A DNA stretch of 64,000 nt from assembly GCF_002002885.1 (NCBI RefSeq), contig NZ_CP019510.1, forward strand, positions 2,666,001 to 2,730,000, written 5' to 3'. Position numbers and translations under genes: made by a program. The notes under the pieces are model-generated. The model was given only the letters and a program-made list of their open reading frames with translations. It did no database searches and was not told the DNA's origin. The DNA is from Janthinobacterium sp. LM6 (lineage in GTDB: Bacteria > Pseudomonadota > Gammaproteobacteria > Burkholderiales > Burkholderiaceae_D). Below are positions 1 to 64,000 of this stretch, one piece after another. Within the stretch, counting starts at the first letter, position 1. Each line of letters begins with the position of its first letter.

Positions 1-402
1 CACGTCAACCTGCCGGCCGCATTGGCGCGTGCCTCCGCCGGCCTGCGCGCGCACCAGGCGCTGATGCGGGAAACGGGCGGCGTGCATGCGGCCGCGTGGT
101 GCGCGCCCGACGGTGATATCGTGCACGTGTTCGAGGATGTCGGCCGCCACAACGGCCTGGATAAACTGATCGGCCATTTGGCACTGAGCGGGGCGGACAT
201 GCGGCGCGGCTTCGTCTTCCTGTCCAGCCGCGGCAGCTACGAGCTGGCGCGCAAGGCGGCGCGCATGCAGATTCCGCTGCTGGCGACGATTTCCGCCCCC
301 AGCTCGCTGGCCATTTCCATCGCCACGCAGGCGGGCATGAAGCTGGTGGGTTTCTGCCGTCAGGACGCCTTCGTCGATTACACGCCAGGCATCAGTATCT
401 AA
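1..402 (+). CDS. fdhD: FdhD sulfurtransferase, C-terminal part (5' end outside window)
   Basis: FdhD carries sulfur from IscS to the molybdenum cofactor of formate dehydrogenase-type enzymes in the cytoplasm. The reading frame is open from base 1 to a TAA at 400-402, so only the C-terminal ~133 residues are visible. The family signatures are present: EDVGRHNGLDKLIG, then SSRGSYELARKAA, then ISAPSSLAI. The conserved sulfur-carrying cysteines would lie upstream, outside the window. Its stop overlaps by 4 bases the stop of the convergent molybdopterin oxidoreductase, the enzyme type it serves, so the two genes are probably a functional pair. Confidence 0.93.
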   Translation, partial: HVNLPAALARASAGLRAHQALMRETGGVHAAAWCAPDGDIVHVFEDVGRHNGLDKLIGHLALSGADMRRGFVFLSSRGSYELARKAARMQIPLLATISAPSSLAISIATQAGMKLVGFCRQDAFVDYTPGISI

Positions 403-2702
403 GCGGCAGAACGCTGCAGCAGCACCGGCACGGACTTCGACGTGGGCGTGCCGGCGCCGTCCGCCGTGCTGGCCAGCGGCACCAGCGCGTTCGTCTCCGG
501 GTAATACGCGCCCAGGCAGCCGCGCGGGATGTCGTAGGCGACGAGGCGGAAGCCGTCGGCGCGGCGCGCCACGCCATCGTCCCAGGCGCCGATCAGGTCC
601 ACCTGGTCGCCATCGGCAAAGCCCAGCATGGCGATATCTTCCTTGTTGGCGAAGACCACCTTGCGCGTGCCGTACACGCCCCGGTAGCGGTCATCCATGC
701 CGTAGATGGTGGTGTTGTACTGGTCGTGCGAGCGGGTGCTCATCAGGACCATCAGGCGCTCGCCGTGGCGCTTGCGGGCACGGTGCAGCGGCGTATCGAG
801 GTCCAGCGGGGCGACGAGGAAGCTGGCCTTGCCGCTGGCCGTCTTCCACACGCGTTCGCGCGAAGCCACCGTCAAATGAAAGCCGCCCGGCTGCGCCACC
901 CTGGCGTTGTAGTCGTAAAAGTCGTCGAACACCTTTTCGATGTCGTCGCGGATGCGCGCATAGTCGGCCGCATACGCGCGCCAGTCCACCAGGGCGCTGC
1001 CCACCGTCGCTTCGGCCATGCCGGCCACGATGGCCACTTCCGAGCGCAGTTGCGGCGAAGCGGGCGCATTGCGGCCGTACGAGATATGCACCATGCTCAT
1101 CGAGTCTTCCACCGTCACGCCCTGCGCCACGCCGTGCTGCAAGTCGATCTCCGTGCGGCCCAGCGTGGGCAGCAGCAGGGCTTCCTTGCCGATGACGAGG
1201 TGGCTGCGATTGAGCTTGGTGGCCACCTGCACCGTCAGCGCGCACTGGCGCAGGGCGGCAAAGGTCAATGGCGTATCGGGCGTGGCGGCGGCGAAATTGC
1301 CGCCCAGCGCGATGAATACCTTGACGTCGCCGCGCCGCATGGCTTCGATGGTGGCCACCACGTCGTGGCCGTGCGCGCGCGGCGGCGCGAATCCGTACAC
1401 CTGGCCCAGGCGGTCGAGGAAGGCGTTTGTCGGCTTTTCCTCGATGCCCACCGTGCGGTCGCCCTGCACGTTCGAGTGGCCGCGCACGGGGCATAGCCCG
1501 GCGCCCGGTTTGCCGATCTGCCCGCGCAACATCATCAGGTTCGACAGCATGCGGATGGCCGCCACGCTGTGCTTGTGCTGCGTCAAGCCCATGCCCCAGG
1601 TGGCGATGATGCGCCGGCCCTTGACGAAGATGTCCGTCAATGCCTCGATCTGCGCGCGCGCCACGCCGGACTCCCGCAGCAGCAGTTCCCAGCTTTCTGC
1701 ACGCAGGTCGTCGCGGAAGGCGTCGAAGCCGCTGCAGTGTTCAACGATGAAGGCGTGGTCGATGACGGCGGGCCTGCCTGCCGCCTGCGCCGCGTCGTCG
1801 TGCTCGACGACGCGCTTGGCGACGGCCTTGATCAGGGCGAAGTCGCCGCCCAGTGTCGGCTGGACGAACAGGCCGGCCAGGCGCGTGCTGCCGAGGGTCG
1901 CCATTTCCAGCGCACTTTGCGGGTCCATGAAGCGCTGCAAGCCCCGTTCGCGCAGGGGATTGATGGAAACGATGCTGCCGCCGCGGCGCGCGCAGTCGCG
2001 CAATTCGCCCAGCATGCGCGGGTGGTTGGTGGCGGGATTCTGGCCGAAGATGAGGATGGTGTCGGCCAGTTCGAAGTCGGCCAGGGTCACCGTGCCCTTG
2101 CCGATGCCGACGGTGGCCGGCAAGCCGCGGCTGGTCGCTTCGTGGCACATGTTGGAGCAGTCGGGGAAGTTATTCGTGCCGTACAGGCGCGCCATCAGCT
2201 GGTACAGGAAGGCGGCTTCGTTGCTGGCGCGGCCCGACGTATAGAACGCAGCCTGGTTCGGGTCGGGCAGGGCGCGCAGGTGGCGCCCCACGAGGGCGCA
2301 GGCGTCTTCCCAGGCGATGGGCACGTAACGGTCGCTGGCGGCGTCGTACACCATCGGCTCCGTCAAACGGCCGTGCTGCTCGAGCGTGTAGTCCGACTGT
2401 TGCAGCAGCTGCGTGACAGTATGGCTGGCGAACAGCTCCGGGCCGGCGCGGCGGCTGGTCGCTTCGGCGGCGACGGCCTTGGCGCCGTTTTCGCAAAAGG
2501 CGAACGTGGACGCGTGGTTGCGGTCGGGCCAGGCGCAGCCGGGGCAATCGAAGCCGTCAGGCTGGTTTTGCGCCAGCAGCGCCTTTAAGTTTTCGGGTGC
2601 GACGCGCTCCTGGCGCAGGCTGATGGCCACGTGTTTCAAGGCGTCCCAGCCGGCGGCCGGCCTGGTGTAGGGCGTGATGTGCGGTGCGTCCTGGTCTTTC
2701 AT
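399..2702 (-). CDS. FdhF/YdeP-family molybdopterin oxidoreductase (formate dehydrogenase-like)
   Basis: A 767-residue member of the molybdopterin oxidoreductase family, close in length to E. coli YdeP (about 760). The N-terminus carries a cysteine cluster (CPGCAW, then FCENG) as in the FdhF-like subgroup. The cofactor region includes NFPDCSNMCHEATSRGLP and FGQNPATNHPRML, and the C-terminal dinucleotide-binding domain has MSTRSHDQYNTTIYGMDDR. The longest frame reaches 2768. I prefer the ATG at 2702 because AAAGAG lies just upstream and this start begins at the conserved region. YdeP-type proteins are linked to acid resistance in E. coli, but the substrate here cannot be read from sequence. No Fe-S or membrane partner subunit is next to it. 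Confidence 0.85.
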   Translation of the reverse strand: MKDQDAPHITPYTRPAAGWDALKHVAISLRQERVAPENLKALLAQNQPDGFDCPGCAWPDRNHASTFAFCENGAKAVAAEATSRRAGPELFASHTVTQLLQQSDYTLEQHGRLTEPMVYDAASDRYVPIAWEDACALVGRHLRALPDPNQAAFYTSGRASNEAAFLYQLMARLYGTNNFPDCSNMCHEATSRGLPATVGIGKGTVTLADFELADTILIFGQNPATNHPRMLGELRDCARRGGSIVSINPLRERGLQRFMDPQSALEMATLGSTRLAGLFVQPTLGGDFALIKAVAKRVVEHDDAAQAAGRPAVIDHAFIVEHCSGFDAFRDDLRAESWELLLRESGVARAQIEALTDIFVKGRRIIATWGMGLTQHKHSVAAIRMLSNLMMLRGQIGKPGAGLCPVRGHSNVQGDRTVGIEEKPTNAFLDRLGQVYGFAPPRAHGHDVVATIEAMRRGDVKVFIALGGNFAAATPDTPLTFAALRQCALTVQVATKLNRSHLVIGKEALLLPTLGRTEIDLQHGVAQGVTVEDSMSMVHISYGRNAPASPQLRSEVAIVAGMAEATVGSALVDWRAYAADYARIRDDIEKVFDDFYDYNARVAQPGGFHLTVASRERVWKTASGKASFLVAPLDLDTPLHRARKRHGERLMVLMSTRSHDQYNTTIYGMDDRYRGVYGTRKVVFANKEDIAMLGFADGDQVDLIGAWDDGVARRADGFRLVAYDIPRGCLGAYYPETNALVPLASTADGAGTPTSKSVPVLLQRSAA

Positions 2703-2771
2703 GGGCTCTTTCGGCTGGGCGAGTGTGGTAATTATGCACGATCCCCGCATGACATTGACTTGCGTCATGGA

Positions 2772-2791
2772 AATGACATTCGGCTGTCATT
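2772..2791. repeat. Inverted repeat between the oxidoreductase and acyltransferase promoters
   Basis: AATGACA (2772-2778) and TGTCATT (2785-2791) are perfect 7-base arms around TTCGGC. The repeat lies in the divergent gap between the genes starting at 2702 and 2848. It could be an operator or a short hairpin in the acyltransferase leader. No regulator can be assigned. Confidence 0.4.
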
Positions 2792-2847
2792 TTCCTGACA
2801 TATTAGACAAGTACGCTGGAGTCGTCTTGATCACAGGGGATGAAACC

Positions 2848-3609
2848 ATGCAGAACATAGTCGCATCAAACGAAGCCAAGGCCCGGCCGGTCCAACTGGT
2901 GCTGAGCCAGGCCACGACCGCGGCGGAATTGCGCGAAGTCCAGCGTTTGCGTTACAAGGTGTTTATCGAGACCATGGGCTTGACGTCGCTGGCGAACGCC
3001 GATGGCCTCGACAGCGATGAATTCGACGCGCACTGCGATCATCTGATCGTGCGCGACGCCGATACCCTGAAAGTGGTGGGCACCTACCGCGTGCTGAGCG
3101 CCGCCAAGGCAGCCAAGATCGGCCGCCTGTATGCGGAAAACGAGTTCGACCTGAGCCGCCTGAAGAATCTGCGCGGCCGCATGGTCGAAGCGGGCCGCGC
3201 CTGCATCCACCCGAAATACCGGGGCGGCAGCGTGATCATGCTGCTGTGGTCCGGCCTGGCCGAGTACATGCGCCGCGAGCGCTGCGACTACCTGGTCGGC
3301 TGCGCCAGCATCAGCCTGGCCGATGGCGGCCATAACGCCGTCGCCGTGTACCAGGCGCTGGCCGAAAAGCACATGGCGCCAAGCGAATACCGCGTCACGC
3401 CGCACCTGCCTTTCCCCATCCACCAGGTGGAAGCGGCGCACAAGCCGCAGGTGCCGCCGCTGATCAAGGGCTATCTGCGTTCGGGCGCCTGGATTTGCGG
3501 CGAACCGGCGTGGGATCCTGATTTCGAAAGCGCCGACATGTTCATGATGATGCCGCTGGCGAATCTGGACGAGCGCTATGCGCGCCACTACGGAGTGGTG
3601 CCTGGCTAA
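2848..3609 (+). CDS. OlsB-like N-acyltransferase (GNAT fold, hemolysin-type)
   Basis: A 253-residue protein of the GNAT-like Acetyltransf_5 family, which includes OlsB (L-ornithine N-alpha-acyltransferase, first step of ornithine lipid synthesis) and putative hemolysins. Typical segments are EVQRLRYKVFIETMG near residue 32 and VEAGRACIHPKYRGG near 112, followed by the conserved core around GCASISLADGG. The ATG at 2848 follows AGGGGA (2834-2839); a longer frame runs upstream but has no ribosome site. No OlsA partner is adjacent, so ornithine lipid synthesis is inferred from family only. Its last 68 bases overlap the 3' end of the opposite-strand CHAT gene. Confidence 0.7.
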   Translation: MQNIVASNEAKARPVQLVLSQATTAAELREVQRLRYKVFIETMGLTSLANADGLDSDEFDAHCDHLIVRDADTLKVVGTYRVLSAAKAAKIGRLYAENEFDLSRLKNLRGRMVEAGRACIHPKYRGGSVIMLLWSGLAEYMRRERCDYLVGCASISLADGGHNAVAVYQALAEKHMAPSEYRVTPHLPFPIHQVEAAHKPQVPPLIKGYLRSGAWICGEPAWDPDFESADMFMMMPLANLDERYARHYGVVPG

Positions 3610-6600
3610 GGCTATTGAGGTGAATGCCGGGCAGTGACGCCTGCAGTTGGCAGGCCAGCGCCTGCACGGCGCTGCGCAAGCCGCTCTCCGCGCTGTCGGG
3701 CGGCAGCAGTTCGAGCAGGAAGCGCAGCGGCGCCGTGATCGCCTCGGGTTCGCCGATGCTGCCGTGGCGCCGCACGGCGTCGTGGTACAGCGCCAGGAAA
3801 GCGGCGCGCGCCGGCGCGTCGAAAGGCTGGCCGTCCGGCACCTGCCACAGGGCCGCCAGCAGGGCGGCGCGCACGGGGGCGCCGGCGTCGATGGCGCGGT
3901 GTTCGTCCGCGTGGCGCTGGCGCGCATAGGCGATGGCGTCGTGCAGCAGGTCGCCCAGCTGCGGATCGAGCGCGCGCCAGGCACCGCAGTCGCCATGGGC
4001 TTTCAACAGCAGGGCGCCCGCCAGCACCTGGAAAATCAGGTCGCAGTCGGCCACGCCGCTGCGCCGCCGCGCTTCCTCCAGCGCGGCCAGGCAGGCGTCC
4101 GTCATGGCGCGCAGGGCGGGCGCGCCGGAGCTTCCTGCGCGGCAGGCCAGGCGCGCCTGCAAGGCCCAGTAGCGGCCCAGCAGGGCCAGGCGCTGCGCCG
4201 TGGGCGCCAGCGCCACCAGCAGGTCGATATGCTGTTTCCCATCCTGCAGCAACTGCCGTCCCTGCGCCATATCCGGCACGGCCGGCACTTCGATGCCGGC
4301 GCCCGCATCGAGGCCGCACAGGGCCGCGCCCTGGCGTATTTCCAGTTCCGCCCAGTGCGCCAGCGCGCGCAAGCCCACCTTGCCGTCGGCCGCGCTGTGC
4401 GCTGCCCGGTAGTGTTCGATGGCGCGCAGGGTGTTCTCCAGGCCACCGAGGCCGGCCCGCGTGGCGGCCATGTTTTCGCGGATGTCGGCGCAGCCGAAGA
4501 AGCGGGCGCGCACGGCTTCCTCGATGCTGCCCAGCTTTTCCTCGATGGCGGCGCGGCGCGCCGCATCGGCGCCCGCCAGGCGCGCGTGCAGGGTTTCCAG
4601 GTCGGCCAGCAGGTGGCCGTGATAGTGGTAATCGGGCGCTTGCCAGGGCCGGCTCTGCGTGTTCGGGAAGCGGTAGCGGTCGTCGCCATACGCCTGGTAG
4701 GCGCCCCAGGTGTTCGACGCCGGGAACTGCAGGTACGCCGCCTCGCGCGCCAGGCGCACGGCGTCGCCGAAATATTCGCCGCTCAGCATGGCGTGATAAA
4801 AGCTGTGCGCGAAGATGCTGGCCGCCTGGTCGTCGATGCGCCAGCCGGCCGCGATCACCGCCTGCGAGCCCATTTCGATGAAGGCCGTGGCCAGGCTGGC
4901 GGCCAGTTTCGACCAGGGCGCGATGGCGTCCGGGCGCATGTCGCCCAGGTGGCAGCAATTGATGAAGACGAATTGCGGCACGCGCTTCAATTTACCCACC
5001 TGCGCCGCCGTCAGCCGCGTCTTCGGCCCCAGCACCAGGCCCGTATGGGCGATGCCGGGGCCGGCCACTTCGCCGTGGCCGGCCAGGTGGATGGCGAAAT
5101 AGCGCTCGTCGAACAGGTGCACCAGCACGCGCTGCGCCTGCGGGCGCAGCAGCTCGCGCACCTGGTAGCCGTACGCGCCGAACATGCGCGCCACGTCCTG
5201 CGCCTCGGCCTGCGCGGCGGGCAGCTCGGGCAGGCCGGAATCGGTGTCGCCGATCACCAGCACGCTGTTGCTGGGCGGGCTGACGGCCGATGGCTGCTCG
5301 CGCAGGCTGGCCAGCTGGCGCACCATGCCGATGCGCGTCGACAGCGGGCTTTCCTCGCTGCCCGCCTCGTCGCGCATCAGCTCCCACGGATAGATGGCGG
5401 CGCTCTGGTCGACGGCCAGGATCAGGCCGCGCATCTCGGGGATGGCCGCCTTCAGGCCATTGGGCAGCATCAGTTCGTACAGCGCGCGCGACAGGCCCGG
5501 TTGGTCGGTGGTGTTGTCGGTGGCGTCCATGATCAGGCCATCGACGGCTTGCCGCTGGTTCGGCTCCTCGTCGACGCTGTTGTGGGCGCGGTCCGTCAGC
5601 ACGGTGAAGCGCAGGGCGCCGGACAGATCCGCGGCGACGATCTGCACGCGGCGCCAGCCATTGTCGCCGCTCAGGCTGGGCAAGATGCGCCGGTAGCCGC
5701 CGGGGCTGTGGCGGATGCGCCGCTCGAACGTGAAGCTGCCCTGGTAGCGCGCCTCGGCCATGATCTGCTCGATGGCCATGGCGGCCGCGATGGCGCGCGC
5801 CTCCGACTGTTCGTAGATGGCGATATGGCCGATGCGGCACGCCATGCCCGCGTCTTCCAGGCGCCGGTTGGCGCTGCGCGCGCCGTCGAGCAGGGCCCGC
5901 GCGCACAGGGCGATGCTCAAGCCGCCATAGCCGGAGCCGGACAGCAGGCTGGCCACGCGCAGGCCGTGCTCGCCCATCGGAGGCGCGGCCGCATGGCCGG
6001 CGGCGCGCACCTGCAGGCAGACGCACGCGTATTCGAGCAAGCCGCCGGCAAAGGCGCGCGCCAGTTCGCCCGGCGTCAGCTCGCCCAGCGCGCCCAGTCC
6101 GATGACGATGGCGCCGCCGGGCCGGCGCGCCGCATCGGGCTGCAGCACCACCAGGGCGGAGTCGGGGCGCTGCGGAAAGCGTCCCAGCGCGTGGATTTCC
6201 TGCAGCTTGCCCGCCAGCAGGCGGTCCAGGAAGCTCATGCTGCCGCGCAGCGATTCATACGCATAGCAGCCGCTCATGACGGGCGCGTCGGCCGAGGCCA
6301 TGCTGCCGTGGATGATGGATAGGCTCAGCTGCGGCGCGCGGCTCTCCGGCGCGATGGCGGGGCCGGCGGCGCCGAGGGCGGCGTCGAGCAGTTCCTGCGG
6401 CTGCGGGTACAGCGGCGTGGCGTCGGGGGCGTACGGATGGAAGCGGGGCGGGGCGCCGCCAGGCGCGTGCGGCGGGTGCCGCGGCAGGGCTGCGGCCTGG
6501 CCGCCGTCGAGCAGTTGCGCGATGGCCGGGTAGTATTCCTTTTGCAGCAGCAGGTCGCCATGCGCCACCGGCAGGTAGCAGGCCGCCACGCCGTCCGGCA

Positions 6601-9019
6601 CCGCGCCTTGCCAGGCCGTGCGGCCATCGCCATCCGGCGACCAGGCTGTCTCGATGCCGCCGTCGCGCAGGCGCAGCGCCACCGGCGTGTCGGCGCAGCC
6701 GGCCAGGTAGCTGCAATGGCGGGCGTCGGGCGGGGCCGCTTCCAGCAGGGCCACGGTGGCGCGCGCCGCGGCCAGCGCCTGGGCTTCGGGCGCCTGCCAG
6801 CCGCCGGGCAGGCCCGCCTGCGCGTCGCCGGCGGCCAGCTGCGCCCAGGCGCCGGCGTCGAAATAATCGATGCCGCCCGCCTGCGGCCACGGCAGCATGT
6901 CCAGCACGCCGGGAAAGGCGCGCACGAAGCCGAGAAACTGGCGCCGCGTGTGCTTCCAGCCTATCCAGCACGCCAGCATCTGCACCAGCCGGTCGCGCCC
7001 CAGCAGCACCTGCACCATCGCCTGCGTGCCGCGGTTGGCCGTGCCCACCTGCAGCAGGCGGCTGCCGGGCAGGGCGCCGAAGCGCTGCCAGCGGTCTTTC
7101 AGGGCCAGGCGCGCCACCAGCCCGCCCATGCCGTGGGCAATGATGCGCAAGGGCTGGCCGCGCTGTTCGGCGTCGCGCATGGCCTCGTCGAGCACGGGCA
7201 GGAAGGCGTTGCCGGAGTGCTGCAGCGACAAGCGCCAGTCATAGGCAAAGGGCCGCACTTCCTGGCTTTGCGCGAGAAAGCGGGCAAACGGTTCATAGCA
7301 GGATTCGACCCAGCCGGCGCTGACGATGTGCGGCTGGCCCACGGCCAGGCGTTCGATGCGCCCTTCGACCAGGTTGACGGGGTCGAACCAGATGCGGTTG
7401 CTGCCCACTTGCAGGTGGCTGCCCATGATGTCGGGCAGCAGCAGCACGATGGGCGCGTGCGCGCGCCGCTTCGGTACTTCGCCGCCCCGCGCCAGCGGAC
7501 CGTGCTCGATGCCGGGCAGCGGCAGGTAGGCGGTCTCGTCGCCGGTGAGCGCCTGCACGGCGGCCAGGCCGGACGGCGCGCGCTCGAAATAGTTGAGGTG
7601 GTGCGCGTGCGGCCCGCGCAGCAGCAGTTGCCGCACGGGCGTGCTGCGCGTGGCGCCGCCGGCCATCGAGGCGCAATTGACCACCAGGTCGTTCTGCCCG
7701 CCATATAGCTGGTCGTCGAGGCAGTCGCCCAGCCAGCCCAGCAGGCCATCGCCGCTGCATGCGCCGGCCAGCACATGCAGCGGGCTGGCCACGCGCACGT
7801 CGGGTGCATTGAGCAGCGCCACCAGGGGCGAGTCGGGCATCATCGCTTCCAGGCCCGGCAGGATGCGCGCGTCGCAGCGCTGCTGCACCACGGCCAGCAG
7901 GAAGGCCATGGCGCCATCGGGTAGGCCGCCGTGCAGCAGCAGGTTGAGCATCGCGCTGGCCCAGCGGTCGAGGCGGCCCGACATCAAGGTGGTGCCGCGC
8001 GCCGGACAGGCCACGCGCACGAAGCGGGCGATGCGGATGGCGCGCGTCTTCAGCTCCATGCTCAAGTCGCGCAGGCGCGCCGCATCCCCGTCGTAGCCGC
8101 CGCGTCCGCCCAGCCGCGCCTGCGCCGTGAAGTGGTCGATATCGTGGCTGTTGAACGCTTCGCCGCCCACCGTGTTTTCGCTCAGCCGCTCCAGGCCGTC
8201 GCCTGCCAGGTCGACGGCGCCGCGGCTGTCGATGCGCTGCGCCCGCGCCAGCAATTCGCCCACCAGGCCGCCGCGCGAATGGCTCAGCAGGTGCAGCACG
8301 GCGCCGTGCGGCAACTGGCGCACGAGGGCCAGCGCGTTCTCGATGGGGCTGTCGCTGAGGCTGCGGTGCTCGTAGCCATAGATGCGGTTGCCGTACTGCG
8401 CCGCCAGTTGCGGCGCCAGGCCGTTGCGCCACAGGCCGGCAAAGCTGCGCTGGGTCGACGAAGCCGTGCCGTGCAACAACAGCAGCAGCGGTTCCGGCCC
8501 GGCGGGCAGGCTGGCGACGGCCGTCATGCTGCCCGCCTCGATGCCGCAGCGGTACAGGCCCAGCCGTTGTTCCAGTTGGCGGTCCTGGAAGGCGCCCGCC
8601 GCCGCCAGCGCCGTCATGGCGGCACCGCCGCAGCGGTACACGCGCACGGCGCGCAGCATCCAGGCGCCCAGGCCGTCGCGGCTGGCGCCGGGCGGCGGAC
8701 GCGCCGCCTGTGGGCGCAAGGCCAGTCCCACTTCGATGCCGGCGGGCGCGCCGTCGCGCGCCAGCGTGGCCGGCCCCAGGTAGCGTGGCAGGTCCAGGCT
8801 GCCGGCGAGCAGCGAACTGCCGTCGCACAGCAGCAGTTGCACGACGTCGTCCGGGCCGATATCGAGGGCGATGCGGCAGCTGCCGATGCCGCGCGCGCCG
8901 GACAGCACATGGGTCTGGCTATGCCAGCCGGGCGCAGCGGGGCAGTCGCCGGCGCTGGCGAGGGGATCGCGCGTGAGCGTCAGGCGCAGCACGGGCGGCG
9001 CAAGAGGGTCGCTGGACAT
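3542..9019 (-). CDS. Giant CHAT-domain protease fused to two alpha/beta-hydrolase modules
   Basis: 1825 residues, no signal peptide or clear membrane segment, probably cytoplasmic. Module 1 (about 170-480) is lipase-like, with an HGT oxyanion-type segment at 183 and LSHSRGG with nucleophile Ser248. Module 2 (about 520-720) resembles the LCAT/lipase fold (LLLPDIMGSHL near 527), but its elbow reads AHGMGG, so Gly630 sits where Ser is expected. Residues about 950-1090 resemble the N-terminal domain of M17 aminopeptidases (IVIGLGALGELT, then SLLSGSGYGGLS). The CHAT domain (about 1190-1450) has the caspase-like dyad: IHLAGHG (His1315) and FINCCHLGD (Cys1355/1356). The last ~350 residues look helical. 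Such CHAT/hydrolase fusions are of unknown function; known CHAT proteases cleave partner proteins in stress or defence. No ribosome site is clear at the chosen ATG. Confidence 0.85.
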   Translation of the reverse strand: MSSDPLAPPVLRLTLTRDPLASAGDCPAAPGWHSQTHVLSGARGIGSCRIALDIGPDDVVQLLLCDGSSLLAGSLDLPRYLGPATLARDGAPAGIEVGLALRPQAARPPPGASRDGLGAWMLRAVRVYRCGGAAMTALAAAGAFQDRQLEQRLGLYRCGIEAGSMTAVASLPAGPEPLLLLLHGTASSTQRSFAGLWRNGLAPQLAAQYGNRIYGYEHRSLSDSPIENALALVRQLPHGAVLHLLSHSRGGLVGELLARAQRIDSRGAVDLAGDGLERLSENTVGGEAFNSHDIDHFTAQARLGGRGGYDGDAARLRDLSMELKTRAIRIARFVRVACPARGTTLMSGRLDRWASAMLNLLLHGGLPDGAMAFLLAVVQQRCDARILPGLEAMMPDSPLVALLNAPDVRVASPLHVLAGACSGDGLLGWLGDCLDDQLYGGQNDLVVNCASMAGGATRSTPVRQLLLRGPHAHHLNYFERAPSGLAAVQALTGDETAYLPLPGIEHGPLARGGEVPKRRAHAPIVLLLPDIMGSHLQVGSNRIWFDPVNLVEGRIERLAVGQPHIVSAGWVESCYEPFARFLAQSQEVRPFAYDWRLSLQHSGNAFLPVLDEAMRDAEQRGQPLRIIAHGMGGLVARLALKDRWQRFGALPGSRLLQVGTANRGTQAMVQVLLGRDRLVQMLACWIGWKHTRRQFLGFVRAFPGVLDMLPWPQAGGIDYFDAGAWAQLAAGDAQAGLPGGWQAPEAQALAAARATVALLEAAPPDARHCSYLAGCADTPVALRLRDGGIETAWSPDGDGRTAWQGAVPDGVAACYLPVAHGDLLLQKEYYPAIAQLLDGGQAAALPRHPPHAPGGAPPRFHPYAPDATPLYPQPQELLDAALGAAGPAIAPESRAPQLSLSIIHGSMASADAPVMSGCYAYESLRGSMSFLDRLLAGKLQEIHALGRFPQRPDSALVVLQPDAARRPGGAIVIGLGALGELTPGELARAFAGGLLEYACVCLQVRAAGHAAAPPMGEHGLRVASLLSGSGYGGLSIALCARALLDGARSANRRLEDAGMACRIGHIAIYEQSEARAIAAAMAIEQIMAEARYQGSFTFERRIRHSPGGYRRILPSLSGDNGWRRVQIVAADLSGALRFTVLTDRAHNSVDEEPNQRQAVDGLIMDATDNTTDQPGLSRALYELMLPNGLKAAIPEMRGLILAVDQSAAIYPWELMRDEAGSEESPLSTRIGMVRQLASLREQPSAVSPPSNSVLVIGDTDSGLPELPAAQAEAQDVARMFGAYGYQVRELLRPQAQRVLVHLFDERYFAIHLAGHGEVAGPGIAHTGLVLGPKTRLTAAQVGKLKRVPQFVFINCCHLGDMRPDAIAPWSKLAASLATAFIEMGSQAVIAAGWRIDDQAASIFAHSFYHAMLSGEYFGDAVRLAREAAYLQFPASNTWGAYQAYGDDRYRFPNTQSRPWQAPDYHYHGHLLADLETLHARLAGADAARRAAIEEKLGSIEEAVRARFFGCADIRENMAATRAGLGGLENTLRAIEHYRAAHSAADGKVGLRALAHWAELEIRQGAALCGLDAGAGIEVPAVPDMAQGRQLLQDGKQHIDLLVALAPTAQRLALLGRYWALQARLACRAGSSGAPALRAMTDACLAALEEARRRSGVADCDLIFQVLAGALLLKAHGDCGAWRALDPQLGDLLHDAIAYARQRHADEHRAIDAGAPVRAALLAALWQVPDGQPFDAPARAAFLALYHDAVRRHGSIGEPEAITAPLRFLLELLPPDSAESGLRSAVQALACQLQASLPGIHLNSLSQAPLRSGAHSARPDSPAASS

Positions 9020-9036
9020 GCGGTTGGGATCACTGG

Positions 9037-9084
9037 TTAAAAGCTGACCTTGATGCCTGCGCGGACCATGCGTGTTGTGTCAGA
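9037..9084 (-). pseudogene. Possible scar of a TonB-dependent receptor or porin C-terminus
   Basis: Just upstream of the CHAT gene the minus strand encodes DTTRMVRAGIKVSF and a stop. This is a typical outer-membrane beta-barrel end: a terminal Phe with alternating hydrophobic residues. A TGA lies two codons before it and no longer receptor frame continues upstream, so only the last ~15 codons remain. This may be a deletion scar, or chance. Confidence 0.3.
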
Positions 9085-9280
9085 TCAAGTTTGAGTGGAA
9101 ATGCAGGGGAGAAGCTGGGAGGGGGCTGGAAGGCAGAGAAACGGTCAGCATGGTTTGGGCTGGGTCTCTTCGCTATCGTGTCCGGATGCGGTGCGGTGAA
9201 CGAACTACGCGAATTGTATGGCAAAAGTTCATGGCGCCGGGGACCTGGGTGCCTGGCATGGCATTACAACAGCGGGTAAA

Positions 9281-9568
9281 TCAATGGACTGGCGTGGCGG
9301 ACAGTTCCTTCAGTTCGCGGATGGTGATGTCCGATTTTTCATGCATGCGCAATAAAATCGTTGCACCGACCGACAGTTTGCCGTGACGAATCTTGCTGAT
9401 GATGGGCGGCTGCACTTCCAGTACACGGCACAGTTCCGCATCATTTTTCAGGTTCATCTTCTCGATCAGGGTGTCGAGCAGCTTGTTGGGCACAAAACTC
9501 GATGGTTCGAGCGCACGCGCCCGGTTCATCGCTTCAATCATTTCCAGCTTCTTTTGCCGAACGTTCAT
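9281..9568 (-). CDS. Small XRE-like helix-turn-helix protein
   Basis: A 95-residue protein. The centre (about 32-75, NDAELCRVLEVQPPIISKIRHGK) has the XRE/Cro pattern: a first helix, a turn, then a recognition helix with IISKIRHG, followed by a helix ending in LLRMHEKSD. The ATG has an excellent ribosome site (AAGGAGGAG) upstream. No toxin or phage gene is next to it. It lies downstream of the ABC ATPase on the same strand, separated by 179 bases. It is most likely a DNA-binding regulator; its target is unknown. Confidence 0.75.
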   Translation of the reverse strand: MNVRQKKLEMIEAMNRARALEPSSFVPNKLLDTLIEKMNLKNDAELCRVLEVQPPIISKIRHGKLSVGATILLRMHEKSDITIRELKELSATPVH

Positions 9569-9738
9569 TTACTCCTCCTTCAGGTTATGCAAGGGACGAG
9601 ACCACTTTAGGCGGTCCCGGCTATAGTTCGTCATCGCAGTACGGCTGTCTGGGTGACGTGACAACATTCGCGTTAAAACATTGATAACCAGGCAAGTGTT
9701 TTAAATAATACTACGATAACAAAACTTGTGACAGATGG

Positions 9739-9755
9739 TCAGTTAAATTAACTGA
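9739..9755. repeat. Perfect 17-base palindrome at the end of the ABC ATPase gene
   Basis: TCAGTTAA (9739-9746) and TTAACTGA (9748-9755) are perfect arms around a single A and span the stop codon of the ATPase gene. It sits in an AT-rich stretch (9640-9780). It could be a weak terminator hairpin or a protein-binding palindrome. Confidence 0.4.
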
Positions 9756-10440
9756 TTGTTTGATCAATTTGGTTGACGATTGTTGTATTTTGTAGTCCGC
9801 TTTTGGTCAATATCATGGTTCTGTCCGCCATTTCGGCGGCGACCAGCGAATGCGTGACCATGATTGCGCAGCTGCCGTTGGCCTTGATTTCGGCGCGCAG
9901 CAATTGCAGGATGCTGTGTGCCGTGTCCGGGTCGAGGTTGCCGGTAGGCTCGTCGGCCAGCACCAGCGCCGGCTTGTGCACGAGCGCGCGGGCAATGGCC
10001 ACGCGCTGCATTTCACCGCCGGACAATTGCTGCGGAAAGTCGCCGCCGCGTCCGCCCAGGCCGACCGCCTCGAGCATGCTGGCGGCACGCTCCTGGGGCA
10101 GTCCGTTGAGCAGCAGCGGCAGGGCCACGTTTTGCAGCAGGGTCAGGTGCGGCAAGACGTGGAAAGCCTGGAAAATAAAGCCCATGCGGGCGCGACGCAG
10201 CCGGGTGGCGGCGGCGTCATCGAGGCTGGACATGGCAATGCCGTCCACCAGGATAGGGTGCGCTTCGGCACCCGCGTCGGGCGTATCGAGGCCGGCGATC
10301 AGGTTCAGCAAGGTCGACTTGCCCACGCCCGAGTCGCCCATGATGGCGATGAATTCCCCCGCCTTGAAACGGCAGGAAATATTCGCCAGCACGGGACGGG
10401 CATTGGCATAGGACTTCGACAGATGGCGCAATTCGAGCAT
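9748..10440 (-). CDS. ABC transporter ATP-binding protein, LolD/MacB type, without a permease
   Basis: A 230-residue ATPase with a complete set of motifs: Walker A GDSGVGKST, signature LSGGEMQRVAIARA, Walker B LVLADEPTGNLD and the switch His in MVTHS. The pattern and size match the LolD/MacB/YbbA subfamily, whose members power extrusion of lipoproteins or hydrophobic substrates from the inner membrane. The start at 10440 (MLELRHLSKSYANA) fits the family better than the longer frame to 10500, although its ribosome site is weak. No FtsX-like permease is adjacent, so the partner must be encoded elsewhere or the gene is an orphan. Confidence 0.85.
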   Translation of the reverse strand: MLELRHLSKSYANARPVLANISCRFKAGEFIAIMGDSGVGKSTLLNLIAGLDTPDAGAEAHPILVDGIAMSSLDDAAATRLRRARMGFIFQAFHVLPHLTLLQNVALPLLLNGLPQERAASMLEAVGLGGRGGDFPQQLSGGEMQRVAIARALVHKPALVLADEPTGNLDPDTAHSILQLLRAEIKANGSCAIMVTHSLVAAEMADRTMILTKSGLQNTTIVNQIDQTIS

Positions 10441-10753
10441 GATGTTAACGGCTATCGTAAAGGGAGGCACGCGGGGGAGAGGGGGGCCTGGGAACTGCAA
10501 AGGGGCGCGGATTGTTTGGCCGGCAATGTGTAGTATACGACAGGCTTATGCTTTTTGCTTGGCAATACCAATTTTGTGTGAACGCCGCCGATATGAACCC
10601 TAAGTTACCTGCCGCACGGCTGGCTTGCGCGGATTCCGCTATGATGGAAAAAAGTCATCGGCAAGGCGCCCGCCAACCGCTACGGCAGGGGCGGCGCGCC
10701 CGGTGGCCGACCGTGCAAGCCCTTCGTGAACCTAACATTGACGACGCCAGCCC

Positions 10754-11746
10754 ATGACCATGCCACTTGCGCAACAGCAGTCCGATTTCCGCCCCGCCAG
10801 CCACGCCGCGGCGGCCAGCGCCACTCCTGCCACGATAGCCGAGATCAGCAGCGGCCTGCTGGCGCGCCAGGCCTGGACCTCGCCCAAGTACCTGTACGAC
10901 GCGCTCGGCTCCAAACTGTTCGAAGCCATCTGCGCCTTGCCCGAGTACTATCCGACGCGCACGGAAGCGGCCATCTTCGCCCGCCACGGCGCCGAGATCG
11001 CGCACGCCGTGGGGCCGGGCGGCACCCTGATCGACTTGGGCGCGGGCAATTGCGCCAAGGCCGCCAGCCTGTTCCCGCTGCTGCACCCGGCCCAATACGT
11101 GGCCGTGGATATTTCCTACGATTTCCTCAGCGAATCGCTGAGCCGGCTGCAGCAGCGCTTTCCGCACATCGAGATGACGGGCCTGGGCCTGGATTTTTCC
11201 AGCCGCCTGGACTTGCCCGACAGCGTGCGCGAGGCGCGGCGATTATTCTTCTATCCCGGCTCGTCGATCGGCAATTTTGCTCCAGAGCAAGCGACCGCCT
11301 TCCTGCGCCGCCTGCGCGCGAATGCGGATGGCGATGGCGGCCTGCTGATCGGCGTCGACCTGGTCAAGGACGACGCCATCCTCGACGCCGCCTATGACGA
11401 TGCGCTGGGCGTCACGGCCGCCTTCAACCTGAACATGCTGCGCCACGTGAACGGGCTGATCGGCGCCGATTTCGACGTGCGCGCGTGGCAGCACCACGGC
11501 TTTTTCAATGCCGACGAGCGCCGCGTCGAAATGCACCTGGAAGCGCGCAGCGAACAAGTTGTCCATTGGAAAGGTGGCCAGCGGCGCTTCGCGAAAGGCG
11601 AGCGCATCCATACGGAAGACAGCTACAAATACACGCGCGCCACCTTCGTCGGCTTGCTGGAGCAGGCCGGGTTTTCCACAGTGCAAGTCTGGACGGACCC
11701 GCAGCAGTGGTTTGCGGTTATCTACGCGCGGGTAATCAGGGACTAA
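10754..11746 (+). CDS. egtD: L-histidine N-alpha-methyltransferase
   Basis: EgtD trimethylates histidine to hercynine with S-adenosylmethionine, the first step of ergothioneine synthesis. The 330-residue protein is of typical length. The N-terminal PKYLYDALGSKLFEAICALPEYYPTR and the SAM-binding LIDLGAGNCAKAASLF are diagnostic, followed by FYPGSSIGNF and the C-terminal catalytic region containing FNADERRVEMHLEAR. egtB follows 163 bases downstream, separated by a cruciform element. A near-complete pathway with EgtB is therefore present without egtA, egtC or a desulfurase nearby. Confidence 0.93.
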   Translation: MTMPLAQQQSDFRPASHAAAASATPATIAEISSGLLARQAWTSPKYLYDALGSKLFEAICALPEYYPTRTEAAIFARHGAEIAHAVGPGGTLIDLGAGNCAKAASLFPLLHPAQYVAVDISYDFLSESLSRLQQRFPHIEMTGLGLDFSSRLDLPDSVREARRLFFYPGSSIGNFAPEQATAFLRRLRANADGDGGLLIGVDLVKDDAILDAAYDDALGVTAAFNLNMLRHVNGLIGADFDVRAWQHHGFFNADERRVEMHLEARSEQVVHWKGGQRRFAKGERIHTEDSYKYTRATFVGLLEQAGFSTVQVWTDPQQWFAVIYARVIRD

Positions 11747-11747
11747 C

Positions 11748-11879
11748 AACGCCTGGCCAAACCTACTGCGCGTCGCGCTTTGCGGCCTGCAATGCTCACC
11801 GGCTCGGCGCCCCCGTACAAAGTACGGTGCGCTTCTCAGCCACAAATCACTGCCGCTCGCTACGGTTTTGTCAGGCGTT
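11748..11879. repeat. Large imperfect palindrome (cruciform element) between egtD and egtB
   Basis: Outer arms AACGCCTG (11748-11755) and CAGGCGTT (11872-11879) are perfect. Inner segments also pair imperfectly, and the centre is CCGTAC-AAA-GTACGG (about 11813-11827). The whole gap therefore folds back on itself. The design, with a GTAC-containing centre, resembles the element at 54875-54978, so I infer a dispersed repeat family. No coding content is seen. Read-through from egtD to egtB would have to pass this structure. Confidence 0.6.
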
Positions 11880-11909
11880 CAAGATACCAACATAAAACAA
11901 AGAACTATC

Positions 11910-13154
11910 ATGCTGATCGATCATTACCATCAAGTGCGCCAGCATTCTCTGCGGCTGGCCGAACCCCTGTCCGACGAGGATTGCGGCGCCCAGTCGATGC
12001 CGGACGCCAGTCCCGTCAAATGGCACCTCGCGCATACCACCTGGTTCTTCGAAACGTTTATCCTGGAAAGCATGGAGGCGGCGTTCGCGCCATTCCACCC
12101 CGCCTTCCGCGTGCTGTTCAACTCGTATTACAACGGCGTGGGCGAGAAGCACCCGCGCGCCCAGCGGGGCTTGCTGACGCGCCCCGGCATGGATGTCGTG
12201 CGCGCCTACCGGGCCAACGTCGATGCGCGCATCGCGCGCTTGCTGGGGGGCGAACTGGCGCGCGACGAGCGCGAACGGCTGACCATGCTGCTGGCGCTGG
12301 GCCTCGAGCATGAGCAGCAGCACCAGGAATTGCTGTTGACGGACGTCAAGCACCTGCTGGCGCAAAGCGCGCTGTTTCCCGCTTACATGGGCAGTGCGCG
12401 GGACAGCGGGCTTGCGCCAGCGCAAGAACACGCGCAGCCCACGGCCTGGCTCGCCTTTGACGGCGGCCTGGCGCAGATCGGCCATGCGGGCGACGGCTTT
12501 TGCTTCGACAATGAATTGCCGCGCCATCCGCAATACGTGGCGCCCTTCGAACTGGCCAGCGCGCTGGTGACGAATGGCGACTATCTCGCCTTCATCGAGG
12601 CGGGCGGCTACCGCACGGCGCACCTGTGGCTGGCCGAAGGCTGGGACTGGGTGCGCAGCCAGCAGTTGCAATGCCCGCTGTACTGGCAGCGCGATGACGC
12701 CGGCCGCTGGCAGGAATTCACCTTATTTGGCTTGCGGCCGCTCGATCTCCAGGCGCCGGCCACGCATGTATCGCTGTTCGAGGCCGATGCGTATGCGCAC
12801 TGGGCTGGCGCGCGCCTGCCGACGGAAGCGGAGTGGGAAGTGGCGGCGCAAGGCGTCGCCATGGAAACGGGCCGGCTGCATCCGGCCGCCGGCGCGCCGG
12901 GAGCAGGCTTGCGGCAAATGTTTGGCCACTGCTGGCAGTGGACCAGCAGCAGCTACGCGCCGTATCCGGGCTACCGCACGGCGCCCGGGGCGCTCGGCGA
13001 ATACAACGGCAAGTTCATGCTGAATCAATATGTGTTGCGCGGCTCGTCGTGCGCCACGCCGGCCGGCCATGCGCGTGCCAGCTACCGCAATTTCTTCCCG
13101 GCCGGCGCGCGCTGGCAATTTTCCGGCATCCGCCTGGCGCGCCAGGTGGAATAA
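11910..13154 (+). CDS. egtB: Hercynine oxygenase (ergothioneine biosynthesis)
   Basis: EgtB is a non-heme iron enzyme that couples hercynine to a thiol with O2 to make the sulfoxide precursor of ergothioneine. The protein has 414 residues. The N-terminal DinB-like domain carries an iron-ligand pair in EHEQQHQE (H-x3-H-x-E) and WHLAHTTWFFETF near residue 38. The C-terminal half is a formylglycine-generating-enzyme-like domain (ARLPTEAEWEVAA near 302, FGHCWQWTSSSYAPYPGY). I chose ATG 11910 over the TTG at 11868, which lies inside the cruciform element. It ends 12 bases from the convergent chemoreceptor. Confidence 0.92.
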   Translation: MLIDHYHQVRQHSLRLAEPLSDEDCGAQSMPDASPVKWHLAHTTWFFETFILESMEAAFAPFHPAFRVLFNSYYNGVGEKHPRAQRGLLTRPGMDVVRAYRANVDARIARLLGGELARDERERLTMLLALGLEHEQQHQELLLTDVKHLLAQSALFPAYMGSARDSGLAPAQEHAQPTAWLAFDGGLAQIGHAGDGFCFDNELPRHPQYVAPFELASALVTNGDYLAFIEAGGYRTAHLWLAEGWDWVRSQQLQCPLYWQRDDAGRWQEFTLFGLRPLDLQAPATHVSLFEADAYAHWAGARLPTEAEWEVAAQGVAMETGRLHPAAGAPGAGLRQMFGHCWQWTSSSYAPYPGYRTAPGALGEYNGKFMLNQYVLRGSSCATPAGHARASYRNFFPAGARWQFSGIRLARQVE

Positions 13155-13166
13155 AGGTGGAGTAAC

Positions 13167-14771
13167 TTAGTGCAGGCGCGGCACGGCGGGCGCGTCGGGG
13201 CGGGGCGGCGCCTTGGCGACGGCGCTCTGTTCCAGCTTGAACTGGCTGACGAGGGTTTCCAGGTCGCCCGCCTGTTCATGCATGGCTGCCGCAGCCGCGG
13301 CCGCTTCCTCGACCAGGGCCGCGTTTTGCTGCGTCGTCTGGTCCATCTGCATGATGGCGGCATTGATTTGCTCGATGCCTTCGCTTTGCTCGTGGTTGGC
13401 GACGCTGATTTCACCGACGATGGCGCTGACCCGGCCCACGCTGGCCACCACTTCATCCATCGTCGCGCCCGCCTGGCTGACCAGCTGTGCGCCCTGGTCG
13501 ACCCGGCTGACGGAGTCGGCAATGAGTTCCTTGATTTCCTTGGCGGCGGCCGCCGAGCGTTGCGCCAGGTTGCGCACTTCGGAAGCCACGACAGCAAAGC
13601 CCCGTCCCTGTTCGCCGGCCCTGGCCGCCTCGACCGCCGCGTTCAGGGCCAGGATGTTCGTCTGGAAGGCGATGCCGTCGATGACGGCGATGATGTCGAC
13701 GATCTTGCGCGACGAGGCATTGATGGCGTCCATGGTGCCGATCACTTCCGCCATGGCCGAGCCGCCGCGCTGCGCGATGGCCGATGCCGAGCGGGCCAGG
13801 CTGTCGGCCTGGCGCGCATTGTCGCTGTTGCTGCGCACGGTGCCCGTCAGTTCGATCATCGACGAGGCCGTCTCTTCCAGCGCGCTCGCTTGCGCTTCCG
13901 TGCGGGCCGACAGGTCGGCATTGCCGCTGGCAATCTGGCTCGACGCCACGGCGATGGTGCCCGTGCCGCCGCGCACCTGGCCCACCAGGGTGGCCAGGTT
14001 GGTATTCATGTCGCGCAGCGCCTGCAGCAGCTGGCCCGCTTCATCCTTGCCGTCGGCCACGATTTTACTGCTCAGGTCGCCTCCGGCCACGGCTTGCGCC
14101 ACGCGCAAGGCATACGCGATCGGCGTGGTGATCGAGCGCGTGACCCGCCAGGCAAAGAGCACGCCCAGCAGCAGGGCGGCCGTGCCCAGGCTGGCCATCA
14201 GCACATTGGCGGCGGAAATATTCTGCTTGATTTGCTGGCCGCCATGCACGACCACGCCGCGCTGGATTTCATTCAGGCGGTTGACCGTCTTTTGCAGCTG
14301 GTTCAGGGCGGGCAGGGTGTCGTCGCGCACGTGCTTGGCCGCTTCCGCGCGCTGCCCCGCCACCAGCAGCTTGTCGGCCTGGCTGAACGACACGACATAG
14401 GCCTTGCGCTGCTGCTTCAGGGTGGCCAGCAATTCCTTGCCTTCAGGCAGCACGATCAGGCGGTCGAGCACGACCAGCGCATCGGTGATGGTGGCCTTGT
14501 TGGCGTCGATTTCGCCGTGGATGGCGTTGGCGCGGGCCGGATCTTCATGGATGAACAGTTCCAGCACCAGTGCCGCGTTCGAACGCGTGGTACTGCGGAT
14601 GGTGGCGATGGCGTCGGCCTTGGCCCAGTCTTTCTCGATGATGGCTTCGCTGAGCGCACCGATTCTATCCAGGCGCAGCAGGCCCGTGCCCACCAGCACT
14701 GCCATCAGCAGCAGCACCACGCCAAAACCGGCACCCAGGCGCGCGCCTATCTTCATATCCGTCAATTTCAT
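13167..14771 (-). CDS. Methyl-accepting chemotaxis protein
   Basis: A 534-residue membrane chemoreceptor. There is an N-terminal transmembrane helix at about 11-31, a periplasmic four-helix-bundle sensor, a second membrane helix near 190-210, a HAMP linker and a methylated signalling domain. The hairpin tip [29 protein letters not shown] is complete. The tail is alanine- and proline-rich ([15 protein letters not shown]), without a CheR-binding pentapeptide. The ATG at 14771 follows GAGGGA; a longer frame to 14825 lacks this site. The ligand cannot be predicted. No che genes are adjacent. Confidence 0.93.
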
Positions 14772-14876
14772 ACTGATTCCCTCGGTAGCTAATGATCTGT
14801 CTCCGGTGGTCTTGTTATGAAACAATTATACGGCGGGTGATACCTGATTTGCACTACTAATTGCCTTGCAGAAATG

Positions 14877-14912
14877 AAAAAGCGGCACGGCGATCAAGCC
14901 GTACCGCTTTTT
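14877..14912 (-). terminator. Rho-independent terminator after leuA
   Basis: AAAAAGCGGcACGGC and GCCGTaCCGCTTTTT pair with one mismatch around GATCAA, with A and T runs on both sides. It lies 27 bases past the leuA stop on the minus strand and could work in both directions. Confidence 0.85.
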
Positions 14913-14938
14913 CTCCCTCTGGAGCGTGCCGAAATTGC

Positions 14939-16645
14939 TTAGGCGGCGCTGGCAGCCACGTCGGCCGCTGTTGTTTTTTCGGCTTCCGTCTGCCCGATGC
15001 GGCGGTTCACGGCGGACAGCACGGCCTTGAACGAGGCGGTGACGATATTGCTGTCGATGGCGGCGCCGAACAGGGTCGGGCCGTTGTCGAGGCGCAATTC
15101 CACGTAGCAAGCCGCTTGCGCATTGGCGCCGGAGCCGATCGAGTGCTCATGGTAATCCATCAGCTTGATGTCGAGACCGAGCGCATTGACGAAGGCGTCG
15201 ATGGGGCCGTTGCCGCCGCCTTGCAGGGCCAGCGGCGTCTGGCGGTGCGACAGGCTGATGTCGATCTGCACGGACTCGTCGCTGCTGGTGTCCTCCACCA
15301 TGCGGTGCGCAGCGTAGGCGTAGGGCGCCGTCTGCTCCAGGTACTCGCGCTGGAAGATTTCATGGATATCCTGCGCGGCGATTTCGCGGCCCGTGGCGTC
15401 GGCCACGGCTTGCACGGCGCGCGAGAATTCGATCTGCAGGCGGCGCGGCAAGACCAGGCCGTATTCCTGTTCCAGCAAATATGCCATGCCGCCCTTGCCG
15501 GACTGGCTGTTGACGCGGATCACGGCGTCGTAGCTGCGGCCCAGGTCGGCCGGGTCGATCGGCAAGTACGGCACTTCCCAGATGCTGTCCGGTTGTTGCT
15601 TGGCAAAACCTTTCTTGATGGCATCTTGGTGCGAGCCGGAGAATGCCGTGAACACCAGGTCGCCCGCATACGGGTGGCGCGGGTGGACGGGCAGCTGGTT
15701 GCATTCTTCCACGCACTTGCGCACCGTATCGATGTCGGAGAAATCCAGGCCCGGGTGCACGCCTTGCGTGTACAAGTTCATCGCCAACGTCACCAGGTCG
15801 ACGTTGCCGGTGCGCTCGCCATTGCCGAACAAACAGCCTTCCACGCGGTCGGCGCCCGCCATCACGGCCAGCTCGGCCGATGCGACAGCCGTGCCGCGGT
15901 CGTTATGCGGGTGCACGCTGATGATGATGGAATCGCGGCGCGCCAGCTTGCGCGACATCCATTCGATCTGGTCCGCATACACGTTGGGCGTGCTGCATTC
16001 CACGGTCGATGGCAGGTTGATGATCATCTTGTTGGCCGGCGTCGGCTTCCAGATGGCGCTGACGGCGTCGCAGATATGCTTGGAGAAATCGAGCTCCGTG
16101 GTGGAAAACGATTCCGGCGTGTATTCAAAACCCCATTCCGTTTCCGGGTGCTGGGCCACCAACTGTTTTACCAAAGTGGTACCGGTGGTGGCGATATTCG
16201 TGATTTCTTCGCGCGACATGCCGAACACGACCTTGCGGAACACGGGCGCCACGGAGTTGTACAGGTGGACGATGGCGCGCTTGGCGCCGACGACGGATTC
16301 CACCGTGCGGCGGATCAGCTCTTCGCGCGACTGGGTCAGCACGATGATGGTGACATCGTCCGGGATGCGGCCTTCATCGACGAGCTTGCGGACAAAATCG
16401 AAATCCGTCTGCGATGCCGATGGGAAACCCACTTCGATTTCCTTCAGGCCGATGGCGATCAGCATGTCGAAGAACCGCAGCTTCTTTTCCGCGCTCATCG
16501 GCTCGATCAAGGACTGATTGCCGTCACGCAAGTCGGTGCTCATCCAGATGGGCGGTTTGCTGATGATCTGGTTTGGCCATTGACGGTCGGTCAATTTGAC
16601 GGGAGGAAAGGCGCGGTATTTGGAAGCTGGGTTTTGCAACATCAT
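14939..16645 (-). CDS. leuA: 2-isopropylmalate synthase
   Basis: LeuA condenses acetyl-CoA and 2-ketoisovalerate, the committed step of leucine synthesis. The 568-residue length matches the long form, with the TIM barrel followed by the C-terminal LeuA allosteric domain (about 440-560) used for leucine feedback inhibition. Active-site segments are [11 protein letters not shown] near residue 37, the metal ligands in HPHNDRGT and the [11 protein letters not shown] loop. The ATG at 16645 has AGGAGT nine bases upstream. The gene has a ~305-base transcribed leader that encodes a leucine-rich peptide, so attenuation control is likely. No other leu genes are adjacent. Confidence 0.96.
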
Positions 16646-16680
16646 GATCGGGTACTCCTGAAGATAGGGGGAAATCAATG

Positions 16681-16714
16681 GTTGTGGCGCAAGCTTGCCG
16701 GGCGGCCACGCAAC
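16681..16714 (-). promoter_or_regulatory. Hairpin in the leuA leader just before the leuA start
   Basis: In the transcript GTTGcgTGGC (16714-16705) pairs with GCCACAAC (16688-16681), and the loop contains the palindrome GCAAGCTTGC. The GGCAAGC in this loop can instead pair with GCTTGCC near the end of the 34-codon leader ORF. Such mutually exclusive pairing is what an attenuator or a translation-control switch needs. There is no U-run after it. Confidence 0.45.
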
Positions 16715-16715
16715 A

Positions 16716-16820
16716 CTAGGCCAGGCAAGCGATCGGTAGCGGTAGCAGAGCGGCCGCGATGCCGGCAGGGGCGGTCGCAGCGGGGATTACGTGTACGAAT
16801 GGGGATGGTGCAAACATCAT
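16716..16820 (-). CDS. Short leader ORF upstream of leuA (34 codons)
   Basis: ATG ATG at 16820 follows GGAAGG at good spacing, and the frame ends at TAG 16716-16718. The peptide is Ala/Pro-rich with a CTG CTA CCG CTA CCG ATC run near its end. CTA is expected to be a rare codon in a genome this GC-rich. It lies inside the leuA transcribed leader, between the leucine leader peptide and leuA. It may act as a second control ORF or couple translation to RNA folding. It could also be a chance ORF. Confidence 0.4.
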
Positions 16821-16881
16821 CAAACCTTCCAGGGTTTTTGAAACACGCCGGCGTGTGGCCAGGCGAAGCAATGCGGCAAAC

Positions 16882-16950
16882 TTATGCGCGTGCTAGTAGT
16901 AGTCGCGATAGCGACAGCAGGGAAGGGGAGGAATGTTTGAAGGAGGACAT
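16882..16950 (-). CDS. leuL: Leucine leader peptide of leuA (22 residues)
   Basis: A 22-codon ORF starts at the ATG at 16950 and stops at TAA 16882-16884. Six of its residues are Leu, at positions 11, 12, 14, 17, 18 and 19, and four of these use CTA, including CTA CTA CTA in a row. This is the classic makeup of a leader peptide that stalls ribosomes when charged tRNA-Leu is scarce. The promoter -10 ends only 6 bases before the ATG, so the message appears to be leaderless. A perfect 14-base palindrome (16843-16856) followed by UUUC lies 25 bases past its stop. Confidence 0.75.
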   Translation of the reverse strand: MSSFKHSSPSLLSLSRLLLARA

Positions 16951-16956
16951 GCACTC

Positions 16957-16986
16957 AATGTAAGGGATGTCGGGCGGGGCTGTCAA
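16957..16986 (-). promoter_or_regulatory. Sigma-70 promoter of the leuA leader transcript
   Basis: On the minus strand TTGACA (16986-16981) and TACATT (16962-16957) are separated by 18 bases. The expected start point falls at or next to the ATG of the leader peptide at 16950. Confidence 0.75.
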
Positions 16987-17128
16987 GCATATTTCAGCCG
17001 GGAGCGATGCTGCTGCCATGCCGCGGGACGACTTATTGTTCCTGCGCAACTTACTTTTCTATTATTGTTGAATAATGCAGTTTCCGTCTGGCGACGCGTG
17101 TCGCCCGTCCTGCATGGGAGTCGGCTGC

Positions 17129-17395
17129 ATGGAATCCTTGCTGAAATACTATGAACTGGAACTGGGCATGCTGCGTACGCACCAGCAGGAATTTGCCGCC
17201 CGCTATCCTGGTGTCGCTGCTGCACTGGGCATCGTGGGCAGCAACTGCCACGATCCCCACATCGAGCGCCTGATCGAGGCATATGCTCTGTGCAATGCCC
17301 GCACGGCCAAGAAGATCGATGATGCGCGCCATGTTTTCACCGAGTCCATGCTGGAGGTGAATTTCCCGCACTACCTGCGGCCGTTTCCAGCGTGT
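17129..17395 (+). pseudogene. tssF (vasA/impG) 5' fragment, type VI secretion baseplate
   Basis: The first ~88 codons match the N-terminus of TssF, a baseplate protein of type VI secretion: LLKYYELELGMLRTHQQEF, then DPHIERLIEAYALCNAR, then EVNFPHYLRPFPACS. A full TssF is about 600 residues. Similarity ends near 17395 and the sequence changes into a decayed lipase-like gene in another frame. No other tss genes are in the window, so this is a deletion scar of a former locus. The ATG at 17129 follows the family start. Confidence 0.75.
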
Positions 17396-18584
17396 TCGTC
17401 AGTGGTGCGCTGGGCTTGTCGACAATTATGTGTTGTGCAATCCGCCCTGCAGCGTGGTGAAAGACAATATGGCGGAGAACTTGACGTCGTCGAACCTGAA
17501 GGCGGTCGACGGCGGCACGGGCCGCCAGACGGCCGCGGCGCGCCGAACAATGGCCGGCCGAGAAAATCGACCAGGCCATGAGCAGTGCCCACCATCCATT
17601 CAAGGCGCAGCAGGATATCGATGCCTATGGCGGGGGGGCGTCGGCGTAACGGGCGCGTACGACTATTGGGGCGATCATCGTCCTGCCATTGATTTTGGCA
17701 GCGACCATTTCTGGAATCCGCCTTCCATGATTTCCACCTATAGCGTGGCCAAGGGCCTGGAAGCGCAAGAGAACTGGCTGTTCCAGATACTCACCGTGGC
17801 GTTTGCGCCCATCGCCATCGTGGCCACCACCTTGATGCGCAAGCGTATCAATGCCTCGCCTGACAAGTACTGGAAAATCCCGCTGGAAGCGCCCGACCTG
17901 CCAGAGACCTTCTTTCCGCAGGCAAAGTTATTTGGCGCTATCTGCCCCAGTTTCGACATGGGATTGCATCCGCATGGCTGGAATCGCAACAAGGATGCCG
18001 CCCATCCGAAGGGCGACCCCTTCCATGGCGAGCGCGAACTGGAGATACCGCGCGGTGGCCTGCATGGCGAAAAACAACGCACCGATGCGGCGCGCGGCAA
18101 CGAGGAGAGCGAAGCGGCCCTGCAATACGAATACCACGCCTCCCTGCGCATGATGGCCAAGCGCGAAGGGAAGGTCGAGAAAGGCAAACACGTCACGGAA
18201 GAAGACCGTCCCGAGACGGCGAGCGCGCAATACACGGCATGGCGCCATCGGAAAATCCAGGCGGGACTCGCTGGAAACGTCGGCACCTATGCCACCGATC
18301 ACTCCACCATCCTGACCAACAGCGAGCATTCCAGAAAGGCGCTGGCGTATGACGTGGCCGTGGGCTGTTGCCATCTGCTGGAAACGGATTTGCGGGAGTT
18401 GAGGACGATGGCGGATTGGCGGTTTCTTTATGAGATTGAAGGTGATGAGGAGATAAAGAAATTTGACGAATATTTTACTAAAGGAAAGTTGAAAAAGAGG
18501 ACTGCCTTGGAATGGGTCGGTGAGTCCGCAGAAGGTGCAATGCCAAAAAAAATAAAGAACTCGCGTGAAAATGGCGGTCTTTAA
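17391..18584 (+). pseudogene. Tle3-like type VI lipase effector, decayed C-terminal remnant
   Basis: The longest open frame (17430-18584) starts in GLVDNYVLCNPPCSVV and GGTGRQTAAAR, which resemble the mid-region of Tle3-type T6SS phospholipases. It then loses sense until about 17655. An adjacent frame holds a short sensible stretch (AEKIDQAMSSAHHPFKAQQDIDAYGGG), so frameshifts are likely. From YDYWGDH onward it looks like a Tle3 C-terminal region: KYWKIPLEAPDLPETFFP, then NEESEAALQYEYHASLRM, then TYATDHSTILTNSEHSRKALAYDVAVG. The hydrolase core with its catalytic serine is missing. The family name rests on recalled similarity and on the Tla3-like neighbours. Confidence 0.5.
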
Positions 18585-18602
18585 AAAATGGAGAAGCTAA
18601 CT

Positions 18603-19955
18603 ATGGCTAAAAATATTGTATTTACATCTATTGCTGCAGTTGTTACTACGATAGGTCTGTCGTCCTGTGCGGTGCGCCCGGCAGAAATTGCCGATGAAGA
18701 TAAACGCATCGCGCTCGATGCAGGAAAACTATTTATAGCTCAAGTGGTGGGAGTGCAATGGCTCAACCCCCTACAGCGTCAGGATTATCCAACCGAATGG
18801 CAACTATTATGGACCCTTGGGAAAGTAAGGCCAAATAAGAAAGACGACATGTTGGAACAATATCCTGCCATTTTTTCTGAGGTCAGATCTGTGTCTGGCA
18901 TAGCTTCCTCCAATGATGGAAAGGGTACTTTTTTTAACTTTCACGGAAAATATGTCCGGCAGATGATTGCAAAATTTCATGGCATGTACTTTTCCAATCC
19001 CACTTATTTTTATAACGCCCACGACTTCAAACACAAAAAAGGCTGGAATGAACTGGCGGGTATCCATGTTGAATATGCGGTGCCCGCAACGCGCTTTGAT
19101 CCTCTCTTGGCTGGCGCTGCCCTGCGTGAGGAAATCATCGATACTTTTTCAATTGGTAATCCAAGTTTTCCCAACTCTTGGACCAAGTCTACGTCGCCAG
19201 ACGTGCGCGTCACAGCCGGCGGCGCGAATGCCGGGTTTATCTCTCTGGCGGCCGCCCTCGATTATCTGCAGGCCCATCCCAAGGAAACGGTGTGGGTGAT
19301 GAGCTGGGATGCGCCCAGTTTTCCGAAAGATGAGCAGATCAATGAAAACATGGTCTTGCTGGTATTGGCCGGTCCGAATTACAAGACGGAGCGCGATGCG
19401 CTGGCGTGGATAGGCTATCCGGCCACGCAGCAGGTCGGCGCCTTTGCAGCGCAGAAGGGCTTGCCGCCGCCCACGGTGCAGGCATGGCAGGCGACGCTGG
19501 CGCAGGCGGCAGGCAACGGGCGCAAGAGCGAGGTGGATATCGGCTATGTGATCCACGATGCGCACAACACGCATCCGGCCTCGTCGGACCGCATTGCCTA
19601 CCTGGCACAAACCTTGACGACCGAGGTGCCGGCTTTCGATTTCCTCCAGCAGACCTTCAATACGCCGGCCTTGCTGGGCGAGATGGGCGCCGCCACGGCC
19701 TTGACGAATGTGGCGCTGGGCATCGCGCAGGCGAATCACTTTGGTCAGAACGTGCTGGTGGCGGGCACCAGCGACGCGGGTCAGACGACCGGCGTGCTGA
19801 TCTTGCCCCCGGCCAAGGTGCGACCGATCGACCCCGTGAAACCGTGGTTCCGCGCGCGTGGTGGCGGCAATGCCTATCTGATGTGGTGGGGCATCCGGCA
19901 TGCCTGGGCTAATTTGGATGCGGGACAGTTCAATGAGCAGGGATATTCGAAGTAG
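18603..19955 (+). CDS. Tla3-like (DUF2875) lipoprotein, copy 1
   Basis: A 450-residue protein with a lipoprotein signal (lipobox LSSC, Cys22). The core begins FIAQVVGVQWLNPLQRQDYPTEW and continues through VRVTAGGANAGFISLAAALDYL and DAPSFPKDEQINENMVLLVLAGP. I assign it to the DUF2875 family, which includes Tla3, an adaptor that helps load Tle3 lipase onto VgrG. The adaptor role is known for other members only. The start at 18603 has GGAGAAG (18590-18596) and gives a clean signal peptide; an in-frame ATG at 18588 does not. The first ~400 bases are AT-rich compared with the 3' half. The next gene is a near-identical copy. Confidence 0.65.
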   Translation: MAKNIVFTSIAAVVTTIGLSSCAVRPAEIADEDKRIALDAGKLFIAQVVGVQWLNPLQRQDYPTEWQLLWTLGKVRPNKKDDMLEQYPAIFSEVRSVSGIASSNDGKGTFFNFHGKYVRQMIAKFHGMYFSNPTYFYNAHDFKHKKGWNELAGIHVEYAVPATRFDPLLAGAALREEIIDTFSIGNPSFPNSWTKSTSPDVRVTAGGANAGFISLAAALDYLQAHPKETVWVMSWDAPSFPKDEQINENMVLLVLAGPNYKTERDALAWIGYPATQQVGAFAAQKGLPPPTVQAWQATLAQAAGNGRKSEVDIGYVIHDAHNTHPASSDRIAYLAQTLTTEVPAFDFLQQTFNTPALLGEMGAATALTNVALGIAQANHFGQNVLVAGTSDAGQTTGVLILPPAKVRPIDPVKPWFRARGGGNAYLMWWGIRHAWANLDAGQFNEQGYSK

Positions 19956-20010
19956 GCGATGGGATTGGCGCGCCAGATGGCGTACTTGATGAAACTGACC
20001 AGGGTGAAAA

Positions 20011-21357
20011 ATGAACCTTTTCTTTTCCTGTCGCAACTTGGCGGCACTGCTGGCGGGCCTGGCTTTGTCGGCGTGCTTGACGCATCCGGCGAGCAAAGAT
20101 GGCCGTGAGAATGAAAAAATGATTGCCCAGCCCTTCATGGCACAAGTGGTGGGCGTGCAGTGGCTCAATCCCCTTCAGCGTCAGGATTATCCAACCGAAT
20201 GGCAACTGCTATGGACCCTTGGGAAAGTAAGGCCCAATAAGAAAGATGACATGGTGGAACAATACCCTGCTATTTTCTCTGAGGTCAGATCTGTGTCTGG
20301 CATAGCTTCATCAAATGATGGTAAAGGTACTTTTTTTAATTTTCATGGGAAATATTTGTTTGAAATGATAGGTAATTTTCACGGTGTATATTTCTCCAAC
20401 GCCACCTATTTTTATAACGCCCACGACTTCAAACACAAAAAAGGCTGGAATGAACTGGCGGGTATCCATGTTGAGTACGCTTTGCCTGCAGAACGGTTTG
20501 ATCCCCTTCTCGCTGGGGAAGACTTGCGCAAGCAAATTACAAGTACTTTTTCAATTGGTAACCCGAACTTCCCCAATTCCTGGACCAAGTCCACCCCGCC
20601 CGACGTGCGCGTGACGGCCGGCGGCGCGAATGCCGGGTTTATTTCCCTGGCCGCCGCCCTCGATTATCTGCAGGCCCATCCCAAGGAAACGGTATGGGTG
20701 ATGAGCTGGGATGCACCCAGTTTTCCGAAAGATGAGCAGATCAATGAAAACATGGTCTTGCTGGTATTGGCTGGTCCGAATTACAAGACGGAGCGCGATG
20801 CGCTGGCGTGGATAGGCTATCCGGCCACGCAGCAGGTCAGCGCCTTTGCAGCGCAAAAGGGCTTGCCGCCGCCCACGGTGCAGGCGTGGCAGGCGACGCT
20901 GGCGCAGGCGGCCGCGAATGGACGCAAGACCGATGCCGAGATCGGCTATGTGATCCACGATGCGCACAACAAGCATCCGGCCTCGTCGGACCGCATCGGC
21001 TACCTGGCGCAGACCTTGACGACCGAGGTGCCGGCTTTCGATTTTCTCCAGCAGACCTTCAACACCCCTGCCTTGCTGGGTGAAATGGGCGCCGCCACGG
21101 CCTTGACGAATGTGGCGCTGGGCATCGCGCAGGCGAATCACTTTGGCCAGAACGTGCTGGTGGCCGGCACCAGCGACGCCGGCCAGACGACCGGCGTGCT
21201 GATCTTGCCCCCGGCCAAGGTGCGGCCGATCGACCCCGTGAAACCTTGGTTCCGCGCGCGTGGTGGCGGCAATGCCTATCTGATGTGGTGGGGCATCCGG
21301 CATGCCTGGGCGACCTTGGATGCGGGACAGTTCAATGAGCAGGGCTATTCGAAATAA
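20011..21357 (+). CDS. Tla3-like (DUF2875) lipoprotein, copy 2
   Basis: A 448-residue tandem paralog of the preceding gene, 55 bases downstream. It also has a lipobox (LSAC, Cys22) but an unrelated signal sequence. From residue ~45 on the two proteins are almost identical, except for short patches: LFEMIGN instead of VRQMIAK, EDLRKQITS instead of AALREEIID, and ANGRKTDAE instead of GNGRKSEVD. Such a mosaic suggests duplication with gene conversion or selection on a few surface patches. A membrane-anchored pair next to a lost Tle3 effector could be immunity-like rather than adaptors; that is inference. Confidence 0.65.
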   Translation: MNLFFSCRNLAALLAGLALSACLTHPASKDGRENEKMIAQPFMAQVVGVQWLNPLQRQDYPTEWQLLWTLGKVRPNKKDDMVEQYPAIFSEVRSVSGIASSNDGKGTFFNFHGKYLFEMIGNFHGVYFSNATYFYNAHDFKHKKGWNELAGIHVEYALPAERFDPLLAGEDLRKQITSTFSIGNPNFPNSWTKSTPPDVRVTAGGANAGFISLAAALDYLQAHPKETVWVMSWDAPSFPKDEQINENMVLLVLAGPNYKTERDALAWIGYPATQQVSAFAAQKGLPPPTVQAWQATLAQAAANGRKTDAEIGYVIHDAHNKHPASSDRIGYLAQTLTTEVPAFDFLQQTFNTPALLGEMGAATALTNVALGIAQANHFGQNVLVAGTSDAGQTTGVLILPPAKVRPIDPVKPWFRARGGGNAYLMWWGIRHAWATLDAGQFNEQGYSK

Positions 21358-21371
21358 TAGATGGTAAAAGC

Positions 21372-21659
21372 TCAGGCATGGCGTACCTGCGCCGCCTGGG
21401 CCGGCATATCCTGCGCCATGCGCGCCAGGATGCGCTGCAGCATGGCCGCTTCGTCGGGCAGGCGCGCGGCGAAGGCTGGCCAGCCGCGCAGCTCCAGCTG
21501 TTGCGGCATGTCCACCAGGCCTGTGATGGCGTCCCAGAACGCATCCCAGTTCATGCCGTAGAAGGAAGGAAAACCCAGTGCGGCGGCCAGCGCCGTGTGC
21601 AGCTGGCGTGGCGTATTGATCTCGCTCAAGTCGATTGTCACCAGGGCCGGTCGATTCAC
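21372..21659 (-). CDS. Barstar-family RNase inhibitor-like protein
   Basis: A 95-residue protein with the barstar pattern: NTPRQLHTALAAALGFPSFYGMNWDAFWDAITG, then LELRGW. Barstar binds and blocks the RNase barnase, and family members often act as immunity proteins. The start is a GTG at 21659 that overlaps the stop of the upstream gene (CTGTGA), showing tight translational coupling. The coupled start matters because the longer upstream frame is a shadow. No barnase-like toxin is in the window. It lies next to the type VI scar, so it may be a kept immunity gene. Confidence 0.7.
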   Translation of the reverse strand: MNRPALVTIDLSEINTPRQLHTALAAALGFPSFYGMNWDAFWDAITGLVDMPQQLELRGWPAFAARLPDEAAMLQRILARMAQDMPAQAAQVRHA

Positions 21660-22318
21660 AGTATGCCTTTGAGCAGGTTCTGCAGGTTTTGCCGCATGCC
21701 GCCCACCACCGCCTCGTGCTGCTCCAGGATAGCGGGTGCATCCTGGAATGGCGCAGGGTCCAGATACAGGCTCGGCAAGTCGGCCACGGCCACGCCGCGC
21801 GGGCCGCCGCGCAGGATTTCGTCCGCATGCTGCTGGATCGAGCTGACGGCCGCCTGGATGCGCGGCGTCGCGGAGGCGGCCAGGCAGGCGGCCAGCGCGG
21901 CGTCGAGGTCGGCGCGCGCGGGCGCTTGCGGCAGCACGGGGGCGGCGATCTGTTCCAGCGGCGACATGTTGACGGCCGGCTTGCGGTACGCAATCAAGGT
22001 ATCGAGCGCCATCAGCCGGTGCGGGTCGCCGCGCTGCAGCCAGTCCAGGATGCGTGGCCACGGCGTGCCCAGCAGCGCCGCCGCCACGCCCCATTGCCCC
22101 GCCACGGGCGAGCCGGCATTGGCGTCGATCCAGGCGAGGGCGGCCGGATTGCCCGTGTAGGCCAGCAAGGCGGCGTTCGACGAGCGCAGCGCGGGCGCCT
22201 GCGTGGCGAGGATGGCGGTCAGCCAGGCGAGGGCGCCGTCGGGCGGCTGCTGCGATAGCTGTTGGGCAAACGGGGCGCTCAGGGCGCGGCTGTCGGAAAA
22301 TTGATAGTCGTCGGACAT
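21656..22318 (-). CDS. Unknown protein, coupled to barstar gene
   Basis: I do not recognise this 220-residue protein. It has no signal peptide and is rich in alanine, leucine and proline, with several predicted short helices (ALAWLTAILATQAPALRSSNAALLAY, AALLGTPWPRILDWLQRGDPHRLMALDTL) that suggest an all-helical, HEAT-like fold. Its stop overlaps the barstar start, so the two are made together. A role linked to the immunity protein is possible but not shown. Confidence 0.65.
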   Translation of the reverse strand: MSDDYQFSDSRALSAPFAQQLSQQPPDGALAWLTAILATQAPALRSSNAALLAYTGNPAALAWIDANAGSPVAGQWGVAAALLGTPWPRILDWLQRGDPHRLMALDTLIAYRKPAVNMSPLEQIAAPVLPQAPARADLDAALAACLAASATPRIQAAVSSIQQHADEILRGGPRGVAVADLPSLYLDPAPFQDAPAILEQHEAVVGGMRQNLQNLLKGIL

Positions 22319-22423
22319 GTTCTGTGATTCGGCGAGTGAGAAGAGATTATAGGTTGACTGCCTGCCAGACCAGGGGCAGGCTTGAGCAATACACCGGACG
22401 CTGCGACGCCGGAGGGGTGGCTG

Positions 22424-22867
22424 CTACTGCGCCGATTTTTGGCAGCGCGCGGAAAAGTGCATGGTGGCGCTGTTTTCAAACGGGGAATTGATCTCGCCCT
22501 TTACCTCCTTCAATTTGCCGGTAAAGCGCATGGTCAGCGGGCCGCTGCTTGGCCCCGCGTCATACGTGCACGCCAGGTTGTCGCCGCTTTGCCGGCAGTC
22601 GTAGAAGTTGCTCGCCTTGCCGCGCTCGTCAACCATGATGGTGCCTTGCGCCCCGTGCTGGTCGGGGGCGTCAAAGCTGAGCGCTATTGTGTGCTCCCCC
22701 GGATCCATGGGCATCTGCAGGTTCCCCGTACAGGTAAAGCCCGCCATTTTCGCCGCGATGTTATTTGCGCCCTGCGTCGCCGCGGCGGCGTTGGCGCCGG
22801 CCGCACCCAGCAGGGCGGCAGCGAGCAGGCATGGATGTGCGATGAGGCGTAACAGGTCTGTTTTCAT
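22424..22867 (-). CDS. Secreted protein of unknown function
   Basis: A 147-residue protein with an N-terminal signal peptide (about 1-28, cleavage near AGANAAAA). Four cysteines remain in the mature part (FTCTGNL, DCRQSG, NLACTYD, SARCQKS), so two disulfides are possible in the periplasm. The rest looks beta-rich. I do not recognise a family. It is separated from the patatin gene by a divergent gap of 236 bases, in which only an AT-rich stretch near 22920-22940 stands out. Confidence 0.65.
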   Translation of the reverse strand: MKTDLLRLIAHPCLLAAALLGAAGANAAAATQGANNIAAKMAGFTCTGNLQMPMDPGEHTIALSFDAPDQHGAQGTIMVDERGKASNFYDCRQSGDNLACTYDAGPSSGPLTMRFTGKLKEVKGEINSPFENSATMHFSARCQKSAQ

Positions 22868-23103
22868 AAGCCGATCAATGCAGGTTGGCTTGCGGCGCCA
22901 GGCTGGCGCGCAATTGATTATATTAAAAATAATATTAATGATGCGGTAAGCCAGGCGCCAGTCTAGCAGCCGCAGTGGCGCGCACGATTCAGAATCTTGT
23001 CATTTATAAACATTTAAGGCGAGCTTCAGTGCCAGTGGCCCCGCTTGCGCTACAATCGGCTCTCCTTTGTTGCCACTGCCGCGCGCGGTTCTCATTCTCC
23101 ACC

Positions 23104-24015
23104 ATGTTCCCTAAACGCCTGACCATGCTTGCCCTGGCCGCCTTTGCGCTGGCCGGCTGCGACACTCCTGCCCCGAAACCGATCCAGGTGTTGACGCCAC
23201 CCGAACCCATCGTCGTAACGCCGCGCAAGATCAAGATCGGCCTGGCGCTGGGCGGCGGCGCGGCGCGCGGTTTCGCGCACATCGGCGTGATCAAGGCGCT
23301 CGAATCGCAAGGCATCCAGGCCGATATCGTGACGGGCACCAGCGCCGGCAGCGTGGTCGGTGCCATGTATGCGGCGGGCAACTCCGGCTTTGCCTTGCAA
23401 AAGATGGCGTTCGACATGGACGAGGCGGCCATTTCCGACTGGGCCTTGCCCCTGTTCGGCAAGTCGTCAGGGGTGCTGAAAGGCGAAGCGCTGCAAAGCT
23501 ATGTCAACAAGGCGGTGGGCGGCGTGCCGCTGGAAAAGCTGAAAATTCCATTCGGCGTGGTGGCGACGGACCTGAAGAATGGCCAGCCGATCCTGTTTCA
23601 GCGTGGCAACACCGGCATGGCCGTGCGCGCCTCGTCGGCCGTGCCCGGCGTGTTTCAGCCCGTGACGATCGCGGGCCACACCTATGTCGATGGCGGCCTC
23701 GTCGCTCCCGTGCCCGTGCGCTTTGCGCGCGACATGGGCGCCGATTTCATCATCGCCGTGAATATCTCGTCGCAAACGGATACGCAAAAGGCCATCAGCT
23801 CGATGGAGGTGCTGATGCAGACCTTCGCCATCATGGGCCAGCGCATCAACCAGTTCGAATTGAAAGATGCGGACGTGGTGATCCAGCCCAGCCTGGGCAC
23901 CATGAAGGGCAACGATTTCAACAGCCGCAACCAGGCCATCCTGGCGGGCGAGCAGGCGACCTTTGCCGTCATGGCGCAGCTCAAGCAAAAGCTGAAAGCG
24001 AAGCGCGAGCAGTAA
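23104..24015 (+). CDS. Patatin-like phospholipase lipoprotein (RssA-like)
   Basis: A 303-residue lipoprotein (lipobox LAGC, Cys at about 18) with a complete patatin catalytic domain. The oxyanion loop is GGGAARGFAHIGV, the nucleophile elbow is GTSAGS and the catalytic Asp lies in DGGLVAPVPV. Patatins hydrolyse acyl chains from phospholipids. With the lipid anchor this one probably acts in the periplasm or at a membrane face. The start at 23104 gives a proper signal; the longer frame from 22975 adds an implausible N-terminus. The downstream GlcG gene is 60 bases away. Confidence 0.88.
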   Translation: MFPKRLTMLALAAFALAGCDTPAPKPIQVLTPPEPIVVTPRKIKIGLALGGGAARGFAHIGVIKALESQGIQADIVTGTSAGSVVGAMYAAGNSGFALQKMAFDMDEAAISDWALPLFGKSSGVLKGEALQSYVNKAVGGVPLEKLKIPFGVVATDLKNGQPILFQRGNTGMAVRASSAVPGVFQPVTIAGHTYVDGGLVAPVPVRFARDMGADFIIAVNISSQTDTQKAISSMEVLMQTFAIMGQRINQFELKDADVVIQPSLGTMKGNDFNSRNQAILAGEQATFAVMAQLKQKLKAKREQ

Positions 24016-24075
24016 GCCGTTATTCTGGCCCCGCATTTCGTATACAATTTTGATTCAACATAACAAGGATGCACC

Positions 24076-24483
24076 ATGCAATCGAAACCGATTTTGACCC
24101 TGGACGACGTAAAGAAAATCGCTGCCGCCGCCGAAGCGGAAGCGGTCAAGCATAACTGGGCGGTCACGATCGCCATCGTCGACGACGGCGGCCATCTGCT
24201 GTGGCTGCAGCGCATGGATGGCGTGGCGCCGATCTCGTCGCACATCGCTCCATCGAAGGCCAAGACGGCCGCGCTGGGCCGCCGCGAATCGCGCATCTAT
24301 GAAGAGATGATCAACGGCGGCCGCGTCTCGTTCCTGAGCGCGCCGGAAATCGACGGCTTGCTCGAAGGCGGCGTGCCCATCGTGTTCGACGGCCACTATG
24401 TGGGCGCCGTCGGCGTCTCGGGCGTCAAGTCGGCGGAAGATGCGCAAATCGCGAAAGCGGGCATTGCGGCCCTGACGGCCTAA
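24076..24483 (+). CDS. GlcG/HbpS family protein
   Basis: A 135-residue, single-domain member of the GlcG/HbpS (DUF336) family. Typical segments are VTIAIVDDGGHLLWLQRMDGVAPISS, then KAKTAALGRRES, then GGVPIVFDGHYVGAVGVSG. HbpS binds heme and senses redox stress in Streptomyces, and GlcG is linked to glycolate use in E. coli. The role of single-domain members is not settled. A terminator follows directly. Confidence 0.88.
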   Translation: MQSKPILTLDDVKKIAAAAEAEAVKHNWAVTIAIVDDGGHLLWLQRMDGVAPISSHIAPSKAKTAALGRRESRIYEEMINGGRVSFLSAPEIDGLLEGGVPIVFDGHYVGAVGVSGVKSAEDAQIAKAGIAALTA

Positions 24484-24506
24484 GTACTATCCGTAGTTGC
24501 AGAACA

Positions 24507-24537
24507 AGCCGCCCCGCGCAAGCCGGGCGGCTTTTTT
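24507..24537 (+). terminator. Rho-independent terminator after the GlcG gene
   Basis: AGCCGCCC (24507-24514) pairs with GGGCGGCT (24525-24532), followed by a run of six T. Confidence 0.9.
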
Positions 24538-24598
24538 CATGGGGTGCAGGATTTATGCTGCTGCGCAAAAAAATGCCGCCGATTCTATATTTTCTTCC

Positions 24599-24627
24599 TT
24601 GTGGAAAAGCTTCCTTTTGGTTATAAT
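24599..24627 (+). promoter_or_regulatory. Sigma-70 promoter of carAB
   Basis: TTGTGG (24599-24604) and TATAAT (24622-24627) are 17 bases apart. The implied start near 24634 leaves a leader of about 145 bases before carA. Confidence 0.65.
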
Positions 24628-24652
24628 TCAAAGGTTTAGCCAATCACACATA

Positions 24653-24759
24653 TACCGTAGCGACTACCCATCCCCTCATTCAAAATGACCGTTGAAACAC
24701 CCTGAGTGCATCTGGCTCGGGTATCTAGGCGGTCGGTCTGACGTGGCGCAGCTACGGTA
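24653..24759 (+). ncRNA. Candidate structured 5' leader RNA of carAB
   Basis: TACCGTAGC (24653-24661) is the exact reverse complement of GCTACGGTA (24751-24759), giving a 9-pair closing stem around ~89 bases. Inside, ACCCtGAG (24699-24706) pairs with CTCGGGT (24716-24722) with one bulge, and GACCG (24687-24691) can pair with CGGTC (24730-24734 or 24734-24738). This branched fold, ending 8 bases before the carA ribosome site (AGGAG 24768-24772), resembles a cis-regulatory leader or riboswitch. I do not recognise a known class. Confidence 0.5.
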
Positions 24760-24778
24760 ACTTTATCAGGAGTTGCCC

Positions 24779-25949
24779 TTGCCGCCATTTTTTTCTGGCC
24801 CTGCCGTTCCAGCCATATTAGCGCTTGCTGATGGAACGATCTTTAAAGGTTTTTCGATCGGTGCCGCCGGTCATACCACGGGCGAGGTTGTTTTCAACAC
24901 CTCGATGACCGGGTATCAGGAAATCCTTACCGACCCAAGCTATTGCCGCCAGATGGTCACCCTGACCTATCCGCACATCGGCAATACGGGCGTCAATCCG
25001 GAAGACGTCGAATCTTCCAAGGTTCACGCCGCCGGCCTCATCATCCGCGATCTGCCATTGCTGGCATCCAGTTTCCGTTCCACCCTCTCCCTGTCCGATT
25101 ACCTGAAAGCTGAAAATATCGTCGCCATCGCCGGCATCGATACACGCAAGCTCACGCGCATCCTGCGTGAAAAAGGTGCGCAGGGCGGCGCCATCCTCGT
25201 CGGCACGCAAGGCAACGAACCATCCGCCGCGCAAGCGCTGGAACTGGCCCGCTCCTTCCCCGGCCTGGCCGGCATGGACCTGGCCAAGGTCGTGTCCAGC
25301 AAGGACGCCTACGAGTACCGCGAAACGGAATGGACCCTGGGCGAAGGCTATGGCCAGCTGCTTGACGCCGATGCGAAATACCACGTGGTCGCCTTCGACT
25401 ACGGCGTCAAGCGCAACATCCTGCGCATGCTGACGGCGCGCGGCTGCAAGGTCACCGTGCTGCCCGCGCAAGCGACGGCGGCCGACGCCCTTGCACTGAA
25501 TCCGGACGGCATCTTCCTGTCGAACGGCCCCGGCGACCCGGAACCGTGCGACTACGCCATCGCGGCGACCAAGGAGCTGATCGAGAAGGGCATCCCGACC
25601 TTCGGCATCTGCCTCGGCCACCAGATCATGGCGCTCGCTTCCGGCGCGAAAACCTTGAAGATGAAGTTCGGCCACCACGGCGCCAACCACCCGGTGCAGG
25701 ACCTGGAAACGAAACAGGTCTTGATTACTTCGCAAAACCACGGTTTCGCAGTCGACGCGGCAACGTTGCCCGCGAATTGCCGCGTGACCCATGAATCGCT
25801 GTTCGACGGCTCCCTGCAGGGCTTTGCCCGCACGGACAAGCCGGCCTTCTGCTTCCAGGGCCACCCTGAAGCGTCGCCGGGCCCGATGGATGTTGCTTAC
25901 CTGTTTGACCGCTTCATCAACTTGATGGCTGCGGAGGAGAAAAAGAAAA

Positions 25950-25957
<8 letters not shown>
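24779..25957 (+). CDS. carA: Carbamoyl-phosphate synthase small subunit
   Basis: CarA is the glutaminase subunit that feeds ammonia to CarB for carbamoyl phosphate, used for pyrimidines and arginine. The 392-residue protein has the N-terminal small-chain domain ([18 protein letters not shown]) and the class I amidotransferase domain with nucleophile Cys in [12 protein letters not shown] and the HPEASPGP His/Glu pair. I chose TTG 24779 because it sits 6 bases after AGGAG; TTG 24773 is directly against that site. The last 8 bases overlap carB. It lies behind a long structured leader. Confidence 0.95.
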
Positions 25958-29180
<3,223 letters not shown>

Positions 29181-29226
29181 GTGCGTTTGCAGTGGCCGCC
29201 GTTAGGCGGTACACTGCATGCTTATC

Positions 29227-29269
29227 AACCACAGAGTTCCGTGCAGAGCAGCGCGCGGCCTCTGTGGTT
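29227..29269 (+). terminator. Hairpin terminator after carB
   Basis: AACCACAGAG (29227-29236) pairs perfectly with CTCTGTGGTT (29260-29269), followed by TTCACTT. The U-run is short, so partial read-through into greA is possible. Confidence 0.55.
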
Positions 29270-29343
29270 TTCACTTGGTAAGTCCGTTAACCGTGGCAAA
29301 ACACGGACAGCGGCGCCGATAACTAGCAGATAGTAGAGATAAC

Positions 29344-29820
29344 ATGACCTCAGTCCCATTGACCAAATACGGCGCAGAACTCTTGAAGGAAGAGCTGCAT
29401 CATTTGAAGACCAAGGAACGCCGCATCGTCATCGATGCGATCGCCGAAGCGCGTTCGCACGGAGATTTGTCGGAAAACGCCGAGTACGATGCCGCCAAGG
29501 AACGCCAGGCCTTCGTCGAAGGCCGCATCGCCGAGCTCGAAGGCAAGCTGGGCGCAGCGCAAATCATCGACCCGACCGCGCTCGACGCGGAAGGCCGCGT
29601 GGTGTTTGCCTCGACCGTGAACCTGGAAGACCTGGAGTCGGGCCAGAAAGTCACGTACCAGATCGTCGGCCTCGATGAAGCCGACTTGAAAATGAACAAG
29701 GTTTCCGTGACGTCCCCGATCGCCCGCGCGCTGATCGGCAAGTACGCCGGCGACGTGGTGGAAGTGCAGGCGCCGTCCGGCCCGCGCGAATACGAAATTC
29801 TGGAAGTACTGTACATCTGA
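29344..29820 (+). CDS. greA: Transcription elongation factor GreA
   Basis: GreA rescues backtracked RNA polymerase by stimulating transcript cleavage. The 158-residue protein is of standard size. The N-terminal coiled coil has the acidic tip in [28 protein letters not shown], and the C-terminal FKBP-like domain follows ([17 protein letters not shown]). Its stop overlaps the start of the DUF4149 gene by one base. Confidence 0.97.
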
Positions 29821-30269
29821 TGCTGGGCCGCGTGCGCGTCCTCGTTGCCACCCTGTGGGCCGGCAGCCTGTGGACCATCGGCTTCATCGTGGCACCGACC
29901 CTGTTCGGCACCCTGGGCGATCGCGTGCTGGCAGGCAATATCGCCGGCAGCATGTTCCGCGCCGAGGCCTGGCTGTCCATCGCCTGTGCGCTGATTCTGC
30001 TGGCCTTGCTGCAATGGGCGCCCGGCGCGCTGGAACTGAAGCGCCGGCGCTTGCTGGCAGCATTGGTGCTGGCGATGCTGGTGTGCGCGCTGCTCAGCCA
30101 TTTCGGCATCACGCCGCTGATGGCCGAACTCAAGGCGCAGGCGCAGGGTTCCTCCGGCATCATGGACGAGGCCATGCGCAGCCGCTTCGGCATGCTGCAT
30201 GGCGTGTCGACCCTGATCTTTGCCGTGCAGAGCCTGCTGGCGGGCGTACTGATCTGGAAACAACAGTAG
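29820..30269 (+). CDS. DUF4149 inner-membrane protein
   Basis: A 149-residue membrane protein with four likely transmembrane helices (about 7-27, 50-70, 78-98 and 128-146). It starts at the last base of greA (TGATG), so translation is coupled. The DUF4149 family often sits next to greA in betaproteobacteria. Its function is unknown. Confidence 0.85.
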   Translation: MLGRVRVLVATLWAGSLWTIGFIVAPTLFGTLGDRVLAGNIAGSMFRAEAWLSIACALILLALLQWAPGALELKRRRLLAALVLAMLVCALLSHFGITPLMAELKAQAQGSSGIMDEAMRSRFGMLHGVSTLIFAVQSLLAGVLIWKQQ

Positions 30270-30299
30270 TTTGATGCAGGTAAAGTAATCACATGAAAA

Positions 30300-30336
30300 A
30301 AGCGGAGCAGGGAATATCCCGTGCTCCGCTTCTTGT
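30300..30336. terminator. Bidirectional terminator between the DUF4149 gene and yhbY
   Basis: AAGCGGAGCA (30300-30309) pairs with TGCTCCGCTT (30322-30331), extended by GGGA/TCCC. An A-run precedes it and TCTTGTTT follows. It separates two convergent genes. Confidence 0.8.
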
Positions 30337-30375
30337 TTCAAGCCCGGCCGCCTTGCGGTTGCCGGGTGAACAGGC

Positions 30376-30846
30376 TTACTTGCTGCCCAGTGCGCTTTTC
30401 TTGGCGCTTTTCTGACGTGGCTTGGCACGCTTGATGGAACCGCCTTCGGTAACGCGCTCATTGCCCTTGATCATGACTTTCGTCACGCTCGGGCGCTTGG
30501 TGCCGCTGGCGCTGGCCTTGACGATGGTCACTTCGCGCATGCCTTTGCCGGCGCTGACCTTCTCCTTAACCACTTCTTTTTTCGGACGGTAGATTACCAG
30601 CAGTTTGCCAATATGTTGTACCGGGGCGGCGCCGAGATTGCCGCAAATCGTATCGTACATTCCGACGCGCGCTTCGCGGTCGTCGCCGAACACGCGGACT
30701 TTAATCAGACCGTGCGAATCCAGGCCAAGGTCGATCTCTTTGAGGACAGCAGGTGTCAAGCCCGCTTCGCCAATAATGACGATAGGCTTCAGCGCGTGTG
30801 CTTCGGCGCGCAGTGCGCTGCGCTCTACGGGTGTAAGTTTTAGCAT
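30376..30846 (-). CDS. yhbY: YhbY-family ribosome-assembly RNA-binding protein
   Basis: YhbY is a CRM-domain protein that binds pre-50S ribosomal particles. The CRM domain occupies residues 1-95, with the GxxG-type loop in VIIGEAGLTPAVLKEIDLGLDSHGLIKVRV. The 156-residue protein is longer than E. coli YhbY (97) because of a basic, Lys/Arg/Ser-rich tail (IKRAKPRQKSAKKSALGSK) that could add RNA affinity. It is divergent from rlmE, another 50S maturation gene, 42 bases apart. Confidence 0.93.
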   Translation of the reverse strand: MLKLTPVERSALRAEAHALKPIVIIGEAGLTPAVLKEIDLGLDSHGLIKVRVFGDDREARVGMYDTICGNLGAAPVQHIGKLLVIYRPKKEVVKEKVSAGKGMREVTIVKASASGTKRPSVTKVMIKGNERVTEGGSIKRAKPRQKSAKKSALGSK

Positions 30847-30888
30847 AATAATATTTAGTAATTCCCTTAAAAGCAGTATTCTACGCGA

Positions 30889-31572
30889 ATGGCAAAGAAG
30901 AAATTAAACAAAAACTGGTTGCACGACCACATAAATGATCCTTATGTGAAGTTGGCGCAAAAAGAGGGCTACCGCGCCCGGGCAGCATACAAGCTCAAAG
31001 AAATCGATGAAGACGAGAAACTGATCAAACCTGGCCAGGTGATCGTCGACCTGGGCTGCACTCCTGGCAGCTGGGCCCAGTACACGCGGCGCAAGCTGGC
31101 CGGCAAGGACGGCGGCGGGGTCAATGGTACCCTGATTGGCCTGGACATGCTGGAAATGGAGCCGATCGCCGATTTCCACTTCATCCAGGGCGACTTCCGC
31201 GAAGCGCGCGTGCTGCGCCAGCTGGAAGTGGTGTTGCAGGGCCGCAAGGTTGACCTGGTCCTGTCGGACATGGCGCCCAACCTGTCGGGCATCGCCACGG
31301 CGGATGCCGCGCGCATGGAACACTTGATCGACCTGGCCATCGAATTTTCGCAATTGCACCTGAAGCCGTCTGGCGTGCTGCTGGTGAAATGCTTCAAGGA
31401 CATGGGTTTCAGCCAGATCGTGGAGAAATTCCGCGCCGAATTCAAGGTCGTTGTGCAGAAAAAGCCCAAGGCCAGCCGCGATAAATCGTCGGAAATCTTC
31501 CTGATGGGCCGTGGAATCAAGAATCCGCTGAAAAATGCCGTGGAAGAAGATGATTCCGCCCTTGATATTTAA
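30889..31572 (+). CDS. rlmE: 23S rRNA 2'-O-ribose methyltransferase (U2552)
   Basis: RlmE (FtsJ/RrmJ) methylates U2552 of 23S rRNA late in 50S assembly. The 227-residue protein has the catalytic KDKE set: Lys in [11 protein letters not shown], Asp in [11 protein letters not shown], Lys in LLVKCFKD and Glu in KSSEIFLMG. The SAM site is [14 protein letters not shown]. The order rlmE-ftsH downstream is conserved in proteobacteria. Confidence 0.97.
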
Positions 31573-31693
31573 GAGGGAATCCGCACATGGGAACGGGAAG
31601 TGCAGTAGCGTCTGATGGCATAAAAGCCTAAATTGTTTATACTGCATTTTTTTGCGTGAACGCGATTTTTTCGCGCGCACGGATCGGCGGGCT

Positions 31694-31723
31694 TTGGCAC
31701 GGCCCGCTTATTGCGAGTAAAAT
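31694..31723 (+). promoter_or_regulatory. Likely promoter of ftsH
   Basis: TTGGCA (31694-31699) and TAAAAT (31718-31723) are 18 bases apart, about 50 bases before the ftsH start. Heat-shock control is common for ftsH, but no clear sigma-32 pattern was identified. Confidence 0.5.
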
Positions 31724-31774
31724 CGTGTTTCTAGCTATAGGTAAAGAGATGCGCACTGCATCCAAGGAGTCTTC

Positions 31775-33655
<1,881 letters not shown>

Positions 33656-33760
33656 TAGCTGCCACTGCCTGATCGGCGGCATGTAATAGAAGGGTAAGGA
33701 GCAATCCTTGCCCTTTTTCGTTGCCGCGGCAGTTTTTTCCTGACGACTAAAAAGATTCAC

Positions 33761-34594
33761 ATGCGACACTATTTGCAATTCGGCCGCTTCGGCTTCAACC
33801 TGTCCGGCACGCAGGCGCTGGTGATGGGTATCCTGAACATCACGCCCGACTCGTTTTCCGATGCGGGCCAGTATCAACACCTGGAATTTGCCCTCTCGCG
33901 CGCCGAGCAGATGATTGCTGACGGCGCCGACATCATCGATATCGGCGGCGAATCGAGCCGCCCCGGCGCGCCGCCGCTGCCGCTGCAGGACGAGTTGCAG
34001 CGCGTCATGCCGGTGCTGTACGCCTTGCGCGACTGCGGCAAGCCCCTGTCCGTCGACACGTACAAGCCTGAAGTGATGCGCGAAGCCATCCTGGCGGGCG
34101 CCGACATGATCAACGATATCAACGGTTTCCGCGCGCCGGGCGCCATCGACGCCGTGCGGGACAGCGATTGCGCGTTGTGCATCATGCACATGCAAAACGT
34201 GCCGGAAACTATGCAAGCCCAGCCGCAGTACGAAGACGTGGTGCGCGAAGTCACGGATTTCCTGCGCGAGCGCATCGACACCATGACGGCGGCCGGCATC
34301 GACCGCGAGCGCCTGTGCATCGATCCCGGCTTTGGCTTCGGCAAGACGGTGGAGCAGAATTACGCTTTATTGCGCGCCACGCGCCAGTTGCGCAGCGAGC
34401 TGGGCCTGCCCGTGCTGGCCGGACTGTCGCGCAAGTCGATGATCGGCGCCGTCACGGGACGTCCCGTCGAGCAGCGCCTGGCCGGCAGTGTTGCCGGTGC
34501 ACTTGCTGCGGTAGCGCAAGGTGCGGAAATTATCCGTGTGCATGATGTAGCTGAAACCGTCGATGCACTGAAGGTCTGGCGCATGGCACACTGA
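33761..34594 (+). CDS. folP: Dihydropteroate synthase
   Basis: FolP joins p-aminobenzoate to 6-hydroxymethyl-dihydropterin pyrophosphate in folate synthesis and is the sulfonamide target. The 277-residue TIM barrel carries both signatures: [15 protein letters not shown] near residue 23 and [14 protein letters not shown] near 58. [14 protein letters not shown] and [15 protein letters not shown] complete the active site. The ftsH-folP-glmM order is widely conserved. Confidence 0.97.
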
Positions 34595-34634
34595 GCCTGT
34601 AAGATTTATCATAAACAACAAAAAGAGAAATACT

Positions 34635-35972
34635 ATGACGCGTAAATATTTTGGCACGGATGGCATCCGCGGCCTGGTGGGCACGGCTCCGATCACCCCC
34701 GATTTCGTCATGCGCCTCGGCTATGCGGCCGGCAAGGTGCTGGCCAAGTCGCAAGGCGGCAAGACGCGACCGACGGTGCTGATCGGCAAGGACACGCGCA
34801 TTTCCGGCTACATGCTGGAAGCGGCGCTGGAAGCGGGCCTGTCGGCCGCCGGCGTGGACGTGATGCTGGCCGGCCCCATGCCGACGCCGGCAATCGCCTA
34901 CCTGACGCGGGCGCTGCGCCTGTCGGCCGGCGTGGTCATTTCCGCTTCGCACAATCCGTACCATGACAATGGCATCAAGTTCTTTTCCGGCCAGGGCACC
35001 AAGCTGCCCGACAGCGTGGAACTGGAAATCGAAGCGGCGCTCGACGAGCCCATGGCTTGCGTGCCGTCGGACAAGCTGGGCCGCGCCAAGCGCCTGGACG
35101 ATGCCCAGGGCCGCTACATCGAATTTTGCAAGGGCACCTTCCCGAACGAACTGGACTTGCGCGGCCTGAAGATCGTCGTCGATTGCGCGCATGGCGCCGC
35201 CTACCATATCGCGCCGCACGTGTTCCATGAGCTGGGCGCGGAAGTCATCGCCATCGGCAACAAGCCCGACGGTTTCAACATCAATGCGGGCTTCGGCGCC
35301 ACGGCAACCAAGGCCATGGCCGAAGCCGTCGTCGAGCATGGCGCCGACCTGGGCATCGCCCTCGATGGCGACGCCGACCGCCTGATCATGTGCGATGCCA
35401 CGGGCCGCTTGTATAACGGCGACGAATTGTTGTACGTCATGGTCAAGGACCGCCTGGCGACAGGTCCCGTGGCCGGCGCCGTCGGCACCCTGATGACCAA
35501 TATGGCGCTGGAAGTGCTGTTCAAGCAGCAGGGCATCGGCTTTGCGCGCGCCAAGGTGGGCGACCGCTACGTGCTGGAAGTCATGAAGGAAAAGGGCTGG
35601 ATACTGGGTGGCGAAGGTTCCGGCCATCTGCTGTGCCTGGACAAGCACACGACGGGCGACGGCATCGTTTCCGCGCTGCAAGTATTGTCCGCGCTCAAGC
35701 GCAGCGGCCAGAGCCTGCAGCAATGCCTGGCGGAACTGGTGCTGTTCCCGCAAACCCTGATCAACCTGCGCGTGGCGCCCGGTTTCGACTGGCAAAAAAA
35801 TGCCGCCATGGTGGCCGAGAAGGAACTGGTCGAGGCCGAACTGGGCGACACGGGCCGCGTGCTGATCCGCGCTTCCGGTACCGAGCCGCTGATCCGCGTG
35901 ATGGTCGAGGCGAAAGATAAGGAAAAGGCCGAGTCGATGGCGCGCCGCATCGCCGACAAGGTTGGTGCATAA
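34635..35972 (+). CDS. glmM: Phosphoglucosamine mutase
   Basis: GlmM interconverts glucosamine-6-phosphate and glucosamine-1-phosphate on the way to UDP-GlcNAc for peptidoglycan and lipopolysaccharide. The 445-residue protein has all four mutase domains: N-terminal FGTDGIRG, the phosphoserine loop [16 protein letters not shown] (Ser near 103), the metal loop ALDGDADR, the sugar loop [12 protein letters not shown] and the C-terminal phosphate site [14 protein letters not shown]. Confidence 0.97.
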
Positions 35973-36016
35973 AGGCAGGGAGCGATAGTTATTTCCATCT
36001 AATTCGTCTATGGCAA

Positions 36017-36045
36017 TTGACGAAATTGGGTGGGGGCGTTATTAT
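36017..36045 (+). promoter_or_regulatory. Promoter of tRNA-Pro
   Basis: TTGACG (36017-36022) and TATTAT (36040-36045) are 17 bases apart, with the tRNA starting 8 bases after the -10. Confidence 0.75.
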
Positions 36046-36053
36046 CTTGTCTT

Positions 36054-36130
36054 CGGAGTGTGGCGCAGCCCGGTAGCGCACCTGGTTTGGGACCAGGGGG
36101 TCCAAGGTTCGAATCCTTGTACTCCGACCA
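36054..36130 (+). tRNA. tRNA-Pro (anticodon TGG)
   Basis: A 77-base cloverleaf. Acceptor arms are CGGAGT and ACTCCG with discriminator A and an encoded CCA. The anticodon stem CCTGG/CCAGG encloses TTTGGGA, giving TGG. The T arm contains GGTTCGAATCC. Confidence 0.96.
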
Positions 36131-36140
36131 AAGTCATAAG

Positions 36141-36169
36141 CGGGCTGTCAGAAATGACAGCCCGTTTTC
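36141..36169 (+). terminator. Terminator after tRNA-Pro
   Basis: CGGGCTGTCA (36141-36150) pairs perfectly with TGACAGCCCG (36155-36164) around GAAA, followed by TTTTCT. Confidence 0.9.
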
Positions 36170-36223
36170 TATTCCGCGCTGGCATTTCATTGCTGGCGCG
36201 CATGGATTAAAATACTGCACCTC

Positions 36224-36299
36224 TCCGCCCATCGTTCAACGGATAGGACAACGGTCTTCTAAACCGTGAATGGGGGTTCGATTCCCTCTGGGCGGACCA
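36224..36299 (+). tRNA. tRNA-Arg (anticodon TCT)
   Basis: A 76-base cloverleaf with acceptor TCCGCCC/GGGCGGA and an encoded CCA. The anticodon stem ACGGT/ACCGT encloses CTTCTAA, giving TCT, which reads AGA and AGG. The T arm contains GGTTCGATTCC. Confidence 0.96.
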
Positions 36300-36383
36300 G
36301 TTTCATACTGGCCACGATCATGCGGCGGCAAGCTGCCGCAACGCACCCCATCTTTCCCCCGCATCCGGTTTTCGCGCAGCTGT

Positions 36384-36563
36384 TCAGGGCTGCGCGCCCA
36401 GCACCACACTCAGCAAATACAGCAGCGGCGCCGCGCACAGCAGCGCGGAACACAGCGACAGCACTTTCTTGCTGGCCAGGCGTGCCAGGCGCAGTCGTTC
36501 GCGCACGGGCAAGTGCTGGCGCAGCACATGGCGCGCGCGCGGCTGGAATGGGGATTCATGCAT
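36384..36563 (-). CDS. Small membrane protein, unknown
   Basis: A 59-residue ORF whose ATG at 36563 follows GGGAG. The first half is basic and the second holds one likely membrane helix (about 32-56, VLSLCSALLCAAPLLYLLSVVLG). I do not recognise a family. It is supported only by the ribosome site and the membrane segment. Confidence 0.45.
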   Translation of the reverse strand: MHESPFQPRARHVLRQHLPVRERLRLARLASKKVLSLCSALLCAAPLLYLLSVVLGAQP

Positions 36564-36708
36564 GTGGGCTCCCTCGCAACGATGACTGAAGATGTCGGTC
36601 AGCATAGCGGGAGGGGCATAAAGGCGGTGTAAAGAGTGGGCGGCGCGGCGCAAGCGCGCTGTAAACATGGGTGCGCCGGCGCCGTGTTGCGGGTCTTGCC
36701 TGATGCTC

Positions 36709-37275
36709 TTATTTTGCCTGGCGGCGACGCGCCAGGACACCGAGCAGGCCCAGGCCGGCGAGCAGCATGGCATAGGTTTCCGGTTCAGGGATGGCGGAAA
36801 CGTAGGCGCGGTAATTGCTCAGGTCCTTGGGCAAGCCTGCCACCGTGAAGGTCGTGCCAGCTGCGACGGGCGCTGCCCATTGGAAGACCAGTTCGCCCTG
36901 ACCGAAATGGATGGCCAGGTAATCATAGTCCGCCGCACTCGTGAAGGAATTCACCCCGCCGCTGGCGCCTGCCGTGGTGCCGGCGGTGCAGCCTGAGGTG
37001 GCATTGTCGCAAAACGAGACGGCCGCGCCCAGGCTGGTGCCGAAAACGCCGTTGATATAGCCCTGGATGTCGGCGGGACTCTGCGGCACGAGATTGTCGT
37101 CATAGTATTTCACCATGAGGGCAGGTGACGGCGAGTAAGTGACGGTGCTGCCTTCGATGCTGAAACCGCTGGCCGGTCCCACATCGACCCATGTAGCAGC
37201 CTGTGCCACGCCCATGCCGGCCGTCAGGGCGGCCAGCATGGATGCCCGTATGGCAATGCTTGTTATGCTTTTCAT
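36709..37275 (-). CDS. PEP-CTERM sorting-domain secreted protein
   Basis: A 188-residue protein with a signal peptide (about 1-26, ending VAQAA) and a C-terminal PEP-CTERM signal: IPEPETYAMLLAGLGLLGVLARRR, that is, a PEP motif, a membrane helix and a basic end. Exosortase (EpsH/XrtA) recognises this signal for sorting to the surface or biofilm matrix. The mature part has two cysteines (FCDNATSGC) and many Thr/Ser/Gly residues. No exosortase or exopolysaccharide genes are in the window. The ATG follows AAAGGGGA. Confidence 0.9.
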   Translation of the reverse strand: MKSITSIAIRASMLAALTAGMGVAQAATWVDVGPASGFSIEGSTVTYSPSPALMVKYYDDNLVPQSPADIQGYINGVFGTSLGAAVSFCDNATSGCTAGTTAGASGGVNSFTSAADYDYLAIHFGQGELVFQWAAPVAAGTTFTVAGLPKDLSNYRAYVSAIPEPETYAMLLAGLGLLGVLARRRQAK

Positions 37276-37563
37276 GAAAATCCCCTTTTATTTTATTGCA
37301 GACATTTCACTGCTTCAGGGTGCGCGCCATCCGGTCAGGGAGGTCAACTTGTCGCCCGGTCGCCTTTGCGTGAGTACGCATATGCAAGCTTAGTCTTGAT
37401 GTAAATTAATACAATTTAAATAATACTATTGGCATGCTTGACAACATCGCATACGGCTATGTATGGCTGTGCTGGCGAGAGCCTGCACCGGGAGTCGAAA
37501 TGACGTGACAAGGCGCGCCAGCTTGTGCCAGCAATACCTTGATTAGGGAATAGGGGGCGGGTT

Positions 37564-38136
37564 TCAGTCGCTGTTATTGCTGACGCCGAACAGGCGATCC
37601 TTGGCATTGAGCAGCTTTTGCACCTTGGCGCCCATTTTCATCAGCTGCGCCATCGATTCGGGCGACAGGCGCTGCAAGTCGTCGAACCAGGTGTTGGCCA
37701 GGTCGACCAGTTCATACATTTCGCGCATGCGCTCCTGCGCATACTGGTCGACCGGCTCCGTGGCTGGCGCCAGCAGCGATTCGCGCAGCACCGTCAAGGT
37801 GGGCGCCACTTCGCGGCGGCGGCGCTCGGCGGCCACCACGCGGAAGATTTGCCACACATCGCCCAGCGAGGAAAAATACTCGCGCCGGTCGCCCGGGATG
37901 CGCGACTGGCGGATCAAGCCCCAGCCCTGCAATTCCTTCAGGCCGATACTCACGTTCGAGCGTGAAAAACTCAGGTGTTCCGCGATTTCATCCGCGTGTA
38001 AAGGATGCTCCGCGACAAACAACAAGGCGTACACTTGCCCCACTGTCCGGTTAAAGCCCCAGCGGCTGCCCATCTCGCCGAAATGGCTGACGAAGGTCAG
38101 GATCAGCGGCGTCATTTGGATATGTTGAGTTTTCAT
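37564..38136 (-). CDS. GbsR/MarR-family transcriptional regulator
   Basis: A 190-residue regulator. A winged-helix DNA-binding domain occupies about 25-95 (HADEIAEHLSFSRSNVSIGLKELQGWGLIRQSRIPGDRREYFSS), followed by a helical dimerisation region. The pattern fits the GbsR subgroup of MarR-like proteins. The start at 38136 (MKTQHIQMTP) is chosen over a frame starting at 38208 that would cross the promoter. It is divergent from cydD, 117 bases away, so control of the cyd genes is the obvious guess. Confidence 0.85.
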   Translation of the reverse strand: MKTQHIQMTPLILTFVSHFGEMGSRWGFNRTVGQVYALLFVAEHPLHADEIAEHLSFSRSNVSIGLKELQGWGLIRQSRIPGDRREYFSSLGDVWQIFRVVAAERRRREVAPTLTVLRESLLAPATEPVDQYAQERMREMYELVDLANTWFDDLQRLSPESMAQLMKMGAKVQKLLNAKDRLFGVSNNSD

Positions 38137-38175
38137 AATTATCTGAATTTTTTCACGCCACACCCGCAGGGTCAA

Positions 38176-38204
38176 TTGATATATGTCATGTTTCGCAGTA
38201 TTAT
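38176..38204 (+). promoter_or_regulatory. Promoter of the cyd operon
   Basis: TTGATA (38176-38181) and TATTAT (38199-38204) are 17 bases apart. The -35 overlaps TTGATatatGTCAT, which has one perfect FNR/Anr half-site (TTGAT) and a poor second half, so oxygen control is only suggested. Confidence 0.55.
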
Positions 38205-38221
38205 ACAAAAAATCGAATTTA

Positions 38222-38233
38222 CAGAAAATTCTG
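38222..38233. promoter_or_regulatory. Candidate operator before cydD
   Basis: CAGAA-AA-TTCTG is an inverted repeat 18 bases after the predicted -10 and 20 bases before cydD. The position suits a repressor such as the divergent GbsR/MarR protein. Confidence 0.4.
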
Positions 38234-38253
38234 AAAACTCAAAAAGTATAGAT

Positions 38254-39948
38254 ATGCCGACCACGCCACTGTCCTTGCCCCGCTTTATCCTTCCCCGTGC
38301 CGCCAGCCTGGCGCAGGGCGGCGCCGCCTTGCTGTGGCTGCCGCAAGCGGCTTTGCTGGCCTGGGCCGTGCAAGCCATGCTTGACGGCGCACAGTGGCGC
38401 GCGGCCCTGTTGCCGGCCGCCGGCGTGCTGCTGCTGGGCGTGCTGCGCGCCGGTTGCGAAGCGTGGGGCGCGCGGCGCATGTATGCGGCGGCGCGCGACC
38501 ACCTGTCCACCTTGCGCGCGCAAGTGGCGCAAGCGCTGGCGCACCGTTCGCCGCTGGACCGCCAGCGCGCCCAGTCGGGCCAGGCTGCCAGCGTCATCGC
38601 CGAGCAGGCCGAAGCCATCGTGCCGTATCTGGTGCGCTACAGGCCCGCGCGCTGGAAAGTCATGCTCGTGCCGCTCGTGATCCTCGCCGTGGTAACGCCC
38701 CTGTCGTGGATCGCCGCCCTGATCCTGCTCATCGCCGCGCCCCTGATTCCCGTCTTTATGGCCCTGGTGGGCATGGGCGCGCAAGCGGCCAGCCGCGCGC
38801 AGATGGTGGAAATGGGCGGCATGAACGCATTTCTGCTGGACCGCCTGCGCGGCCTGGCCACCCTGCGCGCGCTGGGCGCCGTCGACGCCACGGCCGCGCG
38901 GCTGGACGCCTCGTCGCAATCCGTGCGCCGGCGCACGATGGTGGTGCTGCGCATCGCCTTTTTGTCGTCCGCCGTGCTGGAACTGTTTTCCGCGCTCGGT
39001 GTCGCCATGGTGGCCGCCTTCATCGGTTTCTCCTTGTTGGGCAGCATCAATTTCGGCACCTGGGGCCGCGAACTGAGCCTGGGGCAGGGCTTGTTCATCC
39101 TGCTGCTGGCGCCCGCGTTTTTCGAGCCCTTGCGCGAACTGGCCGCCGTCTGGCACGACAAGGCGGCCGGCGAAGCGGGCCTGGCCGGCCTGCACGACCT
39201 GGCGGCCGAGGGCGTGCCCCTGCCCGGCGCCGGCGTGGCAGCCGCTGCCGTTTCCGCCGCCGCCATGGCGGTGGCGCCGCCGCCCGCTATTGATATCCAT
39301 CAACTGCGCTTTGCCCATCCCGGCGAGGCGCGCGTCTTCGACGGCTTCGACCTGACCGTGCGCGCCGGCGAACATGTCGCCCTGCTGGGCGCCAGCGGCG
39401 CCGGCAAGACCACCTTGCTGTCCTTGCTGGCCGGCCTGCTGCCGGCCAGCGGCGGCGAGATCCGCATCGGCGGCGTGCGCCTGACCGACGGCACCGTGAA
39501 TACCTTGCGCCAGCGCATGGCGTGGATGGGCCAGCGTCCGCACGTGTTTGCCGGTTCCGTCAGCCAGAACGTGACCCTGGGCCGCGTCGGCGCCAGCGGC
39601 AGCCCCGCGCAAGTGACGCAGGCGCTGCACCTGGCCGACCTGGCTGCCGTGGCGCAGGCGCAGCCGGCCGTCATGCTCAGCGATGGCGGGCAGGGCTTGT
39701 CCGGCGGCGAAGCCGTGCGCCTGGCCCTGGCCCGCGTGGCCCTGCATCCGCATGCGGACCTGCTGCTGGTCGATGAACCGACGGCCCACCTGGACAGCGA
39801 AACGGCGATGCGCGTCACGGACGCCTTGCTGGAATTGGCGAAAGGCAAGACGATGATCGTCGCCACGCACGACCCCGTGCTGGCCGGGCGCCTGCAGCGC
39901 ACGGTGCGGGTCGATGCCCGGGCGCAGGCACAGGAGTTGCGCGCATGA
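38254..39948 (+). CDS. cydD: Thiol-exporting ABC transporter subunit CydD
   Basis: CydD with CydC forms a heterodimeric exporter of cysteine and glutathione, needed to assemble cytochrome bd. The 564-residue protein has an N-terminal six-helix ABC membrane domain and a C-terminal ATPase with Walker A GASGAGKTT near 379, signature LSGGEAVRLALARVAL and Walker B LLLVDEPTAHLD. The start at 38254 fits the family; the ribosome site is poor. It overlaps cydC by four bases. Confidence 0.95.
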   Translation: MPTTPLSLPRFILPRAASLAQGGAALLWLPQAALLAWAVQAMLDGAQWRAALLPAAGVLLLGVLRAGCEAWGARRMYAAARDHLSTLRAQVAQALAHRSPLDRQRAQSGQAASVIAEQAEAIVPYLVRYRPARWKVMLVPLVILAVVTPLSWIAALILLIAAPLIPVFMALVGMGAQAASRAQMVEMGGMNAFLLDRLRGLATLRALGAVDATAARLDASSQSVRRRTMVVLRIAFLSSAVLELFSALGVAMVAAFIGFSLLGSINFGTWGRELSLGQGLFILLLAPAFFEPLRELAAVWHDKAAGEAGLAGLHDLAAEGVPLPGAGVAAAAVSAAAMAVAPPPAIDIHQLRFAHPGEARVFDGFDLTVRAGEHVALLGASGAGKTTLLSLLAGLLPASGGEIRIGGVRLTDGTVNTLRQRMAWMGQRPHVFAGSVSQNVTLGRVGASGSPAQVTQALHLADLAAVAQAQPAVMLSDGGQGLSGGEAVRLALARVALHPHADLLLVDEPTAHLDSETAMRVTDALLELAKGKTMIVATHDPVLAGRLQRTVRVDARAQAQELRA

Positions 39949-41627
39949 GTACCACACTGATCTCGAATCCCGTCCTGCGGCAATTGCTGCTGGCCCAACC
40001 AGGCAAGCTGATCGGGGGCGCCTTGCTGGCGGCCCTGACGGCGGTGTCCGGCATGGCCTTGTTGGGCTTGTCCGGCTGGTTTATCACGGCCACCTCGATT
40101 GCCGGCCTGCATGCCTCGACGGCCATCCTGTTCGACGTGTTCGGCCCGTCGGCCGGCATCCGCCTGCTGGCCATCGGCCGCACGGGTTCGCGCTATGCGG
40201 AACGCCTCGTCACGCACGACGCCACGTTCGCCGCGCTGGCCGGCATCCGCGTGCAGCTGTTTCGCGGCTGGTCGCGCCCGGAAGCGGCCAGCCGCCTGCT
40301 GCGCCAGCCCGCCAAGCTGCTGTTCCGCCTGACGGCCGATATCGATGCGCTCGAAGCGCTGTATCTGCGCCTGCTGGTGCCTGCCTTCACGGCCCTGTGC
40401 GCGGCCTTGCTCGCTGGCGTGGCGCTGGGCGTGATGCAGTGGCAGCTGGGCGTCGGCCTGGCCGCGTGGCTGCTGGCCGCCGGCGGCGGCATCAGCTGGA
40501 GCGTGGCGCGCCGCGCCCGCCGCCCCGCCATCGTGCGCTCGCGCGCCATCGAAAAACTGCGTTCCGGCGCCATCGACCTGGTGGCCGGCCAGACGGACCT
40601 GGTGATGGCGGGCCGCATCGACGCCCAGTGCGCGGCGCTGGGGCGGATCGACCGCTCGCTGGCGCAAGCCGATTTCGCCCTGCTGCGCCTGGAGACGGCG
40701 GCGGGCGCCGCGTATGGCGTGGCCGGCAGCGCGACCCTGGCAGGCGTGCTGCTGGCCGTCGCCGCCCTGGTGCAGCAGCAAACGATGAGCGTGCCGCTGG
40801 CGGCCCTGGCCCTGCTGATCGCCCTGACGGCCGTGGAACCGTTTGCGGGATTGCGCCGCGGCGCGCTGGAAGCGGGGCGCATGCTGCTGGCCATGCGCCG
40901 CCTGGCGCCGCGCCTGGAGCAGCAGGATGTCGCCACGCCGCCCATGGATGCCGCACCGGGCTTGCGCCTGGAAAGTGTCAGCGCCGCGCATGCGGGCAGC
41001 CATGTTGCCATTTTGCATGATATTTCTCTGCACATCGCGGACGGCGAGCGCGTGGCCTTGATCGGCCCCAGCGGCGCGGGCAAGTCCACCTTGCTGGCCC
41101 TGGCCGCGCGCGAGCTGGCGCCATTGTCGGGCAAGGTGAGCGCGCCGCGTGCCTGCCTGTTCACGCAGAAGACAGAATTGTTCCAGGACAGCTTGCGCGA
41201 CAACCTGCGCCTGGCCGACCCCACCGCCAGCGATGCGCAGCTGTGGGCGGCGCTGCAATCGGCCGGCCTGGACGGGGAAGTGCGGGCCTTCGCAGGCGGC
41301 CTGGACACCATGCTGGGGGAGGGCGGCCTGGGCTTGTCGGGCGGCCAGGCGCGCCGGCTGGCGCTGGCGCGGCTGTTCCTGCACGAATCGACCTTGTGGC
41401 TGCTCGACGAAGCGACGGAGGCGCTGAATGCGGGGACGGCAAGCGACGTCCTGCAGCGTTTGCGCGCGCGCTGCGAAGGACGCAGCTTGCTGATCGCAAC
41501 CCACTTGCGGCGCGAAGCGGCGCTGGCGGACCGGCTGGTCAGTTTGCGCGATGGCCGCATCGTGGGCGACGCGCGCCGTGGCACGCCAGCCTTCGAGGCG
41601 GCGCTGGCGGGCTTGCGCGGCGATTAA
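39945..41627 (+). CDS. cydC: Thiol-exporting ABC transporter subunit CydC
   Basis: The second half of the CydDC exporter, 560 residues, starting inside the cydD stop (GCATGA), so expression is coupled. The membrane domain is followed by an ATPase with Walker A GPSGAGKST, signature LSGGQARRLALARLFL and Walker B LWLLDEATEALN. The position before cydAB differs from E. coli, where cydDC is a separate operon. Confidence 0.95.
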   Translation: MSTTLISNPVLRQLLLAQPGKLIGGALLAALTAVSGMALLGLSGWFITATSIAGLHASTAILFDVFGPSAGIRLLAIGRTGSRYAERLVTHDATFAALAGIRVQLFRGWSRPEAASRLLRQPAKLLFRLTADIDALEALYLRLLVPAFTALCAALLAGVALGVMQWQLGVGLAAWLLAAGGGISWSVARRARRPAIVRSRAIEKLRSGAIDLVAGQTDLVMAGRIDAQCAALGRIDRSLAQADFALLRLETAAGAAYGVAGSATLAGVLLAVAALVQQQTMSVPLAALALLIALTAVEPFAGLRRGALEAGRMLLAMRRLAPRLEQQDVATPPMDAAPGLRLESVSAAHAGSHVAILHDISLHIADGERVALIGPSGAGKSTLLALAARELAPLSGKVSAPRACLFTQKTELFQDSLRDNLRLADPTASDAQLWAALQSAGLDGEVRAFAGGLDTMLGEGGLGLSGGQARRLALARLFLHESTLWLLDEATEALNAGTASDVLQRLRARCEGRSLLIATHLRREAALADRLVSLRDGRIVGDARRGTPAFEAALAGLRGD

Positions 41628-41753
41628 GGAATCAAGGCAAGACTGGAGACACAGGCGGTGCCGCACGCCAGCCCGAAGGCGGCGGAACCAATCGAATCGC
41701 ATCAGATAGATACCAAGTTTACAATTACAGCAGGGAAACACCAAGGAAATCAT

Positions 41754-43331
41754 ATGGACTTCGATATTGTCGCTTTATCCAGACTGCAGTTCGCGCTGAC
41801 AGCTCTGTACCACTTTATATTCGTTCCGCTGACGATAGGCCTGTCAGTGATCCTCGCCATCATGGAGACGGTTTACGTGATGACGAACCGCCCCATCTGG
41901 CGCGACATGACCAAGTTCTGGGGTGTCTTGTTCGGCATCAACTTCGCCATGGGCGTGGCGACGGGCATCGTCATGGAATTCCAGTTCGGCATGAACTGGA
42001 GCTACTACAGCCATTATGTGGGCGACATTTTCGGCGCGCCGCTGGCCATCGAGGGTTTGATGGCCTTCTTCCTGGAAGCGACCTTCGTCGGCCTGTTCTT
42101 CTTCGGCTGGGACAAGCTGTCGAAGCGGGGCCACCTGGTCACGACCTGGCTGGTGGCCATCGGTTCGAACTTCTCGGCCCTGTGGATTTTGATCGCCAAC
42201 GGCTGGATGCAAAATCCCGTCGGCGCGGCCTTCAATCCGCAAACCATGCGCATGGAAGTGACGGATTTCGGCGCCGTGCTGACGAATCCTGTTGCTCAGG
42301 CGAAATTCGTGCACACGGTGTCGGCCGGCTATACGGCCGCGGCGGTGTTCGTGCTGGGTATTTCCGCCTGGTATCTGCTGAAGGGCCGCCACGTGCAGCT
42401 GGCCAAGCGCTCGATGACGGTCGCCGCCTCGTTCGGCCTGGCCGCTTCGCTGTCGGTGGTGGTGCTGGGCGATGAAAGCGGCTACCTGTCGTCGGAACAC
42501 CAGAAGATGAAGCTGGCCGCGATCGAGGCCATGTGGACCACGGAGCCGGCCCCGGCCGCCTTCACGGCCTTCGGCTTCCCTGACGCGAAAGCGCGCGAGA
42601 CGCATTACGCCGTGCACATCCCGATGGTGATGGGCTTGATCGGCACGCGTTCGCTGACGACGGAAATCCCCGGCATCGAGCAATTGGTCGACCGCGGCGA
42701 ACTGCTGATCAAGGATGGCATCAAGGCGTATGACGCGCTGCAGACCATCCGCAGCGTGGCGCCGGGCAGCCCCGTGCCGCAGGATGCGAAAGACATGTTC
42801 GAGTCGAAAGGCCAGTCCATGGGCTATGCCTTGTTATTAAAACGCTACGTCGACGATCCGCGCCAGGCCACGCCCGAGCAGATCCGCAAGGCTGCGCTCG
42901 ACACGGTGCCGCCCGTGGCGCCCCTGTTCTGGTCCTTCCGCGTGATGGTGGGCCTGGGCATGTTCTTTATCTTGTTGACCGGCACCTTCTTCATCCTGTC
43001 GACGCGCCGCACGCTGGACAAGCACCGCTGGCTGCTGAAGCTGGCCGTGTTCGCCATCCCGCTGCCGTGGGTGGCCATCGAGGCGGGCTGGATCGTGGCC
43101 GAAGTGGGCCGCCAGCCGTGGGTCATCGAAGGCGTGCTGCCGACGGCCGTGGCCGTCTCGAACCTCGGCGCTTCGACCCTCTTGATCACGATTGCCGGCT
43201 TTGCCGCCATCTACACGGTGCTGTTGATGATTGAAATGAAGCTCATGCTCAAGGCCATCCGCAAGGGGCCGGAAGAGAAGGCGCCGGCCCCCGTGCCAGC
43301 CCCCGCAGCCATTCATACTCAACGCGCCTGA
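41754..43331 (+). CDS. cydA: Cytochrome bd ubiquinol oxidase subunit I
   Basis: CydA holds the hemes b558, b595 and d of the high-affinity terminal oxidase in the inner membrane. The 525-residue length and long segment between helices 6 and 7 match the long Q-loop type of E. coli. Heme ligands are visible: His20 (ALYHFIFVPL), His187 (KFVHTVSAGY) and Met near 398 (FRVMVGLGMF). GRQPW marks the quinol side. The ATG at 41754 follows AAGGAA. The last ~15 residues are Pro/Ala-rich. Confidence 0.97.
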   Translation: MDFDIVALSRLQFALTALYHFIFVPLTIGLSVILAIMETVYVMTNRPIWRDMTKFWGVLFGINFAMGVATGIVMEFQFGMNWSYYSHYVGDIFGAPLAIEGLMAFFLEATFVGLFFFGWDKLSKRGHLVTTWLVAIGSNFSALWILIANGWMQNPVGAAFNPQTMRMEVTDFGAVLTNPVAQAKFVHTVSAGYTAAAVFVLGISAWYLLKGRHVQLAKRSMTVAASFGLAASLSVVVLGDESGYLSSEHQKMKLAAIEAMWTTEPAPAAFTAFGFPDAKARETHYAVHIPMVMGLIGTRSLTTEIPGIEQLVDRGELLIKDGIKAYDALQTIRSVAPGSPVPQDAKDMFESKGQSMGYALLLKRYVDDPRQATPEQIRKAALDTVPPVAPLFWSFRVMVGLGMFFILLTGTFFILSTRRTLDKHRWLLKLAVFAIPLPWVAIEAGWIVAEVGRQPWVIEGVLPTAVAVSNLGASTLLITIAGFAAIYTVLLMIEMKLMLKAIRKGPEEKAPAPVPAPAAIHTQRA

Positions 43332-43344
43332 GGAGGGCCAGACC

Positions 43345-44499
43345 ATGATTTTGCATGAAATGATTTCTTACGAAACACTGCGCCTGATCTGGTGGCTGCT
43401 GATCGGCATCTTGCTGGTGGGCTTTGCCATCACGGACGGCTTCGACCTGGGCACGGGTATTTTGCTGCCCTTCGTCGGCAAGACGGACCTGGAACGCCGC
43501 GTCGTCATCAACAGTATCGGTCCCGTGTGGGAAGGCAACCAGGTGTGGCTGATCCTCGGCGGCGGCGCCATCTTTGCCGCTTGGCCGCAGCTGTACGCCG
43601 TGTCATTCTCGGGCTTTTACCTGGCCATGTTCGTCATTCTCGTGGCGCTGATCGTGCGTCCCGTGGCCTTCAAGTTCCGCAGCAAGCGCGAAGACCCGCG
43701 CTGGCGCGCCCGCTGGGATGCGGCCCTGTTCGTGGGCGGCTTCGTGCCGGCCCTGATCTGCGGCGTGGCCATCGGCAACGTGCTGCAGGGCGTGCCGTTC
43801 CGTTTCTCGCCAGACATGCACATCTTCTATGACGGCAGCTTCTTTGCGCTGCTCAACCCGTTTGCCTTGCTGTGCGGTCTCGTCTCGGTGGCCATGCTGG
43901 TAATGCACGGCGCCACCTGGCTGCAGCTGAAAACGGACGGCCCGGTTGCCGAACGGGCGCGCCGCTACGGCAGCGTGGCGGCGCTTGCCACCGTCGTGCT
44001 GTATGCGCTGGCCGGCGTGGCCCTGTGGCTGTGGGTCGATGGTTACCGCATCAGCAGCACGGTGGTGGTCGACGGTCCGTCGAATCCGCTGCTGAAAACG
44101 GCGGAAGTCCACGTGGGCGCCTGGTTCCTCAACTTTACCGCCCATCCCTGGACCTGGATCGCCCCCGCGCTGGGCCTGCTTTGCCCGCTGCTGGCCTTCG
44201 CCTTCCAGCGCGCGCGCCGCGAAGTGCCCGCCTTGCTGGCCAGCGCGGCTGGCATCGCCGGCATCATCCTCGGCGTGGGCGCGGCCATGTTCCCGTTCAT
44301 CCTGCCATCGTCGATCGACCCGCGCGCCAGCCTGACGGTGTGGGATTCCTCGTCCAGCCACATGACCCTGTTCATCATGCTGGTCGTCACGGCCGTCTTC
44401 ATTCCCCTCATCGTGGCGTACACGACGTGGGTATATAAAGTGTTGTGGGGCAAGGTTGATGCAAAAGCAATCAAGGACGACAGCGGTCACGCCTACTAA
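43345..44499 (+). CDS. cydB: Cytochrome bd ubiquinol oxidase subunit II
   Basis: CydB is the pseudo-symmetric partner of CydA in the oxidase. The 384-residue protein has about eight to nine membrane helices and the usual N-terminal segments ITDGFDLGTGILLPFVGK and GPVWEGNQVWLILGGGA. It starts 13 bases after cydA with AGGAGG upstream. Confidence 0.97.
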   Translation: MILHEMISYETLRLIWWLLIGILLVGFAITDGFDLGTGILLPFVGKTDLERRVVINSIGPVWEGNQVWLILGGGAIFAAWPQLYAVSFSGFYLAMFVILVALIVRPVAFKFRSKREDPRWRARWDAALFVGGFVPALICGVAIGNVLQGVPFRFSPDMHIFYDGSFFALLNPFALLCGLVSVAMLVMHGATWLQLKTDGPVAERARRYGSVAALATVVLYALAGVALWLWVDGYRISSTVVVDGPSNPLLKTAEVHVGAWFLNFTAHPWTWIAPALGLLCPLLAFAFQRARREVPALLASAAGIAGIILGVGAAMFPFILPSSIDPRASLTVWDSSSSHMTLFIMLVVTAVFIPLIVAYTTWVYKVLWGKVDAKAIKDDSGHAY

Positions 44500-44521
44500 G
44501 AATCAACGAAAGGATATAACT

Positions 44522-44647
44522 ATGTGGTATTTCGCCTGGATACTGGGTCTTCCGCTGGCGGCGACCTTCGCCGTGCTCAATGCGATGTGGTATGAAGTCG
44601 CCGATGGCGACACGACGCCCGAGCAGTACCGCGACACGTCCGATTAA
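44522..44647 (+). CDS. cydX: Cytochrome bd oxidase small subunit CydX
   Basis: A 41-residue protein with one membrane helix (MWYFAWILGLPLAATFAVLNAMW) and an acidic tail (DGDTTPEQYRD). This is the CydX pattern; it stabilises the heme site of cytochrome bd. It follows cydB by 22 bases with AAAGGA upstream. Confidence 0.92.
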   Translation: MWYFAWILGLPLAATFAVLNAMWYEVADGDTTPEQYRDTSD

Positions 44648-44730
44648 GTCCGTGCCGGTTTGACTGGCCCCGTCCGGTGCGATGGTTTTACCATCGCTGC
44701 CCGGCGGGGCTGATGAGATGCTCAATCTCC

Positions 44731-44763
44731 ACCCTGTAGGTTGGCAAACTTATAGGGTGTTTT
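44731..44763 (+). terminator. Likely terminator of the cyd operon
   Basis: ACCCTGTA (44731-44738) pairs with TATAGGGT (44751-44758), with one G-U pair, followed by GTTTTC. A second strong hairpin, CGATGGT-TTT-ACCATCG (44680-44696), lies just before it without a T run. Confidence 0.6.
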
Positions 44764-44783
44764 CATTTCTGAAGGAGGCCATC

Positions 44784-45059
44784 ATGGTCACTTCGCGCTT
44801 GGCCAGGTCCGCGTACCGCCTGTGCACGCTCTACTTGCCAGACTGGCGCACGCCGCTGCCTGGCGCTTTCCACCGCGGCATCCATTCAAGCCATCGCGCC
44901 GCCGTGCCGGTGGAGCCGCGCCGTGCCGAACCCGCCGCTATTGGGTTCCCCGCTCCCTCATGCTCATCGCGCAGATCTGCGTTCGCTGCAGGGGAGGTCC
45001 GCAGGGGCGGGAAGTTGCCAGCACTTACTTTCATGCCCATGTCGCAGATTCCCACTTAA
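44784..45059 (+). CDS. Doubtful small ORF downstream of cydX
   Basis: 91 codons with a strong ribosome site (GAAGGAGG) before the ATG at 44784. The product is Arg/Ala/Pro-rich with no recognisable domain, and its base composition is like that of shadow frames. Another frame overlaps it. Outside this ORF I see nothing coding between 44648 and 45279; 45060-45130 is AT-rich and probably holds the promoter of the chemoreceptor gene. Confidence 0.3.
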   Translation: MVTSRLARSAYRLCTLYLPDWRTPLPGAFHRGIHSSHRAAVPVEPRRAEPAAIGFPAPSCSSRRSAFAAGEVRRGGKLPALTFMPMSQIPT

Positions 45060-45279
45060 ATTTATTGTTTTTGTGTTTTTTGTTTTATTTTTGTTGATTT
45101 TAATTGAATTCACATTAAATCTGCATAAATTCGTTGTAAGATAAGTTGCCTGTCATGAAAACAGAATGACGCTTTGGTAAGGAATCGCGGCTTCGAATGA
45201 TCAGCGGCCATACGTGCGAGAGTCGTGTCACCCCGGTCGGTGGACCAGAGGCGAGCACAGTGAATATAGGGGGAACATC

Positions 45280-46848
45280 ATGAATATGTTACGAGTACTC
45301 AAACTGTCGCACCGTCTGGCTGTATTAATTGTGATCTTTTCAGCCGGATTCATCCTCTATGGCGTATGGTCGTTCAAGACTTTGCACGAATGGAAAGTGA
45401 ACGGTCCTGTCTATCAGAATATTGTACAAAGCAAGGATTTGATTGCGGACGTGCTGCCGCCGCCGGAGTACATACTGGAATCCTATCTGGTCAGTTTTCA
45501 GCTGCTGGCGAGCGAGGATCGTGCCGAACAGGCGCAGTTAGTGGCACGATTTGCAACGCTCAAACATGATTACGACGAGCGCCATGCATTCTGGCAGGGC
45601 GCGAAACTGGATGCCGATATCGCCGAACTGTTGCTGAACAAGGCCCATCTGCCGGCACAGGCCTTCTACATGGTGGCACTGCAACAGTTCATCCCCGCAA
45701 TACAGGCACAGGATAAGGCTGGCGCCGCTGTTGCGATGAAAAAGATGACGTTGAGTTACGCCCAGCATCTGCAGGCAATCAAGCAACTGGTCGATATGAC
45801 CGCCCAGCGCGCGTCGGCGGTCGAGGCGGAGTCGGGCGCGCGCATCACGGTAGCGAGCAGCTTGCTGTTGGCGATACTGGTGCTCTCGCTGGGCATGGCG
45901 GTTGCGGTGGCTGTGCTCATTACCAAGAGTATTACCAGGCCACTGCAGGACGCCGTGCACGTCGCGCGCCTTGTCGCTTCCGGTGACCTGCGTAGCCATA
46001 TCGCGACCGACTATCGCGACGAGCCGGGCGAATTGATGCGTGCTCTGAAAAGCATGACCGAGAGCCTGCGTCATACGGTGGGCCGTGTGCGTGGCGGCAC
46101 TGAAACCATTTCGACTGCCTCGCAGGAAATTGCTGCTGGAAATCTGGACCTCTCGGCGAGAACCGAGGCTCAGGCCGGTGCACTGGAGCAAACGTCGTCG
46201 ACGATGCAGCAATTAACCAGCACTGTGCAGCAGAATGCCGAAAGCGCCCAGCAAGCCAATCAACTGGTCTTGTCGGCTTCGGCCGTCGCGGTGCAGGGTG
46301 GGCAGGTGGTCGACCGTGTCGTCGCGACCATGGTGTCCATCAAGGATAGCTCGAACCGCATCGTCGACATCATTTCCGTGATCGACGGCATAGCGTTTCA
46401 GACCAATATTCTGGCCCTGAACGCGGCAGTCGAAGCGGCGCGCGCCGGCGAGCTGGGGCGCGGTTTTGCCGTCGTTGCATCGGAGGTGCGCACACTGGCG
46501 CAACGCTCCGCCAGTGCCGCCAAAGAAATCAAGCAGCTGATTGCCGAGTCGGTCGAAAAAGTCGCGCTTGGCAGCAAGCTGGCCGATGAAGCGGGCGGCA
46601 CGATGCAGCAAATCGTCTCCTCCGTCCAGCAGGTGGCGGGCATCATGGGGGAGATCGCCGTCGCCAGCCACGAACAAAGCGATGGCATCAAGCAGGTGAA
46701 TCAGGCCATCAGTCAGATGGACGCGGTGACCCAGCAGAATGCCGCCCTGGTCGAACAGGCAGCAGCGGCAGCGGCCAGCATGCAGGAGCAGGCGGACAAT
46801 ATGATGCAGGACGTGCGCGTGTTTAAATTGCTGGCGTGCCCTCACTGA
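45280..46848 (+). CDS. Methyl-accepting chemotaxis protein
   Basis: A 522-residue chemoreceptor with a membrane helix at about 12-32, a periplasmic helical sensor (WSFKTLHEWKVNGPVYQNIVQSKDLIADVLPPPEY), a second membrane helix near 194-216, HAMP, and a signalling domain with the conserved tip [23 protein letters not shown]. The conserved block YQNIVQSKDLIADVLPPPEYI at the start of the sensor is typical of one MCP sensor class. The ATG at 45280 follows AGGGGGA; an upstream in-frame start is less likely. No CheR pentapeptide is present. Confidence 0.94.
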   Translation: MNMLRVLKLSHRLAVLIVIFSAGFILYGVWSFKTLHEWKVNGPVYQNIVQSKDLIADVLPPPEYILESYLVSFQLLASEDRAEQAQLVARFATLKHDYDERHAFWQGAKLDADIAELLLNKAHLPAQAFYMVALQQFIPAIQAQDKAGAAVAMKKMTLSYAQHLQAIKQLVDMTAQRASAVEAESGARITVASSLLLAILVLSLGMAVAVAVLITKSITRPLQDAVHVARLVASGDLRSHIATDYRDEPGELMRALKSMTESLRHTVGRVRGGTETISTASQEIAAGNLDLSARTEAQAGALEQTSSTMQQLTSTVQQNAESAQQANQLVLSASAVAVQGGQVVDRVVATMVSIKDSSNRIVDIISVIDGIAFQTNILALNAAVEAARAGELGRGFAVVASEVRTLAQRSASAAKEIKQLIAESVEKVALGSKLADEAGGTMQQIVSSVQQVAGIMGEIAVASHEQSDGIKQVNQAISQMDAVTQQNAALVEQAAAAAASMQEQADNMMQDVRVFKLLACPH

Positions 46849-46960
46849 CCGGTCTTGCGCGCTTGGCCCGTCGGCCGATGGCGCGCATGCCCCACGGTTG
46901 CCGCAATCGCCCTTTTTTTCGCAAGATGCCGGCAGCCTATCCCGCGAATCCGTGCAGCCC

Positions 46961-47173
46961 CTACAGCAGGATGAATTCGCCGCGGATGCGCAGCTTCATG
47001 CCGCGCGGCGCGTCGGCGCCCGCCGCCACGGCCCAGGCCGTGATCCAGCGCGCGCAGCGTTCGCGCTCGGCCGCATCGTGCAAGCGTTGCAAGCGCGCAT
47101 CGGCCCGGTCGATGCGCTGGGCCAGGTACAGGCGCTGGTCCAGGGGATCCGTCTTTTTGCTGTAGTGCCGCAT
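46961..47173 (-). CDS. Small basic protein, unknown
   Basis: A 70-residue ORF with GGAAAGGAAA before the ATG. It is helical and charged (DPLDQRLYLAQRIDRADARLQRLHDAAERERCARWITAW) and ends with LRIRGEFILL. I do not recognise it. The gap between it and the chemoreceptor (112 bases) shows nothing else. Confidence 0.5.
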   Translation of the reverse strand: MRHYSKKTDPLDQRLYLAQRIDRADARLQRLHDAAERERCARWITAWAVAAGADAPRGMKLRIRGEFILL

Positions 47174-47257
47174 GGCGTTTCCTTTCCGCGTAGTAACTTC
47201 GTTCGGTCATGGCATAGCCATCTACGCGGGGGCGGGGCGTCCGGATTCAGTTCAGGC

Positions 47258-47283
47258 AAAAAAAAGCCACCGCAACGGTGGCT
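47258..47283 (-). terminator. Terminator after the 59-residue gene
   Basis: On the minus strand AGCCACC (47283-47277) pairs with GGTGGCT (47271-47265), followed by eight T. Confidence 0.9.
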
Positions 47284-47297
47284 GGCGGGGTGCGCCT

Positions 47298-47477
47298 TCA
47301 GGGCGGTGTCTTGCCGGCCGGTTTGGGCGTGGCAATGGCGATCGGGTCGCTGGCCGGGAAGCTTTCCTTCAGCGCTTCATCGAGCGCCTGCTCGGCATGG
47401 CTTTCGCTGGCCGGCGTGGGCGAATCGCGTTCCGGTGGCGGGGCAGGTGCGGTGGCGGCGTTGGTGCTCGAATGCAT
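47298..47477 (-). CDS. Short conserved-type protein with a SFPASDP motif
   Basis: A 59-residue ORF: GAGGGG before the ATG at 47477 and a strong terminator 15 bases after the stop. The N-terminal half is disordered (Thr/Ala/Pro). The second half reads EQALDEALKESFPASDPIAIATP. The pattern (L/A)-DEALKESFPASDP recurs in small proteins of proteobacteria as I recall; no function is known to me. Start, ribosome site and terminator together make it a real small gene. Confidence 0.7.
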   Translation of the reverse strand: MHSSTNAATAPAPPPERDSPTPASESHAEQALDEALKESFPASDPIAIATPKPAGKTPP

Positions 47478-47642
47478 GGTGATCCCCTCGCGTTGGTGCG
47501 CCAGGTGGCCGGAATGGGCATGGCGCGTGCTGATGCTTCCAGCCTAGCACATCGCGCAAAAAAAGCGCGCCCGCTGCGCCTGCCGAAGGGGATGATGAAG
47601 AGGTCTGCTACACTGCGCTCCACTTTTATCGATGGAACCGCC

Positions 47643-48362
47643 ATGACTGCCATATCCCTGCCATACCGCGCCACCGCCCTTGACGCCTGCGCCTGGCTGG
47701 CTGAACAGACGGGCACGCCGTGGACCCTGGCGCGTTTGCTGGAGCAGGGCGGCTTGCCCTACGTCTGGCTCGATTACAGCGATGCATGGGCCGAGCTGTT
47801 CCATGACGGCGTGACGCGCTATGCGGCGCCCGTCGTGTTTATCGGGGACAAGCAGCACCTGGCCTCGGGCGCGGACGACGTGTGGCTGCGCTTTACGCGC
47901 GACTCGGGCAACATCGCCATCGAACTGAAGGCGCCGGGATTGCGCGCGCCGCTGGACGGCTTGCACTTCCAGGAGCGCGATTTGTTGCGTTTGATCAAGG
48001 AGTTGCAGCATCCGCAGCCGGATGTCGCAGAGGCGGACAAGGCGCCCGTGGTCTTGCCCAGCGCCTTGAAGGGCCTGGGGCGCGAGCAGATTCTGCTGGC
48101 CTTTGCCGGCGTGGGCAAGGTCGACCTGGACAAAGGGATGGCTGGCGGCGTGGGCATCTTCGGCGACGATGGCGCGCGCGTGCGCAAGAATTCGCGCGGC
48201 GGCAAGAACAGCCATCTGTGGCATCCGGTGACGTTGGCGTTCGGCTTGCACGACGTGCACCGCGTGCCGATGGCGCACCTGAAGAAGGCGTTCGCCACGC
48301 AACCGTTGCTGCGCGAATGGAAGGCGGACTGGCTCGAATCGCTGCGCCTGCTGGGCGAGTAA
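47643..48362 (+). CDS. Unknown cytoplasmic protein
   Basis: A 239-residue protein without signal or membrane segments. The N-terminus (TALDACAWLAEQTGTPWTLARLLEQGG) looks like a helical recognition segment, followed by a mixed region and a C-terminal helix (HLKKAFATQPLLREWKADWLESLRLL). The layout recalls phage- or defence-associated proteins of unknown role, but I cannot name a family. The ATG at 47643 is chosen because the protein starts there in a compact way; in-frame ATGs lie about 50 bases upstream. Confidence 0.65.
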   Translation: MTAISLPYRATALDACAWLAEQTGTPWTLARLLEQGGLPYVWLDYSDAWAELFHDGVTRYAAPVVFIGDKQHLASGADDVWLRFTRDSGNIAIELKAPGLRAPLDGLHFQERDLLRLIKELQHPQPDVAEADKAPVVLPSALKGLGREQILLAFAGVGKVDLDKGMAGGVGIFGDDGARVRKNSRGGKNSHLWHPVTLAFGLHDVHRVPMAHLKKAFATQPLLREWKADWLESLRLLGE

Positions 48363-48450
48363 GCAGGTGAATGAAGCCTGCCGCGCGTCGTTCATCGCGC
48401 CTTGCGCTCGCCACGCGGCATCCTGTTCGACGGCATCAGGCTTTCAGCGT

Positions 48451-48840
48451 TTATTCGCTTTCCTCGATCCTGCCGCCGCATTGCGTATAGCAGCTTCGGT
48501 AATCTGCCTCGCATTGCCACGTTGCAGAGCTGTCTGAGGCGCAATATTGGCGTTTCTTCGAGCACAGTTCCCGGTCCGCATCTGTTTTCGCCACGGCCAG
48601 GCAGAGGGAAACGGTACTGACGTTGCGCATCTCGCAAGCTTGTGCCTGGGCCGCGGCAACTTGTTCCTTGCCAGCAATGCATATTTGCCGATTGGTCCCG
48701 CAACTCGTCACGCATTGACGCCCCGCATCGGAGTCCGGGGGAATAAAGCGATAGCTTGTGCAGCCCGCCAAGGTGATGGCGAAACAAATCGCGGCGGCAA
48801 GGCGGAACAAGAAGGAATGGTGGATTTGCAAGGTACGCAT
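48451..48840 (-). CDS. Cysteine-rich lipoprotein, unknown
   Basis: A 129-residue lipoprotein with lipobox LAGC (Cys at about 27). The mature part has about ten further cysteines in pairs (CVTSCGTNRQIC, QACEMRN, SLCLAV, LCSKKRQYC, WQCEADYRSCYTQC), which suggests a disulfide-rich periplasmic or outer-membrane domain. I do not recognise the family. It stands alone between opposite-strand genes. Confidence 0.75.
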   Translation of the reverse strand: MRTLQIHHSFLFRLAAAICFAITLAGCTSYRFIPPDSDAGRQCVTSCGTNRQICIAGKEQVAAAQAQACEMRNVSTVSLCLAVAKTDADRELCSKKRQYCASDSSATWQCEADYRSCYTQCGGRIEESE

Positions 48841-48964
48841 GGTCGAAAAGGGCTTTCCCGTGGAGATGAATTGACTTGAATATCGTAAGTATTGATATTC
48901 TGACAGGCGATCATTTCAAGAACAACGGGCTGCAATGATTGTTACATCTTGGCGGCAGGCAGTT

Positions 48965-49339
48965 TTACAGTTCGATGGGCGCCACTTCGGTGCCGATATC
49001 GGGCGCCGCGTAATGCATGCTGAAATACACGAAGGCGCCGATATTGAGGGCGACCGTGATCCAGAACAGGATGCGGAACGAGCGCTTGCTGGACTTGTGG
49101 CGCAGCCATTGCTGGGCCAGCACGGCGCCAGGCCAGCCGCACAGCAGCCCCAGCAGCAGCAAGGTGCGTTCCGAGGTGCGCCAGCGGCCCCCTTTGGCGG
49201 CCGATTTGTCGATCGCATAGGCAACGAAGCAGCTCAGGCTCAGCACGCCATACACGAGGGCGACCAGGGCGGGGATGTGGAAAAAGAAGGTGGCCAGCAA
49301 ATACAGGAAGACAAAGAACAGGATGGCAAGGTAGGGCAT
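48965..49339 (-). CDS. DUF1294 membrane protein
   Basis: A 124-residue protein with about four membrane helices and the DUF1294 core (YAIDKSAAKGGRWRTSERTLLLLGLLCGWPGAVLAQQWLRHKSSKRSF). Many family members carry an N-terminal cold-shock domain; this one lacks it. The ATG at 49339 is chosen over a longer frame whose first 37 residues look like shadow sequence. Confidence 0.85.
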   Translation of the reverse strand: MPYLAILFFVFLYLLATFFFHIPALVALVYGVLSLSCFVAYAIDKSAAKGGRWRTSERTLLLLGLLCGWPGAVLAQQWLRHKSSKRSFRILFWITVALNIGAFVYFSMHYAAPDIGTEVAPIEL

Positions 49340-49397
49340 AGGATGGGTTGGCTTGAGCGGAAGGCGTGAGTATCCCACAAGGGGAGCGCTGCCGCGC

Positions 49398-49964
49398 CTA
49401 AAACAGACAGCCTTGCGCCGTATCGATGGGCACGGCGCGGCGGCGGGCATGGCCCGTTTTCAGCGCTTCGCGGTCGCTGGACAGGGCGATGCCTTCCAGC
49501 GCCAACAGGGTTTCCTTGGCATGCAGGCCGCCCGCAAAGCCCGTCAGTTCGCCCGTGGCGCCGATGACCCTGTGGCAGGGGGCGATGATGGAAATGGGAT
49601 TCTTGCCGTTGGCGGCGCCCACGGCGCGCACGGCGGCGGGACGGCCGATCTGGCGCGCGATCTCGCCATAGCTGCGCGTCTGGCCATACGGTATCGTCAG
49701 CAGTGCGCGCCACACTTCCTGCTGGAAGGCGGTGCCGGCAAAATCGAGCGGCACGTCGAATTGCTGGCGCGTGCCGGCGAAATACTCGCCCAGCTGGCGC
49801 GCCGTCTGCTGCAGCACGGCGCAGCTGTCATCGACGCGCATCGCGCCCAGGCGTACGCGGTTGGGCTTGTCGTTTTCCCACAGGATGGCGGCCAGGGCCG
49901 TCCCGCGCGCCACCAGCGTCAGCTCGCCCACGGGCGAGGGCACCACGATGCAGTCGTATTCCAT
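49398..49964 (-). CDS. ogt: Methylated-DNA-protein cysteine methyltransferase
   Basis: Ogt repairs O6-methylguanine by moving the methyl group to its own cysteine. The 188-residue protein has the PCHRV active site (Cys near 142, IIAPCHRVIGATGELTGFAGG), preceded by the DNA-binding helix YGEIARQIGRPAAVRAVGAANGKNP. The C-terminal tail is ~20 residues longer than usual. The start at 49964 (MEYDCIVVPSP) is at the family N-terminus. Confidence 0.94.
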   Translation of the reverse strand: MEYDCIVVPSPVGELTLVARGTALAAILWENDKPNRVRLGAMRVDDSCAVLQQTARQLGEYFAGTRQQFDVPLDFAGTAFQQEVWRALLTIPYGQTRSYGEIARQIGRPAAVRAVGAANGKNPISIIAPCHRVIGATGELTGFAGGLHAKETLLALEGIALSSDREALKTGHARRRAVPIDTAQGCLF

Positions 49965-50057
49965 GTCTGTTCCTTGATCGGAGAGTGCCAGTGTAGCAGG
50001 CTGGCGGCCGCATGCATATTGCAGGTAGGATAGCGTTTTCGGCATGGAGAACTGGCT

Positions 50058-50819
50058 TTGACGACGATCCCCACCTATGAGACCATCCGCGCGATTGCCG
50101 TGCGGCTGGTGCAGCAGCGCTACCCCACGGCCGTGGCGGCCATCATCGGCGGCTCGTTCGCCACGGGCCGGCAGACGCCCACTTCCGATATCGACTTGCT
50201 GCTGCTGTTCGAGCACGTCGATTGCGCCTGGCGCGACACCCTCGTGGCCGAAGGGCGCACGGTGGAGCTGTTCGCGCACGACGTGGCCACGTTCACGTAT
50301 TTTTGCAAGGAAATGGATGCGCCCGGCGGCACGGTGCCGCTGGCGATGATGGTGGTCGAAGGGGAAAACATCGTCGCTGCAAGCGAGCATTCCGCGCAGT
50401 TGCTTGCGCTGGCGCAAGCCATCGACACGGCCGGGCCGCCCGTGCTGGACGTGGAAAACCTGCAGCGCCGGCGCTATGCCATCACCACGGCGCTGGAAGA
50501 CCTGGTCGACAGCACGCAGCCGGGCGAGGCGCTGGCCGTGGCCTGCCAGCTGTACGAAGCGCTGGCCGACCTGCACTTGCGCGCGGCGGGCGTATGGAGC
50601 GGCGGCGGCAAGCACCTGTTCCGCCGCCTGCAGGCGTTCGACGCCGCCGTCGCCGGGCAACTGGACGGCGCGCTGCGCCTGGTCGCCAGCGACTTGCCGT
50701 CCGGCCAGCATGCGTTCGGGCAGGTGGCCGCCGCCGTGCTGGCGCCCGTGGGCGGTCCCTTGCTCGAAGGCTTCACTTTGCCCGCGCCCGCGCACTGGCG
50801 CAGCGCGCCGGCAGTCTGA
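50058..50819 (+). CDS. Nucleotidyltransferase-domain protein
   Basis: A 253-residue protein with an N-terminal polymerase-beta-like nucleotidyltransferase site: GGSFATGRQTPTSDIDLLLLF (GS-x-DxD pattern), with a further acidic position in VELFAHD. The rest is helical. Similar enzymes modify antibiotics or proteins, or act as toxins; the substrate is unknown. The start is TTG 50058 with GGAGA upstream. Confidence 0.75.
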   Translation: MTTIPTYETIRAIAVRLVQQRYPTAVAAIIGGSFATGRQTPTSDIDLLLLFEHVDCAWRDTLVAEGRTVELFAHDVATFTYFCKEMDAPGGTVPLAMMVVEGENIVAASEHSAQLLALAQAIDTAGPPVLDVENLQRRRYAITTALEDLVDSTQPGEALAVACQLYEALADLHLRAAGVWSGGGKHLFRRLQAFDAAVAGQLDGALRLVASDLPSGQHAFGQVAAAVLAPVGGPLLEGFTLPAPAHWRSAPAV

Positions 50820-50834
50820 TGCACTGCGTCCCGC

Positions 50835-53069
50835 TTAAAACGCCGTGCGCACGGCCAGGCTGACGTTGCGCGGTTCGCCCCAGAACACGCTGTCGTAGAA
50901 GCCTATGGTGCGGTAGTACTTTTTATCGAGCAAGTTATTCACGTTCAGCTGCACGCTGGCGTGGCGGTTGATGGCATAGCTGGCCATGGCGTTGACCAGT
51001 GCATAGCCCGCCTGCGGGATATTCGTCATCTCGCTTGACGGCGGGCGGCCGTACCACGATTCGCTGTAGATGGCGCTTTGCGCCGTCAGGCTGGCGCCCG
51101 CTTTCAGCCCTGCCAGGCGGCCGTCGAAGCGGTAGCTGGTAGCCAGGCGCAGCAAATGGCGCGGCTGCGTGGTGGCGGCGCGGCTGCCATCGGCCTCGGC
51201 CGCGTGCAGATAGGTATAGCCGCCGCTCGCTTCCCAGCCGGGAGACAATTGGCCGGAAACGTCGAACTCGACGCCCTTGGCCGTCACGCCGGCGCCGTTG
51301 GCCACCATGGCCTGGCTGCCGTCGGGCAGCAAAAAGCCGGGCGGCACGGAGCGGTCGAGTTCCGCCAGATTCTTTTTCTTCGTGTGGAACAGGGCGGCCG
51401 ATGCATTCAGCTTGCCTTCATAGAATTCGCCCTTGATGCCCAGTTCCGCATTGTCGCCCGTTTCCGGCGCCAGGAACTGGTTGTTGCGGTCCTTGCTCGA
51501 TTGCGGATTGAACAGCTGCGTGAAGCTGGCGTAGGCCGAATACTGCTTGTTGATGTCGAACACGGCGCCCACGTATGGCGTGACTTCATTGCGCGTTTCC
51601 ACAAAGTTACTGCTGTTCGTGTGCACGCCTTGCGTGTTGTAGTTGCGCCTTTCCGTGCGGTAAGTACTGCTGCGCGCGCCGATGATCACATGCAGCGGGT
51701 CGGCCAGGCTCAAACGCGTGGCCACATAACCGCCCGCCAGGCGCGTCACGGTTTCCGTGTGCGAGCCGTCCGGGGTGAACACGGGGCGGGGGATGTTGCC
51801 CGTCCAGCTGCGGTAATCAGGGACCAAAGGTTCATAGTCGATTTTCGCCTTGCCGCCTATCGCATTGTCTTGGCCGTTATTGCCATTCCAGCCGACGATG
51901 GCCGTGTGCTTGCGTCCCAGCAAGGTAAATGGCCCGCTGGCGTAGACGTCGAAATTGTCGCTGTACTTTTTGCCCGCGCCCCAGGCGCCCGTCCACAGTT
52001 CCATGCCTTTGCCGGTGGCGGGATCGGGATAACCTCTACCCGCATACAGAACGGTGGTGCGGTTCGTGCTTTCCGTGCGCGCATAGCCGAGGTGCATATT
52101 CCAGTTGCCGGGCAGGCGCTGGTCCACCGACGCGAATACCGTGTGCTGCTTGTTGGCCCAGGTGCTCCATGGCGCCGTCCAGCTGGTGTTGCGCGGCAAA
52201 TTCGCCAGGCTGCCGTCCGCGTTCCAGTAGGGTACGGCGCCCCAGGTGGCGCCCGTAGGCTGGTTGTCCTGGAAGTCGACGCCCGCCGTCAGCAGGGTGC
52301 CGGGACGCAAGTCCGCCTCGACGATGAGCATGCCGACCGTCTTGCGTTCGTGATACATGTCCAGGTAGGAATCGCGTTTTTGCCAGGCCAGGGCCGTGCG
52401 CGCGCGCACGCTGCCTGCCGCGTTCAGCGGCGTGGACAGGTCGGCCTCGATCCTCTGGTCATCCCAGCGGCCCATGATGAGGCCGGCGCTGGCCTGGAAT
52501 TCCTTCGTCGGGCGCTTGCGTATCATGTTGATGGTGGCCGACGGGTCGCCTTTGCCGCCCATCAGGCCGGTGGCGCCGCGCACGACCTCGATGCGGTCGT
52601 ACAAAATCGTGTCTTGCAGCGGCGCATTGCCGCCGCGCGCCATGCCGTCGATCTGGATATTGTTGATGCCGAAGCCGCGCGCACTAAACGTCGTGCGTTC
52701 CGTGTCGTTCTGGTTCACCTGGATGCCCGTCGTCTGCGCCAGCGCCTGGTCCAGGCGCACGGCGCCCAGGTCGTCGAGCAACTGGCGCGTGATGACGCTG
52801 ACCGATTGCGGCGTTTCGCGCAGGGACAGGTCCATGCGCGTGGCGCTGCGCGCTTCGCCTGTCGTGTACGACTGCGTGCCTTCGGTGCTGGCCATCGACT
52901 GGCCCAGCACGGTGACGGCCGGCATGGTGACGTCGGCCGCAGCGGCGTCGGCGGCCTGGGTCGGCAAGACTGTGCCGGCGGCTAGGCTCAGCAGGGCGAC
53001 GTGTAACAGGCGGGGGAGGGGGCGCAAGGCGGGCTGGCGCGAAGAAGAGAGGACGGTGGTCGATTGCAT
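50835..53069 (-). CDS. TonB-dependent siderophore receptor
   Basis: A 744-residue outer-membrane receptor. A signal peptide (about 1-39) is followed by a TonB-box-like VTMPAVTVLGQ, a plug domain (LRETPQSVSVITRQLLDD, then FSARGFGINNIQIDGMARGGN, then EVVRGATGLMGGKGDPSATINMIRKRP) and a 22-strand barrel that ends in Phe (NVSLAVRTAF). The plug pattern fits ferrichrome/ferric-pyoverdine type receptors (FhuE/FpvA). No STN signalling domain is present. A Fur-box-like site lies upstream at 53230-53248. Confidence 0.93.
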   Translation of the reverse strand: MQSTTVLSSSRQPALRPLPRLLHVALLSLAAGTVLPTQAADAAAADVTMPAVTVLGQSMASTEGTQSYTTGEARSATRMDLSLRETPQSVSVITRQLLDDLGAVRLDQALAQTTGIQVNQNDTERTTFSARGFGINNIQIDGMARGGNAPLQDTILYDRIEVVRGATGLMGGKGDPSATINMIRKRPTKEFQASAGLIMGRWDDQRIEADLSTPLNAAGSVRARTALAWQKRDSYLDMYHERKTVGMLIVEADLRPGTLLTAGVDFQDNQPTGATWGAVPYWNADGSLANLPRNTSWTAPWSTWANKQHTVFASVDQRLPGNWNMHLGYARTESTNRTTVLYAGRGYPDPATGKGMELWTGAWGAGKKYSDNFDVYASGPFTLLGRKHTAIVGWNGNNGQDNAIGGKAKIDYEPLVPDYRSWTGNIPRPVFTPDGSHTETVTRLAGGYVATRLSLADPLHVIIGARSSTYRTERRNYNTQGVHTNSSNFVETRNEVTPYVGAVFDINKQYSAYASFTQLFNPQSSKDRNNQFLAPETGDNAELGIKGEFYEGKLNASAALFHTKKKNLAELDRSVPPGFLLPDGSQAMVANGAGVTAKGVEFDVSGQLSPGWEASGGYTYLHAAEADGSRAATTQPRHLLRLATSYRFDGRLAGLKAGASLTAQSAIYSESWYGRPPSSEMTNIPQAGYALVNAMASYAINRHASVQLNVNNLLDKKYYRTIGFYDSVFWGEPRNVSLAVRTAF

Positions 53070-53229
53070 TATTTTCCTGGAGTATTTTTAGTCGTGTGTG
53101 TTCCTATCTCGTCTGGCGAGTGGCGCAGTAGCTGGGGGATGGCGTGACGCTGGCCCGGGATCTGGCTCGGATAGCAGTTCCACCCGCGCATGGCAGTGGA
53201 AAGGTCGTGCATGATTCCGTTCACATTAT

Positions 53230-53248
53230 GTGAATAAGAATCATTATC
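53230..53248 (-). promoter_or_regulatory. Fur-box-like site before the siderophore receptor
   Basis: GTGAATAAGAATCATTATC closely matches the 19-base Fur consensus (inverted GATAAT half-sites). It lies 161 bases from the receptor start in a 326-base gap that also serves the gene at 53396. Nothing else recognisable is in that gap. Confidence 0.6.
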
Positions 53249-53395
53249 AATATAGGTGGTATTTGCCAAATAATCAAGCGCGCGCACCAAAGGAGTGCAG
53301 GCAGCCGAGTACACGCCGCCCAAGGGCGGCGCATCGTCCGGCCTTCTGCGATAATGCAGGCGCTGATAAAATATTTTCCTCATTGAAAGAAATGC

Positions 53396-54268
53396 ATGCG
53401 TACATGGATCGCTTGTGCCGGATGGTTGTGTGTCGTGTCGCTGGGCCAGGCCCAGGAGCACGCGCCGCCGGCCATCCCCGCGCCGCTGCAGAGCGCCAGC
53501 GCGCCGCCCGCTGCCGTCGTGCCGCCACCGCCCGTGCCGCCGCCCCCTGCGCCAGCCACGCCAGCCACGCCCGTGGCGCCGGCGGCGCCGGCGAGCGCCG
53601 AGGAAACCTTGCCATCGCAAACGGTGACGGTCACCGCCAGCAGCGACGCCAAGGCGCCGCGCGTGCGCTTCACGGCTTACCGCGACAGTTATCTGACGGC
53701 CAGGAAAGTGTGGCAAGTGTCGAGCGGCAGCGTAGTCATGGCCCTGCGCCTGATTCCGGCCAAGCTGAGCGCCACCATCGACGACGTGCGCGTGGCCTTG
53801 CAAGGCAATGGCGCTCCCATGCCGATCAAGGTGTCCGACGGCGGCGTGTTCGTCGTGCCGCTCAACGAAGACATCGCCGCGCAGGACGGTACCTTCCTGG
53901 TGAATAAGAGCAGGGGCGAACTGACGGCCAATATCGTGCTCCAGCCGTCCGTGGCGCGCGATGCCTGGAACGTCAAGCGCGTGGGGCAGGTCTTGCAGGA
54001 CGCCCGGCGCGCCGTGCGGGCCATCACGCCGTGGTACAAGCGGCCGTTCGCCAGCGACGTGCAATCGCTGGCGTTTTGCGCTGCCGAGCGGGGCAGCGCG
54101 CTGCAACTGGTCGAAGGCGAGCAGCTGATCGCCACCCTGCCCATGAACGAGGCCGCCGTCAACGACATCAACCAGCCCGTGTTTTGCAAGATTTTCGATG
54201 GCGAAGACAAATACCCGGGACACTACCGCGTCGTCTTGCCCGAGCAGGCCACGGTGCTGCTGCTGTAA
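53396..54268 (+). CDS. Secreted proline-rich periplasmic protein, unknown
   Basis: A 290-residue protein with a signal peptide (about 1-20) and a Pro/Ala linker at about 24-68. A globular domain follows (FTAYRDSYLTARKVWQVSSGSVVMALRLIPA, then GQVLQDARRAVRAITPWYKRP, then FCKIFDGEDKYPGHYRVVLPEQATVLLL). The linker suggests a periplasmic or cell-envelope spacer. I do not recognise the domain. It is divergent from the siderophore receptor and may share iron control. Confidence 0.7.
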   Translation: MRTWIACAGWLCVVSLGQAQEHAPPAIPAPLQSASAPPAAVVPPPPVPPPPAPATPATPVAPAAPASAEETLPSQTVTVTASSDAKAPRVRFTAYRDSYLTARKVWQVSSGSVVMALRLIPAKLSATIDDVRVALQGNGAPMPIKVSDGGVFVVPLNEDIAAQDGTFLVNKSRGELTANIVLQPSVARDAWNVKRVGQVLQDARRAVRAITPWYKRPFASDVQSLAFCAAERGSALQLVEGEQLIATLPMNEAAVNDINQPVFCKIFDGEDKYPGHYRVVLPEQATVLLL

Positions 54269-54275
54269 TTAACTG

Positions 54276-54674
54276 CTAATTGGGCTGGCGCTGCACCATT
54301 TCCAGCGCCGCCGCCAGGGCCAGGTCCATCGTAGCCTGGTGAAAGATCAGCCATTGCGGCAACAGCGACAGCGCATGGCGCCCCTGTTCCAGGTCGCCTT
54401 CATCGACGGCAGCCCAGGCATGGTGCAGGCCGCTGAGCACGCGCGCATGCTGTTCGCGGTGGTTGGCCAGCGAGGGAAAGGCGATCTGCTCCATCAAATC
54501 CTCTTCTTCGCGGAAATCGCGCTCGACGGCCGCGATCAGCTCGCGAAACGCCATGCTGAAATGCTGGTCGCCCAACTGCTGCAGCCGCGCCAGTTCCTGA
54601 AACAGCGCCTCATGCGCCTCGTCGATGACGGGAACGCCCAGCGCCATCTCATCCTTCCAATCCGATTTACCCAT
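54276..54674 (-). CDS. Bacteriohemerythrin
   Basis: A 132-residue hemerythrin-like protein that should bind a di-iron site and O2. The ligand pattern is present: EAHEALFQE, then EEEDLMEQIAFPSLANHREQHARV, then FHQATMDLAL. The ATG at 54674 follows GGAG. Such proteins store or deliver oxygen or sense it. Its start is upstream of the cruciform element. Confidence 0.9.
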   Translation of the reverse strand: MGKSDWKDEMALGVPVIDEAHEALFQELARLQQLGDQHFSMAFRELIAAVERDFREEEDLMEQIAFPSLANHREQHARVLSGLHHAWAAVDEGDLEQGRHALSLLPQWLIFHQATMDLALAAALEMVQRQPN

Positions 54675-54874
54675 GCTGATGCTCCAGGTTAAGTCCGTCA
54701 CGGTGCGAAGCGGACTGTTCCAGTGTGGGCGCAGCGAAGGGCGAAATCCATGATCTGGATCAAAAGTATGGTGAAGAGGGAAAGAGGAAAACAAGACAAA
54801 AACAAATGGACGAAGGGAACAATTCCCCACCCGCAACAAAGCGGTTTTTAATTTTAAAGCTGAACACCACTAGC

Positions 54875-54978
54875 GAGCGCCGCTGAAAAACGCCGCTGGC
54901 AAGGCGTCTTTGACGCAGACAGTACGCGAGTACGGCAAGTCAAAGCAACGCAGTCAGCGGTGTTTTCTCAGCCGCGCG
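54875..54978. repeat. Large imperfect palindrome (cruciform element)
   Basis: GCGCCGCTGAAAAACGCCGC near 54877 is nearly the reverse complement of the sequence at 54955-54975 (GTCAGCGGTGTTTTCTCAGC). TTTGAC/GTCAAA pair further in, and the centre is GTAC-GCGA-GTAC. The arrangement mirrors the egtD-egtB element (11748-11879), including GTAC at the centre. No ORF is seen in it. Confidence 0.55.
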
Positions 54979-54980
54979 TC

Positions 54981-55136
54981 TTATTGCCGAGGCCAGTGGG
55001 CCCACATGCCTTGCGCATCGACATTCGGCACCTGCAATTGCTGCCCGGCAGATGTCTGCATCGCGTCGCGCAGCACGAGGGGTACGAGCAGCAAGGCCGA
55101 CAGGGCAAGGCAAGCCAGCACTTTGAGCGTCAACAT
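54981..55136 (-). CDS. Small membrane-anchored protein
   Basis: A 51-residue ORF with GGGAGAC before its ATG at 55136. A single hydrophobic segment (about 3-24, TLKVLACLALSALLLVPLVL) is followed by a short soluble tail (AHWPRQ). It could be an anchored peptide or a cleaved signal. No family is recognised. Its stop abuts the cruciform element. Confidence 0.5.
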   Translation of the reverse strand: MLTLKVLACLALSALLLVPLVLRDAMQTSAGQQLQVPNVDAQGMWAHWPRQ

Positions 55137-55287
55137 GGTCGTCTCCCGGTGTCCCGGCGGCGGCGCGGGGATGCGGCGCCTGCCGGTCACTTCCTTATGT
55201 ACTACCATGCTTGCAGTTTAGTTCATCTGATTGAAACTTCAATTTATTGCTGTGATGCACCGCACCAGTTCGCCCGTTGCCGGGAGC

Positions 55288-55458
55288 TTATTTCGCCTTG
55301 CGGCTGCGCCGCGGCTTGCCTGTTGGCGGCAGGAAGGAATCGAACCACACTTGCGTCAATTGCCGCGTATTTTTCGCCGCCTCGCGCTTGACGGCGGCCG
55401 TCGCATGGCCGCGCGCCGTGTTGGCGATGCGGTTGGCGGCGCTCAGGTACATGCTCAT
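55288..55458 (-). CDS. Small basic protein, unknown
   Basis: A 56-residue ORF. The helical middle (SAANRIANTARGHATAAVKREAAKNTRQLTQVWFDSFLPPTG) is followed by a basic end (KPRRSRKAK). No ribosome site is obvious, so the call rests on composition. The last codons look like a nucleic-acid-binding tail. It lies between the small membrane protein and the flavoreductase on the same strand. Confidence 0.4.
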   Translation of the reverse strand: MSMYLSAANRIANTARGHATAAVKREAAKNTRQLTQVWFDSFLPPTGKPRRSRKAK

Positions 55459-55610
55459 TCAGGGGTTTTTCATGGGAAGCCTCGCAGACAGTGGGTGGGG
55501 CGGCGCGGGTTTGTCGCCCTGCCGCCATGCCCTCACTGTAGTCCGATGGCTGGCGCCGACCGTGCGCCGGCCCACATAGCCGGGCGGCGCCGGCGATGGC
55601 TTGATCCAGG

Positions 55611-58148
55611 TCAATACACGTCGCGGCGGTAGCGTCCGGCCGCCAGCAGGGCGTCGAGTCCCTCCTGGCCCAGCATTTCTTGCAGTACAGCATCGATTCC
55701 TGCCGCCATGCCCTGCAGGCTGCCGCACACGTAGACGATGGCGCCTTGCGCCAGCCAGTCGCGCAGCTCGCCGGCGCTGGCGCGCAGGCGGTCTTGCACG
55801 TATTCACGCTTGCGGGCATCGGCGCCATCGCGCGAAAAGACGCGGTCCAGGCGAACCAGGTGGCCGGCGTCCAGCCAGCCTTGCAACTCTGCGCCGCAGA
55901 CGCTGTCAAAAGCTTGCTGGCGCTCGCCGAACAGCAGCCAGTTGCGGGCCAGTCCCGCCCGCTGGCGCGCGCGCAAGTGCGAGCGCAGGCCGGCCAGGCC
56001 GGAACCGTTGCCGATATAAATGCAGGGCACGTCGACCAGGGCGGGGGCGAAGGCCGGATTGGCTTGCAGGCGCAGGCGGATGGCGGCGTCCAGCGGAGCG
56101 AAACGCGTCAGCCAGCCGGAGCCGAGGCCATGGCCTTGATTTTCCTCGCCCGCATGGCGTTCCTGGCGCACCAGCAACTGCAGTTCGCCATCGGACGGCA
56201 GCGAGGCGATCGAGTAGCTGCGCGGCGCGTGATGGGCATTGCTGGCATCGCCATCGCTGCCGTCCGCATTGCAGGGAATGATTTCCGCCAGCGCGCCCGC
56301 TTCCCAGCTGGCGCCGGCCGGGCCCGTCAACGTGATCTCATGCAGTTCGCCGCCCTGGCTGCCCGGGTTGAGCAGCACGCGGCGCGCCAGGCGCCACTCG
56401 CCATACGACGCTGCTTCCTGCACGCCGATGGCGTCGATGGCGCTGCCGCTGCAGCGGGCCAGCGCTGTGGACCAGCCGGCCAGGGCGGCGGGGTCGTGCT
56501 TGTCCACTTCGATCAGCGGGAACAGGGGCGTGGCGCCCAGCGTTTGCAATTGTTGCGCCAGCGCATGGCCGAAGCCGCAAAAGGCGCTGTAATGGCGGTC
56601 GCCCAGGGCCAGCATGCCGAAATCGAGGCCCGCCAGCGGCGTGCCCGAGGTTTGCTGCAGCAGGCGCGCGAAGCGGCGCGTGCCGTCCGGCGCCTCGCCT
56701 TCGCCAAAGGTGCTGGCGACGATCAGGGCCCGTTCGTACTGGCGCAATTGCGCGGGATCGAATTGGTCCAGCGACTGCACGTCGACGGCCACGCCCGCCT
56801 GCTGCAGGGCGCGCGCGCTTTCCAGGGCCAGGCGCTCGGCCTGGCCCGACTGGCTGGCGTAGGCCACCAGGGTCGGCAAGCCCGTGTCCGTCTTGCCCGG
56901 CATGCCAGCCAGCAGGGCCCGCTGCGCCTGCACGGCCCGCTTGGCCTTGCGGCGGCCCAGGTACAGCATCCAGCCCGTGATGGCGAACAGGGGCAGGCCC
57001 AGGCTGGCCAGGGTGACGATGATGCGGCCCGGTAAACCAAAATACGTGCCCATGTGCAGCGGATAAATGATGTTGACGAGGCGCGCCCCCAGCGCTTGCT
57101 GGCTGTATGGTTCGTTTTCCGTCACCGCGCCGTCGGCCGCTGCAATGCTCATGCGGCTGCGCGCCCGCTCGTGCGGCGCGTCGCTGGCCAGCCACGTGAA
57201 TTGCACGGCTTCGCCGGCGCGTGTCGGCAGGCGCACGCTGGCCAGGGTCCAGCCGGCCGCGTGCTGCTGGAAGCTGCTCCAGGCCGGGCCGAGATCGACG
57301 GGAGGCGCATCTTTCTTCGCTGAACCCTTTTTCGTGGGCGCCTGCGCCGTGCGCGGGGGCTTGCCGGCCCAGGCGTCGATATTGTCGCGCACCACGTCAT
57401 AGCTCCAGTAAATGCCCGTCAGGGTCAACGCCACGTAGACCACCAGGCACCAGGTGCCGGCCACGGCGTGCAGATTCCACAGGAAGGAGCGGCCCTTCAG
57501 CGCGGGATCGAAGGTCAGCCAGGTGCGCCAGTCCAGCGGACGGCGGGGCCAGCGCAGATACAGGCCGGACAGGGCCAGTCCCAGCAGGCACAGGGCCAGC
57601 GCGCCCGCCACTTGCCGGCCCGGCTCGCGCGGCAGCAGCAGCCAGCGGTGCAGCGATTCCGTCCACTCGAAAAAGCCCGCGCCCGCCAGCGCCGGCTGGG
57701 CCGCGCCCGTGTACGGGTGGACATAAATGGACTCGCCGCGCCGCTGGCCATTCTTCGGCGCGAAGAATAAACGAGGCGCCGCGCCCGCCTCCGCATACAT
57801 GGTGATGGAGGCGACGCGCTGGCCATGTTCGGCAGCGGCAATGTTGCTCAGCTGGCCAGGCGTCAGCGGCGCGCGCGTTTCCACGGCCACATGGCGCACG
57901 CCGGGATTCATGACATCGAGCAATTCATCCTTGAAGGCCAGGGTGGCGCCGCTCAGGCCGATGATCACCAGCACCGTGCCGGCCGTGATGCCGATCAACC
58001 AGTGCAATTGAAACCAGACCTGCTTCCAGCTCCAGTGCCAGCGCCGTTGCGGCGGGTTGGCGGCAGGCTGGCGTTGCTGTTGGCGGGTCTCCGGCGCCTC
58101 GTCGGCGCTGGCGCGCAACTGGGGTTGTGGAAGGGAGGAGGTCGTCAT
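55611..58148 (-). CDS. PepSY membrane protein fused to flavodoxin and FAD/NAD(P) reductase
   Basis: An 845-residue fusion. The N-terminal half is a PepSY-associated membrane protein with four helices (about 45-65, 180-200, 230-250 and 370-390). A flavodoxin-like domain follows (about 430-570, YASQSGQAERLALESARAL, ASTFGEGEAPDG), then a ferredoxin-reductase-like FAD/NAD(P)H domain (about 570-845, RSYSIASLPSDG, IYIGNGSGLAGL, VYVCGSLQGM). The layout resembles sulfite-reductase-type ferric reductases that free iron from siderophores. I prefer ATG 58148 over 58172, which lacks a ribosome site. Confidence 0.82.
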   Translation of the reverse strand: MTTSSLPQPQLRASADEAPETRQQQRQPAANPPQRRWHWSWKQVWFQLHWLIGITAGTVLVIIGLSGATLAFKDELLDVMNPGVRHVAVETRAPLTPGQLSNIAAAEHGQRVASITMYAEAGAAPRLFFAPKNGQRRGESIYVHPYTGAAQPALAGAGFFEWTESLHRWLLLPREPGRQVAGALALCLLGLALSGLYLRWPRRPLDWRTWLTFDPALKGRSFLWNLHAVAGTWCLVVYVALTLTGIYWSYDVVRDNIDAWAGKPPRTAQAPTKKGSAKKDAPPVDLGPAWSSFQQHAAGWTLASVRLPTRAGEAVQFTWLASDAPHERARSRMSIAAADGAVTENEPYSQQALGARLVNIIYPLHMGTYFGLPGRIIVTLASLGLPLFAITGWMLYLGRRKAKRAVQAQRALLAGMPGKTDTGLPTLVAYASQSGQAERLALESARALQQAGVAVDVQSLDQFDPAQLRQYERALIVASTFGEGEAPDGTRRFARLLQQTSGTPLAGLDFGMLALGDRHYSAFCGFGHALAQQLQTLGATPLFPLIEVDKHDPAALAGWSTALARCSGSAIDAIGVQEAASYGEWRLARRVLLNPGSQGGELHEITLTGPAGASWEAGALAEIIPCNADGSDGDASNAHHAPRSYSIASLPSDGELQLLVRQERHAGEENQGHGLGSGWLTRFAPLDAAIRLRLQANPAFAPALVDVPCIYIGNGSGLAGLRSHLRARQRAGLARNWLLFGERQQAFDSVCGAELQGWLDAGHLVRLDRVFSRDGADARKREYVQDRLRASAGELRDWLAQGAIVYVCGSLQGMAAGIDAVLQEMLGQEGLDALLAAGRYRRDVY

Positions 58149-58220
58149 GGCGGCTTTCGATGGCGCCGCCATGCAGGGGCGTCAGGCATGGCGGGGAAGA
58201 AGGAAGGCTGACATATTAAC

Positions 58221-58239
58221 GCAAACGAGAATCATTCGC
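58221..58239 (-). promoter_or_regulatory. Fur-box-like site before the flavoreductase
   Basis: GCAAACGAGAATCATTCGC matches the Fur consensus best in its second half (GAGAATCATTCGC). It lies 73 bases upstream of the fusion gene and could act on it. Confidence 0.55.
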
Positions 58240-58329
58240 AAATGATGGCAAGGACCCTGGAGCCGGAGAAAAGAGCCACGGAATTGAAAAATGCTGACAT
58301 TGATAATTTACATCACAGTGAAATTATGT

Positions 58330-58348
58330 AAAAATAAAAATCATTCTC
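58330..58348 (+). promoter_or_regulatory. Fur-box-like site before the Fiu-like receptor
   Basis: The AATCATTCTC core at 58339-58348 sits in an AT-rich stretch. Next to it TTTACAT (58307-58313) and ATGTAAA (58326-58332) form an inverted repeat. The 536-base gap 58149-58684 otherwise holds only a shadow ORF; no further genes are visible. Confidence 0.5.
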
Positions 58349-58684
58349 ATTCGCAACTATGAGCGGATCCTGAATCGTTGAACATGCGCTGCGGATACAG
58401 GCGGACCCGCCTGGCAGGCAAGTCCGGCAGCTCCTTGCTTCGTTTTTCCGTGCAAGCCATTGACGATTTCAGCGACCAGTACGCCTGCCAGCATGGCTGG
58501 CTGTCTCACCGGCGCAGGACACTTCCTACAGCAATGACAATATCGCGCTCCGCCCGGCTTGTCCCGGGCGCCGCGCATGACGGTGCTGTGGCAGTTTTGT
58601 AGTACCCAAGCAAGCATGGCCAGCCAGGCGCTACGGCGCATTCGCCAGCTATATTCAGCCCACTTGATAGATTGAAAGAACACG

Positions 58685-61033
58685 ATGACATTGAAACACA
58701 CCGCAGGCGCCGCCAAGCCAGCCGTTCTCATCCGCAGCCGCAAGCACCAGATCGCCGCCGCGCCACGCATGCATGGCACGGCCCTGGCCGCGTTTGCCAC
58801 CCTGGCCATGCCGCTGGCGCTGCACGCGCAAACGACGGACAAGCCGCAGCAGTTGCAGGAAGTCAAGGTCGTGGGCACGGCTGACCGCCTGATCCAGGCG
58901 CCCGTCAAATCGGCCAACGACAAGCTGACGGCACCGCTGCTGGACACGCCGAAATCCGTCACCGTGATTCCTGCCGAAATCATTTCGCAAACGGGCGCCG
59001 TCTCGCTGACGGATGCGCTGCGCACCGTGCCGGGCATCACCATCGGCGCCGGCGAAGGCGGCAACCCTGTGGGCGACAACCTGTTTATCCGCGGCTACAA
59101 CGCGCAAACGGATACGTATATCGACGGCATCCGCGACACGGGTTCGCAGTCGCGTGAAATCTTTGCGCTGGAACAAATCGAAGTCGTCAAGGGCCCGAAC
59201 TCGGCCTACGGCGGGCGCTCGTCCGCGGGCGGCGGCGTCAACCTGATCAGCAAGACGCCGAAAGTCGACAATTTCACCAACGCCACCGTGGGCCTGGGCA
59301 GCGCCAAGTACCGCCGTGCCACGCTTGATGCGAACCGCGTCGTCAGCGACGACGTGGCCGTGCGCGTCAACGTGATGGCGCATGACGCCCACGTTGCCGG
59401 CCGCGACTACATCAATGGCGACCGCTGGGGCATCGCGCCATCGATCACCTTCGGCCTGAAATCGGCCACGCAGGCGACGCTCAGCTACTACCACATGCAG
59501 TCGAGCGAATTGCCGGACACCGGCTTGCCGTTCAACAACCCGTTCTCGTCCGGCGCGAATGTATCGAAAAACGGCAACGGCACCCCCGTCAACGTGCCGC
59601 GCGACACCTTCTATGGCCTGGTCAACCGCGATTTCCGCGACACGCAGAGCGATATCGGCACCATCGACGTGCGCCACGATTTCGGCAACAAATTGATCTT
59701 GCGCAACGTGACCCGTTACGGCAAGACCAGCAACGACTACGTGTGGACCCAGCCCGACGATTCCAAGGGCAACACCATGCTGTACGGCACCGTCTGGCGC
59801 CGCGCCAACACGCGCACGACCGACACGGACGCGCTGGCCAATGCGACCAGCCTGGGCGGCGAATTCCTGGCCGGCGGCGTGAAGCATACCTACACCGTGG
59901 GCCTGGAAATCGGCCGCGAGGAAACGGACCGCAGCTCCTATCTGTTCAGCCCGGGGACGAACAACCCGCTGGAAAAAGTCGGTTCCAACTGCCCGACCTA
60001 TGGCGCGGCCACCCTGTACAACTGCGCACCGTTGCTCAATCCGAACGCCAACGACCCATGGGTCTACACGCGCTCCGTGTCGCCGGCCCGCACGAACATC
60101 GTCACCAACACGCGTTCCGTGTACGGCTTCGACACCATCGAGTTCACGCCGCAATGGCTGCTCAACGTGGGCATCCGCTGGGATGACTACAAGAGTTCGC
60201 TGAACACGCCGCAATACACGCTCGACGGCAAGACCACCGCCGCCACCGGCGCCAAGGTGCACGCCACCTTCGCCAGCTACCAGGCGGGTCTGGTGTACAA
60301 GCCATCGGCCAACAGCAGCGTGTATGTGTCCTACGGCACCTCGTCCACGCCACCGGGCAATGACGGCGGCGACGGCATCGACGGCTTGACGGTCGCCATC
60401 CAGAACTTGAAGCCGCAGGAGAGCAAGAGCTTCGAGCTGGGCACGAAATGGGAAGTGCTGCCGGGTGGCCGCCTGTCCGTGAGCGGCGCCTATTTCCAGA
60501 GCGACATGAGCAATGCGCGCGTGACGGCACCGGACGGCAGCACGCAAAACGTGGGCGACAAGCAAGTCAAGGGCATCGAGCTGGGCGTGAGCGGCAATAT
60601 CACCCGCGAATGGTCGGTCTTCGGCGGCTACACGCACCTGAACGCCATCGTGGAAAACAATGGCTATGTCAATACGGGCACGACGGCTTTGCCCGTGTAT
60701 GCGCCGTCGCCGTACAACGGCAACCAGTTCCCCACGACGCCGAAAAACAGCGCCTCGCTGTGGACGTCCTACCTGGTCACGCCCGCCATCACGGTGGGCG
60801 GCGGCGTGAACTACGTCGACAAGGTCTATGCGAACGTGGCCAACAACAAGTATGCACCGGCCTACACGCGCTTCGACGCCATGGCCAGTTATGTCGTCAG
60901 CCGCAACGTGACCCTGCAGCTGAACATCCAGAACCTGACGAACAAGCTGTACTTCGACAAGGTTTCCTCGCCGCATTACGCTGGCGTGGCACCGGGCCGC
61001 TCGGCAACCCTGACGGCCAACATGAAGTTCTGA
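58685..61033 (+). CDS. TonB-dependent catecholate siderophore receptor, Fiu-like
   Basis: A 782-residue outer-membrane receptor with an N-terminal signal region ending LHAQT near residue 50, a plug domain (LLDTPKSVTVIPAEIISQTGAVSLTDALRTVPGITIGAGEGG, then FIRGYNAQTDTYIDGIRDTG, then EVVKGPNSAYGGRSSAGGGVNLISKTP) and a barrel that ends in Phe (TLTANMKF). The GEGGNPVGDNLFIRGYN pattern is typical of Fiu/CirA-type catecholate receptors. GAAAGAA precedes the ATG. A Fur-box-like site and the divergent reductase gene fit an iron-uptake pair. Confidence 0.93.
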   Translation: MTLKHTAGAAKPAVLIRSRKHQIAAAPRMHGTALAAFATLAMPLALHAQTTDKPQQLQEVKVVGTADRLIQAPVKSANDKLTAPLLDTPKSVTVIPAEIISQTGAVSLTDALRTVPGITIGAGEGGNPVGDNLFIRGYNAQTDTYIDGIRDTGSQSREIFALEQIEVVKGPNSAYGGRSSAGGGVNLISKTPKVDNFTNATVGLGSAKYRRATLDANRVVSDDVAVRVNVMAHDAHVAGRDYINGDRWGIAPSITFGLKSATQATLSYYHMQSSELPDTGLPFNNPFSSGANVSKNGNGTPVNVPRDTFYGLVNRDFRDTQSDIGTIDVRHDFGNKLILRNVTRYGKTSNDYVWTQPDDSKGNTMLYGTVWRRANTRTTDTDALANATSLGGEFLAGGVKHTYTVGLEIGREETDRSSYLFSPGTNNPLEKVGSNCPTYGAATLYNCAPLLNPNANDPWVYTRSVSPARTNIVTNTRSVYGFDTIEFTPQWLLNVGIRWDDYKSSLNTPQYTLDGKTTAATGAKVHATFASYQAGLVYKPSANSSVYVSYGTSSTPPGNDGGDGIDGLTVAIQNLKPQESKSFELGTKWEVLPGGRLSVSGAYFQSDMSNARVTAPDGSTQNVGDKQVKGIELGVSGNITREWSVFGGYTHLNAIVENNGYVNTGTTALPVYAPSPYNGNQFPTTPKNSASLWTSYLVTPAITVGGGVNYVDKVYANVANNKYAPAYTRFDAMASYVVSRNVTLQLNIQNLTNKLYFDKVSSPHYAGVAPGRSATLTANMKF

Positions 61034-61055
61034 TGCAGTGATTTTGCTGTAATGC

Positions 61056-61098
61056 AAAAGCGCCGTTTCCATCGCAAGGTGGACGGCGCTTTTTTTTC
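61056..61098 (+). terminator. Terminator after the Fiu-like receptor gene
   Basis: AAAAGCGCCGT (61056-61066) pairs perfectly with ACGGCGCTTTT (61083-61093), followed by a long T run. Confidence 0.92.
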
Positions 61099-61196
61099 AG
61101 CCGGATTGACACGGAGCGGGGCGCAGTCCCGGCCATCCTCGTTTGCCTGATTAGGCGCTACAATAGGGATACTGTTCACTAGTTCCCATTGCCGCC

Positions 61197-62297
61197 ATGA
61201 CCACTTCCACACCGAATCTCGTCGTCACCCCATCCGCCCACCCCCTGTCCGACGCCGAACGCGCCGCGCGCATGGTCAATCCCGCCTTCGGCCGCATCTT
61301 CACCGACCACATGGTGGTGATTCCTTACCGCGACGGCAAATGGCAGCAGGGCGAACTGAAGGCGTACGGCCCTTTGACGCTGGACCCGTCCGCGTCGTCG
61401 CTGCATTACGGCCAGGCCATCTTCGAAGGTTATAAGGCGTTCGCGCAGCCCGATGGCAGCATCAAGACTTTCCGTCCAGAACAAAATGCGGAACGTTTCA
61501 ACCGCAGCGCCGCGCGCCTGGCCATGCCTGCCATTCCCGTCGAGCTGTTCCTGGAAGCGGGCGACGCGCTGATCGCGCAAGACCGCAACTGGGTGCCGAA
61601 GAACACGGGCGAGAGCCTGTACATGCGTCCGCTGATGATCGCCACCGACCCTTACTTGGGCGTGCGTCCATCGGAAGAATACCTGTTCGTGCTGTTCGCC
61701 TCGCCGGCCGGCGCCTATTTCCCGAAAGGCGTGAAACCCGTCACCGTGTGGATCAGCGAAGACTTCGTGCGCGCCGCGCCGGGCGGCACAGGCGAAGCCA
61801 AGTGCGCGGGCAACTACGCGGCCAGCCTGATGGCCCAGTCGCAAGCGCAAGAGAAGGGTTGCGACCAGGTCGTCTGGCTGGACGCCGTGCACCGCGAATT
61901 CATCGAAGAAATGGGCGGCATGAATCTGTTCTTCGTGTATAAAGATGGCGAAAAGGTCACCGTGGTGACGCCGGAATTGACGGGAACCTTGCTGCCAGGC
62001 ATCACCCGCCGCAGCCTGCTGGAAATGGCGAAAGACCTCGGCTATGCGACGGAAGAGCGTAAGTTGTCCGTCCAGCAATGGCGCGACGACATCGCCTCGG
62101 GCCGCATGACCGAAGTGTTCGCCTGCGGCACGGCCGCCGTCATCACCCCGGTGGGCGTGGCCAAGGCCAACGGCTTTGAAATGACCATCAACAACAATGA
62201 AAACGGCGCCGTCACGCTGGCCCTGCGCGAAGCGCTGCTGGGCTTGCAGCATGGCACGGCCGCAGACACCCACGGCTGGATGCACAAGGTTTGCTGA
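61197..62297 (+). CDS. ilvE: Branched-chain amino acid aminotransferase
   Basis: IlvE transfers amino groups to the keto acids of leucine, isoleucine and valine. The 366-residue PLP enzyme has the catalytic lysine in GGTGEAKCAGNYAAS and the family markers SLHYGQAIFEGYKAF and EVFACGTAAVITPVG. It is on the opposite strand from leuA and far from it. Length and motifs match the long (type II) form. Confidence 0.96.
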   Translation: MTTSTPNLVVTPSAHPLSDAERAARMVNPAFGRIFTDHMVVIPYRDGKWQQGELKAYGPLTLDPSASSLHYGQAIFEGYKAFAQPDGSIKTFRPEQNAERFNRSAARLAMPAIPVELFLEAGDALIAQDRNWVPKNTGESLYMRPLMIATDPYLGVRPSEEYLFVLFASPAGAYFPKGVKPVTVWISEDFVRAAPGGTGEAKCAGNYAASLMAQSQAQEKGCDQVVWLDAVHREFIEEMGGMNLFFVYKDGEKVTVVTPELTGTLLPGITRRSLLEMAKDLGYATEERKLSVQQWRDDIASGRMTEVFACGTAAVITPVGVAKANGFEMTINNNENGAVTLALREALLGLQHGTAADTHGWMHKVC

Positions 62298-62327
62298 TCA
62301 GCTTGCTTGATTGATTGATTGATACCG

Positions 62328-62355
62328 CGCCGGCACCCAGTTGCCGGCGTTTTTA
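62328..62355 (+). terminator. Terminator after ilvE
   Basis: CGCCGGCA (62328-62335) pairs perfectly with TGCCGGCG (62342-62349), followed by five T and an A. Confidence 0.88.
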
Positions 62356-62374
62356 TATTCTGAAAGGGAAACCG

Positions 62375-63091
62375 ATGCAATTGCGAACTGTCTTGCCGGC
62401 GCTGGCCGCCGTTTTCCTCAGCCTGTCGGCAGGTGCCGTCCACGCGGCCGATGCCGCCTGCGCCATTCCCCGCAACGTCAGTTATGTCGACTACGACGTC
62501 AAGCCGTCGGACGAGAAAAACACGTGCTACAAGCAAAGCACGAACGTGCCCACCGATTACTTCATGCTGGCGCTGTCGTGGTCGCCAGGCTTTTGCGACA
62601 GCCAGCGCCGCCGTGGCGCCGTGTCGAAGAAGGCCGCCTTCCAGTGCGCCGATAGCAACCACTTCGGCTGGATCGTGCATGGCCTGTGGGCGCAGTCGAA
62701 CAATCCGGCCAGCTGCGACGACATTTCCGTGACGCCGCCGCGCAAGACGGAGTTGCACCCGCGCTATTGCAAGGGCAATTTGCCGAAGCTGGCGCCGTCC
62801 GAGATCCTGCCCTATATGTGCATGCAGCCCGGCGAAGCCTTGCTGCAGGGCGAATGGGAAAAACATGGCGCCTGCGATTTCGATACTGCCAAGCAGTATT
62901 TCGAGAAGGAACGCGAGCTGTTCCAGGCCTTGAAGTTGCCGGACTCCACCATGCCGAAAAACGCGCTGTTCCAGTGGATGAAGCAGCATAATCCGCAACT
63001 GAAGGGCCGCTGGCTCGGCTATGAAAAGCACTCGGGCGAGTTGCGCATCTGCTATTCGAAAGATTTCAAGGTCATCGATTGCCAGAAGTAA
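62375..63091 (+). CDS. Ribonuclease T2 family protein (RNase I-like)
   Basis: A 238-residue periplasmic RNase. A signal peptide (about 1-24, ending VHAAD) is followed by both catalytic segments of the T2 family: HFGWIVHGLWAQ and GEWEKHGAC, with the key histidines. Eight or more cysteines allow several disulfides. It degrades RNA without metal ions. The ATG follows AAAGGGA at 62375; an upstream in-frame start is inside the ilvE terminator region. Confidence 0.93.
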   Translation: MQLRTVLPALAAVFLSLSAGAVHAADAACAIPRNVSYVDYDVKPSDEKNTCYKQSTNVPTDYFMLALSWSPGFCDSQRRRGAVSKKAAFQCADSNHFGWIVHGLWAQSNNPASCDDISVTPPRKTELHPRYCKGNLPKLAPSEILPYMCMQPGEALLQGEWEKHGACDFDTAKQYFEKERELFQALKLPDSTMPKNALFQWMKQHNPQLKGRWLGYEKHSGELRICYSKDFKVIDCQK

Positions 63092-63164
63092 GCTGGCCTG
63101 TCCTGCAGGTTTCTTACATACATGTTAGTGTATTGTCCGGATCAGCAAGATGAACAGGTAGTGT

Positions 63165-64000
63165 ATGCAGCAGTCTATGCGGCAGCAAACGCAGGCCGTG
63201 ATGGTGGGCGAGGATGGCTTGCCGCCCGGCGCCCGTGTATGGGCCATGCTGGCGCTGGCCATCGGCGTGGGCATGGCTTCGCTCGATACGGCCATCGCCA
63301 ACACGGCCTTGCCGGCCATCGCCGGCGAGCTGCACACGACGCCGGCCGCTTCCGTCTGGATCGTCAACGTGTATCAGCTGGCCATGGTGGCGACCCTGCT
63401 GCCGTTTTCCGCGCTGGGCGAAATCGCCGGCTACCGGCGCGTGTTTATCTCCGGCATGTTTTTATTTACTTTGGCGTCGCTCGCCTGCGCATTGGCCTGG
63501 TCCTTGCCCTCGCTGGTGGTGGCGCGCTTGTTTCAGGGCGTCGGCGCCAGCGCCATGATGAGCGTCAATACGGCGCTGCTGCGCGCCCTGTACCCTAAAC
63601 ACTTGCTGGGCCGGGCGTTCGGCAACAATGCGCTGGTGGTGGCCGTTGCGTTCGCCATCGGGCCCACGGCCGCCTCGTTGATCCTGGCGACGGCGTCGTG
63701 GCCGTGGCTGTTCGCCATCAATGTGCCGCTGGGCGTGGCCGGCTTTTTCCTGGCCAGCCGCATGCTGCCGGCGACCAAACTTTCCGGGCATACGCTCGAT
63801 GCGCGCACGGCGCTGTACAACGTGGGCGCCTTCGGCTTGCTCATCTTGCTGTTCGGCGACGCGGCCCATCACGCGGCGCTGTCGACCTTGCTGCCGGAAC
63901 TGCTGGCCGTGGTCATCTTTTTTGTCTTGCTGCTGCGCCGCCAGGCGGGGCATGCGGCGCCGATGCTGCCGATCGACCTGTTCCGCCGCCCCCTGTTCTT
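63165..64000 (+). CDS. MFS exporter, DHA2 family (3' end outside window)
   Basis: The open frame runs from ATG 63165 to the window end (278 codons) and shows about eight membrane helices so far. The first one carries the DHA2 motif LDTAIANTALPAIAG, and motif A-like GEIAGYRRVFISGM follows helix 2. DHA2 members (EmrB, SmvA) export drugs or dyes by proton antiport with 14 helices. The inverted-repeat-like TACAT-N9-TGTA near 63116-63133 might be a repressor site. A second in-frame ATG lies at 63177. Confidence 0.85.
   Translation, partial: MQQSMRQQTQAVMVGEDGLPPGARVWAMLALAIGVGMASLDTAIANTALPAIAGELHTTPAASVWIVNVYQLAMVATLLPFSALGEIAGYRRVFISGMFLFTLASLACALAWSLPSLVVARLFQGVGASAMMSVNTALLRALYPKHLLGRAFGNNALVVAVAFAIGPTAASLILATASWPWLFAINVPLGVAGFFLASRMLPATKLSGHTLDARTALYNVGAFGLLILLFGDAAHHAALSTLLPELLAVVIFFVLLLRRQAGHAAPMLPIDLFRRPLF

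Follow-up and report, generated by a model that had tools for sequence, protein, structure and literature searches.

We found that the window, by which we mean the whole 64,000-nucleotide stretch of the Janthinobacterium sp. LM6 genome that was analysed, encodes a large multidomain protein which is best read as a signal-gated CHAT protease and lipase of TIR/caspase conflict loci, one that may work like type IV Thoeris or Craspase, though we assign it to neither. As its relatives often lie beside caspase and TIR immunity genes, it is probably a component of an anti-virus or cell-suicide system. In the form which we favour, at slightly under an even chance, it would be a large effector or adaptor of a conflict pathway (anti-phage or cell-death) in which the CHAT protease and the lipase-like hydrolases are jointly gated by sensor domains on the same polypeptide. 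No description of this protein was found in the literature searched.

Table 1 Features of the gene and of the protein it encodes, with positions in the window.
Feature	Positions	Strand	Basis
Whole gene, 1825 aa, hydrolase-hydrolase-macro-like-CHAT-TPR-S-like	3542..9019	minus	ORF and translation, full-length homologs
N-terminal region, residues ~45-135	8615..8887	minus	Strands in model, pLDDT 40-77 by blocks
Hydrolase 1 (DUF7379), residues ~130-495	7535..8632	minus	Alpha/beta-hydrolase; Pfam DUF7379 in three stretches, 103.2 bits (cut-off 33), E 2.3e-29
Ser248 codon	8276..8278	minus	Nucleophile elbow HSRGG
Arg511, linker between hydrolases	7487..7489	minus	Arg in 37/44 sequences; linker alignment
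Hydrolase 2, LPLA2/LCAT-like, residues ~515-870	6410..7477	minus	LCAT profile and Foldseek
Gly630 codon (GGC)	7130..7132	minus	Nucleophile Ser in 37/44 sequences
M17_N/macro-like domain, residues 885-1112	5684..6367	minus	M17_N profile, 3jru and 2dx6 matches
CHAT protease domain, residues 1177-1446	4682..5491	minus	Pfam CHAT (PF12770), 98.4 bits (cut-off 24), E 6.8e-28; Foldseek
His1315, predicted catalytic His	5075..5077	minus	44/44 sequences
Cys1356, predicted catalytic Cys	4952..4954	minus	44/44 sequences
TPR-S-like helical region, residues ~1470-1790	3650..4612	minus	Helices in model

The open reading frame given in a preliminary description of this DNA was confirmed, and its strand, which was absent from that description, is listed in Table 1. 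The gene is present as a single copy in the genome, and a scan for its promoter and terminator gave nothing telling. AlphaFold models of the two halves of the protein had mean pLDDT values of 79.7 and 76.3, and the hydrolase and caspase-like folds which had been expected of the modules were seen in them (AlphaFold, Foldseek). The domain order was maintained in homologs beyond the genus at 29-49% identity, which argues that the architecture is more than chance. The N-terminal region matched no named family and was less conserved in the homolog alignment. The protein had zero matches in NCBIfam, and a single-sequence search of the PDB returned LPLA2 alone (E 0.63). The homolog alignment used for the domain order and for the N-terminal region excluded two sets of six loci, one of nearly identical copies from Janthinobacterium (L031-L035, L040) and one with frames shorter than 1500 aa (L037, L039, L041, L060, L063, L066). 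Residue conservation was counted over 44 aligned sequences, and a row for a second ORF of the window was kept out of these counts, of the tree and of the linker alignment.

The CHAT domain matched its Pfam model well above the cut-off, and the model of the C-terminal half matched TPR-CHAT/Csx29, separase and SAVED-CHAT (Foldseek). The His/Cys dyad which had been placed at His1315 and Cys1355/1356 stood in its numbering and in the conservation of both residue types among homologs. Cys1356 is most likely the catalytic member of the cysteine pair, since residue 1355 was less constant (42/44): L103 has Ala there and L111 has Ser. The CHAT domain is followed by a TPR-S-like C-terminal region, unnamed in the preliminary description: the TPR-S model (PF20308) matched 22 of 26 homologous C-halves (best E 2.3e-14) and did not match the window protein's own C-half.

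The likeness of the central domain to the N-terminal domain of leucyl aminopeptidases, proposed earlier, holds at the level of the family. Of 46 separate homologous domains, 34 matched Peptidase_M17_N with E values no higher than 1, the best being 6.6e-7, and a profile of these domains matched the cytosol aminopeptidase 3jru at 3.6e-7; for the window protein the match was E 0.19, at 12.1 to 16.6 bits and under the cut-off of 23.4. The same profile matched the macro protein 2dx6 at an E of only 0.03. A macro fold was found in the model of the C-terminal half (2dx6 TMt 0.74, macroH2A up to 0.70, Foldseek), and the glycine-rich loop of the domain aligned with the 2dx6 loop. The Macro model PF01661 was absent from the 15 families matched by the 46 domains (E up to 1), and when the domain's profile was set against a very small alignment of macro domains, built from three pieces of two loci, the result lacked significance (probability 0.12%) and was therefore not counted as support. 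We consider this domain a likely candidate for a ligand sensor. The identity of an M17 leucyl aminopeptidase was rejected, the window protein having no Pfam match to the catalytic domain at E up to 1.

Hydrolase 1 had been recognised by its serine elbow at Ser248, the numbering of which was right. By position and conservation, Ser248 (43/44), Asp444 (44/44) and His474 (44/44) would form its triad, and all three are intact in the window protein. For hydrolase 2 the LCAT profile was matched by all 27 homologous N-halves at E up to 0.1; Pfam LCAT gave 20.1 bits for the whole window protein (E 4e-4) and 21.3 bits for its N-half, at a cut-off of 21, and the N-half model matched 4x92, of LPLA2/LCAT fold, at E 1.2e-7 and TMt 0.59 (Foldseek). 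The second hydrolase fold of the preliminary description is thus present in the model, but its nucleophile Ser is not. Hydrolase 2 resembles the LPLA2/LCAT phospholipases in its fold and in Asp798 and His820, which were unchanged in 44/44 sequences, and differs from them in the Gly at the position of the nucleophile. On the tree, position 630 needed four changes, which we read as separate losses of the nucleophile Ser, and in Janthinobacterium it was Gly or Ala in 15/15 readable elbows (18 rows tried). Hydrolase 2 is therefore probably inactive in the window protein, and because loss of the nucleophile is recurrent, it is more likely to be a regulator or scaffold here than an enzyme. In the linker between the hydrolases, where residues 504-510 had a pLDDT under 50 (AlphaFold), the adjoining Arg511 is a possible processing site. 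The preliminary description had suggested that the protease could release the hydrolases or that they could serve as its sensors, and either role is conceivable.

These residues also bear on an alternative, in which the hydrolases would mainly be sensors of a lipid or phage product, CHAT the sole effector and hydrolase 2 a pseudo-enzyme reporting binding. The four changes at position 630 beside a constant Asp and His, the loss of the hydrolase-1 nucleophile instead in L102 and the retained LPLA2/LCAT fold of the N-half model are all consistent with such a guard or decoy. However, the nucleophile is kept in 43/44 sequences in hydrolase 1 and 37/44 in hydrolase 2, and where the short versions described below have a hydrolase gene of their own beside them, its elbow is kept in 4/4 cases; pure sensors would need no conserved nucleophile. 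We think this explanation rather unlikely.

We also compared the genes surrounding the family members. Leaving aside the main Janthinobacterium lineage, we had 38 loci to compare. A caspase gene was linked in 14 of them and a TIR gene in 10; at least one of the two was present in 17 loci, both were present in 7 and neither in 21, where several of the 21 have short flanks and several of the positive loci are closely related, so that the independent cases are fewer. The caspase was the next called gene in 11 of the 14, including betaproteobacterial and desulfobacterial records, and in an all-against-all comparison of flanking ORFs it was the commonest shared neighbour (11/27 non-Janthinobacterium loci). 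Within three genes of the main gene we scanned 101 genes from 23 loci, omitting near-copies (L047, L068, L069), a locus with no other gene called (L062) and neighbours of <80 or >1250 aa, and found TIR_2 in 11 and Peptidase_C14 in 9. Among the first 25 of 43 families found by PADLOC in the same 101 neighbours were caspase (n = 9), TIR-type models and single matches to other defence models. The TIR partners include TIR-NB-ARC-TPR (L106, L122) and patatin-TIR (L053) proteins, and the short version L135 adjoins a TIR-nSTAND1-WD40 gene. Judged by eye, an aligned Glu, which we take to be the NADase residue, was kept in 17 of 20 TIR rows.

For comparison, the 6.3-Mb genome from which the window comes has in all 1 TIR gene and, besides the main gene, 2 caspase genes. 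Of 11 genomes that we searched in full, a caspase was linked in 3, found only elsewhere in 6, represented by the CHAT self-match only in 1 and lacking in 1. The linked caspase was the sole Peptidase_C14 gene apart from the CHAT protein in G471 and G036 (split over two frames in G036), and one of two in G301. TIR genes were common in these 11 genomes (1 to 19 each) and linked in 4. The window and 13 Janthinobacterium loci gave no TIR or caspase profile matches, and neither was seen beside four full-length plasmid copies. The earlier statement that no partner gene is clearly linked thus holds for Janthinobacterium and fails for the family, in which a caspase gene, a TIR gene or both are linked at 17 of the 38 other loci.

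Short versions of the protein, of macro-CHAT type, had an alpha/beta-hydrolase gene directly upstream in 4/5 cases, all four from one genus; in the fifth, L135, an upstream hydrolase was not annotated. This separate hydrolase matched hydrolase 1 or 2 at E only 0.01 to 0.12, and it is named an alpha/beta-hydrolase because of an HSLG elbow (4/4) and a single PGAP1 match (1/4), which was under the cut-off. Two further loci (L118, L138) encode hydrolase-macro-CHAT proteins from which the remaining parts are absent. Given the linked caspase and TIR genes and the separate hydrolases of these relatives, the one-protein system that had been suggested fits the Janthinobacterium copies at most.

The family is spread over Proteobacteria, Desulfobacterota, Acidobacteriota and plasmids. 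Within the class, 23 of 321 genomes matched at E 0.001, many of them solely in CHAT or M17_N; 20 of 72,556 plasmid records matched, one over 80% of the query, and phage records gave zero matches to the window protein. One plasmid copy adjoins type I restriction-modification genes. A near-full-length gene is carried by 24 of 40 Janthinobacterium genomes, and a common ORF lies ~1.5 kb upstream in 8 of the 9 loci having upstream sequence, a pattern that in this genus suggests long retention of the gene rather than a mobile defence element. Copies 68-96% identical remain near full length there, with one or two stop codons inside the matched stretch in five rows of the comparison, and gene remnants were found in three genomes (G541, G525, G526).

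This genus-wide retention, together with the ordinary neighbours in the window, the separase among the Foldseek matches and the lack of linkage in 21/38 loci, would suit a protease of the separase or HetF kind that serves housekeeping or stress functions along with lipid turnover, and that lies near TIR and caspase genes only because such genes generally cluster in islands. We regard this as improbable, as the next gene is a caspase in 11/38 loci, betaproteobacterial and desulfobacterial records among them, the distribution in the class is patchy, plasmid copies exist and remnants occur within the genus. Least probable of all, and in our view very unlikely, is a decaying Janthinobacterium immune protein, now without its former partners and with one of its active sites gone, a relic to which the unlinked genus loci, the Gly or Ala at position 630 in all 15 readable rows and the remnants would point, but from which the long open frame, the intact hydrolase-1 triad and CHAT dyad and the near-full-length copies (five with stops) argue away.

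Our preferred reading, a signal-gated protease and lipase of conflict loci, invites comparison with known systems. Craspase/Csx29 (TPR-CHAT) was the top structural match of the C-terminal half and likewise has CHAT with helical repeats; in the window protein the repeats come after CHAT and lipases are fused. The CHAT protein BovA, presumably a component of the Borvo system, was matched weakly by PADLOC on the CHAT part (E 3e-4), over positions 508-664 of 711 only, so that the full model was not reached. In type IV Thoeris a caspase-like protease is switched on by N7-cADPR, the product of a TIR protein (PMC12847820). The likeness to that system is that in some relatives the caspase-type protease is linked to TIR genes, which makes an NAD-derived signal plausible; the family differs from it in adding lipase modules, the M17_N/macro-like domain and often a second, separate caspase gene. 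The window gene also lacks an adjacent TIR gene, and relatives with a linked TIR number 10/38. The TM-macro effector of type II Thoeris reads His-ADPR (PMC12847820). The macro-like fold within an effector chain is shared, whereas the domain found here has its likeness to M17_N and gave no match to a Macro model. In Canu caspase-nuclease and other protease-activated nuclease systems, an enzyme encoded in the same immune locus is activated by a protease (PMC12799240); in the present family the lipases and a second caspase would be the candidate targets in place of an MBL nuclease.

We propose that in many relatives the trigger would be an NAD-derived signal from a linked TIR or TIR-STAND protein, for which the M17_N/macro-like domain, the TPR-S tail or both may serve as the reader. 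The conserved CHAT dyad His1315/Cys1356 would then turn active and could cut a linked caspase where present, further proteins of the cell, the chain to which it belongs, or several of these. A self-cut at the hydrolase linker near Arg511 might free the lipase part, and hydrolase 1, to judge from its conserved triad, could attack membrane lipid or another acyl ester, leading to growth arrest or death. In Janthinobacterium, with linked TIR and caspase genes absent and the hydrolase-2 nucleophile lost, only CHAT and hydrolase 1 are potentially catalytic, and the trigger would be unlinked or direct.

A bolder version, which is doubtful at present, is a three-part cascade in which a TIR or TIR-STAND signal meets a macro-like receptor and CHAT activates both the adjacent caspase and its own phospholipase; the Janthinobacterium branch would have been simplified to a stand-alone form with one active lipase, the other being a repeatedly evolved pseudo-enzyme. 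No description of such a cascade was found in the literature searched. If true, it would mean that protein destruction and membrane attack are launched by one switch. In bacterial immunity, caspase-like proteases, TIR signalling and lipases that attack membranes are mostly encountered at the ends of different pathways, and a conserved family with a fused protease, lipases and likely receptor, in many hosts next to caspase and TIR genes, would join those endings in one switch. The family would then offer a compact case of a bacterial protease-lipase death programme. The repeated loss of one lipase nucleophile is also a natural experiment on the change from enzyme to regulator.

The CHAT-hydrolase fusion gene was found in single copy in its own 6.29-Mb genome by genome search. 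The window protein is also the sole CHAT match of that genome, and its nearest named homologs are from Janthinobacterium. Pfam matched DUF7379 and CHAT, with weak matches to LCAT and M17_N; these assignments were strengthened by family alignments, in which DUF7379 and LCAT were each found in 27/27 N-terminal halves, and CHAT in 26/26, TPR-S in 22/26 and M17_N in 16/26 C-terminal halves (E up to 0.1). By Foldseek, the model of residues 1-900 (mean pLDDT 76.3, pTM 0.72) matched LPLA2/LCAT (TMt 0.59) and the model of residues 880-1825 (mean pLDDT 79.7, pTM 0.54) matched Csx29/TPR-CHAT, separase and SAVED-CHAT, plus macro domains (2dx6, TMt 0.74). As the output came without aligned ranges for both half-models, the matching part of each was inferred from target length and sequence matches.

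We compared active sites in an alignment of 44 proteins. Hydrolase 1 had S248 in 43/44 and D444 and H474 in 44/44; its residues were lost only in homolog L102, so every row keeps at least one hydrolase nucleophile. In hydrolase 2, D798 and H820 were both present in 44/44, and position 630, the nucleophile site, was Ser in 37, Gly in 6 (including the window protein) and Ala in 1. On a quick tree of 40 rows (long branches: L102, L062) the Ser630 state needed four changes, four being forced by well-supported branches, on the Janthinobacterium clade, L122, L106 and L111. The genome that carries L122, a copy of 33% identity, is assigned to the same genus; L122 has a convergent TIR-NB-ARC-TPR gene. 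In the CHAT domain H1315 and C1356 were found in all 44 rows versus 42 for C1355, making Cys1356 the likely nucleophile. The conserved Arg511 in the linker between the hydrolases (Arg in 37/44) is a candidate cut site only.

The first half of a profile of 46 M17_N/macro-like domains matched an aminopeptidase N-domain (3.6e-7). Its second half matched the macro protein 2dx6 weakly (E 0.03), with the glycine-rich loop of the family aligned to that of 2dx6; the loop differs in five rows (L105, L106, L108, L110 and L111). None of the 46 domains scanned matched the Macro model, and comparison with a tiny macro alignment gave no significant match. The fold is thus supported, and ligand binding is putative. 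Stand-alone proteins of 221-223 aa (L116, L124) with part of this domain were seen in two Janthinobacterium genomes, G072 and G536, in neither of which the fusion gene was found.

Matches to the window protein were found in 31 of 40 Janthinobacterium genomes, with near full-length copies in 24 (hand count from table; three cut by contig ends), five of these 24 having one or two stop codons reported inside the matched stretch. One genome held a distant copy, and G541, G525 and G526 held remnants. The window neighbours were ordinary (GNAT/FeeM-like gene, ABC ATPase, chemotaxis receptor, leuA) and, on our reading of Pfam names, appear to include ergothioneine-type genes. The GNAT ORF and the fusion gene overlap at their ends. 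No Pfam match was found for the 95-aa ORF or for a 455-aa ORF following the Tle3-matching ORF, a region which is probably a secretion-linked antibacterial lipase locus. TIR and caspase profiles had 0 matches in the window and in 13 genus loci.

Coordinates of features in the window and at loci carrying homologs or related proteins
Feature	Location	Position	Strand	Basis
CHAT-hydrolase fusion gene	Window	3542-9019	minus	ORF and translation, 1825 aa
Convergent neighbour	Window	2674-3609	+	GNAT Acetyltransf_5, 2.1e-36; N-acyl amino acid synthase FeeM, weak
95-aa ORF upstream of fusion gene	Window	9281-9568	minus	Helix-turn-helix look by eye
ORF with Tle3 antibacterial-effector C-terminal domain match	Window	17430-18584	+	E 4.4e-8
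Stand-alone protein	L116 (G072)	9235-9897		
Stand-alone protein	L124 (G536)	6724-7392		
884-aa version	L117	203-2854		
Hydrolase-trypsin-like fusion	L137	5839-8361		
Upstream protein	L133	5343-8627		
Upstream protein	L136	4372-7617		

In an all-against-all comparison of flanking ORFs, the commonest shared neighbour was a caspase gene with YSGHG and D-S/C-C-H-S-G motifs (11 loci); among 101 neighbours scanned from 23 loci, 11 matched TIR_2 and 9 Peptidase_C14. Profile searches then covered 27 named and 11 full-length loci, 38 in all, from outside the main lineage of Janthinobacterium. Caspase was linked in 14 (L043, L044, L045, L046, L053, L055, L057, L058, L060, L061, L069, L104, L106 and L110) and TIR in 10 (L042, L046, L053, L054, L055, L060, L103, L104, L106 and L110), with either or both in 17 and both in 7. 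Neither was matched in 21/38, several with a short flank on one side. It should be noted that L057, L061 and L069 are close kin and that L045 and L053 lie near each other in the tree, so there are fewer independent cases. The caspase was 7.8 kb distant in L046, one or two called genes off in L104 and L044, on the opposite strand in L058 and split over two frames in L110. The L045 (Desulfobacterota) and L053 (Hydrogenophilales) rows are sisters with short branches, and in both the caspase lies directly upstream, which suggests that the gene pair was transferred.

As background, 11 genomes were searched whole. Caspase was linked in 3 (G301, G471, G036) and found only elsewhere in 6 (G001, G055, G079, G203, G325, G268); the sole match in G499 was the CHAT protein itself and G019 had none. 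TIR genes numbered 1 to 19 per genome and were linked in 4/11 (G325, G301, G471, G036). Neither linkage, then, is universal: the one to caspase is strong where it is present, and the one to TIR is weaker.

The same parts also occur in other arrangements. L112-L115, from one genus, encode 700-796 aa with macro-like and CHAT parts and the beginning of the tail, an alpha/beta-hydrolase gene overlapping or lying at most ~65 bases upstream. L135 (macro-CHAT-TPR-S, 936 aa) is flanked on both sides by TIR-nSTAND1-WD40 genes, with no hydrolase annotated beside it. L118 (1156 aa) and L138 are hydrolase-macro-CHAT, the latter adjoining SIR2-pYEATS and endonuclease genes. In L137, from a Qingshengfaniella plasmid, an LCAT-like hydrolase is fused to a trypsin-like protease in place of CHAT: the protease type is swapped beside the same hydrolase. 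L117 retains the parts for hydrolase 2, the macro-like domain and the tail, with most of CHAT missing. No TIR or caspase matches were found beside the four full-length plasmid copies (L132, L133, L134 and L136). The Azotobacter copy L132 has type I restriction-modification genes nearby, and directly upstream of the Paracoccus copies L133 and L136 is a ~1090-aa protein, a possible partner.

Published bacterial conflict systems show TIR effectors and sensor proteins occurring together with proteases, caspase-like or other (PMC12799240, PMC10907252), and in type IV Thoeris a caspase-like protease is activated by a TIR signal (PMC12847820). Type IV Thoeris is the nearest mechanism; the window protein is not classed as a member of it.
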